DNA of 64,000 bases. Origin: Defluviitaleaceae bacterium (GTDB lineage: Bacteria; Bacillota; Clostridia; Lachnospirales; WRAX01). The DNA lies in assembly GCA_009780415.1 (NCBI GenBank), contig WRAC01000003.1, positions 1 through 64,000 of the forward strand. The letters are read 5' to 3'. A program made the position numbers and the translations under genes. Each line of letters starts with the position of its first letter. Positions within the stretch are counted from its first letter, which is position 1. Under the pieces are notes generated by a model. The model did no database searches and had not been told where the DNA came from. It saw nothing but the letters and a program-made list of their open reading frames with translations. Shown here piece by piece: positions 1 through 64,000 of the stretch.

Positions 1-669
1 ATCCGCGCGCTGGAATGCCCTGTTCCGGATAGGCTTGCCGCGGCTAAAGCGGGCTTGGGGAAATTCGGGCGTAATAACTTTATCTACCACCCGGAACACG
101 GCTCTTATATTTGGATTGACACATGGGTTACGGATAAAGAGCTGGATTATGACGCTCTGGCGGATGATATCTACGTAAACGCGTGCAATGACAACTGCCA
201 TAAATGCATCCGGGCCTGCCCGACGAAGGCGTTGTGCGGCAGCCTATCGATGGATTTTGGCAGATGCGTTACCCAGCTCCAATGCAGCGGCAAGGACAGG
301 CCGGATGATAAAACCATGGCGAGGATGGGGCAATGGCTGTACGGTTGTGACGCCTGTCAGGACGCTTGCCCCCTGAATAAGTATAAATTCACGGATACCG
401 CGGAATTTCCGCTGCTTTCGGAAATTGGGGAATACCTGAAGCTTGAAACCATATTGGAAATGGATGAGGATACATATTTAAACATCATATATCCGCGTTT
501 TTGGTACATGGGCAAGGAGGGGTTGTGGCTGTGGAAATGCAATGCCCTGCGCAGTATGGTTAACTCCGGCGAAACGGGATATCATGGTCTGATAAAGAAA
601 TACTGCGATCACGAGGATAAACGCGTGAGCGAAACGGCGCAATGGGGATGCGGTAAGCTTGGTATCTAA
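1..669 (+). CDS. QueG-like 4Fe-4S double-cluster protein (5' partial)
   Basis: The frame is open from the first base, so the N-terminal part lies outside the window. The visible 222 residues begin with a glycine-rich AAKAGLGKFGRNN segment, as in epoxyqueuosine reductase (QueG) and relatives. Two ferredoxin-like cysteine clusters follow: CNDNCHKCIRACP and, further on, CDACQDACPLN. The tail, ending in KRVSETAQWGCGKLGI, resembles the HEAT-like end of QueG. QueG reduces epoxyqueuosine in tRNA to queuosine using B12 and two 4Fe-4S clusters. The cobalamin-binding part is not visible, so a QueG paralogue of other function remains possible. The stop codon overlaps the end of the convergent radical SAM gene by 4 bp. 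Confidence 0.75.
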   Translation: MRALECPVPDRLAAAKAGLGKFGRNNFIYHPEHGSYIWIDTWVTDKELDYDALADDIYVNACNDNCHKCIRACPTKALCGSLSMDFGRCVTQLQCSGKDRPDDKTMARMGQWLYGCDACQDACPLNKYKFTDTAEFPLLSEIGEYLKLETILEMDEDTYLNIIYPRFWYMGKEGLWLWKCNALRSMVNSGETGYHGLIKKYCDHEDKRVSETAQWGCGKLGI

Positions 670-1748
670 CCGATTATTTCGCGTATCCACGCTTCCTTGT
701 TTCTAAGCGAGCAGCCGCCGGCGCCTTCATGCAACGAACTTGCGTCGGCTCGCAGCGCGGCAAACAACGGTGATTTCAACGCCTCTATAAAAGACAGGCT
801 GTTTAAATCCCTGTCTGAATACGGAGCGAAGGGGCATGGTTCCAACACCCCGGAAGCGGCGATATGCGCAAACCCCCTGCCTGCGGCAAGGCAGCCCCCG
901 TATTGGGCTTCGTTTCCGGGGAAAGCGATGAAAATAGCGTTTTCATCGTTTGTATTTGCGCAGCAATATGCCGATAAACGCTGTTTATCGTTTTCTGACA
1001 GCGGCAGAAATTCATCGCTTTCACCCATGGGAACATATTCGACATGGATTACAAGCCTACAACCAAGTTCTATGTATGTATCAACAAAATCCCCTGCCGT
1101 AACTTCGCCGATGTTATGCGCTCCGGTGGTTACGGATATACCAAAGGGGATTTTTCGTTTGCGCAGCTCAGCCATCACCGATTTTATCTTTTCCGTCACA
1201 CCGCCGCCCCTGCGGTTATCCGTTCTTTCGGGCGAACCCTCTATGCTTAACAGCGGAACTATATTCCGGTTGGCGGAAAAGAAGCCGTACCACTCCCCGT
1301 CAAAAAGCTGGCCGTTAGTGAACACCAATCCCAGCAGCTCCTTATGTTCCGCAACGGAATACACCCAATCTCGCGCCAGAAGAGGCTCTCCGCCAGCTAG
1401 AAGTACGGTTGAACAACCAGCCGCGCTAGCTTCATCCAACAGCCCGGCAATCCGTTCCTTTGTCAGTTCTGGTGTTTTTTCACGGCATACGTTTGCCGAA
1501 TAGCACTCCTTACAGGCCAAATTGCAATTATCGGTGGCGCTGACTATCAAAACCGGCGGCACGCTTACGCCTGCCTCTTGCCATTTTCCCCGCTGCTTCT
1601 TTGCCCTTGATTCGTGTGCGGAAACCTTCATCATGGCGGCAGCGGATTTGGGATGCTGAATCAATATTTTAACCGCTTTTTTGATAATGCCCGCGTAACG
1701 GGCGTCCATTAGTTTTATACTGTTTGCGGGGAAATCGGCTATATCCAT
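666..1748 (-). CDS. Radical SAM protein with C-terminal cysteine-rich region
   Basis: This 360-residue protein carries the radical SAM iron-sulfur motif CNLACKECY about 75 residues in, preceded by VPPVLIVSATDNC. A glycine-rich SAM-binding strand, LLAGGEPLL, follows. The C-terminal part has scattered cysteines (GGCLAAGRGF, LEPCPFAPY, GGCSLRN) that suggest a SPASM-like auxiliary cluster domain. Such proteins often modify peptides or activate enzymes, but no precursor peptide is visible nearby and the substrate is unknown. The start is ATG behind GGAGGT. It runs tail to tail with the QueG-like gene and is separated by about 70 bp from the fucosidase gene on the same strand. Confidence 0.8.
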   Translation of the reverse strand: MDIADFPANSIKLMDARYAGIIKKAVKILIQHPKSAAAMMKVSAHESRAKKQRGKWQEAGVSVPPVLIVSATDNCNLACKECYSANVCREKTPELTKERIAGLLDEASAAGCSTVLLAGGEPLLARDWVYSVAEHKELLGLVFTNGQLFDGEWYGFFSANRNIVPLLSIEGSPERTDNRRGGGVTEKIKSVMAELRKRKIPFGISVTTGAHNIGEVTAGDFVDTYIELGCRLVIHVEYVPMGESDEFLPLSENDKQRLSAYCCANTNDENAIFIAFPGNEAQYGGCLAAGRGFAHIAASGVLEPCPFAPYSDRDLNSLSFIEALKSPLFAALRADASSLHEGAGGCSLRNKEAWIREIIG

Positions 1749-1819
1749 AGTACCTCCGTTTATTATTCAGACTATGGTATATATACATACGGCAGGGTAA
1801 TTTGTCTGATTCAATTTTT

Positions 1820-4183
1820 TCAACCCGACGGGGAATTCCGTGCCGTCTCAGCCTTTGATATTTTCACTCCCCGTGCAAAATCAATATTGTATACCATACC
1901 CTTTTCGGTGTCAAAGGCGCATAATTCTTTATGTTCGTGGAAAATAACGCAACGTTCCCCCGCGTTGGAACGGATTGTAGCGGATACGGGCATGTTTTTC
2001 CGCCATAATAAATCAACCTCAAATCCTCCGCGCGCCATTAAGCCGTTAAACTCTCCGCTGTGCCAGGCATCCGGCAGGGCGGGAAGCAGGTCGATAAAGC
2101 CCTGATGGGATTGCAAAAGCATCTCTGCGACACAGGCCGTGGCTCCGAAATTGCCGTCGATTTGAAAAGGCGGGTGGGCATCGAAAAGATTGGCGTAAAG
2201 GCCGCCTGTTTGGGGATAATCCGCGGATTCATAAACAAGATTGAAGAAACGCTCAAAAACGGACAGCGTCCTGTTGCCGTCCCTCAGCCTTGCCCATAAA
2301 CATGCGCGCCACGCCAAACCCCAGCCCGTACTGATGTCTCCCCTTATATCCATTGTTTTTCTCGCGGCGGCTATGAGGGCTTTGTTGTTTCCGTCAATCT
2401 GCCTCCCGGGGAAAAGTCCGTACAGATGCGAGAGATGGCGGTGCTGTTCGTCTTCGTCGTCAAAATCCCGGCTCCATTCCTGTATTTGCCCTCTTGCGCC
2501 GATTTTTATGGGATGCAAACGCTCCTTCGCCGCCGATAATGTTTGCGTGAAGTCCGGGTCAATGCCTAATATTTCCGCCGATTCGATACAATTAGTAAAC
2601 AAATCCCAAATTAACATCATATCGCATGTCGCGGCGGAGCTGACGGCGTAAAGCCCATTATTACAGCGGAACAGATGTTCGGGCGAGGTGGACGGCGAGG
2701 TTATAAGAAAACCGTCCCCGTCCTCTGTAAGCCACGACAGGCAGAATTGCGCCGCTCCTTTCATAATGGGGTAGGCATGGTTCCGCAGATACTCAATATC
2801 CCGTGTGAAGGCGAAATGCTCCCAAAGATGCGCGCATAACCACGCGCCCCCCATGGGCCAAAGCGCCCAAATCGGCTGGCCGTGACCAAACCCGCCCACG
2901 GGAGCGGTCTGGCCCCAGATGTCACTGTTGTGATGGGCCGCCCAGCCTTCGGCATTATAATTCACCCGCGCGGTTTTTTCCCCATTTTCCGCCAGCTTGC
3001 CGATGAAGTCCAGCAGCGGTAGATGGCACTCCGTCATATTAGCGGTCAAGGCGGGCCAATAATTCATCTGGGTGTTAATATTTATGGTGTAATTGCTTTG
3101 CCATGGGGGATACATTTCCTTGTTCCAAATGCCCTGGAGGTTTCCGGGCGCGCATCCCGGGCGGGAAGACGCTATCATCAGGTATCGCCCGTATTGGAAC
3201 AGCAGTTCAATAAGGCCGGTGTCAGCAGGCTCATATTTTATTATGCGTGTGCGGGTGTCCATTTGGTTAAAGCGAGCGGCTTTTTCCCCAAGGTCAATCT
3301 GCGCCCGGTTGTAGATGGCGGTATAATCCATGACATGGCGTTTCTTTAACCCTTCATATCCTAAATCTACGGCGTTATCCAGCCGTTTAGCCAGAATTTG
3401 CTCTATTTCCGCCATGCGGCGATTATGCCCCGGTTCGTTAAACTTGTAACTGGTTGCGGCGGAAAGCAGTATAACCGCTTCGGTCGCGCCCTCAACTATA
3501 ATTTTAGTATCATTGCACGATAATTGGCTGCTTGCAGAGATAATCCTCAACTTCACTCCGAAGGATAGCGCGCGGGTGGTTTCCGCGTCCCCGTATATCG
3601 GGGGGTTCAGATCGTAATAATCGCGGTGCTTCACCGCTTCGGGCGCCATGCCTGACAGATTTATTTCGCTTCCGGCTGCGGATACCGTATGCCGCAGCGG
3701 ACTGGTAAGCGCGGCGGTGAAGTTAAAGGCATTGTTAGCGGTCAGACGCAGAACCAATACATTATCGGAGTGAGAGCAGAAAGCTTCGCGTATGTAAACC
3801 GTTTCACCTGTTTTATAAGTTACTGAACAGACGGCTGTTTCTATATCAAGCTTTCTGGAGTAATTTTCAACGCTGCCCGCACAGCCGAAGGTTAGGGCGA
3901 TATCACCAAGGGGCAGGTATGTTTGGGTGTACGGCCCCATTATTTTTTTACTCAGGGCATCCGCGAGAGCGTAATTCCCGTTCCTCACGGCTTCCCGCAT
4001 TTGCGGCAGTATCTCCGGACCGTCGGGATTATTCCAGTCGGTTTTAAAACCCGACCACAGGGTCTCCTCATTTAATTGAATCAATTCCTGCCCTATCCCG
4101 TCAAAAACCATGGAACCCAAGCTTCCGTTGCCCAGCGGCAGGGCGTCGGTCCATGTTTCCGCGGCCGTATTATAAGTCAGCAT
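1820..4183 (-). CDS. Glycoside hydrolase family 95 (alpha-L-fucosidase type)
   Basis: The 787-residue protein matches GH95 in length and layout. The N-terminal beta domain opens with the family signature [16 protein letters not shown] followed by [10 protein letters not shown]. The (alpha/alpha)6 catalytic barrel holds [11 protein letters not shown], the segment containing the two Asn residues used by 1,2-alpha-L-fucosidase. [10 protein letters not shown] probably holds the acid Glu, and QIDGNFGA holds the conserved Asp. GH95 enzymes invert alpha-1,2-fucosyl or, in some members, alpha-L-galactosyl linkages. No signal peptide is seen, which suggests cytoplasmic action on imported oligosaccharides. 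An AGGAG lies about 12 nt before the ATG. Confidence 0.9.
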
Positions 4184-4233
4184 AGATATTCTTCACTCCT
4201 ATGGGATATGAGCTTATTTCATTTCATGTTGTT

Positions 4234-4262
4234 AATATACCATGATAAATAAATTTCGTCCA
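4234..4262 (-). promoter_or_regulatory. Possible sigma-A promoter of the GH95 gene
   Basis: On the minus strand TGGACG and TATATT are separated by 17 bp, about 50 bp upstream of the fucosidase start. The -10 is good and the -35 matches four of six consensus bases. Confidence 0.35.
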
Positions 4263-4274
4263 CTTATATAAATA

Positions 4275-4472
4275 TCACATAGAGCAATCCCGGCACAACA
4301 ATTCCTTCATATGCCGATAAACAAGTATTTGAATTTCCGGAAACAGTTTCCTGACCTCGTCCGCTATGCGCCGCGTTTCCGCATCGGCCCAGATTTGCTT
4401 CAGCTCCGCCTTTTCCTCCGGTAAAAGCCCGTCATAATTGCTTTCGATTTCAAGAATAAATTCTTTGGCCAT
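4275..4472 (-). CDS. Small hypothetical protein (65 aa)
   Basis: A short acidic, probably helical protein with no signal peptide or membrane segment. It ends with a CRDC motif (LLCRDCSM). A GGGGTGAT ribosome binding site sits about 3-8 nt upstream of the ATG, which supports real translation. It lies between the GH95 gene and the divergently read serine recombinase and may be cargo of the recombinase element. No family is recognised. Confidence 0.5.
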   Translation of the reverse strand: MAKEFILEIESNYDGLLPEEKAELKQIWADAETRRIADEVRKLFPEIQILVYRHMKELLCRDCSM

Positions 4473-4570
4473 TACATCACCCCGGATTATTTCTTATGCC
4501 GGATAAAAAATGTCCTATGATAACGCGTAAGAGAGTATAATTGCTGTAGAATGAAAAGGAATGCAATTCT

Positions 4571-6169
4571 ATGAAAATAGCCGTTTATTCAAGGAAGTCC
4601 AAGCAAACCGAAACCGGCGACAGCATTAAAAACCAAATAAATATATGTAAGGATTACGCAAGGTCGCATTTTTCGGACTGTGAGTTTATTGTTTATGAAG
4701 ACGAGGGATTTTCCGGCGGGAACGCGGAGCGGCCCATGTTTAAAAGGCTGTTGAATGACGCGGGAAAACGATTGTTTGATGTGCTGGTATGCTACCGCCT
4801 TGACCGGTTAAGCCGCAATATACTGGATTTTTCAACTACGCTGGAGCTTATGGAGGCAAATGGCATCGGTTTTGTATCGGTAACGGAGCGGTTCGACACA
4901 ACCACGCCCATGGGCAAGGCCATGATGTACATTGCCTCGGTGTTTGCTCAGCTTGAGCGGGACACGACAGCGCAGCGCATTGTTGATAATTTTTCGGAGT
5001 TGGCTAAAACGGGGCGGTATCTTATTGGAAAGCCGCCTGAGGGTTTTCGGAAAAAGCGTATATCGAACATATGCGGCAAACAATATAACATTCTTGAGGC
5101 TGTACCGGAAGAGGCGGATAAAATCAGGCTGATTTATAACCTTTACCTAAAATGGCACAGCCTGACAAAAATCGAGACATACTGCCTGCAAAACAACATC
5201 AGGAGCAAAAACGGCAATACAATCGGAACCGATTGGATATCACGCGCGTTAAGGCATCAGCTTTACGCAACGGCGGACCGCGCGGCCCATGATTATTTCA
5301 AGGACATGGGCGCGCTCATCTATTCACCTGCCGAAGCCTTTAATGGCCTTCACGGCATTATGGTTTACAGACGCGTTCAGAAGGGGAAGAGTACCCCCGC
5401 TTACCAAAGCCCGCCGGAGCGGCTTGTAATAAGCGTTGGCGAGCATGAGGGGATTATTCCGTCGGCGGATTGGATCGCGGTGCAGCGCATAATAAACGAA
5501 AGAAAATCCATAGGCATAAGCCTCAGGAAACCCACGGGCAATTACGGTGTTTTTAACGGCCTGCTGCGCTGCGCTCATTGCGGCAGCCCGTTAAAGCCCA
5601 CCAGCATCAGAAAAAACGGCGTGTTCTATTACAAATGTATTTTAAAGGAAAAAAGCCGCATGGGTTTGTGCGCGGTGAAAAATCTTTCTCATAAAGCCGA
5701 TGTGTTGATTATTAATTACGTTCAAGGGCTTTTGCTGGATAAAAATGATGTTGCGGCACAATTCGCCGGTATACCGTTTGCATCTTTTGAAAAAATAAAT
5801 TCAACGCAAAAAGACATTTCCGCCGTGAAGAAATTAATTCATTCAAACGAGAAACTGGTTGGGAATTTGATTTTACGGCTTGCCAATTTAACAAACGAGA
5901 TAGCATTAAAACGTGTTGAGGAACACATCGCTAAATTGGAATCGGAAATAGCGGAATCCAAGAATCTGTTACGCGTCCTTGAAGCCGATAAAATCAAACG
6001 GGCCGGCAGCCAACCGGATGCGGACATAACCAGTCTTAGCGCTTTCATCTTGTCAGGCGGCTTTGCGTCCATCCCGGACACCCTTGAAAAACGTAATATC
6101 CTGAGGAAAATAATCAAAGACATCATCTGGGATGGCGAAAAAGCCGTGGTAAATTTTATTAAATTGTAA
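4571..6169 (+). CDS. Large serine recombinase (site-specific integrase)
   Basis: The 532-residue protein has the three parts of a large serine recombinase. An N-terminal resolvase domain begins AVYSRKSKQTETGDS, with the nucleophile Ser at residue 10 and the R-LSRN motif in VCYRLDRLSRNILDF. The central Recombinase domain covers about residues 155-275. A zinc ribbon carries LRCAHCGSPLKP and later cysteines, followed by a coiled-coil region near residues 400-470. It resembles TndX/SpoIVCA-type enzymes that integrate or excise elements. The ribosome binding site is AAAGGA. The stop codon lies within about 15 bp of sequence still encoding the truncated subtilase on the other strand, so the element end probably falls there. 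Confidence 0.92.
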   Translation: MKIAVYSRKSKQTETGDSIKNQINICKDYARSHFSDCEFIVYEDEGFSGGNAERPMFKRLLNDAGKRLFDVLVCYRLDRLSRNILDFSTTLELMEANGIGFVSVTERFDTTTPMGKAMMYIASVFAQLERDTTAQRIVDNFSELAKTGRYLIGKPPEGFRKKRISNICGKQYNILEAVPEEADKIRLIYNLYLKWHSLTKIETYCLQNNIRSKNGNTIGTDWISRALRHQLYATADRAAHDYFKDMGALIYSPAEAFNGLHGIMVYRRVQKGKSTPAYQSPPERLVISVGEHEGIIPSADWIAVQRIINERKSIGISLRKPTGNYGVFNGLLRCAHCGSPLKPTSIRKNGVFYYKCILKEKSRMGLCAVKNLSHKADVLIINYVQGLLLDKNDVAAQFAGIPFASFEKINSTQKDISAVKKLIHSNEKLVGNLILRLANLTNEIALKRVEEHIAKLESEIAESKNLLRVLEADKIKRAGSQPDADITSLSAFILSGGFASIPDTLEKRNILRKIIKDIIWDGEKAVVNFIKL

Positions 6170-6934
6170 CCATTTCACCTTATCATCATCCGATGAACCC
6201 ACTGTAATTACTTTGCGGCTGGTACCGGGGGAGGTGATGGTGGAAGGTCCCGGCCCGCCATTGCCTGCCGCCGCGCACACCACAATACCCTTGTCCCAGG
6301 CGGCCTCAACCGCCCTGACAAGCGGCTCGCCGCTGACATTGGACGTGCCGACGGACATATTGGCGACGCGTATATTGTATTTATCCTTATTCGTTATCGT
6401 CCACTGTATGCCCGCCAAAAATTCCGCCGTATCCCCTCTGCCTTTGTCGTCCAGTATTTTTACGCCGACTAAGCCGCAGCCCGGCGCCACACCAACGTAT
6501 CTCCCGTTCGATGCCGCGCCGTTTCCCGTTGCTATACCGGCGACATGGGTACCGTGCGCGTTGTCGTCATAGGGCTCTTTGAACCCGTTAACAAAATCCT
6601 TGAAGGCAATGATGCGGTTTTCCGGTTCGATAAAATCACGCACCGGACTTATACCCGTGTCAAGAAAAGCGATGGACAGGCCTTGGCCGGTAAAACGGGA
6701 CTCGTTAGCTACCGTAGGCGGCTCGCGGCTCTGGGCGGCTATGGCGGCTGTGGCATGAACGGCTCGTATGCCCGTAAGCCGCTCCAGGCGCGGATAATCC
6801 GCTTCCGGAACCTCGACGATATAATAACCCAAATCCGGCAGGCAATATTTTACGCGGCATAACTTTGAGATTACCGCCTCGGAATGATCGCAAATATCGC
6901 ATTCTACTATTAACTTGATAAGATTTTCGCTCAT
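6170..6934 (-). pseudogene. Truncated S8 subtilase, cut by the recombinase element
   Basis: Reading leftward from the ATG at 6934, the protein has the catalytic Asp motif SIAFLDTGIS and the catalytic His motif DNAHGTHVAGIATG. The substrate-binding VANMSVGTSN and AAAGNGGPG segments follow. Homology runs to KVITVGSSDDD near 6180. The expected GTSMATP serine motif and the rest of the C-terminus are absent. The frame then continues to 6053 only as antisense of the recombinase. The serine nucleophile is therefore lost and the protease should be inactive as encoded. No remainder of the gene was found elsewhere in the window. If the element can excise, the gene might be restored, as happens in sporulation-linked skin elements, but the second half would have to lie outside this window. 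Confidence 0.85.
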
Positions 6935-7036
6935 GGTTTAGTTAGCCCCTGCTTTATATATTATATTTTATGCGGGGGATTTTGGATGTGTCACGGGCGA
7001 TCACACCGTACGCATTGGATTGTAGGTATATAAACC

Positions 7037-8110
7037 TTACGTAATTTTAACCGCCTGCATCTGCGCCTTTACGCATAATTCGGCGGCCTTGAAGGCATGC
7101 TCCTGAGTCATAGCGTTTTCGGTACGGTTCAATGAATCAAGGATTAGCTTCCCGAAATACGGATACCCGATTTTACCGTCAACGTTAAAATATGTTTCTT
7201 CGCGCCCGTTTGCCAAAAATAGATGCGAGGGGCCGTCATTTGTGCCTATGTTCATATATTTGCGCTGTTCGATAAAACCCTCTGTTCCCAGAATAAAACT
7301 ACGTCCGTCGCCCCACGTTTGCAACCCATCCGGCGTAAACCAGTCTACGCGGAAATAACCCGCCGCGCCGTTATCGGTCACAAGCATGGCATCGCCGAAA
7401 TCGTCCAGCTCCGGGTAATCCGGATTGTTATAATTAGCGGTTTGGCTGCGGACAACAGTGGCGTCTTTCGCGCCCGTATAGAATAATATCTGCTCCACTT
7501 GATGGCTGCCGATATCGCACAGTATCCCGCCGTATTTTTCTTTTTTAAAGAACCAATCCGGGCGCGACGGCGCGTTCAGCCTGTGCGGGCCAAGGCCGAT
7601 GACTTGCACTACTTTTCCTATTGCCCCCTGTTCTATAAGCTGGCCCGCAAACACGGCGGTTTCCACATGCAGGCGTTCGCTGTAGTAGACCGCATACTTG
7701 CGTCCAGTGCGTTTTACGGCGGCCTTTGCCGCGTCCAGTTGCTCCAGAGTTGTAAGGGGCGCTTTATCAGTAAAATAATCCTTACCCGCGTCCATAACGC
7801 GAATCCCCAGCGCGCAGCGTTCGCTTGTCACAGCCGCGCCCGCCACAAGGCGCGCTTCTGGGTCGCTCAGCACCTCCGCCTCGTCCCTGGCGCGTTTTGT
7901 ACCGGGGAAACGTGATAAAAAGTTATCCAGCTTTTTCGCGTCAGGGTCATAAGCCCATTTCAAAACGCCACCCGCGCCGATAAGCCCCTCGCACATGCCA
8001 TAGATATGACCGTGATCCATACCTACAGCCGAAAAAACAAACTCACCCGGTTTTACCACAGGCGCGGGTTTGGGTTTGGGCGCGTAGTTCATGCCGTCCT
8101 TTGCGTTCAT
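7037..8110 (-). CDS. Gfo/Idh/MocA family oxidoreductase
   Basis: A 357-residue NAD(P)-dependent sugar dehydrogenase-like protein. The N-terminal Rossmann part has FSAVGMDHGHIYGM. The catalytic Lys is probably in DYFTDKAPLTTLEQLD, the family's EKP-like position. The C-terminal alpha/beta domain contains GGILCDIGSHQVEQIL. Members oxidise or reduce the hydroxyls of sugars, inositols or their amino derivatives, and the substrate here cannot be told. It lies downstream of helD on the same strand with about 60 bp of A-rich leader and only a weak AAGGA ribosome binding site. The position of GAP-like loops fits the family. Confidence 0.85.
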   Translation of the reverse strand: MNAKDGMNYAPKPKPAPVVKPGEFVFSAVGMDHGHIYGMCEGLIGAGGVLKWAYDPDAKKLDNFLSRFPGTKRARDEAEVLSDPEARLVAGAAVTSERCALGIRVMDAGKDYFTDKAPLTTLEQLDAAKAAVKRTGRKYAVYYSERLHVETAVFAGQLIEQGAIGKVVQVIGLGPHRLNAPSRPDWFFKKEKYGGILCDIGSHQVEQILFYTGAKDATVVRSQTANYNNPDYPELDDFGDAMLVTDNGAAGYFRVDWFTPDGLQTWGDGRSFILGTEGFIEQRKYMNIGTNDGPSHLFLANGREETYFNVDGKIGYPYFGKLILDSLNRTENAMTQEHAFKAAELCVKAQMQAVKIT

Positions 8111-8173
8111 GATGTTATCAGTCCTTTTTTGTGTTTTTTTGTGATTTTTGTGGTTGATAAATTTACAACAATC

Positions 8174-10387
8174 CTAACGCAAAAACCTCGATACCGCGCC
8201 CTCCGCGCAGATATGCAGCCTGTGGAGTGCCCTTGTGCAGGCCACGTACAACAGATTGCGGTCGTAAGGCGTGTTATACCGCGCGTCCCCCGCGTCCCAG
8301 ACAATTACAAAGTCAAATTCCAACCCTTTAGACATGTAAACGGGCATGATATTCAAATGTTTTGAAAGTTTTTCGTTTTGGGCTGTAATGAGGGATTTAT
8401 GCTCTGTTTCGATATGATGAGCCAGTTCGGCGGCTTCATCAGCCGTTTTGGTAAGAATTGCCGAAACAATCCCATCCCCGTATGCTTTAATGGCTTTATT
8501 CACATGATCAAGCAATTCAAGGCGTGTTCCGGTCATAATTTCCGGGGCGTGGCCGGAACGCTGGAAAACCTCGGAATCTTTGCGCCCGAGTATACGGTTG
8601 CAAAAATCCTGTATCTCCACGGACGAACGGTAACTTTTGCGCAAGGCCAGGGTTGCGGTCTTCGGCACGCCCATGTGCAAACTGATACGCCTAAAAAAAT
8701 CGCGGGAAACGCTAAGCCCGACGGCTTGGTTCGTATCGCCCAGAATCGTATACCGCGCGTTGGGGAACATTCGCTTGAAAGTAAGGTAATTGACCACGCC
8801 GTAATCCTGCGCCTCGTCAATAACAACATGCCGGTAATTTGCATAGTTCTTAATTCCGCAAAGCCGTTCAGTCAGGTACAGCACGGCCCCCGCATCGGCG
8901 AAAGGCAGCAAGCCCTGTTTCATCTTACTCCGCCCGTACCCAATCAGTGCTGCAGCATCGTCAGGCAAACGCAGACCTTTTGACGCTCTGCATAGTAAAT
9001 ATCTGTCGCCGGTTAATTTCATATATAAGCGCACCGGGTTAATACTGGTTTGTCCGCGTAATTTTTCATAAAACCTATTTTTAATCTGGTTGAGAAGAAC
9101 CGCAACCCGGTTATCTACTTCAAAGGCCCATTTGTCATATGTTTTTTCAAGAACGATTTCTTTTAGCTTAATGCGCAGCCCGTCAAAAACAGGTTCCGCG
9201 TCGGCCTTTACCCTGTCGCGTATGCGCTTAAGCCGCGCCGCCGCCGGGAGATTGGCCTTATTTTCTAAAAACAAGGCTTTCAGACGTTCTTTCGTGTATA
9301 GCAACTGCCCGTCCAAAGCAATATCCTCAAACTCATGCAGCCGCCGCTCATAAAGAAGGGCATACCGGTTCAGGATCTCCGCCATTGTGCGCGATGATTT
9401 GAAGGCTGAGGCGCGCAGCCGTGTGTGCTGCGCGTCCTGCCGCAGCCGTGTCAGACTCTCCAGATGTTGATTTTTGGTTTGAATATTGATGTTACTAATA
9501 TTTTTAATGTAAATATCATCAATGGTAATCTGTTTGATGCGTTCCTCGCCAAGGCTTGGCAGCACTTCGCCGATATAATCGGCAAACGCGTCGCTGGGGG
9601 TCAGGGCCAGAATATTTTTATGCGTAACGCCGGTGATTTTACTTTCATACATCAAATACGCGATGCGGTGGAGGGCAATGCTTGTCTTGCCCGAACCCGC
9701 CACGCCGTTCACAATCAACGCCCCGCTGGTAAGGTCGCGGATTATCTGGTCCTGCTCCTTCTGAATGGTTTCAACGATGGTTTTCATCTTTGGCGTGGCG
9801 TTTTGACTCAACGCCTCAAGAAGTATTTCATCCCGTATAACAAGCCCGCTGTCGGCGTAATATTTAAGCTCACCGCCGCGGAATTTCAATTGGCGTTTAA
9901 GCAGAACCTCACCCTCGACGCGCCCGTCCGGGGCGTCATAATGGCATTTTCCAAGCTCATAACGGTAATAAACACTGGCAATGGGCGACCTCCAGTCATA
10001 GATATACACGCGCCCTTGCTTCAAGTCAAACAGGTTGTGGAAACCGATATAAATCTTGTCAGCGGAAAGCATATCCTTTTCTGTAAGGTCAAAACGCCCG
10101 AAATACGGTGAATCAAGGAGTCTTTCGTATTTAGCCACCAGCTTGCTGGTAACGTCGGCGGAGCGCGCGCCCAAATTAAGCTGCATCAGATACTGGGCGA
10201 CATCGCTGAGCTTTTCCCTGTCGGCGGCGCGGACATCCGAGTAATCCGTCCACAGAATCTTGTTGATGTCCTTCAGCTCGCCGCGCTTGCCCGCCAGAAT
10301 CCCCGCTTCCCGCGCAAGCTCTTTCTGTAAATAATCAAGCGTTTCATCCGCGTTTATTTGCTCATCATTAAGGATAATCTCGTTCAT
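8174..10387 (-). CDS. helD: HelD-type superfamily 1 helicase, RNA polymerase recycling factor
   Basis: The 737-residue protein matches HelD in size. An N-terminal coiled-coil arm (residues 1-60) has the EKLSDVAQYLMQLN region. The Walker A motif NGVAGSGKTSIALHR lies near residue 230, the UvrD-type DEAQ box in VIDEAQDYGVVNY near residue 520, and the motif V/VI region near the C-terminus in PVYMSKGLEFDFVIV and LLYVACTRALHRL. HelD binds stalled RNA polymerase and strips it from DNA and RNA. The start is supported by an AAAGGGGT ribosome binding site. A terminator hairpin (10411-10440) separates it from the upstream AbrB-type gene. Confidence 0.88.
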   Translation of the reverse strand: MNEIILNDEQINADETLDYLQKELAREAGILAGKRGELKDINKILWTDYSDVRAADREKLSDVAQYLMQLNLGARSADVTSKLVAKYERLLDSPYFGRFDLTEKDMLSADKIYIGFHNLFDLKQGRVYIYDWRSPIASVYYRYELGKCHYDAPDGRVEGEVLLKRQLKFRGGELKYYADSGLVIRDEILLEALSQNATPKMKTIVETIQKEQDQIIRDLTSGALIVNGVAGSGKTSIALHRIAYLMYESKITGVTHKNILALTPSDAFADYIGEVLPSLGEERIKQITIDDIYIKNISNINIQTKNQHLESLTRLRQDAQHTRLRASAFKSSRTMAEILNRYALLYERRLHEFEDIALDGQLLYTKERLKALFLENKANLPAAARLKRIRDRVKADAEPVFDGLRIKLKEIVLEKTYDKWAFEVDNRVAVLLNQIKNRFYEKLRGQTSINPVRLYMKLTGDRYLLCRASKGLRLPDDAAALIGYGRSKMKQGLLPFADAGAVLYLTERLCGIKNYANYRHVVIDEAQDYGVVNYLTFKRMFPNARYTILGDTNQAVGLSVSRDFFRRISLHMGVPKTATLALRKSYRSSVEIQDFCNRILGRKDSEVFQRSGHAPEIMTGTRLELLDHVNKAIKAYGDGIVSAILTKTADEAAELAHHIETEHKSLITAQNEKLSKHLNIMPVYMSKGLEFDFVIVWDAGDARYNTPYDRNLLYVACTRALHRLHICAEGAVSRFLR

Positions 10388-10410
10388 GTCCGACCCCTTT
10401 CAAAACGCCA

Positions 10411-10440
10411 TAAAACCCTGAGGCAATCCCCAAGGTTTTT
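10411..10440 (-). terminator. Terminator after the AbrB-family gene
   Basis: Stem CCTTGGGG / CCTCAGGG with loop ATTG and a following TTTTAT on the minus strand. On the plus strand it is followed by TTTTT, so it could act in both directions. Confidence 0.7.
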
Positions 10441-10484
10441 ATGTACCCTTAATTTTAAAGCATACCAGAAAAATTCCGTTATGT

Positions 10485-10754
10485 CTACTGGCCTTTTTCC
10501 AGCTTATAGCCCGCTATACGCGCAAGCTCCTTTATGGAGTTTAAAGAAACCTTCAAACCTCTGTATTCCACCAAATCTTCCATATCGCCAGTAAACACGT
10601 CCGTCGGGATATACTTCTTTAATACGATGGTATCGTTATTAGTAAAGATTTCCAACGGGTCGCGTTCATTGATGCTGAGCGTCTTGCGAAGCTCGATAGG
10701 CAGCACAATACGGCCGAGTTCGTCAACCTTCCTCACAATACCGGTAGACTTCAT
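10485..10754 (-). CDS. AbrB/SpoVT-family transition regulator
   Basis: An 89-residue DNA-binding protein. Its first 50 residues form the swapped-hairpin AbrB fold, with the signature VRKVDELGRIVLPIELRK. The C-terminal 40 residues have no clear motif. Family members (AbrB, Abh, SpoVT) control the switch to stationary phase and sporulation. It has its own consensus sigma-A promoter (10815-10843) and is divergent from spmAB. It could control the flanking sporulation genes, but no operator can be identified by eye. Confidence 0.9.
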   Translation of the reverse strand: MKSTGIVRKVDELGRIVLPIELRKTLSINERDPLEIFTNNDTIVLKKYIPTDVFTGDMEDLVEYRGLKVSLNSIKELARIAGYKLEKGQ

Positions 10755-10814
10755 AATGGCATTACTCCCTTCCCCTTATTAACGCAAAAAATAAATGACA
10801 ACATAATTATGAAC

Positions 10815-10843
10815 AATATACCATATTTGTAAAAGAATGTCAA
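10815..10843 (-). promoter_or_regulatory. Sigma-A promoter of the AbrB-family gene
   Basis: TTGACA, a 17-bp spacer and TATATT on the minus strand, about 60 bp before the start codon. Confidence 0.8.
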
Positions 10844-10949
10844 TAGTTGAATTTAAATACAATAAAATGGTAAAATATGGATTTAAATTATGAAATGCAG
10901 TAATAATCCGTCTTGGGTCAAGCATAGACTGGCAATGAGGTGTTTGTAC

Positions 10950-11531
10950 ATGCTGAACTATCTGTGGGCGGCGTTTATTTTGATAGGGGTTGTATATGCC
11001 GCGTTTTCGGGCAATATTGACCAGCTTACGAGCGGGGCGCTGGATTCGTCGGTTGACGCGGTTAATCTTTGCATCAGGATGCTGGGTATCATGTGCATGT
11101 GGACGGGTCTGATGAAGATAGCCGAAAAAAGCGGCTTGATTTACGCCATGTCGCGCGGACTTGCTCCCGCACTGAGTAAGCTCTTTCCCACCTTGCCGCG
11201 TGACGGTAAGGCAATGGAGCATATATCCACAAACATGATCGCCAACATTCTGGGTTTGGGCTGGGCCGCGACGCCGCCGGGCATAAAGGCGATGGAGGAG
11301 CTGCAAAAGCTGAACCCGGATAAAACAAGGGCCAGCAAGGAAATGTGTATGTTTCTGATAATAAACCTCTCCAGCTTACAGCTTGTAACAATAAACATCA
11401 TCGCTTACCGCGCCCAATATAACTCCGTAAGCCCGCAGGAGATTATCGGGCCTGGGATATTGGCGACGCTGTGTTCCACCGCTGCAGGCATTATTTTTGC
11501 TAAAATAATGGAAAAGAGGCGTAATACATGA
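10950..11531 (+). CDS. spmA: Spore maturation protein A
   Basis: A membrane protein of 193 residues from the ATG at 10950. An in-frame ATG exists at 10890, but GAGGTG sits 7 nt before 10950 and the shorter product matches known SpmA length. It starts MLNYLWAAFILIGVVYAAF and has several hydrophobic helices. SpmA and SpmB are needed for spore core dehydration and heat resistance in Bacillus and Clostridium. The motif NIFGLG-like NMIANILGLGWAATPPGIKA is typical. It overlaps spmB by ATGA. Confidence 0.92.
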   Translation: MLNYLWAAFILIGVVYAAFSGNIDQLTSGALDSSVDAVNLCIRMLGIMCMWTGLMKIAEKSGLIYAMSRGLAPALSKLFPTLPRDGKAMEHISTNMIANILGLGWAATPPGIKAMEELQKLNPDKTRASKEMCMFLIINLSSLQLVTINIIAYRAQYNSVSPQEIIGPGILATLCSTAAGIIFAKIMEKRRNT

Positions 11532-12061
11532 GGGCAATGCTCTTTGTGTCAAATATAATGATTCCGTTGTTGTTCGTGGTCATTATCGTATATGGTCTGT
11601 TAAAAAAAGTCCGTGTTTACGACGCTTTCATAGAAGGAGCAAAAGACGGTTTTTCCACCGTGCTCACTATTTTACCCACACTTATCGGCCTGATGGTATC
11701 CATCGGCATACTGCGCACTTCCGGCGCTCTGACCGCGCTTTCATCCTTGTTACAACCGGCTTGCGCCACCATAGGCTTCCCCGAACCCGCTCTGCCGCTT
11801 ACATTGATGCGCCTGGTTTCATCCTCAGCCTCCGTCGGCCTCCTTCTTGACATTTTCAAAACCTACGGCCCGGATTCTTTCACAGGCCGCTTCGTATCCG
11901 TGATGATGAGTTCCACTGAAACTATATTCTATACTTTAAGCATCTATTTCGTAGCCGTGAAAATAACAAAAACGCGCTACACCCTAGCCGGAGCTTTAAT
12001 TGCCAACTTCGCAGGTATAGCCGCGTCTTTAATTATAACCGACCTAGTATTCGGCCGGTAA
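11528..12061 (+). CDS. spmB: Spore maturation protein B
   Basis: A 177-residue membrane protein translationally coupled to spmA by a 4-bp ATGA overlap. It carries the gate-like motif region GAKDGFSTVLTILPTLIGLM near residue 37 and the segment SSTETIFYTLSIYF, both typical of SpmB. It acts with SpmA in the forespore or mother-cell membrane during late spore maturation. The next feature downstream, the SRP RNA, is read in the opposite direction and ends 33 bp away. Confidence 0.93.
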   Translation: MRAMLFVSNIMIPLLFVVIIVYGLLKKVRVYDAFIEGAKDGFSTVLTILPTLIGLMVSIGILRTSGALTALSSLLQPACATIGFPEPALPLTLMRLVSSSASVGLLLDIFKTYGPDSFTGRFVSVMMSSTETIFYTLSIYFVAVKITKTRYTLAGALIANFAGIAASLIITDLVFGR

Positions 12062-12093
12062 CCCATAACCCCTGATACCTTGCTTAATAAAAT

Positions 12094-12358
12094 CCGTGCG
12101 CCCGCCGTCGACACTTTCCTCCGGGCGTAAACACGGCAGCCTGCTCCGGCCAAGCACTCCCACGGCACATGCCGGTAACGGTTTAGCGCTGCTTCCTTCC
12201 GGACCTGACGCGGTTCGCCGGCCGCCATTGCGCGGGACTTGACCATCAACACCGCTTACCATGCGCAGACCCCACAAAAAAGGAGCCTAAGGACGGGCGT
12301 CACCTCCGCTGCAGCGGACTGCGGATACAGGGAACCGCTACCTCCCCGGCTAGCACGG
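12094..12358 (-). ncRNA. ffs: Signal recognition particle RNA, large Gram-positive type
   Basis: Read on the minus strand, the RNA starts CCGTGCTAGCCGGGGAGG and carries the near-invariant domain IV core GGTCCGGAAGGAAGCAGC. Its 3' end, GCGCACGG, pairs with the 5' CCGTGC. At about 265 nt it includes the Alu domain, as in Bacillus and Clostridium scRNA. It pairs with Ffh to target nascent membrane proteins. A consensus promoter lies about 35 bp upstream, so the transcript is probably trimmed at the 5' end. Confidence 0.95.
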
Positions 12359-12390
12359 AAAATTTAAAGCGTTTTGAATGGTGCCCTGTT

Positions 12391-12419
12391 ATTATAGATT
12401 AAAAAAGTATTTGTGTCAA
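12391..12419 (-). promoter_or_regulatory. Consensus sigma-A promoter of the SRP RNA
   Basis: TTGACA, 17 bp, TATAAT on the minus strand: a perfect match at the correct spacing. Confidence 0.88.
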
Positions 12420-12522
12420 CAAAAATTATACTTTTATAAGAGTACCTCTGATAAACGGCTTTCCGGGAGGCCAAATGGAGTTATTTAACTTGTTCCCAGC
12501 ATATTTAAAGGTAATTTAATGC

Positions 12523-12551
12523 TTGACTTTGCTTTTATCATATGGTAATAT
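12523..12551 (+). promoter_or_regulatory. Sigma-A promoter of tRNA-Val
   Basis: TTGACT, a 17-bp spacer and TAATAT lie 12 bp before the tRNA gene. Confidence 0.6.
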
Positions 12552-12562
12552 AATGAATGCAA

Positions 12563-12635
12563 GGGCGCATAGCTCAGTTGGGAGAGCGCCAGCTCGACAA
12601 GCTGGATGCCGTAGGTTCAAGTCCTACTGTGCCCA
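12563..12635 (+). tRNA. tRNA-Val (GAC), with C at position 33
   Basis: A complete 73-nt cloverleaf. The acceptor is GGGCGCA/TGTGCCC with one G-U pair, the D arm GCTC/GAGC, the anticodon stem CCAGC/GCTGG and the T arm GTAGG/CCTAC with loop TTCAAGT. The discriminator is A. The CCA end is not encoded. The seven-base anticodon loop is TCGACAA, which gives anticodon GAC but places C at position 33 where nearly all tRNAs have U. The tRNA 3' side is followed by decayed integrase sequence, so the gene has served as an integration site. Confidence 0.92.
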
Positions 12636-12642
12636 TACCCGG

Positions 12643-12667
12643 AAATCTTGAGAAATCAAGGTTTTTT
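12643..12667 (+). terminator. Terminator of tRNA-Val
   Basis: Stem AAATCTTGA / TCAAGGTTT with a GAAA loop and a run of T directly after the tRNA. Confidence 0.75.
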
Positions 12668-12740
12668 CTTTTGCAATTTTCACATTTCGTCATTTTCTTT
12701 TGACTCATTTTTGACCCATCGCTTTTTGTTCAGGTGCTCA

Positions 12741-12983
12741 TTAATTAAGTCGGAATTGCGGATAAAAGCTTCTTCTTGACATGGCGGTATAAAGATCGGT
12801 TGCATCATTGTTTGAGCGTCCTAGGAAAATTTTATGTGACATTTCATCTACACCTGCGGCGTACAAGTCTGTGGCGTATGTATTGATGTTTCGTGCAGTT
12901 CTTAAATACGTGATGTACTCAAAAATCGTGTTTTCCTCAACCGATATACAAGGCTTAGGAAACCACGGCGAGGAGGCGTTCAT
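12741..12983 (-). pseudogene. Tyrosine integrase C-terminal remnant
   Basis: A leftward frame contains TARNINTYATDLYAAGVD followed by LGRSNNDATDLYT. This lines up with the catalytic end of phage or ICE integrases (RHTYATDLY..AGVD....LGHS......YTH). The His of the R-H-x-x-R box is missing, the catalytic Tyr region is altered and no N-terminal part is present, so it cannot be active. Between it and tRNA-Val the sequence TTTTGACTCATTTTTGACCC resembles the usual integrase tail next to clostridial tRNA insertion sites. It marks an old element at this tRNA. Confidence 0.7.
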
Positions 12984-12984
12984 T

Positions 12985-13272
12985 TACGGCGGCGCAGCGT
13001 ATGGCGGAACATCTAAACGAGAAGAGTCCGCCAATAAGCCCGAATTATCGCACCAAACCTTGAAACGCCGCCAAAGCATCAAAAAGCTGCCCGATTCTCA
13101 GCACACCGGCGAAATAGCGTTCCGCGAGAAAGAGAAATCCCGAATACGCGCCAAAGCCGAACTCCCGTTCCACATCATTAAAAATCTGTTCAAGTTTCGA
13201 AAAACGCCGTATCAAGGGTTAGCTATTATACGCGTTAATAACAATTCCATCGCATTTTTGCCGCGTTTTTAG
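12985..13272 (+). pseudogene. IS5-type DDE transposase C-terminal fragment
   Basis: The frame contains RRQSIKKLPDSQHTGE, then KSRIRAKAELPFHIIK and FRKTPYQGLA. These match the C-terminal end of IS5-family transposases (RAKVEHPFRVIK..FGY.KTRYRGLAKN). The catalytic Asp residues and the N-terminus are absent, and the end runs into unrelated sequence. The open frame extends upstream to 12808, but that part is only antisense of the integrase remnant. The fragment is a dead insertion-sequence piece. Confidence 0.65.
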
Positions 13273-13341
13273 AAAATCGGCCGACTTGTTCAGTACTTAA
13301 TTAAGAACCCAGATTCCGATTATTTACAATGATAAACAGAA

Positions 13342-13620
13342 TTACGCTGTCTCGTTCAAATCGGAATTAAAAAGCTCAAGCTTAGCTTGAAGCATCATTT
13401 CAAGACGCGTGATTGCGTTGAGCATTTGTTCTACTGACTTGTTAAGCTTAAGCAATTGCGCAGGCGTTACGTCTTCCATTCCGATAATAGCCTGCATTTT
13501 TTCACCCTCAGCGTTCAGTATGTGGGCCAAAGCGGCTTCCTGTAAGGCTACCGATTGAATTATATCGGTTATAGCCTGATCGCGTGAGCCTTCACCCGGA
13601 GTGATTACTGGCATTCCCAT
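13342..13620 (-). CDS. Small protein made of the HILNAEGEK module (92 aa)
   Basis: The start is set at 13620, where AGGAGGTG lies 6 nt before the ATG (MGMPVITPGE); longer open sequence upstream lacks a site. After 12 residues the whole protein is one helical module: AITDIIQSVALQEAALAHIL, then NAEGEKMQ, then a leucine-rich amphipathic tail with LKLNKSVEQML. The same module ends the two rightward proteins that follow. There is no signal peptide or membrane segment. It is divergent from them across a 167-bp region. A role as an assembly or anchoring partner is inference. Confidence 0.75.
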   Translation of the reverse strand: MGMPVITPGEGSRDQAITDIIQSVALQEAALAHILNAEGEKMQAIIGMEDVTPAQLLKLNKSVEQMLNAITRLEMMLQAKLELFNSDLNETA

Positions 13621-13787
13621 TGAAACACCTCCTATCTGGATTTTATTGGCATTCTCATGCCTGCTGATAATATATGCAAGTCCAAAAGCGGTTGTTACCA
13701 TGTCAAGCGTTAATAATTTTGTGTCCAACCCTATCTATTTTACATACTATTATACGAGAAACAGATTTTACAATAGGAGTGATATTT

Positions 13788-14819
13788 ATGGATATGCTGC
13801 ATCCAAGCAGCGTTATTGAAATACCTTCAGATAATAGACAAACATTTCGAGGAATCACTTTTGACGGTTGTTTTTTCTACATGACGGTACCGCGTGAATG
13901 TGCCATTTATAAATTCAACAGAGAATTTGAAGTTGTTAACGTTGTCAAAGTTGACAAGCCGTATACCGCTATCTGTTATGACGCCTCAGAAAAAGTTCTT
14001 TGGGCCGCTACAGATAAACCCGACGTCATATATAAATTGAATCGCGGTTTAAAGGAAATCGGACAGCTTCATATTAAGACGGATAAGAAACTGTGTGACC
14101 CAATAGTGGGGCTTTCTTACGATTGTAAGAAAAATGTCCTGCTGGCCGCATACCTTGATTTTATTGCAGAGATTTCTAAGAAAAACGGGTGCGTTCATAT
14201 GTTGAATGCGGACTGTCCCGGAGACTATTCAGCGGTTCTGTCTATTGCCCCATATTATGCAGTTGTCTGCCAAAATACTTGCAAAAACAAGAAAAGACAG
14301 GATATTCTTTTCTATACGGATGAAGGATGCTTAATTAGGCACCTTTACATCGATGCGAAGTATAAAATTGTAAACCTGCTATTTTATCCATGCAAAACTA
14401 AAAACAAATCAGACTTCGAACTGATAATCCTGGCGTCTGATATATGCGGGCGACCGGTGATTCTTCGTTATGCGATGAAAGTATGCGGTATGAACCCGGA
14501 TTGTTGTAACTATAAGGTATGCAAAGAAAAATGCGAAGACGATGACGACAAAACCTGTGACCAGGCTTGTAATGACTTGCTTCAGTCTGTAGCGCTGGTT
14601 GAAGCCGCTCTTGCGCACATATTAAACGCGGAGGGCGAAAAATTACAGAAAGCAACTTCTATTGCGAAGACCACATGTGAACTTCTGGAAGTTAACAAGT
14701 CAATCAGTAATGCTATTGTGGGTGCGGCTCATTTGGAATTTTTACTGTTGCAAAAACTAGAAGTAATTAATAGTATATGCTCAAAAATAAAAAAGGAGGA
14801 AAATAAAAAATGGCTGTAG
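13788..14819 (+). CDS. Propeller-like protein with Cys-rich linker and C-terminal HILNAEGEK module
   Basis: The start at 13788 (MDMLHPSSVIEI) follows AGGAGT by 7 nt; the open frame extends upstream without a site. Residues 1-245 form repeated strands of the type FDGCFFYMTVP and CYDASEKVLWAATDK, suggestive of a beta-propeller. A short Cys-rich acidic linker follows (CGMNPDCCNYKVCKEKC, then DDDDKTC). The last 75 residues contain SVALVEAALAHILNAEGEK, the module shared with both neighbours. No signal peptide is present. The gene overlaps the next by 10 bp, so the two are probably co-translated. No enzyme motif is visible. Confidence 0.75.
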   Translation: MDMLHPSSVIEIPSDNRQTFRGITFDGCFFYMTVPRECAIYKFNREFEVVNVVKVDKPYTAICYDASEKVLWAATDKPDVIYKLNRGLKEIGQLHIKTDKKLCDPIVGLSYDCKKNVLLAAYLDFIAEISKKNGCVHMLNADCPGDYSAVLSIAPYYAVVCQNTCKNKKRQDILFYTDEGCLIRHLYIDAKYKIVNLLFYPCKTKNKSDFELIILASDICGRPVILRYAMKVCGMNPDCCNYKVCKEKCEDDDDKTCDQACNDLLQSVALVEAALAHILNAEGEKLQKATSIAKTTCELLEVNKSISNAIVGAAHLEFLLLQKLEVINSICSKIKKEENKKWL

Positions 14820-16867
14820 TATCAGGAAGAGTTATATTCGACAGCGCTAGAACCGCCCAATGGTCAGACGTGATGCCAGGTATCGCAGGCGTTGCGGTGG
14901 CGTTACAAAACATAGCGACTAACGAGCTCCTTGCTGTTTTAACAGGTACGAACGGAGAATACTCGTTTATTAATGTTCCCAACGGCAATTACCGTATAGT
15001 GGAATCTTATGGATTGAGTGCCGTTCCGGCTCCGGGAGATTTCAACAATGCGGCAGCAGCCCCAATACCCGACGGTGTCACACCGCCAATAAGCTATGTA
15101 ACCAACCCGCCTACCGGCTCAACAAACCTTGATTGCACAGTACCAAACACAATTTTTGTCACAGTGTCCGATAATGATTTAAATGATCAAAATTTTTTGA
15201 ACGGGACGGTTAGATACACGCCAATCACAGCTATAATGGATAGTTGCGCCACTATCGATCCTGAGAACCTACTTACGGACGCCGATGATGGAACTTTCGG
15301 CTTCTTCCCTGCCGGAACGCCGGCAAATACCGGAGCTCCAACAGAACCATACCCCGGATTTGTGCCGGGTTTCGCGTATGTATTACCCGATCCTGCTGTT
15401 GATACACCAGACGATGGCGAGTATACGGTTCAAAATATCATGAACAATTCATTGGCTAATGAGCGCGGCGCATGGTGGCGTATTGCCGACCATACCACAG
15501 GCAATGAAACAGGCAGGATGATGGTGATTAACGGGTATGATCCCGGAACGGTATTTATCCATGAAGAAGTAAACGTTTTGCCTAATACAAACTATCTGTT
15601 CAGCGCATGGATTTTGAATATGTTCAAAGTTACCGGGTACGCGAATCCCGCTTTTGGCGTTTTAATTACTGACGATAACGGCGATGTGCTGTACAGCCAC
15701 TCATTAGGCGCGGAAATTCCCGTAAACATGAACACCCCTGAATGGAAGCAAATCGGAACTGTGTTTAATTCCCAAGATAATACCCATTTAACATTTGAGT
15801 TTCTGAGCCAGGCGCCGGCGGCATGGGGTAACGATTACGCGTTGGACGATATTGCGCTCCATGAAGTGGATGTACCCGTTTTTACACCTGTTAAATCTGT
15901 TAACCCTTCCCGCGCCAATGTCGGAGATACCGTCACATACACGGTCACTTTGGAAAATACCTGCCAAAGCCCGTTGACAAACGTAAGGTTTCAGGATACC
16001 GTACCGAACGGCTTGTCATTTGTAACCGGCTCTGTAAGGGTCAACAGCGCTCCTAATCCCGGCGCAAACCCTAATATCGGGTTTACAATAGCGAACGTTC
16101 CGGGAGAATCGACTGTCACCATCCAATTTTCCGCTTTGGTCACTTCCGTGCCTTTAACTAATCCGGTGCTCAACCAAGCGGATATGAGCTATAACTATAC
16201 GCCGGTAGAGGGTGGAATTCCCGGTGAATCTAACGTATCTTCTAATATTGTCCCTTTGGATATCGGTGATTCCGCTGATTTGTCCGTTGTAAAAACGGGT
16301 TCGCCCAGCGTCGTAAAGCCCGGAGAAACGTTAACGTATACGATAACCGTCGCTAACGCCGGCCCTACGGCAGCAGAAAACGTAACTTTGACGGACGCTC
16401 ATCCTATTGGCCTCTCTAACCTTGAATACTCAATAGACGGAGGCGCCTCATTCCAAGCTTGGACCGGTAATATAAATCTTGGAATGATGGATGCCGGCGA
16501 TTCGTTGGTGGTTATCATACAAGGTACTGTAAACGAGGATATAGCAGGACGTTATATTTATAACATCGCCGAAGTGAGTTCCACAACGCCTGATCCCAAT
16601 TACTCGAATAATACTTCATCGATTAGAACAGAGATTTTTACCCCAAGAACACAAGCGATTACTGACATTATTGAATCTGTTGCGTTACAAGAAACCGCGC
16701 TTTCTCACATCCTAAACGCCGAAGGTGAAAAAATGCAAACGATGCTAGGTATGAATGATGTGACGATCGACCAGTTGTTTGAACTGAACCGTTCCGTTAC
16801 ACGTTTGGTTGGGACGATAACCAGATTGGAATCTGTTCTTCAAGCAAAGTTAAATAGTGTTAAGTAA
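14810..16867 (+). CDS. DUF11 / SdrD-B-like surface-type protein with C-terminal HILNAEGEK module
   Basis: A 685-residue protein starting behind AAAGGAGG. Domains in order: a prealbumin-like fold, residues 1-110 (VSGRVIFDS, NGEYSFINVPNGNYRIVE); a jelly-roll-like region, about 140-355 (WWRIADHTTGNETGRMMVIN, YALDDIALHEV); two DUF11 repeats, about 365-480 and 490-605 (NVGDTVTYTVTLEN and KPGETLTYTITVANAGPTAA); and the module SVALQETALSHILNAEGEKM in the last 75 residues. Domain types are those of surface proteins, yet there is no signal peptide, LPXTG or membrane helix. Mother-cell-made spore appendage or exosporium proteins such as the DUF11 proteins of Clostridium taeniosporum appendages would explain that; this is inference. 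Confidence 0.82.
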   Translation: MAVVSGRVIFDSARTAQWSDVMPGIAGVAVALQNIATNELLAVLTGTNGEYSFINVPNGNYRIVESYGLSAVPAPGDFNNAAAAPIPDGVTPPISYVTNPPTGSTNLDCTVPNTIFVTVSDNDLNDQNFLNGTVRYTPITAIMDSCATIDPENLLTDADDGTFGFFPAGTPANTGAPTEPYPGFVPGFAYVLPDPAVDTPDDGEYTVQNIMNNSLANERGAWWRIADHTTGNETGRMMVINGYDPGTVFIHEEVNVLPNTNYLFSAWILNMFKVTGYANPAFGVLITDDNGDVLYSHSLGAEIPVNMNTPEWKQIGTVFNSQDNTHLTFEFLSQAPAAWGNDYALDDIALHEVDVPVFTPVKSVNPSRANVGDTVTYTVTLENTCQSPLTNVRFQDTVPNGLSFVTGSVRVNSAPNPGANPNIGFTIANVPGESTVTIQFSALVTSVPLTNPVLNQADMSYNYTPVEGGIPGESNVSSNIVPLDIGDSADLSVVKTGSPSVVKPGETLTYTITVANAGPTAAENVTLTDAHPIGLSNLEYSIDGGASFQAWTGNINLGMMDAGDSLVVIIQGTVNEDIAGRYIYNIAEVSSTTPDPNYSNNTSSIRTEIFTPRTQAITDIIESVALQETALSHILNAEGEKMQTMLGMNDVTIDQLFELNRSVTRLVGTITRLESVLQAKLNSVK

Positions 16868-16869
16868 GT

Positions 16870-16911
16870 GTCAAATAGACCCGCGTCTGTACAGGGGCGG
16901 GTCTATTTGAC
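16870..16911 (+). terminator. Long perfect hairpin after the DUF11 gene
   Basis: A 15-bp perfect stem GTCAAATAGACCCGC / GCGGGTCTATTTGAC begins 3 bp after the stop codon. No T-run follows, so termination may be weak or the hairpin may protect the mRNA 3' end. Confidence 0.6.
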
Positions 16912-17119
16912 GCTTATGATCAAACTGTAATCAATCACCTTTTTAATTATTCTTAAAAATCCGACTACGGCCTATCGTCCTGTTCTCCATTTTAGATTGT
17001 CCATTATACGGCAAAATCTTTTCCGCTATTGCACGGTTGATTGTAGGTTTTGCGAAACCGCGTGCCTTGTACCCGCGACCACGTTCACAGAACGGGATTG
17101 AAAAACTAAAACGTATATT

Positions 17120-18013
17120 TTAAATCTTAAATAGAGTTGTACTCAAATATTTTTCTCCCCTATCAGGGAATATCGCAACAATTGTTCCCGAATTCAAGTC
17201 CTTCGCGACTTCAAGCGCGGCAATCATGGCAGCTCCGCTACTCATGCCGACAAATATAGCTTCTTCCGCGACTATTCTACGCGACATTTCAAAAGCGGCT
17301 TCGGTTTCAATTTGTATGCTAATGTCTATTTTTCGGGGGTCATATATTTCTGGAATAATCGCTTCTTCCATGCTTTTTAACCCTTGTATATAGTGTCCTT
17401 TGACTGGGTGCGCTTCCACTATTTTAATAGATGGATTCTTTTGTTTTAGCCTCATCCCAACTCCCATAATCGTTCCTGATGTGCCGATAGCAGATACGAA
17501 ATGAGTTATATTTCCATCTGTTTGATTCCATATTTCTTCGGCAGTTGTGCAGTAATGCGTCAGCTTGTTAGTTTCGTTTGAATATTGGTCCGGATTGTAA
17601 TATTTTTCCGGATACTGCTTAAGCAGTTCCTTTGTTTTCATGATAGCGCCGTCGGTTCCTTTATCCGCGTCTGTAAGTATGATTTCACCGCCGAAAGCCT
17701 TTATCATTTTTTGACGCTCTATTGAAACAGCCTCACTCATAACAATACAGACTTTGTAACCTTTTACGCTGCCTATCATTGCAAGACCAATGCCTGTATT
17801 TCCCGATGTCGCTTCGATGATCGTTTTATCTTTTGTCAACACGCCATCAGATTCTGCTTGTTCAATCATTTTTAAAGCAATCCTATCTTTTATGCTCCCT
17901 GTCGGATTGAATCCTTCCAATTTTGCATAAAGAGTTACATTTGGATTAATATTCATATGATTGATTTTTACAATGGGTGTGTTCCCTATTGTTTTTAGAA
18001 TGTTGTTATGCAC
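17120..18013 (-). CDS. cysK: Cysteine synthase (O-acetylserine sulfhydrylase)
   Basis: A PLP-dependent enzyme of about 297 residues that makes cysteine from O-acetylserine and sulfide. NPTGSIKDRIALKM carries the Schiff-base Lys, EATSGNTGIGLAM the substrate loop, and SAIGTSGTIMGVG the phosphate-binding loop. The start is probably GTG at 18013, because GGAG sits 6 nt upstream of it; a TTG at 18025 gives four more residues. The gene stands alone, without cysE, between accessory genes. Two tandem 11-bp repeats lie about 100 bp upstream. Confidence 0.92.
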   Translation of the reverse strand: MHNNILKTIGNTPIVKINHMNINPNVTLYAKLEGFNPTGSIKDRIALKMIEQAESDGVLTKDKTIIEATSGNTGIGLAMIGSVKGYKVCIVMSEAVSIERQKMIKAFGGEIILTDADKGTDGAIMKTKELLKQYPEKYYNPDQYSNETNKLTHYCTTAEEIWNQTDGNITHFVSAIGTSGTIMGVGMRLKQKNPSIKIVEAHPVKGHYIQGLKSMEEAIIPEIYDPRKIDISIQIETEAAFEMSRRIVAEEAIFVGMSSGAAMIAALEVAKDLNSGTIVAIFPDRGEKYLSTTLFKI

Positions 18014-18108
18014 TTTATTCTCCAATTATTATTTAATCATTGTTACAATATAGCACAGCAGAAAAAATTCGAGATAATATCATTATATGTATTTATAAAC
18101 ATAATGCT

Positions 18109-18139
18109 TCTCGTACCTACCGCGTCTATCTCGTACCTA
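18109..18139. promoter_or_regulatory. Tandem TCTCGTACCTA repeats upstream of cysK
   Basis: The 11-mer occurs at 18109 and 18129, spaced exactly 20 bp, so both copies face the same side of the helix. This looks like a two-site operator. It could serve cysK (leftward) or the secreted protein gene (rightward). Confidence 0.35.
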
Positions 18140-18264
18140 TCTCCATTTCAATTATTATATCACGTTATGAGGTAAATTGAAAGTAATTTTATATATAATA
18201 TTTGATTTCATATCCTTTGTATGGTACATTAAATATAAATTACTATGCGAAAGGAGTAATTACT

Positions 18265-19362
18265 TTGAAAAAGTATTTATATATATTTATTTTTACTTTT
18301 TCCTTTTTATTAGGAAAATTATTAACCATAGAAAATATAAAAGCAGACGATAATAAACCGGATGACCGATATCTTGAATTAATTGAAATGTCTAGGGAAT
18401 TTTATGAACCGAAAGCAATTTATTTGACACCTCCATATTTCGGAAGGTTGTTATTTTTAGGTGGATGGGATTTCGCAGACCACGACAGGAGATATAGTAT
18501 TTCTCCTAATGATAATAGTATTTCATATTGGGAATTGTTCGAATATAGTCCAGAAAATCCATGGATAAATGTAAGCGGAAGAATCGACCCCAAGCATCCG
18601 GTTACCAGTATATTGATGTCTTATCATGAAGCCACGCAAAATCTTGAAAAAAGACCCGATGATTTTATTCCGCCGGCTCCTTGGTTTCCAGGCGAATTTG
18701 CCGGATATGCAGATGGTTGGTATTTTTATACAAGATTTATTAGTGGAGCTGGAAGCGGGGAAACTTACCGGCTTGGTTGTGATACATTAAGATTATATGC
18801 GATAAATCCCGATATATACGCAGTAGATCCCGATGAAGGGTATAAGGACTTTGGTGATTTTCGCGGCGCTCATACTCGTGTCTATAATGAAAGGCTTTAT
18901 TATTTGGATATGTCTTATTTAAAAAGCGCTTACTATGGTTCTGGACGCTTGTGGAGTATGGATTTTAACGGAAACGATAAACAACTAGTTGTTGACGATT
19001 TGTTTCACGGCGAGTTCCATATTATTAATGATATAATTTATTACATGCAAGCGGAAGAATATATATTATATTCGATAAATCTTGACGGTACGGGAAAAAC
19101 GGAAATTTTTAATGTCTACGAAACATTTAAACAAGAGTTAAATGAACGATGGTTTGAACGTATCCAAGAAATTGACATAGTGTTCATTGGTAATTTCTTA
19201 ATATTTAGTACTTACGGTGTCGAAACTAAATATATTATGGAATTATGCGGTAGCAACATCGTAAGGATTCCGGGTTATTTGTTTGTATCACCTTTTAATT
19301 GGCATGACAATGCCGTCTTTTTCAAAGCGCGTGACGGTTATTGGATATATAGGGTGAAATAA
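18265..19362 (+). CDS. Secreted protein of unknown function, propeller-like
   Basis: The start is TTG at 18265, behind AAAGGAG with 8 nt spacing. The product begins LKKYLYIFIFTFSFLLGKL, a clear signal peptide with likely cleavage near NIKA-DDN. The mature part of about 340 residues has repeated short strands (RLYYLDMSYL, RLWSMDFNGNDKQLVVDD, YILYSINLDGTGKTE) like the DUF5050-type beta-propellers of Firmicutes. No catalytic motif is visible. The gene is markedly AT-rich compared with the genes on either side, which suggests recent acquisition. Confidence 0.7.
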   Translation: MKKYLYIFIFTFSFLLGKLLTIENIKADDNKPDDRYLELIEMSREFYEPKAIYLTPPYFGRLLFLGGWDFADHDRRYSISPNDNSISYWELFEYSPENPWINVSGRIDPKHPVTSILMSYHEATQNLEKRPDDFIPPAPWFPGEFAGYADGWYFYTRFISGAGSGETYRLGCDTLRLYAINPDIYAVDPDEGYKDFGDFRGAHTRVYNERLYYLDMSYLKSAYYGSGRLWSMDFNGNDKQLVVDDLFHGEFHIINDIIYYMQAEEYILYSINLDGTGKTEIFNVYETFKQELNERWFERIQEIDIVFIGNFLIFSTYGVETKYIMELCGSNIVRIPGYLFVSPFNWHDNAVFFKARDGYWIYRVK

Positions 19363-19373
19363 ACCGGTTTTAT

Positions 19374-19481
19374 TGCATCCACCCCGCAAACCTCTTTTCC
19401 AGCATAACAATCAGCTGATACAGCACCGCCGCCATAATACACAGAATAACTATCGAAAGCATCACCCAGTCCATACGAAAT
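19374..19481 (-). pseudogene. Duplicated 3' fragment of the ABC permease gene
   Basis: This 108-bp segment repeats the end of the permease gene at 20077-20184, 703 bp away and in the same orientation, with only about eight mismatches. It encodes MDWVMLSIVILCIMAAVLYQ followed by LIVMLEKRFAGWMQ and a stop. The active copy ends LERKFMGWMG. Homology stops abruptly near 19481. The 320 bp between the secreted protein gene and the next small gene hold nothing else but AT-rich sequence. Confidence 0.85.
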
Positions 19482-19685
19482 TCATGGTATTACATACTGA
19501 TACTTATTACAACAAAAATAAAATTAAAAGAATTAAAATATTAATATTAATTTAAATAGACTTGTTAAATGATATTTACGTATATTTTTATTATGTGAAG
19601 GATTTGGTACATATATTATTTTTTAGGTGAACGAACTACGCAGGGATGATGAAATAAAAAGTCAATTATTAAAGGAGGCAATAAA

Positions 19686-19892
19686 ATGCGAAAATTTCCA
19701 GTTGTGTTAAAACTTACTAATAAAAAAGCTGAATTGGCTTTGGTAGTAGGTGGCTGTATCGTTGCAGCACTTGTTGTAAAAGGTCTAAGTAAAAACACAA
19801 AAGAATCAATAAAAAACGGGTATTCAGTGAAGATACGTTTTGGTTCTTTTGAAGCGAACTTTAACAATGATGCTAATAAAGAAGCGTCATGA
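19686..19892 (+). CDS. Small single-span membrane protein (68 aa)
   Basis: A consensus AAAGGAGG lies 7 nt before the ATG. Residues 15-35 (AELALVVGGCIVAALVVKGL) form one membrane helix after a basic N-terminus, and a polar tail follows with FGSFEANFNNDAN. No family is recognised. It lies inside the interval bounded by the duplicated permease ends, so it may be cargo of whatever made that duplication. Confidence 0.55.
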   Translation: MRKFPVVLKLTNKKAELALVVGGCIVAALVVKGLSKNTKESIKNGYSVKIRFGSFEANFNNDANKEAS

Positions 19893-20022
19893 ACTAGAAA
19901 ATACATGCTCTAACTCCTTATAATAATTGGTGAGTTTCTCCTTTCCGCACACCGAAAGCGTTATAATGGTTGTCATGAACAGGACACTAAAAAGTTCGCC
20001 CCCCTACGTAGTTTACTCAATT

Positions 20023-20054
20023 CCTCGCACTGTGTTGATTATAACAGTGCGAGG
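20023..20054 (-). terminator. Hairpin downstream of the ABC permease gene
   Basis: An 11-bp perfect stem CCTCGCACTGT / ACAGTGCGAGG, about 20 bp past the permease stop on the minus strand. No strong T-run follows. Confidence 0.6.
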
Positions 20055-20072
20055 TCTATTTAAATCGTTATT

Positions 20073-20921
20073 TCACCCCATCCACCCCATAAACTTCCTT
20101 TCCAACATAACTATCAACTGATACAGCACCGCCGCCATAATACACAGAATAACTATCGAAAGCATCACCCAGTCCATCCGAAATATCTGGCTGCCGTAGA
20201 CGATCAGGTAGCCTAAACCGGCTTGTGCCACAAGGAATTCACCGACGATAACGCCTACAAAGCTCAGACCGACATTGATTTTCATGGCGGCGATTATGGT
20301 TGGGATGTTTGACGGTATTATCAACTTAAATAGGGTTTGGCTCTTTTTGCCGCAGAAGGTTTCGATAAGCTTTATTTTTTCGGGGTCAACGTGAAGGAAA
20401 CCGTTCAGGATGGTTATTATAGAGACGATAACGGAAATAAGCAAAGCGGTTACTATAATGGATTTTACATTGTTACCCAGCCATACTATTAGTATTGGAG
20501 CCAAAGCGGTTTTTGGCAGGGCGTTAAGGACGACCATGTAAGGCGCCAAAACGCTGGATAAGAAGCGGTTCCACCATAAAAGCGCCGCCATAACCGTCCC
20601 GATTATTGTCCCAAGCAAAAACCCGGCTATGGTTACCCAAACGGTTGTAAACACATGCCGCCATAAAATACCGTCTGTGGATAAGTTGATGAAAGCCGTC
20701 AACATACGGCTGGGCTGGCTGAAGATAAACGCTTCGATCCACCTTTGCCGCGCGGCGATTTCCCACAGTGCGAAAAAAGCGACAAGCAGCGTGATTTGCG
20801 TAGCCAGAATCAACACCCTGCGTTTTTTCAAGCGTGACAGAAAGGCTTTATGCTCCGCGGAAACAGGCGTCATATCGCTTGCCTCGCATATTTCATTTTC
20901 ATCCCGGTTATACATGAACAT
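20073..20921 (-). CDS. ABC transporter permease, SsuC/TauC type
   Basis: A 282-residue inner-membrane protein with about six hydrophobic helices. The BPD_transp_1 EAA loop region reads IKLIETFCGKKSQTLFKLII. The family transports nitrate, sulfonates, taurine or thiamine precursors; the substrate cannot be told here. The start overlaps the ATPase gene upstream by 14 bp. No substrate-binding protein gene is adjacent, although such systems need one. The 3' end of this gene is repeated at 19374-19481, so downstream rearrangement may have removed it. Confidence 0.85.
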   Translation of the reverse strand: MFMYNRDENEICEASDMTPVSAEHKAFLSRLKKRRVLILATQITLLVAFFALWEIAARQRWIEAFIFSQPSRMLTAFINLSTDGILWRHVFTTVWVTIAGFLLGTIIGTVMAALLWWNRFLSSVLAPYMVVLNALPKTALAPILIVWLGNNVKSIIVTALLISVIVSIITILNGFLHVDPEKIKLIETFCGKKSQTLFKLIIPSNIPTIIAAMKINVGLSFVGVIVGEFLVAQAGLGYLIVYGSQIFRMDWVMLSIVILCIMAAVLYQLIVMLERKFMGWMG

Positions 20922-21714
20922 CCAGCTCCTTCCAAATCTTGTTAAAATACTTGCGGAACTCGGGTGCCTCGCGGGACTTCATCGGCGTCCTATTATCCGT
21001 ACCGATTGATATTTGATGTATGTTCCTAATTGTAGCCGGACGTTTTGTCAGCACAATGATGCGGTCGGAGAGGCTGATGGCCTCCGAAATATCGTGCGTA
21101 ACCAAAATGGCGGTCTTTTTTTCTTTTTTAAGTATGGTGCCCACTTCATCGGCGATAAAAAGACGGGTTTGGTAATCCAACGCACTGAAAGGCTCGTCAA
21201 GCAACAGAAGTTCCGGCTTGGTTGAGAGTGTGCGGATTAGCGCTACACGCTGCCGCATGCCGCCGGACAGCTCGGAGGGTTTATATGTCTTAAACTCCCC
21301 TAAGCCGTACTGGGCCAACAGTTCATCGGCATAAGCAAGATTGCGTTCGGTCATTTTTTTTTGGATTTCAAGGCCCAGAATCGCGTTTTCATAGATGCTG
21401 CGCCACTCAAAAAGGCAGTCTCTTTGCAACATATATCCAATTTCCGCCCTGCTCGGCTGTTTCATATCCTGCCACAATCCGGGCGGCATGTCGAACATAG
21501 GCATCCCCTTAATAAACACATTTCCGCCCGATGGCTTGACCAACCCGTTTATAATTGATAAAAGCGTAGATTTGCCGCACCCGCTGGGACCGATTATGCT
21601 GACAAACTCGCCGTTTGCAATATCAAATGAAACATCTTTTATAGCTTCTGTTTCTCCGTTCGTGGAATGATAGTTCATTGAAATATTTTGGACATCAACG
21701 AATTTATCCAACAC
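20908..21714 (-). CDS. ABC transporter ATPase, SsuB/TauB type
   Basis: A 268-residue ATPase. The Walker A motif is GPSGCGKSTLLS, the Q-loop is YMLQRDCLFEW, the signature is LSGGMRQRVALIR, Walker B is LLLLDEPFSALD and the switch His is in LVTHDISEA. It drives the permease encoded next to it. The apparent start is GTG at 21714, directly after a terminator hairpin with its T-run, leaving no normal leader and only a weak GGGG site inside the hairpin. An internal ATG in NISMNYHST would shorten the protein by 12 residues. Confidence 0.88.
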   Translation of the reverse strand: MLDKFVDVQNISMNYHSTNGETEAIKDVSFDIANGEFVSIIGPSGCGKSTLLSIINGLVKPSGGNVFIKGMPMFDMPPGLWQDMKQPSRAEIGYMLQRDCLFEWRSIYENAILGLEIQKKMTERNLAYADELLAQYGLGEFKTYKPSELSGGMRQRVALIRTLSTKPELLLLDEPFSALDYQTRLFIADEVGTILKKEKKTAILVTHDISEAISLSDRIIVLTKRPATIRNIHQISIGTDNRTPMKSREAPEFRKYFNKIWKELDVHV

Positions 21715-21719
21715 AAAAA

Positions 21720-21761
21720 CCCCGTTCCGGTGGTTATAGTGTAGTATATAACCGGACGGGG
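21720..21761 (-). terminator. Terminator of the M3 peptidase gene
   Basis: Stem CCCCGTCCGGTTATA / TATAACCACCGGAACGGGG with a short loop, followed by TTTTT on the minus strand. It ends 6 bp before the GTG of the ATPase gene. TATACT inside the loop could be a -10 box for that gene. Confidence 0.8.
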
Positions 21762-21790
21762 CTATTTGTGAGGCAGTTAATAGTTAATAA

Positions 21791-23473
21791 TTAATTATTT
21801 GATTCAAGCCATTCGATTGCTGCGCATGCGATGGATTTAATCGTTTCAGGGACAAAGGGGCTAGGTAATCCCGCGCCGGAAAGTAAATCCGAAAAAGTCT
21901 TGGTTCCGGCCAGCCTTGTCAGGCGTACATATTTAGCCCAAGCCTGGCCGTGGTCTTTTTGATCCTCCGCCCAGAAGGCAAGAGCCACTACTTCCGCCAA
22001 ACAGTAATCAATGTAATAAAACGGGGTTTCGTAGATATGCGCCTGAGCCTGCCAACGGCGGCCTTCGCCATAAAACGGGAAACCCGCCAGGTCGAGGTAC
22101 GGGCGGTATTTACCCTCAAGCTCCAGCCAGAGGTCATTGCGCTCCTTGGGGCTAAGCTCCGGTTTTTGGTAGATATGGTGCTGGAATTCATCAACCATCG
22201 TGCCGTACGGGATGAAGGTCAGCGCGCTGCCAAGATGGCTTTTATAGTATTTTTTCGTCTGATTGCCGAAGAAGCCTTCCATCCAGGGCCAGGTGAAAAA
22301 TTCCATGCTCATCGAATGGACTTCGGCGGTTTCGGACGAATACTCGCTTAAAGCCGAAGGGTAAATCTCCCGCGCTTCATATGCGGCAAACGCATGCCCG
22401 GCCTCATGCGTCAAAACGTCAATATCTCCCGATGTACCGTTAAAGTTGGCGAAGATAAACGGGGATTTATGATCGGCGATGTAAGAGCAATATCCGCCGC
22501 CGGACTTGCCGGGGCGCGTTAAAACGTCAAACAGTTCATTCTCCAGCATAAAATCAATAAATTCCGCCGTATCGCTTGACAGCTCATGATACATTTTTTT
22601 ACCATGTGTGAAGATATCGTCCGCTGTGCCGACAGGCTTGGCATTACCCTCAAGATACTCGCAGGGGTCGTCATAAATCTTTATTGTCTCGACACCGATG
22701 CGTTTAGCTTGTTCAGCTTTTAATTGTGTTGCTATTGGCACGATATAATCAACTACACCTTTGCGGAAGCCTTCAACCTTTTCGATGTTGTAACAAATGC
22801 GTTTCTTGCGGTAATAGCCCAGCTCAACAAAATTTTCATACCCCAGCGTTTTAGCTATGCGCGTCCTGATTTTTACCAGCTCGTCAAAAATGCTGTCCAA
22901 TTTTTCCGCATGAAGCATAAACCATCCGGTCTGCGCACGTAAGGAAGCCTCGCGTACGGAGCGGTCGGGATCCTCGTGATAGGGTTTAAGCTGCGCCAGC
23001 GTAAGCGTTTTGCCGTCAAATTCAATCTGTGCGGAGGCCATCAGCTTGTCGTATTCGCTGCCAAGCTTGTTTTCCGCTTGCAAATCCGGCACGATTTCGG
23101 GTTTGAAGGTCTTCAGTTCCATCTCGGCCTTATCGAACAACAAGGTTCCCCACGCGGCTTCAAGCTCCTTACGGAACGGCGACTGGATCAATGCCGTCAT
23201 AAATTCCATATTTACCGGCATCAGCTTGGGGCCAAGCTCGTCCATATAATCCCTCTCGGCGTCATAAAACTCATCCCTTGTATCCAGCGTGTTCCTGATA
23301 TACGCCAGCGCGAACATGGAATATACATGCTGGATATAGGTGTCTGCCTCTTTGTATGCGGCAAAGGCCTCGTCAGAGCTTTTCGCGTCCTTAAAACGCT
23401 GTAACAGCGACATAAGCTTCCCGTTTACCGGCTCAAATTCAGGACGGGTATACTTCATCTGCGAAAATTTCAT
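21791..23473 (-). CDS. M3-family oligoendopeptidase (PepF-like)
   Basis: A 560-residue cytoplasmic metallopeptidase. The zinc motif is LTHEAGHAFAAYEAR (HExxH), and the downstream Glu ligand is within SSETAEVHSMSMEF. The length and the C-terminal GAGLPSPF segment fit the shorter M3 oligoendopeptidase group. These enzymes cut imported or recycled peptides of roughly 5-15 residues. The gene is monocistronic, with a strong terminator after it and a divergent start about 130 bp from the SiaA-like gene. Confidence 0.9.
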   Translation of the reverse strand: MKFSQMKYTRPEFEPVNGKLMSLLQRFKDAKSSDEAFAAYKEADTYIQHVYSMFALAYIRNTLDTRDEFYDAERDYMDELGPKLMPVNMEFMTALIQSPFRKELEAAWGTLLFDKAEMELKTFKPEIVPDLQAENKLGSEYDKLMASAQIEFDGKTLTLAQLKPYHEDPDRSVREASLRAQTGWFMLHAEKLDSIFDELVKIRTRIAKTLGYENFVELGYYRKKRICYNIEKVEGFRKGVVDYIVPIATQLKAEQAKRIGVETIKIYDDPCEYLEGNAKPVGTADDIFTHGKKMYHELSSDTAEFIDFMLENELFDVLTRPGKSGGGYCSYIADHKSPFIFANFNGTSGDIDVLTHEAGHAFAAYEAREIYPSALSEYSSETAEVHSMSMEFFTWPWMEGFFGNQTKKYYKSHLGSALTFIPYGTMVDEFQHHIYQKPELSPKERNDLWLELEGKYRPYLDLAGFPFYGEGRRWQAQAHIYETPFYYIDYCLAEVVALAFWAEDQKDHGQAWAKYVRLTRLAGTKTFSDLLSGAGLPSPFVPETIKSIACAAIEWLESNN

Positions 23474-23545
23474 GTTTTACATCCTTTCGTAATTTTGTCA
23501 ATTCATTATATCACATGGAGTTGAAAACAGTAAACATCTTTTGTG

Positions 23546-23574
23546 TTGTATTAACATTTGCGTTGTGCTATACT
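23546..23574 (+). promoter_or_regulatory. Promoter of the SiaABC-like operon
   Basis: TTGTAT, a 17-bp spacer and TATACT lie about 30 bp upstream of the first gene. The -10 is good and the -35 is weak. Confidence 0.45.
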
Positions 23575-23606
23575 TTATAGGGTTTTAACTATCTGATAAG
23601 GTGGCA

Positions 23607-25523
23607 ATGACGGTGAATCAAAAGGGAGCGCTTTTTAAGACAATCCGAATGAAATTGCTCATGCCAATACTGTGCGCCGTAATTCTGGGCGGCTTGATTA
23701 TGGGTATTACAGCCTACCGCATGACTTCCGATGTAATGGTCAACGAAGGCATAAAGGACGGCCTCCGTTCCGCTCAAACCCTGCGCGAAATGGTAGACAT
23801 GACCATTGCCACCGCACATTTCGATCTTTCTACCCTGTCCTCCGCGCCGACCTTACGCCGGCTTTTGCTGGGTGAGGGGGAGCCGGACGACCTTGAAGCG
23901 CAAATGATGGAATTGATTGCGCGTCAACCCCTCTACAACAGCATGATCGCATTAAATTCAACCGGTACCATCATGGCAAGCACCTCGGGCAGCGCGGGTC
24001 AGGAACGTGGCGACCGCGAGTATTTCATAGAGAGTATGAAAGGTAACAATTTTATATCCCCGGTTGAGGTCAGCCGCCAAACGGGGAGAATGGCTTCGTT
24101 TATATCCATCCCGGTCTATGACGAGCAGGGTGGAGAGGTTATAGGCGTGATGATGGCGGCCTTGCAGATTATGGCTATAAATGACCGTTTCGTCTCCTCC
24201 GTAACAATCCTTGACGGCTTTGGGTACGCAATGATCGCAACAGGCGAAGGCACCGTTATAGCGCACAGGGATGAGGAAGCAATAGGCGGGCCGATGCTTC
24301 AGGAAACGATGGTGCTGCTTGCGCAAATGACTGATGAAAGCGCGGTTTTTAAATCCACGCGGGATGGAACGGGGGTCATGGTCTTTGCCGGGCGCAGCCA
24401 GTACACCGATTGGTATTCAATTGTGGTTTGTCCGGTCAGCGACTTTTACCGCAGGGCGAACACCTTGGCGCAGATGATAGCAATACTGGTTACATCCATT
24501 ACGATATTCATAGCCGCGATTGTTTGGGTTGCGGTAAGCGGCGTGACAAAGGCGCTTAGCGCCGCCATACGCTATGCCGATGTTGTGGCCAGGGGTGAGC
24601 TGAACACTTCACTGGACATTCAACGGAATGACGAAGTTGGCGTATTGGCCGGGTCATTGCGTGAAATGGTAGGAAAGCTTAAAGATATGATCGAAATAGC
24701 CGAGTTGAAAACCGCCGAGGCTGAGGCCGCGACGGAAACGATTATGTCGGGCATCGCGTACGCCAGCAAGATCCAGCGTAACCTTCTCCCGAAGAACAAG
24801 GCTTTCGATAATGCTTTTACGGACTATTCCATCATATGGGAACCACGGGACGTCGTGGGCGGAGATATATATTGGGCTAAGAACTTTGACGGCGGCACGG
24901 CGCTGTGCGTATGCGACTGTACGGGCCACGGCACGCCGGGAGCGCTGCTGACAATGCTGGTCGTGAGCGCGCTTGAGGCTTCGGTCAACGCAAACAACTA
25001 CACAGACACGGCACAGATTTTATACATATTGGATCAAAAGCTTGCTTCCGTATTGAATGTGGAGGACGAGGCTGATGTAAAACGCGGCATTACCGATATT
25101 AACGACGGCTGTGACCTCGCCCTACTGTTTATCGCGAATGACGGCTCCGTTTCCGTAGCGTCCGCGCACACGCATGTGTTTGTTTGTGACGGCAGCGAGG
25201 TCTTCCAGTATAAAGGGCAGAATATATCTGTCGGGGAGGGTAAGCTGAAAAGCAAGAATGAAGTGATTATCCAAAACATACGCTCAAAACCCAGCAACAA
25301 ATTTTATATCGCATCGGACGGCCTCTTCGACCAGATTGGCGGCGTACGCAGCAAATCCTTCGGATATAAGGTATTTAAACAGATCATTCTGGATAACCAC
25401 CACGAACCGCAAGCCTCGATATCCGGCAAGGTTTGGGACGCCTTTATGGAATATCAAGGCGCGCAGGCGCGCAGGGATGATGTGGAACTGCTGAGCTTTG
25501 TACCGAAAATAATAAAAAAATGA
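23607..25523 (+). CDS. siaA: SiaA-like membrane PP2C phosphatase (Cache-HAMP-PPM)
   Basis: About 638 residues. TM1 is LLMPILCAVILGGLIMGI. An extracytoplasmic Cache-type sensor covers about residues 45-285, TM2 is IAILVTSITIFIAAIVWVAV, then HAMP (SLDIQRNDEVGVLAGSLREM) and a SpoIIE/RsbU-like PPM phosphatase. Metal-binding motifs are VGGDIYWA, CDCTGHGTPGA and IASDGLFDQIGG. In Pseudomonas SiaA dephosphorylates SiaC and thereby controls c-di-GMP output. ATG at 23607 is only 2 nt after AAGGTGG, so GTG at 23613 may be the real start. Genes for SiaB-like and SiaC-like proteins follow. Confidence 0.85.
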   Translation: MTVNQKGALFKTIRMKLLMPILCAVILGGLIMGITAYRMTSDVMVNEGIKDGLRSAQTLREMVDMTIATAHFDLSTLSSAPTLRRLLLGEGEPDDLEAQMMELIARQPLYNSMIALNSTGTIMASTSGSAGQERGDREYFIESMKGNNFISPVEVSRQTGRMASFISIPVYDEQGGEVIGVMMAALQIMAINDRFVSSVTILDGFGYAMIATGEGTVIAHRDEEAIGGPMLQETMVLLAQMTDESAVFKSTRDGTGVMVFAGRSQYTDWYSIVVCPVSDFYRRANTLAQMIAILVTSITIFIAAIVWVAVSGVTKALSAAIRYADVVARGELNTSLDIQRNDEVGVLAGSLREMVGKLKDMIEIAELKTAEAEAATETIMSGIAYASKIQRNLLPKNKAFDNAFTDYSIIWEPRDVVGGDIYWAKNFDGGTALCVCDCTGHGTPGALLTMLVVSALEASVNANNYTDTAQILYILDQKLASVLNVEDEADVKRGITDINDGCDLALLFIANDGSVSVASAHTHVFVCDGSEVFQYKGQNISVGEGKLKSKNEVIIQNIRSKPSNKFYIASDGLFDQIGGVRSKSFGYKVFKQIILDNHHEPQASISGKVWDAFMEYQGAQARRDDVELLSFVPKIIKK

Positions 25524-25618
25524 GTAAGCTTGGCTATTTCATCTCTTCATCATTATAGCGGCGCTGTTCGTGGTCTTTACCATAACCACTGATGCCGAAG
25601 TTATAAGGAGGGTCGATA

Positions 25619-26191
25619 ATGGTATTAAACATGCTGGAGTATACCGGTTCGCTGAAAAAAAGAAATATTAACATAAGTTACAGCGGTCCGATGTGGGAGG
25701 ACGGGCTGAAGGGCATTGCCGAGATGGTGAAATCAAGCCTGTCATCCGATGAATTACCGAGCAGCGCGGCGAAGTCCATTTTTTCGGTTTTTATTGAGCA
25801 GGCTACGAACATGCTGATGTATTCCGCGGAAAAGGAGCATTACCCCAAACACGATGCGGAATCTTCGGATGTATCGACGGGTATGTTGGTTTTGGGACAC
25901 AAGAATTTGACTTATTTTATCCAGACGGGAAACGTTGTAAAAAGCGTGAACGCGGAGCTTATAAAGGGCAGGTTAGACTACCTGAATACGCTTGATAAAA
26001 AAGGGATCCGTCAGTTTTACAGGGAACAGATGCGGGGCGAAAACGATAACCCGGAGAGCCAGGGCGCCGGTTTGGGCTTTATCGAAATCGCAAAGAGAGC
26101 GACGGCGCCGATTAAATATGATTTTGAACCGTTGGGCGAAGGGTTGTTCTATTTCACCATGTATGTGGAAATCGGGCAGGAGGTGGCTTGA
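25619..26191 (+). CDS. siaB: SiaB-like kinase (DUF6272)
   Basis: A 190-residue soluble protein with a GHKL-like ATPase fold. The N-box-like segment is FIEQATNMLMYSAEK and the glycine loop is ESQGAGLGFIEIAKRA. In the Sia pathway SiaB phosphorylates SiaC, opposing SiaA. The order SiaA-SiaB-SiaC here matches the Pseudomonas operon. The ribosome binding site is AAGGAGG, with a 95-bp gap from the phosphatase gene and only 3 bp to the next gene. Whether the kinase is active cannot be judged by eye. Confidence 0.8.
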   Translation: MVLNMLEYTGSLKKRNINISYSGPMWEDGLKGIAEMVKSSLSSDELPSSAAKSIFSVFIEQATNMLMYSAEKEHYPKHDAESSDVSTGMLVLGHKNLTYFIQTGNVVKSVNAELIKGRLDYLNTLDKKGIRQFYREQMRGENDNPESQGAGLGFIEIAKRATAPIKYDFEPLGEGLFYFTMYVEIGQEVA

Positions 26192-26194
26192 ATT

Positions 26195-26578
26195 ATGAGA
26201 TTCAAGTTGGAGAGGGAAAAAACCAAAACGACGCCATACATCTTAATTGATGAGGAAAAGGGCTATATGCGGTTTGAGGGCGAATGTTACCTTGAGGACA
26301 TTATAGGTTTTTTCAAAGATATAAACGAATGGCTGGAAAACTACCTGTCATCTGATTTTACTAAACTTACATTTGACTGCGCGATGGAATATTTCAACAG
26401 CTCAACGGCGAAGTTGCTTTATAACATGTTAAGGTCGATGGATATACACGCCAAGGACGGTAAAAACATTGTCGTGAACTGGATTGCCGCCGAGGATGAC
26501 GATATGCTTATCGAATGCGGCGAGGATTTCAAGGATGAAATGGAGAGCTTGGAGTTTAATTTAATAATTCAAAATTAG
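26195..26578 (+). CDS. siaC: SiaC-like phosphoprotein (DUF1987)
   Basis: A 127-residue protein with the SiaC pattern: [20 protein letters not shown] at the N-terminus, then [13 protein letters not shown], and [16 protein letters not shown]. The Ser-Ser-Thr in the last motif sits at the known phosphorylated Ser/Thr of SiaC. In Pseudomonas unphosphorylated SiaC activates the diguanylate cyclase SiaD. No siaD lies in this operon, which ends by a 4-bp convergent overlap with glnN, so the partner here must be encoded elsewhere or be something different. Confidence 0.85.
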
Positions 26579-28656
26579 ACACTGTAAAGCATTTCTGAAT
26601 AGCAAGGTATAGTCCAGTGCCGTTTGCAGCATATAAGTTCCAGTTGGTCTATCGTTTCGCGCAGCCCCTCCAGCGCCGTTACCACCTTATTCCGGTATGT
26701 TTCGGCGGCTTTCAAGGGGCTTGCTCCGTTAACCGGCACTAATGCATCCGATAATTCTCCGCGCCTGAAAACCAGTGTTTCAGACAGATTGGAGAGATTC
26801 AACAGCAATTCTTTCTCAGGGTTCGCAGTAATCCCGATTTCTTGTTTATGACGCGCAAGCGCTGCCAGTTCGTTTTGATACCCGAACACAGCGGGGAGTA
26901 TCTCTTTATTAACCACATCAAGAATCACAAGCGCCTCAATATGGATTGTTTTGCTGTAACTCTCAAGGAATATTTCCGCTCTGGCACATACCTCGGCCTC
27001 ACAAAAAACACCGTGCTTTTCGAATAACGAAATATTTTTAGGCGAAGTAAATTCCGCAAGTGCGGCGGGAGTGCTGGCAAAGCCGGGCAAGCCGCGGCGT
27101 GACGCTTCAGCCGCCCATTCCCCGGAATAATTATTACCGTTAAAAATGACCCGCTTGTGATTGCGCAGCGTATCGCGGATAAGCGCGGTCAGCCCATCCC
27201 TTAAATTAACGCCGCTTTCCAGGATATCAGCAAAGCCCGACAAGGTTTCCGCCGTGATGGTATTAAGCATATAAATCGGGCAGGCAGTGGAAAACGCTGA
27301 GCCCGGCATCCGAAACTCGAACCGGTTGCCGACGAAGGCAAAGGGCGACGTGCGGTTGCGGTCGGTGGAATCCCTGGGGAATCTGGGCAGCGTAGTCACG
27401 CCAATCTCCATATGCTTCAATTCCTTGCCCACATATGTATCCCCGTTTTCTAAGGCCTCCAGAATCTCTGTCAGCTCATCGCCTAAATAAACGGAAATAA
27501 TAGCGGGCGGCGCTTCATATCCGCCCAAACGGTGGTCATTGCCCGCGCTGGCTACGGATATGCGCAAGAGGTCCGGATAGAGATCGGCGGCCTTTATGAC
27601 AGCGCATAGGAAAAGCAGGAATTGCGCGTTTTTTTCCGGTGTTTCGCCCGGTTCAAACAGATTGGCCCCTGTGTCCGTCGCCAGTGACCAGTTAACATGT
27701 TTTGCGCTGCCATTTACACCGGCAAAAGGCTTCTCGTGCAGCAATACCGCCATATTGTGCCGGCCGGCCGTGTTATTCAAAAGCTCCATAACGATTTGGT
27801 TATGATCCGTAGCAATGTTTGCCGTGGAATAGACCTGCGCCAGTTCATGCTGTCCGGGAGCCGTTTCGTTGTGTTCGGTCTTTGCCGGAACGCCCAATAT
27901 CCACAGCTCCTCGTTGAGTTCACGCATAAAGGTTTTCACCCGAGCCGCGAACGCGCCGAAATAGTGGTCGTCCATTTCCTGGCCTTTGGGCGGGCGCGCG
28001 CCAAACAACGTCCTCCCGCAGATTTTAAGGTCAAGACGTTTTTCGTAAACCTCACGGTCTATAAGGAAATATTCCTGTTCCGGGCCGGCCATACTTAGTA
28101 CGCGCCGGGTTTCAGTGTCCCCCAATGCGCGCAGCACCCTTAAAGCCTGTTTATTCAACGCTTGCATAGAGCGGAGCAGGGGGGTTTTCTTATCAAGGGC
28201 ATGTCCCCCGTAAGAACAAAACGAGGTGGGTATATAAAGCGTATCGTCTTTAATAAACGCGTAAGATGTAGGGTCCCAGGCCGTATAGCCGCGCGCCTCA
28301 AATGTTGTGCGCAAACCGCCGGTTGGGAAGCTTGACGCGTCGGGTTCGCCCCGCACCAGCTCATTGCCGGAAAATTCCAAAAGCGCCGTCCCGTCCGCAG
28401 ACGGAGAAAGGAAGCTGTCATGCTTTTCCGCCGTAATACCGGTCATGGGTTGAAACCAATGGGAAAAATGCGTCGCGCCGTGTTCGGCGGCCCAGTCTTT
28501 CATCGCGGTGGACACGGCGTTTGCCACGTCCAGCTCAAGCCGGTCTCCCGCTACCATCGTCTTTTTCAAGGCATCGTAAATATCCGGGGACAGTCTTTGG
28601 CGCATCACTCGGTCATTAAATACCATACTGCCGTAAATCTCGGTAATATTCTTCAT
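26575..28656 (-). CDS. glnN: Glutamine synthetase type III
   Basis: A 693-residue enzyme of the GSIII class, which is found in Bacteroides, Clostridia and cyanobacteria and differs from GlnA in length and order. [17 protein letters not shown] opens the GSIII N-terminal domain. The catalytic core includes [44 protein letters not shown] and [16 protein letters not shown]. It makes glutamine from glutamate and ammonia. It is the last gene of the T-box operon and overlaps asnA by ATGA. Confidence 0.95.
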
Positions 28657-29660
28657 AAAAGCGCGATCCCCGCCTGCTCGCAGATTTTATGCGTATCTTC
28701 ATCCCAGATGGAAACCTGTACCTCGCCGATGTGCGCCTTCGCCATCAGCAGCATGCACAGGCGCGACTGTCCTATGCCGCCGCCCATGGTAAGCGGAAGC
28801 TTCCCCGCGAGTAAGGCCTTGTGGAAATCCAATCCGCGGCGGTAATCACAATTTGCCTCACTAAGTTGAAAATCCAGGGCTTTTTCGTCTACACGAATTC
28901 CCATGGACGAAATTTCCAAGGCGCGGCCCAGTAAATCGTGCCAGAAAATTATATCGCCGTTAAGCGACCAATCGTCGTAATCCGGCGCGCGGCTGCCATG
29001 CCGTCCGCCTGACCGTAATTGCCCGCCGATTTTCATAATAAAGACGGTTTTATGTTCCTTAGCGAATACATCCTCCCGCTCTTCCGGGCTAAGACCGGGA
29101 TACAAATCCTCCAATTCCTGCGCCGTAATGAATGTAACCTCTCGTCTAAGCGAAACAGGCAGCTCGGGATAATCCCATCTCAGACGCTCCGACGCGGCGC
29201 AGATGGATTCAACAATCCGCTCGACCGTTTGCCTTAAAAATTCTTCCGTACGCTGTTCGCGTGTAATTACAACCTCCCAGTCCCATTGGTCTACGTAAAT
29301 AGAGTGGGTGTTGTCCAATACCTCCTCGCGCCTGATGGCGTTCATATCGGTGTATATCCCGACCCCCGCAGGAAATCCGTATTTGCATAAAGCCATACGC
29401 TTCCACTTGGCAAGGGAATGGACAATTTGCGCCGTGCCCTTTGTTTCCGGCACGTCAAACTCAACCGGGCGCTCAACGCCGGTTAAGTTGTCGTTTAACC
29501 CCGTCCGCGGCTCCACAATCAACGGCGCGGATACGCGGTGCAGGTTCAGCGCCATCGAGAGATTGTCCTCAAATACGCGTTTAAGCCGCCCTATGGCGCT
29601 TTGTGTCTGGTATGTCGTCAAAACGGATTTATACCCCTTGGGGATAACGGTTTGGCTCAT
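28653..29660 (-). CDS. asnA: Aspartate-ammonia ligase (asparagine synthetase A)
   Basis: A 335-residue enzyme that uses ammonia and ATP to turn aspartate into asparagine. Family motifs are visible from the N-terminus: [47 protein letters not shown]-like and [11 protein letters not shown]. Near the C-terminus [20 protein letters not shown] resembles class II tRNA synthetase motif 3. It lies between the ABC ATPase gene (12 bp) and glnN (4-bp overlap). Together with GSIII it forms an ammonia-assimilating pair. Confidence 0.95.
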
Positions 29661-29672
29661 GTAATCTCCTCA

Positions 29673-30428
29673 CTAACCCATAGCGAATCTGTCAACCATT
29701 TCGCCCGGGGTAAGCCTTTGTTTGGCGCCGCCCTCCGCCTCATAAACAATTTTGCCTTCCGACATCATTATCAGCCTGTTGCCAAGGGATATGGCGTCTT
29801 TCATATTATGCGTCACCATCAGCGTGGTGAATCTATTTTTCTTTATAATGGTTTCGGTAATCTCCAGCACCTTGGCGGCGGTTTTAGGGTCCAGCGCGGC
29901 GGTGTGTTCATCCAGAAGGAGCAGTTTCGGCGCTTTCAGCGTAGCCATCACCAACGTCAGAGCTTGACGCTGTCCGCCTGAGAGAAGCCCCACCTTATCG
30001 GACATCCTGTCTTCCAATCCAAGCCCCAGAATAGACAGCAAGTCTCTGTACCGCTCCCTCTCTTTCTTATTGATTCCCCAGCGCAGGCTGCGCCTTTTGC
30101 CCCTTCTTGAGGCAAGCGCAAGATTTTCCTGTATTTCAAGGCTTGCGGCTGATCCCATAAGAGGGTCCTGAAACACCCTTCCTATTAATTTCGCGCGTTT
30201 ATAACTGGGGTGTTTCGTAACGTCAATCCCATTTATCCATATTTTACCGGCATCCACCGGAAATGTCCCGGCAATCGCGTTCAGGGTAGTGGATTTGCCG
30301 GAGCCGTTTCCGCCTACAACCGTTATGAAATCGCCTTCCTCCAGGTTGAGGGTCAAAGCGTCAACCGCCGTGTTCTCGTCCGCGGTACCCGCCCCCCAGA
30401 TCTTTGTCACGTTATCAACCTTCAGCAT
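29673..30428 (-). CDS. ABC ATPase, TrpZ-like
   Basis: A 251-residue ATPase with Walker A VVGGNGSGKSTTLN, signature LLSGGQRQALTLVM, Walker B LLLLDEHTAALDP and switch His MVTHNMKD. The DEHTAALDP form is typical of ATPases paired with PF04392 binding proteins (TrpXYZ class). It lies 3 bp from the permease gene. The matching binding protein is the first gene of the operon, five genes upstream. Confidence 0.85.
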   Translation of the reverse strand: MLKVDNVTKIWGAGTADENTAVDALTLNLEEGDFITVVGGNGSGKSTTLNAIAGTFPVDAGKIWINGIDVTKHPSYKRAKLIGRVFQDPLMGSAASLEIQENLALASRRGKRRSLRWGINKKERERYRDLLSILGLGLEDRMSDKVGLLSGGQRQALTLVMATLKAPKLLLLDEHTAALDPKTAAKVLEITETIIKKNRFTTLMVTHNMKDAISLGNRLIMMSEGKIVYEAEGGAKQRLTPGEMVDRFAMG

Positions 30429-30431
30429 GGA

Positions 30432-31322
30432 TTATTTCCTCCCCTGCCAATCGACAAGCTTACCCTTACTTTTTCCCAGCTTTTTCTTGAGATTCGGCAG
30501 CGAAAGGGCGATTGCCACCGTTATAGCCGTAAACAGCTTTAAATCCGTAGCGGGCATACCCGCTTCAAGCACCATCGCGATGACAAACCTGTAGACCAGG
30601 GAACCGAAAACCATCGCTATCAACGCGCGCTTAAAGGTTCTGCCGGCAAACAGCACTTCACCGATAATCAACGAGGCAAGCCCGATAACAATGGCCCCAA
30701 TGCCCATCTGGATATCGCTGAACCCCAGGTATTGGCAAATCAAGCTTCCGGACAGCGCGATCAGCCCGTTCGATATAACCAGACTCATAACCTTTGCCAT
30801 GTCTGTGTTTACGCCCTGCGCCTTTGCCATTTCGTCGTTATTTCCGGTGGCGCGTACCGCGCAGCCGATCTCCGTTCCGTAAAAGCAATACACCACAGTG
30901 ACGGCCAATGCCGCGCAAACCGCGCCCAGAATCAGCGTGGACATATTCCTGCTCAGTCCCGTTTCGATAAGTCCCGTAAAAACCGTCCTCCGCCTGAGCA
31001 GCGATACATTCGCCGCTCCGAGCATCACGCGTATATTAATGGAATACAACGCGATCATGCACAGTATGCCTGACAAAAGCCCCGGTATTTTAAGCTTTGT
31101 ATGCAAAACCCCCGTAACAAGCCCCGCCGTCATCCCCGCCGGAATCGCCGCCAATGTGGCAAGGAAGGGATTCCCGCCCTGCGCTATAATAACGGCGGAA
31201 ACAGCCGCGCCAAGAACAATGGAGCCTTCGGCGGTCAAGTCCGGCATATTCATTACCCGGTAGGACATATATACCCCAATCGTCATAACCGACCACAGCA
31301 TACCCAGCGCCGCGGCTCCCAA
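30432..31322 (-). CDS. ABC permease, TrpY-like
   Basis: At least 296 residues and several membrane helices. Family features are MLWSVMTIGVYMSYRVMNMP followed by DLTAEGSIVLGAAV, as in LivH/TrpY-like permeases. The start is unclear. TTG at 31322 lacks a ribosome binding site, whereas the frame continues upstream as INITNIL and GGGGTG lies 7 nt before an in-frame ATA. No ATG, GTG or TTG fits the site. A shared A-rich leader repeat lies just upstream at 31350-31388. Confidence 0.85.
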   Translation of the reverse strand: MGAAALGMLWSVMTIGVYMSYRVMNMPDLTAEGSIVLGAAVSAVIIAQGGNPFLATLAAIPAGMTAGLVTGVLHTKLKIPGLLSGILCMIALYSINIRVMLGAANVSLLRRRTVFTGLIETGLSRNMSTLILGAVCAALAVTVVYCFYGTEIGCAVRATGNNDEMAKAQGVNTDMAKVMSLVISNGLIALSGSLICQYLGFSDIQMGIGAIVIGLASLIIGEVLFAGRTFKRALIAMVFGSLVYRFVIAMVLEAGMPATDLKLFTAITVAIALSLPNLKKKLGKSKGKLVDWQGRK

Positions 31323-31349
31323 CAGTATGTTCGTTATGTTAATGCACCC

Positions 31350-31388
31350 CGTTTTTTGATTCTTTTTGGCTATTCAAAAAGAATTCAA
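31350..31388 (-). repeat. Dispersed leader repeat, copy A
   Basis: On the minus strand CAAAAAGAATCAAAAAACG precedes the ribosome binding region, and an upstream TTGAATTCTTTTT can pair with it. The same core recurs before the genes at 37131 and 61523. Confidence 0.6.
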
Positions 31389-31416
31389 ATCAAGATTTTG
31401 CGTTAGCAAAATTACC

Positions 31417-32121
31417 TCAATTTCCGCCCAAATACGCTTTGCGTATCTCATCGCTTTGAAGCAGTTCTTTCCCGGTGCCGGTCAGGACGATGCCGCCCGT
31501 CTCCAGCACATAAGCCCGGTCGGCAACGGACAGAGCCATCTGGGCGTTTTGTTCCACAAGAAGTATCGTTGTACCGTCGTTGTGCAGGTCGGCAATGATT
31601 TCGAAGATCTGTTCAACTAAAATCGGCGCAAGACCCATGGAGGGTTCGTCCAGCATAAGAAGCTTGGGGCGGCTCATCAATGCGCGCCCCATCGCCAGCA
31701 TCTGCTGTTCGCCGCCTGAAAGGGTGCCGGCAATCTGCCTGACGCGTTCCTTTAACCGGGGGAAACGCGCGTATACCTGCTCTATAGCCGCATCGGTCTT
31801 GCCTGAATGAATAAACGCGCCCATCTCCAGATTTTCCTTAACGGTCATCTGCATGAAAACCCTTCGGCCTTCGGGGACATGCGCCAAGCCCATTTCCACG
31901 ATTTTATGCGGCGGCGTTGAATTAATCCGGCGGCCTAAAAAACTTACGGCTCCCGTTTTGGAGCGCAAAAGTCCGGAAATTGTTTTAAGTATAGTGCTTT
32001 TTCCCGCACCGTTCGCCCCGATAAGCGTTACGATCTCACCCTCGTCAACTTCCAGCGAAACGCTTTTTATCGCGTGAATAGCGTCATAAAATACATTTAT
32101 ACCGTTTACCGAAAGCATCAT
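31417..32121 (-). CDS. livF: Branched-chain amino acid ABC ATPase LivF
   Basis: A 234-residue ATPase: Walker A IGANGAGKSTILKTI, signature LSGGEQQMLAMGRAL, Walker B LLMLDEPSMGLAP, switch LLVEQNAQMAL. The DEPSMGLAP and VEQNA forms are diagnostic for LivF. It overlaps livG by 4 bp. It works as a heterodimer with LivG under LivH and LivM. Confidence 0.95.
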   Translation of the reverse strand: MMLSVNGINVFYDAIHAIKSVSLEVDEGEIVTLIGANGAGKSTILKTISGLLRSKTGAVSFLGRRINSTPPHKIVEMGLAHVPEGRRVFMQMTVKENLEMGAFIHSGKTDAAIEQVYARFPRLKERVRQIAGTLSGGEQQMLAMGRALMSRPKLLMLDEPSMGLAPILVEQIFEIIADLHNDGTTILLVEQNAQMALSVADRAYVLETGGIVLTGTGKELLQSDEIRKAYLGGN

Positions 32122-32960
32122 GCCGAACCCTCTTTCTGCTTACCGAGGTAGGCCTCGATAACCTTAGGGTTATTTTGAATCTCAACCGGCGTGCCCTTCG
32201 CTATAATCTCGCCAAAGTTCAATACGCATATGCCTTCGCATATTCCCATTACAAGGCTCATGTCATGTTCGATAATTAAGATAGCTATGTTGAACGTTTC
32301 CCTGATTTTAGCGATATTCTCCATAAGCTCAGCAGTTTCCGAAGGGTTCATCCCGGCGGCGGGTTCGTCCAGCAGCAGTAAACAGGGTTCCGTCGCCAAG
32401 GCGCGGGCTATCTCAAGCCGCCTTTGCGCGCCGTAGGGCAGGCTGCCCGCCCGGTCCTTGGCCATGCCCTGCATGTTGAAGATGGAGAGCAGCTCCATAG
32501 CCGCGTTATCGGCGGCGCGTTCGGATTTCCAATAGCCGGGCAAGCGGAATATACCGCTCCAAATGCCGTATCCGACATGGTTGTGCATACCGATCTTAAC
32601 ATTATCCAAAACGCTCAGCTTTGAAAACAGGCGGATATTCTGGAAGGTACGGGCAATGCCCGATTTTGACACCTGCACCGTTGACATGCCGCAGGTGTCG
32701 TGCTGGTTCAGGAGGATAGTCCCGCGGGTGGGCTGATAGACCTTTGTCAGCAGGTTAAACACAGTGGTTTTACCCGCGCCGTTAGGCCCTATCAGCCCGC
32801 ATATCTCCGTTGGGGCAATGGCGATGTTAAAGTCGTTCAAGGCAACCAGCCCGCCGAAATCTATCCCCAGCCGGATGGCTTCCAGTACGGGGATTTTACC
32901 CATATCCCGCTCCGGAATAATGCTGGCGGAGGGTAAAGGGACCATTTTAGGCTTGTTCAA
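32118..32960 (-). CDS. livG: Branched-chain amino acid ABC ATPase LivG
   Basis: A 280-residue ATPase: Walker A IGPNGAGKTTVFNLLT, signature LPYGAQRRLEIARAL, Walker B LLLLDEPAAGMNP, switch LIIEHDMSLVM. DEPAAGMNP and EHDM are LivG hallmarks. The first 28 residues (MNKPKMVPLPSASIIP onward) precede the usual LivG start, so either an extension exists or translation begins at ATG within ERDMGKIPVLEAIR. The frame overlaps livM by 14 bp. Confidence 0.95.
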   Translation of the reverse strand: MNKPKMVPLPSASIIPERDMGKIPVLEAIRLGIDFGGLVALNDFNIAIAPTEICGLIGPNGAGKTTVFNLLTKVYQPTRGTILLNQHDTCGMSTVQVSKSGIARTFQNIRLFSKLSVLDNVKIGMHNHVGYGIWSGIFRLPGYWKSERAADNAAMELLSIFNMQGMAKDRAGSLPYGAQRRLEIARALATEPCLLLLDEPAAGMNPSETAELMENIAKIRETFNIAILIIEHDMSLVMGICEGICVLNFGEIIAKGTPVEIQNNPKVIEAYLGKQKEGSA

Positions 32961-34020
32961 TCTTTTTCCCTCCCCTTATTTTTGAAAACACAGAGAAAAC
33001 CTTGGTGATAAATCCGCGTATTGTGCTGTTATTGGTCGCAAGCATGATGAGTATAAGGGCGATTGCGTAGACCAGCATCCGGTAATCGTTGAACTGCCGT
33101 AATAATTCGGGCAGGATCGTAAGCGCAGCCGCCGCGATAATTGAGCCCCACATGTTGCCCAGCCCGCCCAGCACCACAAAAACGAGAACCAGTATCGAGG
33201 TATTAAAATCAAACTTCGCGGCCGCCATGGCGGAGTAATTCATAACAAACAACGCGCCCGCCGCGCCTGCCAACGACGCCGACATGGTAAAAGCCATCAA
33301 CTTATACTTGGCCGCGGGGATACCGACGCTTTCGGCGGCAAGCCTGTTATCGCGCAGGGCCATTACGGCGCGTCCGGAACGGCTGTTCACAAAATTTTGG
33401 ATAATGAACAAAGTAACCAGAATCAAAGCAAAGCCCATTGTAAATGTAGATATCCTTGGAATGCCGCGCAGTCCCATAGGGCCGTCAACGATAGTCCGCG
33501 CGCCTTCGCCCAGGTTAAGGTCGGCAATGCTTGTCAAAAAGCCGAAACGCAGCCCTGAGGCATCTCTGCCCACATAAAGGCAAGTGATGACATTCTTTAT
33601 AATCTCACCAAAGGCTAATGTCACAATAGCCAGATAATCACCCTTCAGCCGCAGAACCGGTATTCCGATTAAAAATCCCGTTAAACCTGCAAAAATCGCG
33701 CCGATTATCATTCCAACGGCAAGATTCAAGGAAGGGTTTGGAATCTGAGCTTGCAAAGCGATACAGGCGATTGCCCCGGCAAACGCGCCTACGCTCATAA
33801 AGCCGGCGTGGCCCAGGCTTAATTCCCCCATAACACCCACAGTCAGGTTCAATGACAATGCCATGACAATATAAGCGCAGATAGGCACAAGCTGGCCCCT
33901 GAACGAATAAGACATGTTACCGCTTGATATCAGCAGCTGGACGGTTATAAACCCAACTATAACCAATCCGTATGTTATGATGTTATTTTTTGCGAACGGG
34001 CTTAAACGTTTCATACTCAT
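32947..34020 (-). CDS. livM: Branched-chain amino acid ABC permease LivM
   Basis: About 357 residues with about eight to ten membrane helices. Family segments are LTVGVMGELSLGHAGFMSVG and LRLKGDYLAIVTLAFGEII. The start is set at ATG 34020 (MSMKRL) after AGGTGGG; GTG at 34029 would add three residues. The cytoplasmic loop DNRLAAESVGIPAAKYKLMA is the ATPase-coupling EAA-like region. It lies 9 bp downstream of livH. Confidence 0.93.
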   Translation of the reverse strand: MSMKRLSPFAKNNIITYGLVIVGFITVQLLISSGNMSYSFRGQLVPICAYIVMALSLNLTVGVMGELSLGHAGFMSVGAFAGAIACIALQAQIPNPSLNLAVGMIIGAIFAGLTGFLIGIPVLRLKGDYLAIVTLAFGEIIKNVITCLYVGRDASGLRFGFLTSIADLNLGEGARTIVDGPMGLRGIPRISTFTMGFALILVTLFIIQNFVNSRSGRAVMALRDNRLAAESVGIPAAKYKLMAFTMSASLAGAAGALFVMNYSAMAAAKFDFNTSILVLVFVVLGGLGNMWGSIIAAAALTILPELLRQFNDYRMLVYAIALILIMLATNNSTIRGFITKVFSVFSKIRGGKKIEQA

Positions 34021-34029
34021 ACCGCCCAC

Positions 34030-34911
34030 CTAAACCTTTTCGATGGTTCGCCGCCCAAGCAGCCCGGCGGGTTTTACGAGTAAAATGATGATAAGCACCG
34101 AAAACACAATGGCGTCGGATAATTGAGTAGATATGTAGGCCTTGCCGAGAATCTCAATTATACCCAGCAAGACCCCGCCAAGCAAGGCCCCCGGGATGGA
34201 GCCGATGCCGCCGAATACCGCCGCCGTAAAGGCTTTTATGCCGGGCATAGCCCCGGTTGTCGGCGTCAGCGTCGGGTACATGGAACACAGCAGTACTCCG
34301 GCTACCGCCGCCAAGGCCGCGCCGATTGCGAACGTCACGGATATAACCAAATCCACGTTGATGCCCATTAACTGGGACGCGGCTTTGTCCTCCGAACACG
34401 CGCGCATGGCCTTGCCGATCTTTGTCTTTACCGTAAGCCAGGTCAGCGCCGCCATGATAATCAGGCAGGCCGACATGGTTACAATGGCGATTAGCGACAC
34501 GATAAGCCCGCCGTCAAAAAACTGGAAATTCGCGTTGCCCGCTATGGACGTGAACACCTTGGGGTTCGACGTCCACAGGAGCTGCGCTGTATTTTGCAAG
34601 AAATAGCTGACCCCGATAGCCGTGATCAACACGGCAAGCGACGTGGCCTGGCGCAGCGGTTTATACGCCAGCCGCTCAATCGTAACGCCCAGAACGGTGC
34701 AAACCACAACCGCAAGCAGGAGCCCCGCCATTGGCGGCAGCCCCCAGCTTGCGGCGGCGAAAAAACTGACATATCCGCCGATCATGATTACGTCCCCATG
34801 AGCGAAGTTAAGCATTCTGGCAATACCGTACACCATCGTATAGCCGAGCGCGATTATGGCATAAACACTGCCAAGGCTCATTCCGTTTATAAGATGTGAT
34901 AAAAATATCAT
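34030..34911 (-). CDS. livH: Branched-chain amino acid ABC permease LivH
   Basis: A 293-residue membrane protein with LINGMSLGSVYAIIALGYTM and ARMLNFAHGDVIMIGGYVSF, the standard LivH opening. The coupling loop reads KIGKAMRACSEDKAASQLMG. It forms the channel with LivM. A 36-bp gap follows livK. Confidence 0.95.
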   Translation of the reverse strand: MIFLSHLINGMSLGSVYAIIALGYTMVYGIARMLNFAHGDVIMIGGYVSFFAAASWGLPPMAGLLLAVVVCTVLGVTIERLAYKPLRQATSLAVLITAIGVSYFLQNTAQLLWTSNPKVFTSIAGNANFQFFDGGLIVSLIAIVTMSACLIIMAALTWLTVKTKIGKAMRACSEDKAASQLMGINVDLVISVTFAIGAALAAVAGVLLCSMYPTLTPTTGAMPGIKAFTAAVFGGIGSIPGALLGGVLLGIIEILGKAYISTQLSDAIVFSVLIIILLVKPAGLLGRRTIEKV

Positions 34912-34947
34912 AAACGCGCCAACCTCACATCATCCAAATAGTCGTTA

Positions 34948-36108
34948 TTACCGCACCCCTACATAAACCCCGTCTTTGATCACAACGGCTCTGGCGTTTT
35001 TGGAAACCACGCCTTCGGTCGACCAGGTCATGCCGGCCCCGGTTACGCCGTCAAAAGTAAAATCTCCGGTAAAGATCGCTATTAACGCCTCGCATATATC
35101 GCGCCCGTTCATATCGGTGGTTATAGCGCCGTCAGAGGCAAGGATAGCGTAGTAGATGGCGTATACGACGTCGTATGCGCCGGCGGCGAATTGGTTCGGG
35201 ATCTCGCCGTAAAGCTCCTGGAAGGATGCGACAAAGTTGGCTGTGAGTTCGTCTTGGGCGCCGGCGTCGAAAGGCGTAAGGAGCATAACGCCTTCGGCAA
35301 GGCTGGTGTCAAAGCCTTCAAGGGTCAGGATGCCGTCCATTCCGTCGATTCCGAAGAATATCGGCGCGTAGCCGATGGCGTCGGCTTGGGCAAGTATCAG
35401 GGACGCCGGGGTGTAGTACATAGGCAGGAAGAGGAAGTCGGCGTTGTTGTTGCGCGCTTCGGCGATCTGTACGGAGAAATCGTTTTCGCTGGCGGTGGTG
35501 AAGGTGGTTACGGAAACGAGGTTCAGGTCCAGCTCGGCAGCCCTTACTTCAAAAGCGTCATAAACGCCCTTGGAGTAGACGCAGTCGTTTTTATAGATGA
35601 CGGCGATGTTTGTGCCCAGGCTGTTGTTATAGATATACGAAGCGGCGGCGGTGCCCATACCGGGATCCGTAAAGCACATTTGAAAGACGTTGTCGTTGCC
35701 GTAAGTAACAAATGGGGACGAGGCGGAGGCGGTCATGCCGAAGAAGCGGTCTTCGTAGGCCAGTGCGCTCGTCGCGACTGCCGGGGTGCTGGTAACGCTG
35801 GAAAGGAATATCTGCATACGCCAGTCTTTCAGGATGTTATAGGCGTTGACGGCCTTTTCGGCGTCATGCTCGTCATCCTGGAAATTCAATTCAAATTGTG
35901 TGCCGCCCAAAGCGTTGATTTCTGAGACAGCAAGGGCCGCGCCGTTACGGACGGCATTGCCGAAGATAGCCGCGCCGCCCGTCAAGGGGCCGGTGCCGCC
36001 GATTCTGAAGGCGTCTGCGCCGGAGGCTCCGGCTGAATCGGCGTCGCAAGCCGTAAAAAGGCTAAAAGTTAAGGCAAGCGTTAATAATATAGCAAATGTC
36101 TTTTTCAT
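34948..36108 (-). CDS. livK: Branched-chain amino acid binding lipoprotein LivK
   Basis: A 386-residue periplasmic-binding-type protein anchored as a lipoprotein; the signal peptide ends LFTAC. The mature part begins after a Ser/Ala-rich linker with FRIGGTGPLTGGAAIFGNAV, the type I LivJ/LivK fold, and contains YKNDCVYSKGVYDAF. It delivers branched-chain or related amino acids to LivHM. It lies 30 bp after the TrpX-like gene. Confidence 0.92.
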   Translation of the reverse strand: MKKTFAILLTLALTFSLFTACDADSAGASGADAFRIGGTGPLTGGAAIFGNAVRNGAALAVSEINALGGTQFELNFQDDEHDAEKAVNAYNILKDWRMQIFLSSVTSTPAVATSALAYEDRFFGMTASASSPFVTYGNDNVFQMCFTDPGMGTAAASYIYNNSLGTNIAVIYKNDCVYSKGVYDAFEVRAAELDLNLVSVTTFTTASENDFSVQIAEARNNNADFLFLPMYYTPASLILAQADAIGYAPIFFGIDGMDGILTLEGFDTSLAEGVMLLTPFDAGAQDELTANFVASFQELYGEIPNQFAAGAYDVVYAIYYAILASDGAITTDMNGRDICEALIAIFTGDFTFDGVTGAGMTWSTEGVVSKNARAVVIKDGVYVGVR

Positions 36109-36138
36109 TTGTCATTTCTCCTTATGAATTATGAATTA

Positions 36139-37131
36139 TTATTCTTCGGGGTAAAACACATATCCAAGGTATTTTTCAGGTAATTCAAAACCCAGGACAT
36201 CAAGCATAAAACCGTTTATGACGATTACGTCGCTTGATGTGGCAAACCTTATGGGCATTGTGGCAGGATCCGCGCCGTTGATAATCTCGATTGCCATAAG
36301 GCCCGCGTCATAGCCCAGGTCAAAATAATTGATGCCCATGGACGCGAAGCCGCCCTCCAGAGTCATGTTCGTATCAGCGCAGAACGTTGGCGTCCCGGAT
36401 TCAATGGTTACGCTCTGCACCGTCGCCATTGCGGAGGCCAGCGTGTTGTCCGTCGGGATGTAGATAACGTCGCATCTTGATACTAATGACTGCATGGCTT
36501 GGTAAACATCGTTTGTGTTTGTCACCGTAACCTCGACGTAATCGAATCCCAGCAGCGTGGCTTGTTCGCGGGCAATGCCGATTTGCAGGACGGAGTTCGC
36601 TTCGCTGGAGTTATATATAAAGCCAAGGGTTTGCGCGTCCGGCATCAGTTCCCTAATCAAGCCGATTTGCGCGGCGATGGGGTTCATGTCGCTTGAGCCG
36701 GTTACGTTGCCCCCGGGGGCTTCGTTTGAATCAACAAGACGGGCGTTTTCAAAGCTGGTAATTGCGGTGCCGACGATGGGAATCGTTTCGGTCTTTGACG
36801 CGGCGACCTGCGCGGCGGGCGTCGTAATGGCCAGAATCATATCCACCCTGTTCGATACGAATCTGTCGCAGATGGTGGAGAGATTGGCTATTTCACCCAG
36901 GGCGTTGTGGAAATCCAGCCTGATTTCATACCCGTCACGATAACCGTTATCGGCCAGCGCGGCTACGAAACCGTCGTAAGCGGCGTCCAAAGCCCTATGC
37001 GTTACCAGTTGAACCACACCGATTGTTATTACGCCGTCGTCTTCTCCGGCGGTCTGGCAGCCGGACATCGAAAGAATCATTGCTAACACGAAAACAGCAG
37101 CAAGTTTCATCGCGTTTTTCGTTGCTCTCAT
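36139..37131 (-). CDS. TrpX-like ABC substrate-binding lipoprotein (PF04392)
   Basis: Start placed at 37131 (MRATKNAMKLAAVF), 6-7 nt after GAGGAGG; an open extension to 37167 has no site. The lipoprotein signal ends SMSGC. The mature protein of about 310 residues has ITIGVVQLVTHRALDAAYDG and FVSNRVDMILAITTPAAQ, the ABC_sub_bind pattern of TrpX-type aromatic amino acid binders. It is the first gene after the T-box, while its permease and ATPase are at the other end of the Liv genes. Confidence 0.88.
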   Translation of the reverse strand: MRATKNAMKLAAVFVLAMILSMSGCQTAGEDDGVITIGVVQLVTHRALDAAYDGFVAALADNGYRDGYEIRLDFHNALGEIANLSTICDRFVSNRVDMILAITTPAAQVAASKTETIPIVGTAITSFENARLVDSNEAPGGNVTGSSDMNPIAAQIGLIRELMPDAQTLGFIYNSSEANSVLQIGIAREQATLLGFDYVEVTVTNTNDVYQAMQSLVSRCDVIYIPTDNTLASAMATVQSVTIESGTPTFCADTNMTLEGGFASMGINYFDLGYDAGLMAIEIINGADPATMPIRFATSSDVIVINGFMLDVLGFELPEKYLGYVFYPEE

Positions 37132-37144
37132 TTTACAGCCTCCT

Positions 37145-37183
37145 CGTTTTTTGATTCTTTTTGACAATCCAAAAAGAATTCAA
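37145..37183 (-). repeat. Dispersed leader repeat, copy B
   Basis: The minus strand reads TTGAATTCTTTTTGG, a 5-nt gap, then CAAAAAGAATCAAAAAACG, directly before GAGGAGG of the TrpX-like gene. The halves pair as a hairpin. Confidence 0.65.
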
Positions 37184-37200
37184 TATAATATCGGGGGCAT

Positions 37201-37488
37201 AAAAAAAACCCCCTGCGTATGCAAGAGGACGAGAATTACCCCGCGTTACCACCTCTATTTACCTGAACCTCACGGCTCAGGCCTCATCGGGTATCAGATA
37301 AATACCCCTCACTATAACGTGTGAACACGGCCCGTATTACTTAGCTTATTTCCAGTCTGCGCTATGTAAGCTGTTCCTCGGGCAGCTCGGGAGCAGAATT
37401 TCAAAAACGCAATCACATTCCCTCGCACCACCCGGGAACTCTCTGAAATGACTCATCGTTTCCTACTGTATCTCCGTCGTTGCTTTTA
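37201..37488 (-). promoter_or_regulatory. T-box leader with terminator/antiterminator
   Basis: Read leftward. Stem I begins near 37485, with the AGTA S-turn in ATACAGTAGG, AGAGAG and the GGTGGTGCGAGGG apical part. The 3' side of the specifier loop reads GAAATTCTG, flanked by AAACG/CGTTT and CGGAG/CTCCCG pairing. The T-box sequence AGAGGTGGTAACGCGG lies at 37241-37256. The terminator CCTCTTGC-ATAC-GCAGGGGG with eight T follows at 37201-37228. By the usual GAAN-specifier spacing the codon would be TTC (Phe), but ATT (Ile) or CTG (Leu) in the same loop cannot be excluded. An uncharged tRNA should stabilise the antiterminator and switch on the ten genes below. Confidence 0.93.
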
Positions 37489-37495
37489 ATAATCT

Positions 37496-37524
37496 ATTAT
37501 AAACATTTTAAAAGTTTTGTCAAC
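37496..37524 (-). promoter_or_regulatory. Consensus sigma-A promoter of the T-box operon
   Basis: TTGACA, a 17-bp spacer and TATAAT on the minus strand, a perfect match ending about 8 bp before Stem I. Confidence 0.9.
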
Positions 37525-37544
37525 AACTTTTTTCGAATTTTTAT

Positions 37545-37755
37545 TATTTATTTATCGAGGCACAATCAGACAGGAAGTGACTTGATAATTCGCTCTAACC
37601 GGCTCAAGCTCCGGGGGATGCCTTTCCTGCGGCGCAAGCGGCTATCCGTCCTGTACATCGTGCATAGGGGGTAGAAGCGCGATAGACTTAGGCGCGGCCG
37701 GCACAGGAAACTGCATTAGGTGCGGCGGCAAGACCTACGCCGCCTTATTTATTTA
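37545..37755 (+). ncRNA. Candidate structured noncoding RNA
   Basis: A GC-rich block sits in an AT-rich intergenic region and holds many self-complementary pieces. ACAGG at 37570 can pair with CCTGT at 37650, GGAT at 37616 with ATCC at 37644, and CCGG flanks CTCAAGCT. GCGCAAGC forms a GNRA-capped hairpin. The 3' end is GGCGGC-loop-GCCGCC followed by TTATTTATTTAT, like an intrinsic terminator. The only long frame (Cys-rich, with GGCLSCGASGYPSC) has no start codon. A possible promoter (TTGTCA, 17 bp, TTTATT) lies at 37517-37545. The size and spore-former setting make a raiA-type RNA one possibility; I cannot confirm the family. Confidence 0.5.
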
Positions 37756-37766
37756 TGCTGTCAGAG

Positions 37767-37848
37767 CCCCGCCGGACGGGCGGTTTTTATAATTTATTAC
37801 GATAAAGCCGCCTGCTTGCACAGGAGGCTTCGGAACATGGCACGGCTT
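37767..37848 (+). terminator. Two consecutive terminator-like hairpins
   Basis: CCGCC-GGACG-GGCGG followed by TTTTTAT (37769-37790). Then AAGCCG...CGGCTTTTT (37805-37849) encloses an inner CCTG/CAGG hairpin. Both fit rightward termination or further structured RNA. Confidence 0.5.
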
Positions 37849-37872
37849 TTTGGTTGAGTTGAGAATTAGATG

Positions 37873-37899
37873 ATGGGGACGCCGCAAACGGCGCCCCAT
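37873..37899 (-). terminator. Hairpin after the SpoIID/PG-binding gene
   Basis: A stem of ATGGGG, a bulged A and CGCCG pairing with CGGCG and CCCCAT around a CAAA loop, 18 bp past the stop codon on the minus strand. No clear T-run follows on that strand. Confidence 0.6.
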
Positions 37900-37916
37900 T
37901 TTAGCTATGCGTTATT

Positions 37917-40412
37917 TTATCTGATAAAACTCCTGAAAATCTTATTGGCAAACATAATACGCATCATTTGCTGTAAGTGCGCGTTATTTACATTACGAGG
38001 CAAGTTGCGGGATAAACTCTCATATTGAGCAGACTGCTCAGATTCTTCCTGAGCGGCTACCTGGCCTGCGTTCGCGGCCTCACGCATCAGCCTATCCCAT
38101 GTTACTTGGCCGACAATACCTGTTATAGGCAGGCCGAATATGCTTTGGAAAGCGAAGATTGCGTCGCGCGTCATGTTCCCGAAGACACCGTCCGCGGTTA
38201 ATGTCCACAGCCGCCCGGGATATCGGGGCGCGAGTGTGTTGATAGCCTGCTGAACCAGCCGGACATTTTCCCCCCTTGATCCAACGCTCAGATTTGTGCC
38301 GGGGAAGGGCGGTATGGGCGGAGGCGGCGTGGTTCCTCCGCCGCAGTCGGCATTTGCCGCTTCACGCATCAGCCTATCCCATGTCGCCTGGCCTACAATG
38401 CCCGTTATCGGCAAGCCGAATATGCTTTGGAAGGCAAATATAGCGTCCCTTGTAATATTGCCAAAAACACCGTCCGCCGAGAGAGGCCACAAGCGCCCGG
38501 GATAACAAGGCGCCAATGTGTTAATGGCCTGTTGTATCAGCCGTACATTGTCCCCCCTCGACCCGACGCTAAGATTTGTGCCGGGGAAGGGCGGTATTCC
38601 TGGCCTGTACGGTGATTCACAATATGCTTCTTCCATCAGCCGCCTCCATGTGATGGGGCCGACGACCCCATCCGCTGCCAATCCATACATTCTTTGGAAA
38701 GCCATAACGGCTTCCCTGGTTCCGTTTCCGAATATGCCGTCCTCAGTGATACGCCATAGTCCCGGTGTAACTTCGGCTAACCTGTTTATGGCTTCTTGAA
38801 CCCGCTGGACATTTGCTCCCGCCGAACCGACGGTTAAGGAAACGCCGGGGAACGGAGGAATATTTTCCGGCAGATTAGGGCATTCCGGCGGTTGCGGAGT
38901 AACGCCACTTTCCCTAATGCCCCAATATACGTCATAGAGCTTCCTCCACGTTGTCGCCCCGACGATACCGTCGGCTGTAATGCCGAAAAGCCGCTGGAAC
39001 GCCCTTACCCCTTGATCCGTCAGCGAGTCAAAACGGCTTGTTTGCGGCACAAAAGGTATCTCGTTGTGATACATGGCAATGAAATCCAAAAGGAATTGAA
39101 GCTCTACAACCAGCGGCCCCACACTGCCCGTGCGTATCACCTGCGTATGGGGCGTTTTGCCAATGCCTATGCGCTCGCCTTCGCTGTACATCTCCCATAA
39201 CGCTTTTTCAATCGCGTAAATCCGTGAGATTTCGTACCATGTCCTCCTGTCGATATTCCCGGTCTGCGGCAGATTATAAAGCCGCTGGAATGTTATAACG
39301 GAGGCGCGCGTCTGCTGTCCGTATATACCGTCAACCGGATTGATGATCTGATTCGTATAGCGGCCCAGAATTCGGTTTAAATACAACTGCATGGTGCGCA
39401 CGACTTCCCCGCGCGTTCCGGCTGTGAGGGTATAGCCCGGGTACGATTCAAGGATTCCCCCGAACCTGTCGCATGTCCTCAGCTCAAGGTTTTGCTTGAA
39501 ATACTTCGTTATAATCTGCCACGCGTTCATGCCGCGGTCCCTTGCGTCGTAAAACGAACCCCACTGTGAAAGCCGCCCGGGTATATTAACCCTGACCCCA
39601 TCGTTATACAGTGAGAGAAACGGCTCCTGATGCCCTATAATCGCCAGATACTGGTTAAATATCCTGTCAACCACCGCGTTTATCCTTGCCCCGATAGCGC
39701 CGCGATACACAAACTTCTGGTCCATATACGTTTCGCTGGTGATGTCGTAGTTAAACCCGCGTTTGCGGTAGAACTCCGTAAAAACCCTATTAAGCGTAAG
39801 CGATACGATGCAGTAGATGTTGGCAATCAAAGCCTGTTCCGGCCAATCGTCGTATATCTCGTGGGAGGTAACGTTTTTGATATAATCGATAAACGGAACG
39901 CTGACAATGGTTGATGGTCTTTCCATCCTGCCAAGGTGAACGCGGATGAAATTGGGGATGGTAACTTCTGGCAAAACCAGCGCGTTAATACCGCCGTCTA
40001 ACGGCGGGGGATCAACCTGCTGGAAGGGACTAACGGGCTGGTCTAATTTATGCCCGTTGATTTCATAATGCAGCACTTCATCCTCATGTCCGGGGACGAT
40101 TGGATCCAATTCAACCTTTAAGATTGAGGTAACGGTATCAAAAATCATTACCCCTTCATAAGCAACCGGCGTAAACCCCTTTGCTTTGACTAAAATCTTG
40201 TAGGTATAGTAGCTGCGCGCGGGAGGGTCTGGTTCCTCCATATACGATTTTTCCGGCGCGTCCAGAGCTACTTCGGGTGCGTGTCCGGTTTCATCCGTAG
40301 TCAATTCATATAGCTTCTGACCGTTTTCATCCATTATGGTTATCGAAGCGCCGGGTACAATGATCGCTCCGTTAGCCGTGACAGTTTGGATACGCAAAAA
40401 TCCTTTGCCCAC
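37917..40412 (-). CDS. SpoIID-type domain protein with five peptidoglycan-binding repeats
   Basis: About 831 residues. An N-terminal carboxypeptidase-regulatory-like beta domain (IVPGASITIMDENGQKLYEL) covers residues 1-115. A SpoIID-like segment, about 180-320, has TSHEIYDDWPEQALIANIYC and IPGRLSQWGSFYDARDRGMN. Five PG_binding_1 repeats follow (DGIYGQQTRASVITFQRLY through DGVFGNMTRDAIFAFQSIFG). No signal peptide is present, which fits a mother-cell product acting on the spore cortex; this is inference. ATG at 40418 touches the GGGGAG site, so GTG at 40412 with 6 nt spacing is preferred. The catalytic state of the SpoIID part is uncertain. Confidence 0.82.
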   Translation of the reverse strand: MGKGFLRIQTVTANGAIIVPGASITIMDENGQKLYELTTDETGHAPEVALDAPEKSYMEEPDPPARSYYTYKILVKAKGFTPVAYEGVMIFDTVTSILKVELDPIVPGHEDEVLHYEINGHKLDQPVSPFQQVDPPPLDGGINALVLPEVTIPNFIRVHLGRMERPSTIVSVPFIDYIKNVTSHEIYDDWPEQALIANIYCIVSLTLNRVFTEFYRKRGFNYDITSETYMDQKFVYRGAIGARINAVVDRIFNQYLAIIGHQEPFLSLYNDGVRVNIPGRLSQWGSFYDARDRGMNAWQIITKYFKQNLELRTCDRFGGILESYPGYTLTAGTRGEVVRTMQLYLNRILGRYTNQIINPVDGIYGQQTRASVITFQRLYNLPQTGNIDRRTWYEISRIYAIEKALWEMYSEGERIGIGKTPHTQVIRTGSVGPLVVELQFLLDFIAMYHNEIPFVPQTSRFDSLTDQGVRAFQRLFGITADGIVGATTWRKLYDVYWGIRESGVTPQPPECPNLPENIPPFPGVSLTVGSAGANVQRVQEAINRLAEVTPGLWRITEDGIFGNGTREAVMAFQRMYGLAADGVVGPITWRRLMEEAYCESPYRPGIPPFPGTNLSVGSRGDNVRLIQQAINTLAPCYPGRLWPLSADGVFGNITRDAIFAFQSIFGLPITGIVGQATWDRLMREAANADCGGGTTPPPPIPPFPGTNLSVGSRGENVRLVQQAINTLAPRYPGRLWTLTADGVFGNMTRDAIFAFQSIFGLPITGIVGQVTWDRLMREAANAGQVAAQEESEQSAQYESLSRNLPRNVNNAHLQQMMRIMFANKIFRSFIR
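38065..38592 (-). repeat. Near-identical tandem PG-binding repeat units
   Basis: The last two peptidoglycan-binding units are repeated at the DNA level with an offset of 282 bp (94 codons); for example CACGCATCAG recurs at 38081 and 38363. The high identity points to a recent in-frame duplication that could expand or contract. Confidence 0.8.
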
Positions 40413-40561
40413 TGCCATCTCCCCTATATGCTTTTATAATAAATATATAGGGGTACATGATCATGCGACACAGAAAATATAAATAAATCCAGATTGAAAA
40501 ATGAGACAAAGTATGTTACATTTTACTAAGTGATAAAAAATATGAAGATGGGGTTGTTTGC

Positions 40562-40777
40562 ATGGAAAAATGGACGGATAATGACATTTATTTAATTTAG
40601 AGCCTTATTAACGGAGATACGGTCTTGAAAAAAGCGTTGGACAGCAGTAAAGTGAAAGTAAAAGGCGTGCAGGCATTCGTTCGGAATTTAAGAAACTCAA
40701 AAGCAATCGAATCTACCGCTTTACAAACGGTCGGCATGAAAGGCTATGACGGATTTACTTTAAGTGTTGTTAAGTAA
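40562..40777 (+). pseudogene. Small relic gene with an in-frame amber codon
   Basis: A single frame reads MEKWTDNDIYLI, TAG (40598-40600), then SLINGDTVLKKALDSSKVKV and on to ALQTVGMKGYDGFTLSVVK and a stop. The tail resembles the end of class I O-methyltransferases (ESTLLPIGDGLTLAVK-like), but most of that protein is missing. Either it is a decayed remnant, or a short product starts at TTG 40625, which has a weak GGAG upstream. The 140 bp before it, back to the SpoIID-type gene, are AT-rich with nothing else visible. Confidence 0.45.
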
Positions 40778-40844
40778 TGATAAATCATGGTAAAATGTTC
40801 TGTAACTGTGCCAATAAAGAATTTAACGGAGAGGAAACCAACTA

Positions 40845-41492
40845 ATGGGTAAAACGTTAACCGCGCGGAGATATTCATTCGGCGAGGAGGTCGGCAATGC
40901 CATCAGCCATGGCGTTATGGCGCTCACCGTATTGGGCGGCATCGCCCCGGCCGCCATCCGCTCTTATATACGGAACGGCGTGCTGGCCGCCGTCAGCACT
41001 TCTGTTTTTATGTGCTCGCTCTTTCTAATGTTCCTGTCCTCCGCGCTTTACCACAGCATGACCGTTGATACGAGGCAAAAACAAATAATGCAAATCCTGG
41101 ACCATATTTTTATCTACGTCGCCATCGCCGGCACATATACGCCTATTGCGCTGATAGTGGTGGGCGGATGGCAGGGGATAGCGGTGGCGTCGCTGCAATG
41201 GGCAATGGTGTTATTCGGTATATTATATAAATCCATATCTAAAAGAAAGATTCCCAAGATATCGTTGACTATTTACCTTGTAATGGGCTGGTCGTTGCTG
41301 TTTGTAGCGCCCATGTTTTTCAGGAACGCGCGGTTGGGGATGCAGTTATTGATTTTTGGCGGCGGGGTGTTTTACTCGGCTGGCGCGTATTTTTACGCGA
41401 AAAAGGAGAAAAGATTTTTCCACATGGTTTGGCACTTTTTCGTAAACCTTGGCGCTGTATGTCATTTTATAGGTATTTTGTTTTTTATTTGA
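40845..41492 (+). CDS. Hemolysin III / PAQR-type membrane protein
   Basis: A 215-residue membrane protein with seven predicted helices. Conserved metal-site motifs of the HlyIII/TrhA family are visible: EEVGNAISHGVMAL near the start, FLSSALYHSM in the middle, HIFIYVAIAGTYTPIAL, and the C-terminal HMVWHFFVNLGAVCHF with two His. Despite the name, most bacterial members are membrane homeostasis proteins. GGAGAGG lies upstream. The next gene follows after 15 bp. Confidence 0.9.
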   Translation: MGKTLTARRYSFGEEVGNAISHGVMALTVLGGIAPAAIRSYIRNGVLAAVSTSVFMCSLFLMFLSSALYHSMTVDTRQKQIMQILDHIFIYVAIAGTYTPIALIVVGGWQGIAVASLQWAMVLFGILYKSISKRKIPKISLTIYLVMGWSLLFVAPMFFRNARLGMQLLIFGGGVFYSAGAYFYAKKEKRFFHMVWHFFVNLGAVCHFIGILFFI

Positions 41493-41507
41493 CCGGAGGA
41501 TCGTTAA

Positions 41508-42566
41508 ATGGCAAATGATGCCAATTCAAAGCAATTCAAGCGCATCCGCGACTGGATGGATGTACCGGGGCGTTTTAATCCGGGCGCGTTAAATTCCATA
41601 ACGGATGTGCCGGGAGTAACCTGCGCCCATGTAACGCTGAATAACAATGCGGAAATACTTACGGGGCTTACGCTTATCTCCCCCTGTGACGGCGACGTTT
41701 TCCTGAACCCATTACCGGCGGCGGTTGCTGTGGGCAACGGATTCGGCAAGCTTGCCGGAGCGCTGCAAGTGGAGGAAATGGGTACGCTGGAATCGTTGAT
41801 TGGTCTTACGAACACATTGTCTGTGGGAGCTGTTATGCAGGGATTGGTAGAGTATCACGCATCCAACCTGCCGCCTGATTACAATTCCATAAACGTCATT
41901 GTCGGCGAAACCAACGACAGCCTGCTGAACGATATTCGCGGCGGGCATGTTAAGCCCGGGCATGTGGCGGAAGCGGTTTCCCTGCTTTCAAAGGGTGTTG
42001 CTGAAGGTTCCGTCGGCGCTGGAGCGGGCACGGTTTGCTTTGGTTATAAAGGCGGCATTGGCACGGCATCCCGCGTTATTCCAAAGGTTATAACGGAAGA
42101 AGATACCGATTTTACGATTGGCGCGCTGGTTCAAAGCAATTACGGCGGCAGCCTTAACATTTACGGGCGCAGGATACCAAAGCCGGAAAAACAGTATGAG
42201 GCTGATAAAAACCCTGAAAACGGCTCCTGCATGATTATTGTGATGACGGACGCGCCGCTTTCGTCACGGCAGTTGAAACGCCTGGCAAAACGCGGCCTGA
42301 TAGGAATGACCAACACGGGCAGCATAATGAGCAGCGGCAGCGGGGATTTCTGCATAGCGGCAAGCAACTGCCCGAAAAACCGTCTGCGGCGCGAACGCAG
42401 GGGGCAAGATTTCTACTATCTGTCAGACACCCAACTGAACCCGTTCTTTGAAGCCTGCGCGGACGCCGTGCAGGAGGCCCTTTACAACTCCCTAACCATG
42501 GCGGCCTGCGCGGCGCGCGGCGGTAATTATTACCAGGGCTTAAATCTGGCGCTGCATCTGACATAA
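41508..42566 (+). CDS. P1-family (S58, DmpA-like) aminopeptidase
   Basis: A 352-residue N-terminal nucleophile hydrolase precursor. NSITDVPGVTCAHVTL is the family start, and GAGAGTVCFGYKGGIGTASR is the conserved loop. ENGSCMIIVMTDAPLSSRQL contains the Gly-Ser autocleavage site, whose Ser becomes the nucleophile of the beta chain. Members act as L-aminopeptidase/D-amidase/esterase. The ribosome binding site is CGGAGGA. It is probably co-transcribed with the HlyIII gene. Confidence 0.9.
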   Translation: MANDANSKQFKRIRDWMDVPGRFNPGALNSITDVPGVTCAHVTLNNNAEILTGLTLISPCDGDVFLNPLPAAVAVGNGFGKLAGALQVEEMGTLESLIGLTNTLSVGAVMQGLVEYHASNLPPDYNSINVIVGETNDSLLNDIRGGHVKPGHVAEAVSLLSKGVAEGSVGAGAGTVCFGYKGGIGTASRVIPKVITEEDTDFTIGALVQSNYGGSLNIYGRRIPKPEKQYEADKNPENGSCMIIVMTDAPLSSRQLKRLAKRGLIGMTNTGSIMSSGSGDFCIAASNCPKNRLRRERRGQDFYYLSDTQLNPFFEACADAVQEALYNSLTMAACAARGGNYYQGLNLALHLT

Positions 42567-42569
42567 CTG

Positions 42570-42598
42570 TTGCGGCAAATAGGGAATTATGATATAAT
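42570..42598 (+). promoter_or_regulatory. Promoter of the FIST/kinase cluster
   Basis: TTGCGG, a 17-bp spacer and TATAAT lie about 60 bp before the FIST gene. Confidence 0.6.
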
Positions 42599-42658
42599 AC
42601 GTCATGTAACCGATGATCGGACATTATTAAATCATATATAAACAATGGAGGTATGGGC

Positions 42659-43807
42659 ATGATAAAATCCTTTTCCGCCAGCACCCGCGAGATTGATGAC
42701 GCACAGCTTGCGGTTGGTGAAATAACAAACGCTCTTGACCTTGACAAAAACCTGTTAAAGAATTCGCTGGGTATCATTTCATGTTTTTCTGAATTCCATG
42801 ATACGGGAGTGCTCAAGGCCATTTGCGACGCGCTGCCTTTCGACTGTATCGGGGCGACGTCTTGTTTATCCGCAGCCGGGGGAGAAGTGGATCAGATTAT
42901 TTTGACCATAACGGTTTTAACAAGCGACGATTGCTCTTTTCAAACGGCGGAGATTCCCGTTACCGAGAATCTAAGGGATTCTGTTGCGCCAAAAATATCA
43001 GAAATGAATGAAAAATCCGGGGAAAAACCCAAATTACTGTTAACATATTTCCCTTTGATTAATACGGTGGGCGGAGATGTGCTGCTGAAGGGGATTGACG
43101 AGGCGGCAGGCGGTGTGCCGCTTTTCGGAACCATAGCCGTTGACCATACTATGGATTTTTCAACGTCAAAAACAATATTGAACGGAATGGCGTACCGTGA
43201 ATCCGTGGTTTTAGGCGCGGTATACGGAAATGTTAATATATCGTTCGAGGTTGCTTCACTTAACGGCAACAAGGTGAGGAAGCAAAAGGCTATCATTACC
43301 GCGTCTGAGGGGAATATCCTCACCGGCGTAAATAGCAAGCCCGTATTGGATTACCTTGAGGAAATAGGCTTGACTAAGCATGACCTTGAAAGAGGGCTGC
43401 CCATCATCCCGCTTATCGTTGATTTCAAGGACAGCACGAAGCCGGTGGCCCGCGCCATTTACGCGATGACGCCGGAAGGTTACGCTGTGTGCGGCGGGTT
43501 GATGCCGGTGGGAGCGACTCTGGCTATCGGGCGGCTTGACATGGACGATGTTTTGATAACCACGGATGCCTGTTTAAGCCAATTTACGGAGAAGGACTGC
43601 ACCGTGCTGTGCTATTCCTGTTTGTCGCGGTATCTTGCCCTGGGTACGGATAATAACATTGAGGCTGAAAAGGTGGACGAGCTGACCGGGGATTCTACAT
43701 ACAACTTTGCTTACAGCGGCGGCGAGATTTGCCCCTTGCCCGACGAAAATGGCCGGCTAATTAATTATTTTCATAATTACAGTATTATTTTCTGCAAGAT
43801 AAATTAG
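42659..43807 (+). CDS. FIST domain sensory protein
   Basis: About 382 residues, starting at the ATG 7 nt after GGAGG (MIKSFSASTREIDDAQ); an ATG at 42653 is too close to the site. FIST_N covers about 25-220 with LLLTYFPLINTVGGDVLLKG, and FIST_C about 230-375 with ARAIYAMTPEGYAVCGGLMP. FIST domains are sensory input modules thought to bind small ligands such as amino acids. Here FIST stands alone and soluble, next to two hybrid kinases, so it may act as a shared input protein. Confidence 0.88.
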   Translation: MIKSFSASTREIDDAQLAVGEITNALDLDKNLLKNSLGIISCFSEFHDTGVLKAICDALPFDCIGATSCLSAAGGEVDQIILTITVLTSDDCSFQTAEIPVTENLRDSVAPKISEMNEKSGEKPKLLLTYFPLINTVGGDVLLKGIDEAAGGVPLFGTIAVDHTMDFSTSKTILNGMAYRESVVLGAVYGNVNISFEVASLNGNKVRKQKAIITASEGNILTGVNSKPVLDYLEEIGLTKHDLERGLPIIPLIVDFKDSTKPVARAIYAMTPEGYAVCGGLMPVGATLAIGRLDMDDVLITTDACLSQFTEKDCTVLCYSCLSRYLALGTDNNIEAEKVDELTGDSTYNFAYSGGEICPLPDENGRLINYFHNYSIIFCKIN

Positions 43808-43827
43808 ATCAAAGGAACGGAACCGTT

Positions 43828-46800
43828 ATGAATGATAATAATCTCCAAAACGGACAGATTCCGACAACCGAAGAATTGCATAGGGAGATCCGCAAGCTGA
43901 AACGAAGGCTTGACCTTGCGGAAACAAACCTTGCGAGAGCGCGGGCAATAAACAACGCGCAAGACCGCGTCGAAACGATTTTGAATAAATCGTTTAAGAA
44001 GGAGCTTCAATTTTTCCAGCTTGTACTGGAAAATTCAACCAATATTCTGTTGCTTTTTGATTTTGACGGGCGATTCGCCTACGCGTCAAATACGTTTTTA
44101 CGTGCTGCGGGTATAGAAAACTTTGGGCTTATAATCGGCAGGCACTACGAAGAGGTATTCTACCCGCTTTTGGAAGATGATACCCTTGCCAGATGCACAG
44201 CAGCCCTAAACACGGCAATTAAACAAAGAAAAATGGTTTCTGTCGAGGAACAGCTGGAATTCGGCCAAATAGGGGAAATTCGTACATATTCCATATTCAT
44301 AACGCCCATGTTTGACAGAGATACGGATGTTACGGAACTTTTAGGTGTCATGCTGCTTGCGAATGATATCACAGAGATTAAAACAACAATGGAGCAAATG
44401 CGCGAGGCCGACGAGCGCACCCAAATGATGCTGGACGCAACGCCCCTGTGCTGCGGGCTGTGGGACAGGAACCATAAGATGATTGCGTGTAATCAGGAAG
44501 CCGTGGATTTGTTCGGGGTTTCTTGCAAAGAGGAATATATTGAAAGGTTTTACGAGTTTTCACCGGAATTACAGCCCTGCGGAAGAAAATCACATGAAAA
44601 AGCGATGGATTTTGCGGAAAAGGCGTTCAAAGACGGGCATTACCGTTTTGAATGGCTGCATAAAAAAAGTGACGGGGAGCTTATACCATGTGACGTTTTT
44701 TTAGTGCGCATGAAATATAAGGATGATTATATTATCGCGGGTTATATCCGCGATTTACGGGAATATAAAGAAATGATGGCCGGTATCGAGAGGCGGGACG
44801 ATCTGTTGAATACGGTTAACCGTATGTCCGCCATGCTGCTCCGGTCGGAAATCGAGACTTTTGAAAGCGACTTGTGCCAGGCTATGGGTATCATGGCTTG
44901 CGCTGTGGACGTTAACAGGGTAAGTATTTGGAAAAATAATATACAAGGCATAGGCTTGCATTGCCAAAAGATGTACGGGTGGACGGAAGGGACTTGCCCG
45001 GTGGGTGTAAAGGAAGACGCGGAAAGCTTTGAATATGACGGCATGGGGAACTGGGAGGAAATACTGGCGGGCAACCGCTGCATAAACGGCATTGTCAGGG
45101 ATTTCTCGCAAGCCGAATATGAATACTTGTCTTCGCGGGGCATTAAGTCGCTTTTGGCGGCGCCGGTATTTATACATAATCATTTCTGGGGTTTTGTGTG
45201 CTTTAATGATTGCACCGGTGAACGCGTCTTTACGGAAAATGAGGAAAGGGCCCTGCGTTCGGCAAGCTACGCCATGGTTAACGCGTTCATCAGCTATGAG
45301 CAGAACGAGAAATTTGAAGCCGCCGCCCACTGGTATAAGTCCATCCTTGACGCCATTCCGCTGCCGCTTTCCGTAACCGACGCGGATATGAACTGGACCT
45401 ATGTAAACACGGCTACGGAAAAGCATTTAGGGATGAACCGCGAAGGTATTCTGGGCCTGCCATGCCGCAACTGGGGCGCGGACATCTGCAATACCGACGA
45501 ATGCGGTATTTATTGCGCAAAACGAGGCAGGATGCAGACGTTTTTCAACGAGGGGGAAACGTCTTATCAGGTTGACACAACTATCTTGAAAAACCTTCAA
45601 GGCGAAACAGCGGGGTTTATTGAAGTAGTACAGGACGTTTCAAACGTGCAAAACCTTGCGCGGCAGCGGGCTGAGGCGGAAGCGGCCAACCACGCCAAAT
45701 CAGCTTTTCTGGCAATGATGAGCCATGAGATACGCACGCCAATGAACGCGATTTTGGGCATTACCGAAATACAGAAGCTGAACAAATCCCTCCCGGCCGA
45801 AACAGAGGATGCGTTTAATAAAATCCACAACTCGGCTGATATTTTATTACATATCATAAATGACCTATTGGATTTGTCCAAGATCGAATCCGGCAAATTT
45901 AACCTGGACGTCGCCCGGTATGGAGTGGCCGGTATGCTTAACGATACCGTACAGTTAAACATGGTGCGCATAAACGGGAAGCCGATTGAATTTAAGGTTG
46001 ATATAAGCGAGAATATACCTTCGGTATTGCTGGGCGATGAGCTGCGCATCAAACAGATCCTTAACAATCTGCTGTCCAACTCGTTTAAATATACCGACGC
46101 GGGCGAAGTGGAGCTGAAGGTTTCTGTTGAAAGAAATAACCCGGGTGTTGCTGCGGATTTTGTTATAATAATAATCGTAAGAGACACCGGGTGCGGCATG
46201 ACTCCGGAGCAGCTTGACATCTTGTTTGACGAATACACGCGGTTCAATTTGGAGGCAAACCGCTCGGTTGAGGGAATCGGGCTGGGTATGAGCATAACAA
46301 AGCATCTGGTTAATATAATGAAAGGTGAAATCGTCGTTGAAAGCGAGGCGGGGAAGGGGACGACGACCACTGTCCGCCTGCCTCAGGGCGGAACGGGCAG
46401 CGCGCCCATAGGTAAAGAGGTTGCGGATAATATACGCGCGTTCCGTATGCATCAGGCGCCGCCAGTGAAAAAAGCACGCCTCATCCGTAAGCTGATGCCC
46501 GCCGCCCGTGTGCTTGTTGTTGATGATGTGGAGGTTAACCTGTATGTTGCGAAGGGGCTGCTGGCGCCGTATGGGATGGCTGTTGATACGGTCATGAGCG
46601 GATATGAGGCGATTGACAGGCTATCAGAAGGCGGCGTATATGATATCGTGTTTATGGATCATATGATGCCAAAGATGGACGGCATTGAAACTACCACGAA
46701 AATCAGGCTTATGGGTTATGAGGCTCCGGTTATAGCGCTTACCGCGAATGCCGTCGCCGGGAAAAAAGAAATGTTTATGGAAAATGGTTTCAATGATTTT

Positions 46801-47499
46801 ATATCAAAACCAATTGATGTGGCTGAGTTAAATAATATTTTGGAAAAATGGATTCCGGAGGAAAAGCAGGGGCCGCCGGAAAAAATATCGGAAAAAGCCG
46901 AAGCGGAAGCAAAACCGGATGCCGGGGATTATGTAAATGTAAAAGGATTGGACACGGCCAAAGGCATTTCCATGACTGGGGGAACCGCCCAAGGTTATGT
47001 CCGCGCGCTTGCCATGTTTTATAAAGAGAGCAAGAGTAAGATTAATGACATCAGAATGTGCTTGAAAACGGGCGATCTGCTGTTATACCGCACATATATC
47101 CACGCCCTTAAAAGCACCACGGCAAGCATAGGTTCGGAGGATTTACCCAGGGGGGCGGAAATCTTAGAATTGGCGAGCCAGCGGGGCGATGTGGATTTTC
47201 TTGTTAAAAACACCGACAAGTTTTTAGCCGGTTTGGGGATTCTGCTGTATAATATCAACTTGTCCTTATCCGCGAAAAAGGAGCCGCATAATACGGAAAC
47301 GTTAAAAACCGAGCTTTCAAGGCTTAAAACGGCAATGAATGAATATGATATGACTGTGGTCAACGAAATTACCGCAAGCTTGCAAAGCTTTACGGAAACG
47401 GACGAAACAGGCGGCATTGTTGATAAAATATTACAATATCAGCTCATCGGCGAGTATGACGAGGCCGTTTTGCTGATTGACGGGTTGTTAAACGAATAA
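43828..47499 (+). CDS. Soluble hybrid histidine kinase (PAS-PAS-GAF-PAS-HK-REC-Hpt)
   Basis: A 1223-residue protein without membrane helices. Order: coiled coil, 15-60; PAS, about 60-185; PAS, about 190-315; GAF, about 330-495; PAS, about 500-620. HisKA has the phosphorylated His at 633 (MMSHEIRTPMNAILG), then the ATPase N box NNLLSNSFKYTDAGE and G box GIGLGMSITKHL. REC has Asp944 (IVFMDHMMPKMDG) and Hpt has His1092 (YIHALKSTTASIG). A 100-residue tail follows. All phosphorelay residues are present. The C-terminal half is paralogous to that of the kinase at 48657. Confidence 0.93.
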   Translation: MNDNNLQNGQIPTTEELHREIRKLKRRLDLAETNLARARAINNAQDRVETILNKSFKKELQFFQLVLENSTNILLLFDFDGRFAYASNTFLRAAGIENFGLIIGRHYEEVFYPLLEDDTLARCTAALNTAIKQRKMVSVEEQLEFGQIGEIRTYSIFITPMFDRDTDVTELLGVMLLANDITEIKTTMEQMREADERTQMMLDATPLCCGLWDRNHKMIACNQEAVDLFGVSCKEEYIERFYEFSPELQPCGRKSHEKAMDFAEKAFKDGHYRFEWLHKKSDGELIPCDVFLVRMKYKDDYIIAGYIRDLREYKEMMAGIERRDDLLNTVNRMSAMLLRSEIETFESDLCQAMGIMACAVDVNRVSIWKNNIQGIGLHCQKMYGWTEGTCPVGVKEDAESFEYDGMGNWEEILAGNRCINGIVRDFSQAEYEYLSSRGIKSLLAAPVFIHNHFWGFVCFNDCTGERVFTENEERALRSASYAMVNAFISYEQNEKFEAAAHWYKSILDAIPLPLSVTDADMNWTYVNTATEKHLGMNREGILGLPCRNWGADICNTDECGIYCAKRGRMQTFFNEGETSYQVDTTILKNLQGETAGFIEVVQDVSNVQNLARQRAEAEAANHAKSAFLAMMSHEIRTPMNAILGITEIQKLNKSLPAETEDAFNKIHNSADILLHIINDLLDLSKIESGKFNLDVARYGVAGMLNDTVQLNMVRINGKPIEFKVDISENIPSVLLGDELRIKQILNNLLSNSFKYTDAGEVELKVSVERNNPGVAADFVIIIIVRDTGCGMTPEQLDILFDEYTRFNLEANRSVEGIGLGMSITKHLVNIMKGEIVVESEAGKGTTTTVRLPQGGTGSAPIGKEVADNIRAFRMHQAPPVKKARLIRKLMPAARVLVVDDVEVNLYVAKGLLAPYGMAVDTVMSGYEAIDRLSEGGVYDIVFMDHMMPKMDGIETTTKIRLMGYEAPVIALTANAVAGKKEMFMENGFNDFISKPIDVAELNNILEKWIPEEKQGPPEKISEKAEAEAKPDAGDYVNVKGLDTAKGISMTGGTAQGYVRALAMFYKESKSKINDIRMCLKTGDLLLYRTYIHALKSTTASIGSEDLPRGAEILELASQRGDVDFLVKNTDKFLAGLGILLYNINLSLSAKKEPHNTETLKTELSRLKTAMNEYDMTVVNEITASLQSFTETDETGGIVDKILQYQLIGEYDEAVLLIDGLLNE

Positions 47500-47520
47500 C
47501 AATAATTGGGGGCAACTTAA

Positions 47521-48636
47521 ATGAGTAAAAAGCTGAAAACCATTTTCCTTGTTGACGACGATTTAACCAACCTTACAATAGGCAATAACGCCCTTGCCAA
47601 GTATTACAATGTTATTACGTTTAACTCCGGTACAAGGCTTCTTAAATCGCTGGAAAAAAAGATTCCCGACCTTATCCTGCTGGACGTTGAAATGCCTGAA
47701 ATGAACGGATATGAAACTATTAAACACATTAAGAACAATAAAATGTTTGAACATATACCCGTTATCTTCCTCACCGCGAAAAACGACAGTGAGAGCGAGC
47801 TTGAAGGGCTGTCACTGGGTGCCATTGACTATATCATCAAACCCTTTTCCCCGCCTCTCCTGTTAAAGCGCATAGAGGTGCATCTGCTTGTGGAATTCCA
47901 AAAACAGGAGCTTATCGCGCAGAAACGCGAACTCATACATTTCAACAGAAATTTACAGCAGATGGTAGATTCCAAAACACAAACGGTTGTGGAACTTCAA
48001 AACGCCGTGCTTAGAACCATGGCGGAGCTTGTCGAATGCCGCGACGACATCACGGGCGCGCATATCGAAAGAACGCAAAGCTATCTGCGTATATTGCTGA
48101 ATGAAATGTGGAAATGCGGCCTGTATTGGGATGAGGTGTCCTCTTGGGACATCGAGCTTCTCTTGCAATCGGCGCAAATGCATGATGTGGGAAAAATCGC
48201 CATTGAGGACCGCATCCTGCGCAAGCCCGGCAAACTGACCCCTGAGGAATTTGAGAAAATCAAAATCCATTCGGCGTTCGGCGCGAAAATCATTGAAAGA
48301 ATCAAAACCAGCACATCACAGCAGGAATTTTTGGAACACGCCTGCATACTGGCTTACACACATCACGAGAAATGGAACGGCAGCGGGTATCCGAACGGGC
48401 TGTCGGGATTGGACATACCGCTTCAGGGCAGGCTGATGGCAATTGCCGACGTTTACGACGCACTCGTCTCCGAAAGGCCGTATAAAAAACCGTTTTCGCA
48501 CGAGGAAGCGGTTGAGATTATCATGAATGACAGCGGTATTCACTTCGATCCCGCTCTGGTCAGGCTGTTCGTTGCCGTTGCCGATGAATTCAACCAGGTT
48601 GCGATACAGCATAAAACAAGCGCGGAAAACCGCTGA
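47521..48636 (+). CDS. Response regulator with HD-GYP domain (RpfG-like)
   Basis: A 371-residue protein. The receiver is at residues 6-125, with KTIFLVDDD acidic pair and acceptor Asp in DLILLDVEMPEMNG. A helical linker and the HD-GYP phosphodiesterase domain follow, with MHDVGKIAIEDRILRKPG and HHEKWNGSGYPNGLSG; the GYP is intact. Such proteins degrade cyclic di-GMP or related dinucleotides when phosphorylated. Lying between the two hybrid kinases, it is the probable output. The ribosome binding site is GGGGGC. Confidence 0.93.
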   Translation: MSKKLKTIFLVDDDLTNLTIGNNALAKYYNVITFNSGTRLLKSLEKKIPDLILLDVEMPEMNGYETIKHIKNNKMFEHIPVIFLTAKNDSESELEGLSLGAIDYIIKPFSPPLLLKRIEVHLLVEFQKQELIAQKRELIHFNRNLQQMVDSKTQTVVELQNAVLRTMAELVECRDDITGAHIERTQSYLRILLNEMWKCGLYWDEVSSWDIELLLQSAQMHDVGKIAIEDRILRKPGKLTPEEFEKIKIHSAFGAKIIERIKTSTSQQEFLEHACILAYTHHEKWNGSGYPNGLSGLDIPLQGRLMAIADVYDALVSERPYKKPFSHEEAVEIIMNDSGIHFDPALVRLFVAVADEFNQVAIQHKTSAENR

Positions 48637-48656
48637 CATGTTATGGAGGGCGCAGA

Positions 48657-51600
48657 ATGAATGTGGAAAACACTGGTTACGCTCAAAAATTCAGCAGCGT
48701 ACTGGCTGAAATATCAAAAATGCCGGCTCTTTCAGCCGGCGTTTTGTCGGACGCAGCGTTTATTTTAGCAGAACAAGGCTGTATCGCGCTTAATACACAA
48801 CGGGTCGGGATATGGATTACGACGGAGGAAACCAAAACGCTTAAAAGCGTAGCCTTTTACGATTTGGCAACCGGCGAGCATTCCGTACAGGACGATTTTC
48901 CGCTGACCAGCCGCGAAGAGTATGTAAAACTGCTTAAATCCGAACGCCTGCTAGTTATAAACGATATCCGCCAGCCGAACGCGCTTTCAGACCTTGTGGA
49001 CGAATACGGGCCGAACATATGCTCGCTGCTGGACGCGCCTATCCGCATAGACGGCAAGCTTGTCGGGGTTGTCTGCATTGAGCAGGAACGCTGCGAGGAG
49101 TTCCCGGAGAGGCGCGTATGGACGATTGAGGAACAAAACTTCACATCATCCCTTGCGGACTTTATGGCGCTGGCAATCGCCCGCAATGAGCGCCTGCAAC
49201 TGCTGCAGCGGAACAAATCACTGATGAGCAACCTGCCCGGCATGGTTTACCAATGTATAAACAACCCGCCCGATTTTACGTTCACATATGTGAGCGACGG
49301 CTGTTATGACCTTTTAGGCTATACGGCGGAGGAACTTACGGGAAACAGCGCGCTAAAGTTTTTTGATATGGTGCATCCCGATGATTCCGTCACGCTGGCA
49401 AAGCAAAACGAGGTTACTTTATCCATAGGCCTGCCGTTGGACACTACTTTCCGCATGATTACGAAAGACGGCGCGGTTAAATGGATTTGGGAACGCAGCA
49501 GCGTGGTTGAGTTCACGCCGGACGGGCAGGCGTACGTGCTTGAGGGTTTTTACGCCGATATCACCGAGCGGCGGCTTTTGGAGGCCGCCGAGTCCGCGTC
49601 GAAATTCAAAAGCGATTTCCTTGCCAAAATGAGCCACGAGATACGCACGCCCATGAACGCGATCCTGGGTATGGTGGAGCTTGCCCTGCGGGAGGAAATG
49701 TCGGACGCCGCCCGTGAGCATAACCTTACGATAAGGCAGGCGGGCAACAATCTGTTATCCATCATCAATGATATTTTGGATTTCTCAAAAATAGAGAGCG
49801 GGCAATTGGAGCTTGTCTTGGAGGAATACAGGGTTTCGTCTTTATTAAATGACGTGATCAATATTATAAAGATGCGCGCGCTTGATTCATGTTTGCAATT
49901 TAATGTTAATGTAGACCCATTAGTGCCTTCCGGCTTGTATGGAGATACGCACAGGATCCGGCAGATTATGTTAAACCTCTTGGGAAACGCCGTAAAATAT
50001 ACAGAGAAGGGTTTTGTATCGTTTTCAATTTCCGGCGAAATGGCTGACAGCGATACGTTTAACCTCGTTTTGGCCGTTGAGGACAGCGGTATCGGGATAA
50101 AAGAGGAGAATGTCGGGAAGCTGTTTGACGAGTTCTCCCGGTTTGATTTGGACATCAACAAGGGCAAGGAAGGCACGGGGCTTGGGCTTGCGATAACGAA
50201 CACCCTTGTAAAACAGATGAACGGCACGGTTAATGTGGTGTCGGAATATGGCAGGGGCTCCGTGTTCACCATTAAGCTGCCGCAAAAGGTTATCGACGGT
50301 GAAGCGCTGGCCTGTGTTGCCGAACCGGAAAGCAAAGCCGTGTTTGTCTTCGAGCGGCGTGAGAAATGCGCCACGTCCATCGAAAGTACATTGAAAGAAT
50401 TAGACGTAAGCTATAAATTTGTTGATTCCGCTTCCGCGTTTTATAACGCGCTGGCAGGCGGAACATATGCTTTTGCCTTCGTTGAAGCCTCTCTGTACAG
50501 TGACGTGAGAAAGCTTTGTGAGGATTGTAAATCGGAAACCCGGATTGTGTTAATTTCGGAATTTGGTGAGGTTGTCGCCGAAAAGGGCATTAGTATCCTG
50601 ACCACGCCAATATTCTCCATAACTGTTTCCAATATCTTAAACGGTGACTCGGACAGCTGCGCCGACATTGCCGGCAAAGATTACGAGGCAAGGTTTATCG
50701 CGCCGGACGCGAGGATTTTAATTGTCGATGATATTAACACGAACTTAAAGGTGACTTCGGGACTTTTACGGCCCTATAAAATGAAACTCGACCTATGCGT
50801 CAGCGGCGCGGAGGCAATCGAAGCGGCGGCGTCAAACCGCTATGATTTAATATTCATGGATCATATGATGCCTGAAATGGACGGCATAGAAGCAACCGTG
50901 CGTATCCGGGCCTTGGGAAGCAATACGCCGGGCTGCGGGTATTGCTGCGATGTACCGATCATCGCGCTTACCGCCAATGTTATTTCCGGCACGATGGAAA
51001 TGTTTTTGGCAAATGGGTTTGACGATTATCTGTCCAAGCCGATAGATACTGATAAGCTGGACGCCTGTTTGGTAAAGTGGGTGCCAAAGGAAAAACAACA
51101 GAATGCGGCAATAAGCCTGCAGGCCGCGGCGCATGAAACCTTTACCGGCATAGAAATTGAGGGAGTTGACGTAAAACGGGGTATCTCGCTTTCCGGCGGC
51201 ACTGTGGAAGATTATTTACAAGCCCTTGAGGTTTACGGTCAGGACGGATATGTAAAGCTCAAAGAAATCGAGGATTGTCTGACCGAGGGGAATCTGCGCC
51301 TGTGTACGGTTTATATTCACGCGCTGAAGGGCGCTTCCGCCTGCATCGGTGCAGACGAAATATCGGAAACCGCGGAAAATCTGGAGATGGCGGGGCTTAA
51401 CGGGGACATGGAATACGTAAAATCAAACAGCCCCAAGCTGTTGGCTGATTTAAAGGCATTGTTAAGCAACATTTACGTCGTCTTGGCCGCGAAAGACAAT
51501 AAACAAAACAAAACCGTTGATATGGAAGCGCTGAAGGCCGAGTTTATTAGGATTAAAGCGGCTTTGGAGGATTTTGATACCGAAATCATCAACGAAGCCG

Positions 51601-51743
51601 CAAAAACCCTGCAGGGATATGTCAATGCGGATGGGGTCGGGGAGAGTGTCGGCAGAATATTGCAGCACAAGCTTACCGGAGAGTATGATGAGGCCGTTGA
51701 ATTGATTGATGAGCTGTTAGCCGGGATGCCCGTTGCTAAATAG
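48657..51743 (+). CDS. Soluble hybrid histidine kinase (GAF-PAS-HK-pseudoREC-REC-Hpt)
   Basis: A 1028-residue protein without membrane segments. GAF, about 10-180 (LVGVVCIEQERCEEF); PAS, about 185-305 (FTFTYVSDGCYDLLGYTAEE). HisKA has His327 (MSHEIRTPMNAILG), with N box LLGNAVKYTEKGF and G box GTGLGLAITNTL. A receiver-like region, about 550-655, has Glu in place of the acceptor Asp (FAFVEASLY). A second, complete receiver has Asp735 (IFMDHMMPEMDG). Hpt has His888 (YIHALKGASACIG). The tail EYDEAVELIDELL matches that of the other kinase. GGAGGG lies 6 nt upstream. Confidence 0.93.
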   Translation: MNVENTGYAQKFSSVLAEISKMPALSAGVLSDAAFILAEQGCIALNTQRVGIWITTEETKTLKSVAFYDLATGEHSVQDDFPLTSREEYVKLLKSERLLVINDIRQPNALSDLVDEYGPNICSLLDAPIRIDGKLVGVVCIEQERCEEFPERRVWTIEEQNFTSSLADFMALAIARNERLQLLQRNKSLMSNLPGMVYQCINNPPDFTFTYVSDGCYDLLGYTAEELTGNSALKFFDMVHPDDSVTLAKQNEVTLSIGLPLDTTFRMITKDGAVKWIWERSSVVEFTPDGQAYVLEGFYADITERRLLEAAESASKFKSDFLAKMSHEIRTPMNAILGMVELALREEMSDAAREHNLTIRQAGNNLLSIINDILDFSKIESGQLELVLEEYRVSSLLNDVINIIKMRALDSCLQFNVNVDPLVPSGLYGDTHRIRQIMLNLLGNAVKYTEKGFVSFSISGEMADSDTFNLVLAVEDSGIGIKEENVGKLFDEFSRFDLDINKGKEGTGLGLAITNTLVKQMNGTVNVVSEYGRGSVFTIKLPQKVIDGEALACVAEPESKAVFVFERREKCATSIESTLKELDVSYKFVDSASAFYNALAGGTYAFAFVEASLYSDVRKLCEDCKSETRIVLISEFGEVVAEKGISILTTPIFSITVSNILNGDSDSCADIAGKDYEARFIAPDARILIVDDINTNLKVTSGLLRPYKMKLDLCVSGAEAIEAAASNRYDLIFMDHMMPEMDGIEATVRIRALGSNTPGCGYCCDVPIIALTANVISGTMEMFLANGFDDYLSKPIDTDKLDACLVKWVPKEKQQNAAISLQAAAHETFTGIEIEGVDVKRGISLSGGTVEDYLQALEVYGQDGYVKLKEIEDCLTEGNLRLCTVYIHALKGASACIGADEISETAENLEMAGLNGDMEYVKSNSPKLLADLKALLSNIYVVLAAKDNKQNKTVDMEALKAEFIRIKAALEDFDTEIINEAAKTLQGYVNADGVGESVGRILQHKLTGEYDEAVELIDELLAGMPVAK

Positions 51744-51762
51744 GGATTGAGGAGGAGTAATA

Positions 51763-53511
51763 TTGAAACTGTTATGGAGGGTGGCGAAGGAAGCCAAAAA
51801 GTACAAGGGGCTTCTCTTGCTGGGCGGTTTGTGTACGATAGCGCTAACGTTTTTGAACCTTACCGCTCCGAACCTTTTATCACAAATTGTCGGTATCGTT
51901 GAAAGAGGCGCTGATGAGGACGGGGTAAGCGAAGCCGTAAGGCTTGCCCTGATGCTGTTGGCGCTGTATGCCGGGCGGGTTGTGTTCCGCTTTCTGGCAA
52001 GCTATATACCGCACGTTGCGGCCTGGAATCTGGTGCAGGACATCCGCATGAAGGTTTATAACCATATCCAGGGTTTTTCAATGAAATACTTCCACGATAA
52101 GCAAACCGGCGACCTGATGAGCAGGGTGGTTAACGACACCGCTACGTTCGAGGCGCTGTACGCCCATATCATACCCGAAACGGTGACAAACGCCGTTACT
52201 CTGATTGGCGTAACAGTCATCCTGTTTACAAGGAACCCGCGCCTAGCGCTTATGACATGCATACCCATACCTTTTATCCTCATCGCGGGATGGATATTGA
52301 TGAAAAAAGTCCGCCCCATGTTCCGGCAAATGCAAAAAGCCCTTGGGGGCTTGAATTCCCAACTGAAAGACAACTTTTCAGGCATACAGGAAATACAGGC
52401 CTTTTGCCAGCAGGAAAACGAAAGCGGAAGGGTGCGTGAAAAAGCTAAGGACTTTACGTTTTTTATGCTTCGCGCCCTTAAATACTCCGCCGTGTTTCAT
52501 CCTTCTGTTGAATTCCTGACGTCGCTCGGTACGGTTATTGTAATCGGTTACGGCGGATTTCTGGCGATAAACGACGGGATGAGCCTGCAAGACATCACGG
52601 CGTTCCTCTTTTACCTCGCGCTGTTTTACGCGCCCATAACAAGCCTCGCGAATCTGGTCGAAAGCGCGCAGTCCGCTATTGCGGGAACGGAGCGTGTTCT
52701 GGAGGTGCTGGATTACGAAGCGGAAATAGCCGACAAACCCGGCGCCGCAGACCTTCCGGCCGTTAAAGGCCATATAGTGTTCGATAATGTTAGCTTTAAT
52801 TACATAGATGATGTGCCTGTGCTTGAGAACATCAGTTTTGAGGCAAAGCCGGGGCAGACGGTGGCTCTTGTCGGCCCAACGGGTGTGGGCAAGACAACGA
52901 TGATCCAGCTTGCCGCCCGGTTCTATGACCCCGTTCAAGGGATGATCCGTGTTGACGGGCAGGATTTACGTGACGTGACGCAAAATAGCCTGCGCGGGCA
53001 GATATCAATGGTCTTGCAAGATACGTTCCTTTTCAACGGCACAATCTCGGCAAACATAGCCTATGCGCGTCCTGCTGCGTCCGACGATGAAATACGGAGC
53101 GCCGCCCGGACGGCAGGCATTTACGACGACATAATGGAAATGCCGGACGGCTTCAAAACCGAGGTGGGGGAACGCGGTATACGCCTTTCCGGCGGGCAAA
53201 AGCAGCGCGTAGCCATAGCGCGAGCCGTCCTGCGCGACGCGCCCATACTTATATTAGATGAGGCCACTGCCTCCGTCGATATGCAAACCGAAGCTCAGAT
53301 TCAAAAGGCCATCCAAAACCTGAGCGGTTCACGTACCGTAATCGCCATCGCCCACCGCTTGTCCACCATAAAAAACGCCGACCTTATCTTAGTGCTGGCT
53401 GAAGGCAAAATCGTCCAGCGCGGCACCCATGACGAACTCGTCGCCCAGCCCGGCGTGTATCAGGATTTATGCAAGGTTCAGGAACAGGGCGCTAGATTGG
53501 TTGGAGCATAG
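51763..53511 (+). CDS. ABC exporter half-transporter (permease-ATPase fusion)
   Basis: A 582-residue protein. Six membrane helices occupy residues 1-320, then the nucleotide-binding domain with Walker A LVGPTGVGKTTMIQLA, signature RLSGGQKQRVAIARAV, Walker B PILILDEATASVD and switch AIAHRLSTI. TTG start behind AGGAGGAG. This is the MsbA/LmrA-like layout, and the gene functions as a homodimer or with a distant partner. The substrate is unknown. It lies 20 bp after the second kinase gene, so it may be read with the signalling cluster. Confidence 0.92.
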   Translation: MKLLWRVAKEAKKYKGLLLLGGLCTIALTFLNLTAPNLLSQIVGIVERGADEDGVSEAVRLALMLLALYAGRVVFRFLASYIPHVAAWNLVQDIRMKVYNHIQGFSMKYFHDKQTGDLMSRVVNDTATFEALYAHIIPETVTNAVTLIGVTVILFTRNPRLALMTCIPIPFILIAGWILMKKVRPMFRQMQKALGGLNSQLKDNFSGIQEIQAFCQQENESGRVREKAKDFTFFMLRALKYSAVFHPSVEFLTSLGTVIVIGYGGFLAINDGMSLQDITAFLFYLALFYAPITSLANLVESAQSAIAGTERVLEVLDYEAEIADKPGAADLPAVKGHIVFDNVSFNYIDDVPVLENISFEAKPGQTVALVGPTGVGKTTMIQLAARFYDPVQGMIRVDGQDLRDVTQNSLRGQISMVLQDTFLFNGTISANIAYARPAASDDEIRSAARTAGIYDDIMEMPDGFKTEVGERGIRLSGGQKQRVAIARAVLRDAPILILDEATASVDMQTEAQIQKAIQNLSGSRTVIAIAHRLSTIKNADLILVLAEGKIVQRGTHDELVAQPGVYQDLCKVQEQGARLVGA

Positions 53512-53521
53512 GAGGAATCAT

Positions 53522-54349
53522 ATGTATTTCGCAATGGATGAGATAGGTTTTGAGAACATGGAAGAAATAATGAAAATAAGCAATGAATCCGGTAAATGGA
53601 GATTTATCTACGATGCCGCCCGGACATACGGGTTTGACGGTATTCATATTACCCCGTCGCTGTATAAGAACTTTGGGGTTGATTATCGCAATGTCCCCGA
53701 GTATTTCCGCGATTTTAAGCTCACGCTGCACTTAGGCGGGATACATTCAGTCACTTCGGAAAAAGAGTATGAAACGCTTGATGAGGAACTGGAAACCGGG
53801 TTTGAAATTGCCGCCGAATATGGAATGCATGATATTTCGATTCACCCGCCGTATTTGATTAGGCTGACGCAAGCGGAAAAGGATTTATCTTATGAATTCT
53901 TCCATAAACTGGTATCAAAGTGGGTAAAAACGGCTGTTACAAGCGGTATTTCACTATCCTTGGAAACCCATGTCTACGGTAAAGCTTTTCTATTCGGCGG
54001 CTATGGTGAATTCGCAAATTTTGTTAATAACTACCCCGATTTGAGCGTGCTTATAGACATTTCGCATAATTATTACGATCCGCCGTATTCGGAAGATGAA
54101 ATCATAGATTTTGCGGGACGTAACAATATAAAAGGATTGCACATAAGCGATGCCCTGCGGGATAAGGAGTATCAAGAAAGCCTGCATTTAGCGATAGGTG
54201 ACGGCATAATTGATTTCCCGAGGCTTTTGAAGGGTTTTGAAAAATTCTTGGATCTGTACGGTGTTTTAGAAATAAAGGCAAACAACGCGGGTATTCAAAA
54301 GAGTTTGAACTATTTGAAGGGGTTATGTAATGGACATCATCATATATAA
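53522..54349 (+). CDS. Sugar isomerase/endonuclease-like TIM barrel protein
   Basis: 275 residues from the ATG at 53522, which has AGGAGG 6 nt upstream; the open frame back to 53429 overlaps the ABC gene and is ignored. The AP_endonuc_2 fold is suggested by GFDGIHITPSLYKNFG, HDISIHPPYLIRLT, ISLSLETHVYGKAF and SVLIDISHNYYDPP, with His, Glu and Asp at the expected metal-ligand strands. Members include xylose isomerase-like and myo-inosose enzymes. The activity is not determinable. It overlaps the amidohydrolase gene by 20 bp. Confidence 0.8.
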   Translation: MYFAMDEIGFENMEEIMKISNESGKWRFIYDAARTYGFDGIHITPSLYKNFGVDYRNVPEYFRDFKLTLHLGGIHSVTSEKEYETLDEELETGFEIAAEYGMHDISIHPPYLIRLTQAEKDLSYEFFHKLVSKWVKTAVTSGISLSLETHVYGKAFLFGGYGEFANFVNNYPDLSVLIDISHNYYDPPYSEDEIIDFAGRNNIKGLHISDALRDKEYQESLHLAIGDGIIDFPRLLKGFEKFLDLYGVLEIKANNAGIQKSLNYLKGLCNGHHHI

Positions 54350-55940
54350 TGGCGAAATACGTACGATGGATGGTAGCCGCCCGGTTGTTCAAGCCATCGG
54401 TATTAAGGATGGCCTTATAGCCTGTATTGGAGACGACAACGAGGTGCTGGCACGGAAAACGCCCGTTACGGAAATCATTGACGCGGGCGGGCGCTGCGTT
54501 ATTCCGGGGCTGAATGATTCGCATATGCATTTGCTTGGTTACGCCGCCGGTAAAGACGGAGCGGATCTGACTTCGGCGCGTTCCATAGATGATATTATTA
54601 CTATACTAAAAGCCCATATTTCCGCGAAATGTGTACCGGAGGGCACCGTTGTGACGGGCGGCGGCTTTAATGAAAATATGTTCGCGGATAAAAATTCCCC
54701 TTCCAGGCGCGAGCTGGATATGGCCTCGGACAAACATCCCATATGCATCGTCCGCGCCTGCCGCCATGTTTGCGTTGTTAACAGCCTGATGATAGAGCGT
54801 TCGGGCATACGTCCGGATATGGCGGTTGACGGCGGTGAGGTTTTGTTATATCCCGACGGGACGCTAAGCGGCGTGTTAACCGAAAACGCGATGGATTTGC
54901 CGAAAACCAATAAAGGGCCTATGCCAACCGAACGTATAAAGGAGCTGCTTAGGCTTGCCGCGCCGGGATTGGCGGCGGTTGGGATAACCTCCGTGCAGAC
55001 GGATGATTTTTATCCTATGTTTACAAAAGAAAATGTGATGGAAGCTTATACAAGCCTAGCTAGGGAAGGGGGGTTAACATTTCGCGTAACGGAGCAATGC
55101 CGCGCTTTTGATGTTGATGAATGCCGCGTTATTTTAAGCCTGCCCCAACCCATACCGGAGATTCAGCCAATGTTCCGGCTTGGGCCGGTTAAACTTTTCG
55201 CGGACGGTTCGCTTGGCGCGCGCACGGCTTTCATGCGGGAGGATTATCACGACGCTCCGGGCGTAAGGGGTGTCGCCATTTATACGCGGGCCGCCTTGAA
55301 CGAGCTTGTCTGGCTTATCCATTCCGGCGGGAGGGATGCGGCGATCCATGCCATTGGCGATGGAACCATAAACATGGCGCTGGATGCCATTGAATCGGCG
55401 CAAACAAAACATCCGCGCCCGGACGCCAGACACGGCATTGTCCACGCGCAAATTACCACGCCGGATTTGTTGGAACGCTTTAAAAGCTTGAAAGTAATGG
55501 CTTTTATCCAACCAATTTTCATACACGCAGACGCCCCGATTGCCGCGCGGCGCGTTGGAACCGAAAAAGCGGCGACCAGCTACGCCTTTAAAACACTTTT
55601 AGATACCGGCGTTCATATCCCGACGGGTACCGATTGCCCGGTTGAGCCTTTTGACCCCTTTGATAATATTTATTGCGCCGTTACAAGAAAAGGGCTGACT
55701 GGGGATCCGCCGGAGGGTTTCAACCCGGATCAGGCCCTGAGCGTAGAAGAAGCGGTCCGCGCCTACACAACCCACAGCGCATACGCGTCGCGGGAGGAGC
55801 ATGTGAAGGGTAAGCTGGTACCGGGTTTTTATGCCGACCTTGCAATTTTATCCCGCAACATTTTTGCGGTAAGCCCCGAAGCAATCCCAGGCACGAAATC
55901 TGATATAACAATAGTTGGAGGGAAGATAATTACAAGGTAA
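54330..55940 (+). CDS. Amidohydrolase family 3 protein (YtcJ-like)
   Basis: A 536-residue metal-dependent hydrolase. The first strand has VIPGLNDSHMHLLGYAAGKD (HxH-type ligand), followed by HAIGDGTINMALDAIE and FGIVHAQ-like ARHGIVHAQITTPD, and PTGTDCPVEPFDPF near the C-terminus with the conserved Asp. The YtcJ/LAF3 group cleaves N-acyl or amide substrates. It starts within the end of the isomerase-like gene and probably forms a two-gene unit with it. Its 3' end overlaps uxaA (convergent) by 11 bp. Confidence 0.88.
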   Translation: MDIIIYNGEIRTMDGSRPVVQAIGIKDGLIACIGDDNEVLARKTPVTEIIDAGGRCVIPGLNDSHMHLLGYAAGKDGADLTSARSIDDIITILKAHISAKCVPEGTVVTGGGFNENMFADKNSPSRRELDMASDKHPICIVRACRHVCVVNSLMIERSGIRPDMAVDGGEVLLYPDGTLSGVLTENAMDLPKTNKGPMPTERIKELLRLAAPGLAAVGITSVQTDDFYPMFTKENVMEAYTSLAREGGLTFRVTEQCRAFDVDECRVILSLPQPIPEIQPMFRLGPVKLFADGSLGARTAFMREDYHDAPGVRGVAIYTRAALNELVWLIHSGGRDAAIHAIGDGTINMALDAIESAQTKHPRPDARHGIVHAQITTPDLLERFKSLKVMAFIQPIFIHADAPIAARRVGTEKAATSYAFKTLLDTGVHIPTGTDCPVEPFDPFDNIYCAVTRKGLTGDPPEGFNPDQALSVEEAVRAYTTHSAYASREEHVKGKLVPGFYADLAILSRNIFAVSPEAIPGTKSDITIVGGKIITR

Positions 55941-57381
55941 CCCCGTTTTTGAAGATTGCCATGTCACGTATCCCGTTTTGCTCGGTTTTTGTCTGCTCTT
56001 CCCCATTTGCGAGGCGTATGACGTATTTGTAAAAGCGTTCCGCCATGATTTCCATGGTTTCGCCTGAGATAAGCGGCCCCGCGTCAAAATCAATCCAATT
56101 GCGTTTTTTATCGTATAACGGCGTGTTTGATGAAATTTTAACGGTTGGCACGGGCGAACCGAAAGGCGTGCCGCGCCCCGTCGTAAACAGCACCAAATGC
56201 GCCCCGCTTGCCGCCAGCGCCGTTGCGGCAACCAGATCATTGCCCGGCGATTCAAGCAGGTTCAAGCCCTTTACGGTTAAAGCCGCGCCATAGGGCAAGA
56301 CATCTACAACATCGGCTGTTCCGGCCTTTTGGGTACAACCCAGCGATTTATCCTCAAGGGTTGAAATGCCGCCGTCCTTATTTCCCGGCGACGGATTTTC
56401 GTAAACGGGTAAGCCGTGATTTGCGTAATAGGCCTTAAAACCGTTTATCATGGCAACGGTCTTATTAAAAATCTCTTCGTTAACACAACGGTCCATCAAG
56501 ATTGTTTCCGCGCCGAACATTTCCGGCACCTCGGTCAATATGGCCGAGCCGCCTTCGGCGATCAAGATATCGGAAAACGCGCCGGTAAGCGGGTTGGCGG
56601 TGATACCGGAAAGACCGTCGCTGCCGCCGCATTTCAAACCGATGACAAGCTCGGATGTTGGGACGGGTTCGCGTTTATCAGCTGCTGCCGCTTTAATCAA
56701 TTCCCCAATCAGAGCAAGAGCGGCGGCTTCCTCGTCCTCATGATCCTGACAAACAAGGAATTTCACGCGGTTCCGGTCAACATCGCCAAGCATTTCCATC
56801 ATCCCGTCCATACAGTTGTTTTCGCAGCCCAACCCCAGAACCAGCGCACCTCCGGCGTTCGGATGCTTCACCAGCCCGCACAGCGCCTTTTTTGTCGTTT
56901 CATGGTCATCGGCAAGCTGTGAGCAGCCCAAGGGATGCGGAAAGGCGTAGCAGCCCTGAACGCTGCCGTATAGCATGGCTTCCGCTTTTCTGACAACCGA
57001 CGCGGCTGTGCCGTTCACGCATCCGACCGTCGGGATTATCCAAATTTCATTCCGTATACCGACTTTTCCATTAGCGCGCTTGAAACCCATAAATATTCCG
57101 GGTTCGCGCGGCGCGAGCTTTGAGGGTTTTGGGTTGTATGTATACTCCAATTCCCCGGCAAGTTTTGTTTTGATGTTGTGGATATGCACTTTTTCACCGG
57201 ATTTTATGGTCATTATGGCAAGGCCTATGGGATAGCCGTATTTTATTACGTTTTCGCCCGGAGGAATGTCGGCAAGGGCGGTTTTATGCCCGAAATCAGG
57301 GTCGCCGGGCTTGATGTTTACCGCTACGTTGTCATTTTCGTGGAGCTTTATGAAGTCCAAGGCTTTACCCTCCAAATCCAA
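55930..57381 (-). CDS. uxaA: Altronate dehydratase
   Basis: A 483-residue enzyme that dehydrates D-altronate to 2-keto-3-deoxygluconate. The N-terminal SAF domain (FIKLHENDNVAVNIKPGD) is followed by the GalactarD/UxaA catalytic part with GFKRANGKVGIRNEIWIIPT, HPLGCSQLADDHE, GLKCGGSDGLSGITANP and GRGTPFGSPVPTVKISSN. It is the last gene of the hexuronate operon. Its start lies inside the end of uxaB (34-bp overlap). Confidence 0.93.
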   Translation of the reverse strand: MDLEGKALDFIKLHENDNVAVNIKPGDPDFGHKTALADIPPGENVIKYGYPIGLAIMTIKSGEKVHIHNIKTKLAGELEYTYNPKPSKLAPREPGIFMGFKRANGKVGIRNEIWIIPTVGCVNGTAASVVRKAEAMLYGSVQGCYAFPHPLGCSQLADDHETTKKALCGLVKHPNAGGALVLGLGCENNCMDGMMEMLGDVDRNRVKFLVCQDHEDEEAAALALIGELIKAAAADKREPVPTSELVIGLKCGGSDGLSGITANPLTGAFSDILIAEGGSAILTEVPEMFGAETILMDRCVNEEIFNKTVAMINGFKAYYANHGLPVYENPSPGNKDGGISTLEDKSLGCTQKAGTADVVDVLPYGAALTVKGLNLLESPGNDLVAATALAASGAHLVLFTTGRGTPFGSPVPTVKISSNTPLYDKKRNWIDFDAGPLISGETMEIMAERFYKYVIRLANGEEQTKTEQNGIRDMAIFKNGVTL

Positions 57382-58808
57382 GGCTTTGCGGTCTCCATCT
57401 CTACGGCCTTACGCATACCATGCTGTATTATGCTTTCCAAAGATACCGATACGGTTTCCATCAAACCGGGTATCTGTGTTAAATCCTCTCCCCAAAAATC
57501 GGCGCGCAGCAGGCATTCGCGCGTTAAATCGCTTGGCGTAAGGCCTGCGTTTTCCTTGAAAAAATTTAAGACGGCTTCATCATCCCGCAGTTCGTAATCG
57601 CCGCCCATATAAAAGCGGAGCAGAGCCGCAAGGGAAAAACACAGGGTTTGAGGCAATTCGCCGTATTGCTCATATGTTTCTAAAATCGTCGGAAGTACTC
57701 GCGCGCGGAATTTTGACACCGAATTTAAGGCGATGGACAACAGATTATGTCTTATATAGGGGTTTTCAAACCGTTCGAATACAGAACCGCTGAACCACCA
57801 GGACTCCTTTGCCGGAAGCGGTACCGTGGGTGCAAGCTCCGTAAGGGAAGCCTTCGCCAAAAAACCGCGGAATGTCAAGTCCTTCATCATCTCGCCGACG
57901 GTTCTGATACCGGAAAGGTACGCCGCCAGAACGCTTGACGTATGCGCCCCGTTCAGCAGGCGAACCTTGCGCTCGCGATAAGGTTTCAGATCCTTTGTAA
58001 AGATTACGGGAATTCCGGCCTTATCCATCGGGAACTCCGCCGCCACAGCCTCGGGATATTCGCATTCTATAACCCAAAGCGCGAAAGGCTCGCCCGCGGC
58101 AATTAGCTTGTCCGTATAACCCCATTCGGCTTCCAGCGCCGCCGCCTCATCAGCGGGATAACCCGTAACGATGCGGTCAACCAGCGTGTTGCAAAAAATA
58201 TTGGCTTCGTTCAGCCATTTCTTAAAAGCGCTCGGCAAGTTCCACCGCTCGGCGTGTTTTAGGCAGCACTCCAGCAATTTTTCGCCGTTTTTGTCTATAA
58301 GCTCAACGGGCAGGATAATCAAGCCCTTATCAAATGCGCCGTTAAAAGCTGTGAAGCGTTCGTACAGGAATTTTGTCAGCTTACCCGGGAAGCTTGAGGG
58401 CGGCGACATTTCCAGCGTGTCGTTTTCATCGTAAACTATGCCCGCCTCGGTGGTATTCGATACGATAAAGCGAAGCTCCGGCGTTTTAGCGAAAGCGGCG
58501 TATGCTTCGTATTCGCCGTACGCGTCCGTCGCTCCGTTTATACAGGTTATTACGCGTTTTTCCTGGGCAGGCTCCGCGTTATCTATACCGCGCAAAAGGA
58601 CTGTGTATACGCAGTCCTGAGCTTTAAACGCGTCCAAATCACCGCTTTGAATGGGTTTTATTATCTGTACGCTTGAGTTGAACAAACCTTTTTCATTTGC
58701 TTTATCAACCACATAATCCACAAAAGCGCGCAAAAAATTGCCTTCACCATATTGCAGAATTCTCACGGGACGGGGAGTTTTGGTTATTGTGTAATTCACA
58801 GGCTTCAT
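57348..58808 (-). CDS. uxaB: Tagaturonate reductase
   Basis: A 486-residue mannitol-dehydrogenase-family enzyme that reduces tagaturonate to altronate with NADH. VRILQYGEGNFLRAFVDYVV is the UxaB nucleotide-binding opening. Later motifs are VELIDKNGEKLLECCLKH and RKVRLLNGAHTSSVLAAYLSG, the latter with the catalytic Lys/Asn-type residues. Pairing with uxaA favours tagaturonate over fructuronate. It overlaps kdgK by 4 bp. Confidence 0.9.
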   Translation of the reverse strand: MKPVNYTITKTPRPVRILQYGEGNFLRAFVDYVVDKANEKGLFNSSVQIIKPIQSGDLDAFKAQDCVYTVLLRGIDNAEPAQEKRVITCINGATDAYGEYEAYAAFAKTPELRFIVSNTTEAGIVYDENDTLEMSPPSSFPGKLTKFLYERFTAFNGAFDKGLIILPVELIDKNGEKLLECCLKHAERWNLPSAFKKWLNEANIFCNTLVDRIVTGYPADEAAALEAEWGYTDKLIAAGEPFALWVIECEYPEAVAAEFPMDKAGIPVIFTKDLKPYRERKVRLLNGAHTSSVLAAYLSGIRTVGEMMKDLTFRGFLAKASLTELAPTVPLPAKESWWFSGSVFERFENPYIRHNLLSIALNSVSKFRARVLPTILETYEQYGELPQTLCFSLAALLRFYMGGDYELRDDEAVLNFFKENAGLTPSDLTRECLLRADFWGEDLTQIPGLMETVSVSLESIIQHGMRKAVEMETAKPWIWRVKPWTS

Positions 58809-59893
58809 CGCTGTACCCTCGCGCCGCCGCCTTTCATCAGGGCTTCCACCTCTTTTTGTGAAGCCATGGAGGTATCGCCCGGCGTCGTCATTGCCAGCGC
58901 GCCGTGGCAGATGCCGTAATTTAAGGCTGTTTGCGGGTCTTTGCCCGTCAGCAGGCCGTAAATTAACCCGCTGGCAAAACTGTCGCCGCCGCCGACCCGG
59001 TCAAGTATCTCCATACCGTTAAATTCAAGGCCGGTGAAAATTTGCCCGCCGGCGAAGCAAAGGGCCGTCCAGTCGTTATCGGTTGCAGACCTGACTGTTC
59101 GCAGCGTGCTTGCGATCACCTTAAAATTGGGGTACGCCGCGGCTACCGTACGAAGCATGTTTTTATAGCCGGATATGTCGAGATGGCTGAGGTTCTCCGT
59201 GTTTCCGGGAATCTCAAACCCCAAGCAGGCGATAAAATCTTCTTCGTTGCCAAGCATAACGTCAACATATTTCGCTATTTCCTTGTTGACCTCCTGCGCC
59301 TTGGCGTGACCGCCGATACCGTCCCAAAGGGAAGGCCGGTAATTAAGGTCGTAACTGACGATGGTTCCATGTTTTTTAGCGCATTTAGCGGCTTCCAGAG
59401 CGATTTCCGCCGTAGTTTCGGAGAGCGCGGCAAAAATCCCGCCTGTATGCAGCCATTTCACGCCGCATTTACCGAAGATATACTCCCAATCTATATCGCC
59501 GGGCTTTAGTTTTGAAACGGCGGTGTTTGCCCTGTCGCTTACGCCTACCGCGCCGCGTACGCCAAAGCCGCGTTCAGTGAAATTCAAACCGTTGCGGGCG
59601 CTGCGGCCTATGCCGTCATAAGGCAGCCATTTGATAAACCTTGTATCCACACCGCCTTGTAAAATAAAATCCTCAACCAGCCGCCCTATGTCATTGTCGG
59701 TGAAGGCCGTGACCACGGCGGTGTTCAGCCGGAAACATTTGCGCAGTCCGCGCGCCACGTTGTATTCGCCGCCGCCTTCCCACGCGGTGAATGAGCGCGC
59801 GGTGCGGATCCTGCCCTCACCGGGGTCAAGGCGCAGCATAACCTCTCCCAGCGATATTTGGTCAAACATGCAATTTTGCTTTATGTTCAGCAT
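58805..59893 (-). CDS. kdgK: 2-dehydro-3-deoxygluconokinase (PfkB family)
   Basis: A 362-residue sugar kinase. The N-terminal GEVMLRLDPGEGRI and WEGGGEYNVARGLRK form the substrate side, and DRVGGGDSFASGLIYGLL carries the catalytic Asp and anion hole. It phosphorylates 2-keto-3-deoxygluconate to KDPG. The operon context (kduI, kduD, uxaB, uxaA) fixes this role better than sequence alone. AAAGGGG precedes the ATG. The KDPG aldolase gene is not in the window. Confidence 0.88.
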   Translation of the reverse strand: MLNIKQNCMFDQISLGEVMLRLDPGEGRIRTARSFTAWEGGGEYNVARGLRKCFRLNTAVVTAFTDNDIGRLVEDFILQGGVDTRFIKWLPYDGIGRSARNGLNFTERGFGVRGAVGVSDRANTAVSKLKPGDIDWEYIFGKCGVKWLHTGGIFAALSETTAEIALEAAKCAKKHGTIVSYDLNYRPSLWDGIGGHAKAQEVNKEIAKYVDVMLGNEEDFIACLGFEIPGNTENLSHLDISGYKNMLRTVAAAYPNFKVIASTLRTVRSATDNDWTALCFAGGQIFTGLEFNGMEILDRVGGGDSFASGLIYGLLTGKDPQTALNYGICHGALAMTTPGDTSMASQKEVEALMKGGGARVQR

Positions 59894-59903
59894 AAAATCC
59901 CCT

Positions 59904-60680
59904 TTATGGCATTTTTCCGATATACGCCAGAATACCGCCGTCTACGTATAAAATATGCCCGTTAACAAAATCGGAGGCGGCGGAAGCCAAAAAGACCGCC
60001 GGGCCTTTCAGATCGTCGGTTTTGCCCCAGCGCCCCGCTGGAGTCTTTGAAATGATAAAGCTGTTGAACGGATGCCCCGGTTCGCGCAGGGGCGCGGTTT
60101 GCGGCGTTTCGATATAACCCGGGCCAATGCCGTTGCACTGGATGTTTTGCCCGCCGAACTCGCTGGCTATGTTCTTTGTCAGCATCTTCAAGCCGCCCTT
60201 CGCCGCCGCGTAAGCGGAAACAGTTTCGCGCCCCAGCTCCGACATCATGCTGCATATGTTGATGATTTTGCCGCCGCCCTTGGCAATCATCGATGGGATA
60301 ACCGCTTTTGCCATAATAAACGGAGCGTTCAAGTCAACGTCGATAACCTTGCGGAAATCCTCAGCGCTCATCTCGGTCATGGGCACGCGCTTGATAATCC
60401 CGGCGTTGTTAACCAGAATGTCAATAACGCCGACTTCCTTTTCAATCTGCTTGACCATCGCCTGAACGCCGGGCTCGTCGGTAACATCGCAGACATAGCC
60501 GTGAGCCTCTATCCCGGCCTCACTGTAAGCCGCCAGGCCTTTATCGACAAGTTCTTGGTTTATATCATTGAAAACAATCCCGGCCCCGGCTTCCGCCAAA
60601 GCCTGCGCAATGGCGAATCCAATGCCGTAGCTGCCGCCGGTGACCAGCGCGGTTTTACCCTTTAAGCAAAAAATATCCAT
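59904..60680 (-). CDS. kduD: 2-keto-3-deoxygluconate 5-dehydrogenase (SDR)
   Basis: A 258-residue short-chain dehydrogenase: cofactor loop TGGSYGIGFAIAQALAE, NNAGIIKRVPMTEM, catalytic Ser in NICSMMSELGRETVSAYAAAKGG with Tyr and Lys. The IKRVP motif and position behind kduI support KduD over a generic gluconate 5-dehydrogenase. It turns 2,5-diketo-3-deoxygluconate into KDG. It starts directly after kduI. Confidence 0.9.
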   Translation of the reverse strand: MDIFCLKGKTALVTGGSYGIGFAIAQALAEAGAGIVFNDINQELVDKGLAAYSEAGIEAHGYVCDVTDEPGVQAMVKQIEKEVGVIDILVNNAGIIKRVPMTEMSAEDFRKVIDVDLNAPFIMAKAVIPSMIAKGGGKIINICSMMSELGRETVSAYAAAKGGLKMLTKNIASEFGGQNIQCNGIGPGYIETPQTAPLREPGHPFNSFIISKTPAGRWGKTDDLKGPAVFLASAASDFVNGHILYVDGGILAYIGKMP

Positions 60681-61523
60681 TTATTTCAACTCCGTTGTCT
60701 TAATAGTGTCCATATCGGTAAACGCTTGATTTTCGCCGCCCATGGCCCAAATAAAGGTGTAGTTCGAAGTGCCGCAGCCGGCGTGGATGCTCCAGCTTGG
60801 GCTTATAACGGCTTGCTCGTTGTTCATGACAAGATGGCGCGTTTCGCTTGGTTCGCCCATCATGTGGAACACAACCTGACCTTCGGGGATTTCAAAATAG
60901 GTGTAAATCTCCATGCGGCGCTCGTGGGTATGCGCGGGCATAGTGTTCCACACGCTGCCGGAATCCAGGCTGGTCATGCCCATCAAAAGCTGGCAGGTCT
61001 CAAGCACGTCGGGGTGGATAAACTGGCGTATTACGCGTTTGTTGGCTGTTTCGTCCGCGCCGAGGGGCTGCTGCTTCGCTTCCGCCGCCGTAATCATCTT
61101 GGTTTCGCAAGACTTGCGCGCGGGCGCGCTGACAGCGTAAAATTTCGCGGGGTTCGCGGCGTCCGCACTCTCGAAGGTTATATTTTCCGTACCTCTGGTT
61201 ATGTACAGACAGTCCTTATAACCCATTTCAAAACGCTCGTCCCCGGCGGTCACAACTCCCGGCCCTCCGATGTTAAACATACCCAGCTCGCGCCGTTCAA
61301 GGAAAAACTTCGTGCCGAAGTTCGCCCACACATCAATACCTTTATCTACCGGCACAACCTCATTAACGGGCATGATACCAAGCGTCACCATCCTGTCCAC
61401 ATGGCTGTAAACGGCAACCACCGTGTCCGGCCGGTATAAATCCTGTATAAGGAATTCGCCGCGCACTTCTTCAGTGGTGTAACGCCTAAAATCGCGTTGA
61501 TTTGCGGAATATCTAATGTCCAA
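60681..61523 (-). CDS. kduI: 5-keto-4-deoxyuronate isomerase
   Basis: A 280-residue cupin enzyme of pectin breakdown. The N-terminus is DIRYSANQRDFRRYTTEEVR. Zinc ligands lie in MPAHTHERRMEIYTYFEIPE (two His and Glu) with a further His in SWSIHAGCGTSNYTFIWAMG. It isomerises 4-deoxy-5-ketouronate before KduD. The start is TTG at 61523, 8 nt after AAGGAG. First gene of the operon, with promoter at 61571-61599. Confidence 0.95.
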   Translation of the reverse strand: MDIRYSANQRDFRRYTTEEVRGEFLIQDLYRPDTVVAVYSHVDRMVTLGIMPVNEVVPVDKGIDVWANFGTKFFLERRELGMFNIGGPGVVTAGDERFEMGYKDCLYITRGTENITFESADAANPAKFYAVSAPARKSCETKMITAAEAKQQPLGADETANKRVIRQFIHPDVLETCQLLMGMTSLDSGSVWNTMPAHTHERRMEIYTYFEIPEGQVVFHMMGEPSETRHLVMNNEQAVISPSWSIHAGCGTSNYTFIWAMGGENQAFTDMDTIKTTELK

Positions 61524-61538
61524 TGCAATCGCTCCTTT

Positions 61539-61560
61539 CGTTTTTTGATTCTTTTTGGCA
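61539..61560 (-). repeat. Dispersed leader repeat, copy C
   Basis: The minus strand reads GCCAAAAAGAATCAAAAAAC directly before GAAAGGAG of kduI. It matches copies A and B, but the upstream pairing arm is missing. Confidence 0.6.
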
Positions 61561-61570
61561 AGTTTGGGTA

Positions 61571-61599
61571 ATTATACCATATGTGTATCAGAAATACAA
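61571..61599 (-). promoter_or_regulatory. Sigma-A promoter of the kdu/uxa operon
   Basis: TTGTAT, a 17-bp spacer and TATAAT on the minus strand, about 45 bp upstream of the kduI start. Confidence 0.75.
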
Positions 61600-61611
61600 C
61601 GTCTTTTAAAT

Positions 61612-62451
61612 CTAAACGCTGCCCGATTCGTAAGTAAAGCCTTTGCCATGCACATCGGATACCGTGTCGGTTATCATAAAAGCCTTTTCGTCATGCTTGT
61701 TCACGATTGTTAATAACTGCTGATAATCCCTTTTGCCCAATGTTACCATCAGCATACGCCCCTCATTTCCGCTGTACGCCCCGATTATGGGTATAATTGT
61801 AACGCCCCTGCCTATATCGTGCAGAATTTCGTTGTATATGGAATCATGGCGGCCGCTTATTATATACACCATTTTTTTCTTGTTCGTACCGTTTTCAAGA
61901 TAGTTCATGGTCAGGGAGGTTATGAAGATAGACGAAACCGCGTAGAAAAAGATATCCACATTGTAAACCCACAGGCAGAGGATGACAACGGCGCCGTCCG
62001 TTATAAACAATCCTATCGCGGTATTTAGGTTGAAATATTTCTTCAGTATCAGGGGGGGGATGGCGGTGCCGCCGCTGGAGGCTTTGTGGTAGTACAGTAT
62101 TGAAACCGCCGCGCCGAATATAACGCTTCCCACAATCATTGACAGCATAGTGTCACGCACCAGCATTATCTTCGGCACAAGCCCAATAAACAGCGGCAGC
62201 AGTGAAGCCCCGATAACCGTGTTAAAGAATATTTCCCTGCCTAGAAAGATAAATGTTAAAACAAGCACGGCGGCGTTACAGACGAGTATCACCATTGACC
62301 GCTCAATGCCCATCAGCTCTTCCAAAATGATTCCAAGCCCCGTTATCCCGCCCGCCGCAATGCTGTGCGGCCCTAAAAACATATTGACGCTGACGCTTAT
62401 CAGGATTATCGCGAATGTGATATATAGAAGTTTTTTAATAAAATTAAACAT
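61612..62451 (-). CDS. YitT family membrane protein
   Basis: About 279 residues starting at ATG 62451 (MFNFIKKLLYITFAI), which has GAGG 6 nt upstream; an ATG at 62466 has no site. Five or six helices (SIAAGGITGLGIILEELMGI) are followed by a cytoplasmic DUF2179 domain from about residue 195 (VYIISGRHDSIYNEILHDIG). The function of YitT proteins is not established. The ribosome binding site is buried in a strong hairpin (62456-62497). Confidence 0.88.
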   Translation of the reverse strand: MFNFIKKLLYITFAIILISVSVNMFLGPHSIAAGGITGLGIILEELMGIERSMVILVCNAAVLVLTFIFLGREIFFNTVIGASLLPLFIGLVPKIMLVRDTMLSMIVGSVIFGAAVSILYYHKASSGGTAIPPLILKKYFNLNTAIGLFITDGAVVILCLWVYNVDIFFYAVSSIFITSLTMNYLENGTNKKKMVYIISGRHDSIYNEILHDIGRGVTIIPIIGAYSGNEGRMLMVTLGKRDYQQLLTIVNKHDEKAFMITDTVSDVHGKGFTYESGSV

Positions 62452-62455
62452 AAAA

Positions 62456-62497
62456 TACCTCGCCATAAATTAGTAAAATTTATTATGGCGAGGTATC
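62456..62497 (-). promoter_or_regulatory. Hairpin sequestering the YitT ribosome binding site
   Basis: On the minus strand ATACCTCGCCATAA pairs perfectly with TTATGGCGAGGTAT around a 14-nt AT loop. The GAGG of the ribosome binding site is in the 3' arm, and TTTTATG with the start codon follows. It can hide the site or act as a terminator. Confidence 0.65.
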
Positions 62498-62517
62498 ATT
62501 TATTTATTCATCGGTTA

Positions 62518-62707
62518 AGAGCCTATCCAACATTAAGAACGAAGTGTATTTCGCGGATTTTTTTCGTCTTGCTAGGAACCCGCTGGTTTGCCCGAAGGGC
62601 AAACCGCCAGATCCGCACGTACCTATAGGTACGTAAGGAATTTCGTGACGACGCAAGACGGAAAAAATACCGAAAGACACGAAGTTCCTTAATGTTGAAT
62701 AGGCTCT
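62518..62707. mobile_element. MITE-like palindromic element (about 190 bp)
   Basis: The ends are long imperfect inverted repeats: AGAGCCTATCCAACATTAAG on the left and the complement of AGAGCCTATTCAACATTAAG on the right. Pairing continues inward through GTGT-TTTCG and CGTCTTGC/GCAAGACG to the centre, which has its own CCGCTGGTTTGCCC/GGGCAAACCG and ACGTACCTATAGGTACGT palindromes. No coding sequence is present. No clear target duplication is seen. Confidence 0.75.
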
Positions 62708-62710
62708 AAG

Positions 62711-64000
62711 TTACAATCCCGCGTACTCAATGATTATATCCACAATTCTCAGCAGCTCCTCCATGGTCATCGGCTCCAGGGGCCGTACGGCGTTTTCCGT
62801 GTTTTCAAAGAACCCGAGGTCAGCCGCCTTTAACAGCGATGAATGGTACTGTTCGTCCGCCAGGCGTATATCGAAGTGCAGGGATTGGGCCAGCGGCGTG
62901 TGGCTGCGTATCTGGCTTTTGATTTTAAGCTCGTAAAGCTTTACCAGCAGGCTTACGGCTTCCTGCCGCGTCATAACGTCTGTTGCCGGGGCCAGCAGCC
63001 CGGCCCTTGCCAGGGAGTTATGCTCATCGGAGGTCAAGGCGGCGTTGATGTTCACCGTACCGTTCCCCGCCGCGATAGCCGCCGCAAGCTTGTTAAACTG
63101 ACCGGAGGAAACCTCCGCCTGCGGGAAATAATAGGGCATGGCCTCGAAGGTGATGTGGCTGTTAACGCGGTGCAGCACGTCCTCCGCGCCTGAGGCGTGG
63201 CTCACTATTACGGGCGCGGCAAAGGTTATGCCCGCGTACGTGCAGACATCGTGGGTAGTCTGGCTGATGGTAAGCGCGGCTGTGTCTACCGTATAATCCC
63301 CGATGTTCCAAGCCGCCGTCGCGAACGTGCTTTGATAGCCCGCCGTGTTGCCCGCGAACAATACCGCGCGGCTTTCGGCCCTCTGGGTTACGGTAAAGGG
63401 CAGGATGGTGCGGGTTACATTATGCGTGTTCATCCCCGCCGTAACCCTGATGGACAGTTTGTTCGGCCTTGCGGAATAGGTTGATATATCCGCGTTAAGG
63501 CGCGGCGCGTCAGCGGGGTTGTCTTCCGCGGTTATCTGTATATCCGCGCCGAAACCGAAGCCCGTCATTGCTTGAACCTCCGGTATATCAAGGTACTTGG
63601 CGGGGAACGCGTAGGTGGCGTTCCCGGCGATAAGCGTTAAGCCGATATGCCTATCCGCCATCGCGCTGTATACAGAATACGGAATCTCCGCCGCGTACCG
63701 CCTGATTTGCACGTTCCCGAAGGGATGCGCTTCAAAGGGTATGGTGAAGTTATAAATCCGCGAATTGATCAGCCAATTTATAAACCTCATATCCACACTG
63801 TTGTCGCGGTTGCCGTGCTGGTCCGTTCCGGTGCTTCTGAAGCGGTAGGTCAGCGTTTGCGTAGCGGCATCGTAAATCCATTCAAAATCGTCGTCCGGCA
63901 GGGGGTAGGTGGCGGGGTCAATATCGCCGTCATGCTCGCCCGACCATAGATCGGTATAAATGCGGACGGCCCGCGTCCACTCCGACTCCTTTTGGATGAA
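62711..64000 (-). CDS. Large protein with C-terminal SLH-like region (5' partial)
   Basis: The frame stays open to the window edge (430 codons seen), so the N-terminus is missing. The first 300 residues are beta-rich, threonine- and alanine-rich sequence of surface-protein character (YRFRSTGTDQHGNRDNSVDM, LSIRVTAGMNTHNVTRTI). The last 110 residues resemble a pair of degenerate S-layer homology repeats: DVMTRQEAVSLLVKLYEL and PLEPMTMEELLRIVDIIIEY. This suggests a cell-wall-associated protein. No enzyme motif is visible. Confidence 0.7.
   Translation of the reverse strand, partial: FIQKESEWTRAVRIYTDLWSGEHDGDIDPATYPLPDDDFEWIYDAATQTLTYRFRSTGTDQHGNRDNSVDMRFINWLINSRIYNFTIPFEAHPFGNVQIRRYAAEIPYSVYSAMADRHIGLTLIAGNATYAFPAKYLDIPEVQAMTGFGFGADIQITAEDNPADAPRLNADISTYSARPNKLSIRVTAGMNTHNVTRTILPFTVTQRAESRAVLFAGNTAGYQSTFATAAWNIGDYTVDTAALTISQTTHDVCTYAGITFAAPVIVSHASGAEDVLHRVNSHITFEAMPYYFPQAEVSSGQFNKLAAAIAAGNGTVNINAALTSDEHNSLARAGLLAPATDVMTRQEAVSLLVKLYELKIKSQIRSHTPLAQSLHFDIRLADEQYHSSLLKAADLGFFENTENAVRPLEPMTMEELLRIVDIIIEYAGL

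Follow-up and report, generated by a model that had tools for sequence, protein, structure and literature searches.

The spores of the Bacillus cereus group carry S-ENA (Ena1/2), a fibre of small subunits that have no secretion signal. A search of the Defluviitaleaceae genome studied here with the S-ENA family PF13157 (Enas) gave no match, a weak negative given that the control genomes gave none either. Another fibre, F-ENA, is found in Bacillus, Paenibacillus and Clostridia; its subunits connect via an N-terminal hook, its tip is formed by a collagen-like protein, and in Clostridium aceticum the anchor protein F-Anchor-3 contains, in addition to pilin (DUF4183) domains, four copies of DUF11 and one exosporium domain that is CsxA-like (PMC11952670). 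The DUF4183 domain (PF13799) is absent from the present genome, and none of its proteins thus qualifies as an F-ENA subunit. The ribbons of Clostridium taeniosporum have DUF11 proteins, putative sigma-K promoters and collagen-like partners in common with the system described below (PMC5749712). The closest relative of this system is A-ENA, represented by PDB entry 9ihh (101 amino acids, 29 chains), which is known here from its sequence and its title, 'Ex vivo spore-silk A-ENA fibers', so that its fibre and spore nature is as given in that title.

The locus lies in a window of 64,000 nucleotides (the whole stretch of DNA that was analysed) from a Defluviitaleaceae bacterium, where three neighbouring genes each encode a helical module some 75 residues long. 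The features of the locus are as follows.

13342..13620 (stop codon included), minus strand: 92-amino-acid free module, the predicted A-ENA fibre subunit, with an MGMPVITPG leader and a helical hairpin
13668..13695, minus strand: sigma-K-type promoter-like site ACAACCGCTTTTGGACTTGCATATATTA, its AC about 75 bases upstream of the start codon of the 92-amino-acid gene
13788..14819, plus strand: 343-amino-acid protein with a beta-propeller, a Cys-rich linker and a C-terminal module
14559..14774, plus strand: leaderless module at the C-terminus of the propeller protein (residues 258-343), matched to 9ihh by profile at E 6e-13
14810..16867, plus strand: 685-amino-acid protein with a prealbumin/SdrD_B-like domain, a MAM/jelly-roll-like region, two DUF11 domains and a C-terminal module
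16637..16864, plus strand: leaderless C-terminal module of the 685-amino-acid protein, phmmer match to residues 12-88 of 9ihh_A at E 3e-11
16865..16916, no strand assigned: inverted repeat with 26-nt arms, 88% complementary and without a loop, immediately 3′ of the 685-amino-acid gene

For the small ORF, a 128-amino-acid version from a TTG start was rejected in favour of the 92-amino-acid version, since a strong Shine-Dalgarno sequence (AGGAGG) precedes the ATG at 13620 and the resulting MGMP N-terminus is conserved in homologues. The propeller gene was taken to start at 13788 in preference to the first ATG at 13674, and its 3′ end overlaps the start of the 685-amino-acid gene (ATG 14810) by 10 bases. 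The inverted repeat is the probable transcription end of the latter gene, and no T-run was found in the sequence directly 3′ of it. When the complete assembly (2.53 Mb) was searched, it yielded three module copies, all in the present cluster. The modules of the two larger proteins are 49-66% identical to that of the 92-amino-acid protein, with 29 columns invariant among the three; this confirmed in place the preliminary description, in which the module had been proposed to be shared by the three neighbours, making up nearly all of one small protein, whose length was correctly given, and the tail of the other two. In addition, hydropathy revealed no hydrophobic N-terminal segment of the signal peptide type in any of the three proteins, in agreement with what had been proposed.

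The 92-amino-acid protein matched chain A of 9ihh by phmmer with an E of 6.3e-18 (residues 1-86 on 1-90), at an identity of about 51% over 86 residues and with a shared MGMP leader. This match, together with at least 565 related stretches in the genome collection, puts the resemblance well beyond chance. The same chain was matched by a profile of 50 free-module homologues (E 7.4e-24) and by the family profiles of the propeller protein (E 5.7e-13) and the DUF11 protein (E 2.9e-15), and 9ihh was the only significant solved relative of the module, the aligned part being the leader plus the module. A-ENA and the present locus therefore share leader and module along the entire 92-amino-acid protein, and the present locus adds two larger proteins tailed by leaderless modules. 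Library searches showed that no family of Pfam, NCBIfam or PHROGs covers the module; the hits to Pfam PEP_C, VWA and Med9, to NCBIfam RacA and to PHROG 24256 were rejected as chance matches. Together, these data indicate that the 92-amino-acid protein is most likely, as judged by homology, a subunit of an A-ENA ('spore silk') fibre. The earlier statement that no function was known to have been described for the module no longer holds, since the 9ihh structure has been deposited, and the proposal of a docking or polymerisation tag with the 92-amino-acid protein as its free form gains support from the full-length homology.

Among 50 aligned homologues, M1, G2, P4 and I6 of the MGMPxI leader were invariant, and the NAEGEK run in helix 1 was nearly so, with N36, A37, E38, G39 and K41 fully conserved. 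The conserved NAEGEK positions span all faces of the helix, whereas a two-helix hairpin alone would need fewer, and we therefore read this conservation as a sign that the run may be buried at contacts between subunits. AlphaFold2 modelled the module of both larger proteins, with moderate confidence (pLDDT about 75), as two long helices, at residues 252-292 and 296-341 of the propeller protein and at 612-646 and 653-684 of the 685-amino-acid protein. 9ihh was not among the best 50 Foldseek matches listed for the larger proteins, a ranking driven by their large beta domains; as these whole-chain comparisons returned propeller, integrin and MAM-Ig folds, the evidence for the fold of the module is that of sequence.

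The model of the 343-amino-acid protein (pLDDT 83) is all-beta with 21 strands, followed by the two long helices. Foldseek matched it to propeller folds and its profile matched YjiK (E 4e-7), which bears out the earlier term 'propeller-like'. It contains 21 Cys residues, several of them within the linker preceding the module, and the linkers of its homologues are even richer in Cys; such homologues were found in the same setting at ten loci (L005, L007, L008, L012, L016, L022, L037, L043, L048 and L058). In the 685-amino-acid protein, Pfam recognised DUF11 (two domains, E 1.7e-33) and prealbumin/SdrD_B (E 2e-6), the domains that had been named for it, and its homologues are 50-62% identical. 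Its model is moderate (pLDDT 76, pTM 0.49), so that the MAM-Ig and integrin Ig-like matches obtained by Foldseek are indicative only, and at that model quality the protein showed no CsxA-like domain.

The module was present in 13 of 293 class-sampled genomes, in 32 of 299 phylum-sampled genomes and in 16 of 58 near relatives; free modules, at 78 of 194 ORFs, outnumbered every other class. Among the fully read loci, either the trio or a pair made up of the small gene and a homologue of the propeller or DUF11 partner occurred in Lachnospiraceae, Oscillospiraceae, Defluviitaleaceae and Erysipelotrichia (L005, L007, L008, L012, L014, L015, L022, L037, L039 and L043). Culturable species that have the trio include Blautia parvula, Faecalicatena faecalis and Longibaculum muris. 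A module tree built from the fully read loci, which has few columns and deep forks without resolution, placed free, propeller and DUF11 modules in separate groups, requiring 3 label changes compared with 17.7 when labels were shuffled. The three module roles therefore look like old, separate, long-lived positions and not like recent duplicates. A phage origin of the module was rejected, as no phage record matched and only six distant loci lie in viral contigs, and so was a plasmid origin, the single plasmid match being an 807-kb Bacillus velezensis replicon with proA and proB. Several of the six loci in viral contigs have collagen-like payloads.

The host has the genes of an endospore former: SpoIVA, which is present and split by an element, a clear sigma-E gene above the curated cut-off, and SpmA/SpmB-like genes near the locus. 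Every one of the 21 genomes that carry the module and are at least 90% complete has SpoIVA, compared with about three quarters of all sampled genomes, a modest association (pooled p 0.0025) that ignores phylogeny. The pattern AC-N15-18-CATANNNT, whose type of consensus is the late mother-cell sigma-K type in B. subtilis (PMC5749712), occurred within 130 bases upstream of 25 of 50 genes for leader plus module, compared with 1.5 ± 1.3 in shuffles and with 22 of 600 other ORFs of the same loci (Fisher p 9e-19). A sigma-E-type promoter pattern occurred at 4 of 50, compared with 2.3 in shuffles, and was not enriched. The single site before the 92-amino-acid gene is weak taken alone, because this loose pattern has 38 matches across the whole window, and no clear sigma-K-type site was seen upstream of the propeller/DUF11 operon. 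No gene of the assembly passed the curated cut-off for sigma-K, so that the polymerase at the site at 13668..13695 could be directed by sigma-E, or else by a sigma-K whose gene is diverged or split, and the site is not confidently assigned to sigma-K here.

In the B. cereus group, BclA is the protein of the exosporium nap. Among 77 larger module proteins, the domains found were Collagen (11), choice_anch_A (10), DUF11 (7), BclA_C (6) and SdrD_B (6), and one of the 77 was BclB-related; the payloads are thus not mainly vegetative cytoplasmic enzymes. In Bacillus velezensis a single protein combines the module with collagen and BclA_C (E 1.5e-46), and genes for a glycosyltransferase and for another module protein are found close to its own. 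In the collagen/BclA proteins the module is N-terminal, and a leader-like segment often accompanies it. The MGMPxI leader was present in 64 of 70 free modules, in 25 of 40 N-terminal modules (counted with a strict pattern, more being recognisable on inspection) and in 0 of 50 C-terminal modules; these classes are partly set by the presence of a nearby start, and the absence of M..PxI from 50 of 50 C-terminal modules is a property of the sequence itself.

Given the A-ENA chain homology, the conserved trio, the promoter type and the spore-surface payloads computed here, we consider it highly probable that the three genes encode a spore appendage of the A-ENA kind, in which the 92-amino-acid protein is the fibre subunit and to which the two module-tailed partners would dock as minor subunits. 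The fibre on the spore surface that had been hypothesised is thus well supported by homology to A-ENA. In the mechanism that we propose, the two-helix modules of the 92-amino-acid protein would pack against neighbouring modules, the MGMPxI leader would probably join one subunit to the next, and the propeller and 685-amino-acid proteins would dock on the fibre through their diverged C-terminal modules. Since these modules are leaderless, and on the assumption that the leader does the joining, they could sit at one end of the fibre only, as base anchors to the spore surface or as caps, the former being the most likely; a base position is favoured because F-ENA anchors combine pilin-domain copies with DUF11 domains. 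The Cys-rich linker suggests that the propeller protein may be linked to the coat or exosporium by disulphides. The parts would be made by the mother cell late in sporulation, which then lyses, so that no signal peptide would be needed. Such an appendage would resemble F-ENA in having small subunits that join through a peptide at their N-terminus, anchors that combine a subunit-like part with DUF11, and collagen-like tips, and would differ from it in fold, the beta trimers of F-ENA being unrelated to the present module.

The point on which this mechanism is most open to dispute is the end of the fibre that the two larger proteins occupy. They could instead be distal tip adhesins whose modules cap the growing end and whose domains are displayed outward, as adhesins often contain domains of the DUF11, SdrD_B, MAM-like and Ig-like types and other module proteins bear collagen/BclA tips. 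We regard this as a real possibility that is nonetheless doubtful on balance, for the clear tip type (collagen/BclA) has its module at the N-terminus whereas the modules of these two proteins are leaderless and C-terminal, and the DUF11-rich protein of F-ENA is an anchor (PMC11952670). It seems unlikely, by comparison, that the organism makes no fibre at all and that the module is a docking tag for one fixed receptor in the exosporium or coat, with the 92-amino-acid protein acting as competitor or filler. Payloads with spore-surface domains, C-terminal modules that lack the leader and, among the loci fetched, some genomes that have a C-terminal module protein and no free one would all fit such a tag; the free form, however, matches a chain of the A-ENA fibre over its full length including the leader, and free modules are the commonest class, most of them with a leader.

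Two further readings would place the proteins outside the A-ENA kind. Appendages like the ribbons of C. taeniosporum, with their P29a/P29b/GP85/CRD proteins, at which the preliminary description had hinted, also have DUF11, and their gene cluster has putative sigma-K promoters (PMC5749712), but the one structure to which the module is related is that of A-ENA, and the C. taeniosporum proteins are reported to have no significant orthologues in other clostridia (PMC5749712) compared with the hundreds of relatives of the module, which makes a ribbon of this kind very improbable here. Even harder to credit is a function unconnected with spores, such as an intracellular scaffold of vegetative cells: the missing signal peptides and the genome without a sigma-K gene above the cut-off would be compatible with it, yet the title of 9ihh gives spore fibres as its ex vivo source, and the mother-cell promoter type, the constant presence of SpoIVA in the more complete module-bearing genomes and the BclA_C and collagen payloads all argue for the spore.

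The reading of the locus as one of the A-ENA kind may extend further, and we suggest tentatively, with slightly more doubt than conviction, that A-ENA is a general system for building the spore surface in which polarity is coded in sequence. Modules with a leader would form the chain and the tip, the tip subunits combining an N-terminal module with collagen/BclA; leaderless C-terminal modules would form base anchors, such as the Cys-rich propeller protein and the MAM/DUF11 protein; and the trio would be conserved across Clostridia and Erysipelotrichia. The spore surfaces of most anaerobic gut spore formers are uncharacterised, and a module that is missing from the searched libraries of Pfam, NCBIfam and PHROGs connects hypothetical proteins in their hundreds with the structure of a spore fibre. 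With the conserved trio and the leader rule, the start, anchoring and tipping of such fibres in Clostridia become testable, and the module could be used as a display tag.

In the genome itself (Defluviitaleaceae bacterium, GCA_009780415.1), a search of the assembly for the sigma-K gene returned nothing above its curated cut-off, the best match being the sigma-E gene on contig C45; sigma-K may be absent, diverged or split in this genome, while sigma-E and spoIVA are nevertheless both present. spoIVA is itself split at about codon 408 by an element of ~6.9 kb, with the following layout in locus L112 (contig C54, 3000-12200):

352-1614, 5' part of spoIVA
5798-7381, large serine recombinase (Resolvase and Recombinase domains), inside the element
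about 8440-8740, 3' part of spoIVA

The same 9-bp repeat, TATACATAT, lies at both spoIVA/element junctions (L112:1569 and 8458), and joining the two halves at this repeat is predicted to regain an in-frame ...SAPSIHMIRAE... reading. The element looks like a skin-type candidate for excision during sporulation. Comparable split or partial spoIVA matches were obtained in four relatives (G002, G004, G010 and G012), that of G010 having a 17-kb gap. Intervening elements are known at other genes, namely gin in gerE and yin in yabG, and the literature found on these two does not mention spoIVA.

The window region just upstream of the module trio carries the following features:

10890-12061, two adjoining Gate-domain proteins of the SpmA/SpmB (spore maturation) type
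12094-12358, minus strand, large bacterial SRP RNA
12563-12635, tRNA-Val
12741-12983, minus strand, 80-aa ORF

The 80-aa ORF near the tRNA had no match in a Pfam search and, by eye, reads like a C-terminal tyrosine recombinase remnant (MSHKIFLGRSNNDATDLY).

Loci L005, L009, L010, L011, L013 and L036 encode very long proteins, up to ~1,300 aa, in which the module sits close to the N-terminus; in several of them a recurring INVxxVxIDIPLxDxxAxAxAI-type stretch comes after it.

In Bacillus velezensis (locus L120; NZ_CP083716.1, 153420-157710), a glycosyltransferase gene lies close to the genes of two module proteins. One of these proteins has Asp/Pro-rich repeats; the other is a collagen-like BclA_C protein that may or may not be related to ClpA-D of strain FZB42 (PMC4319854). 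The range of the module therefore extends to Bacillus.
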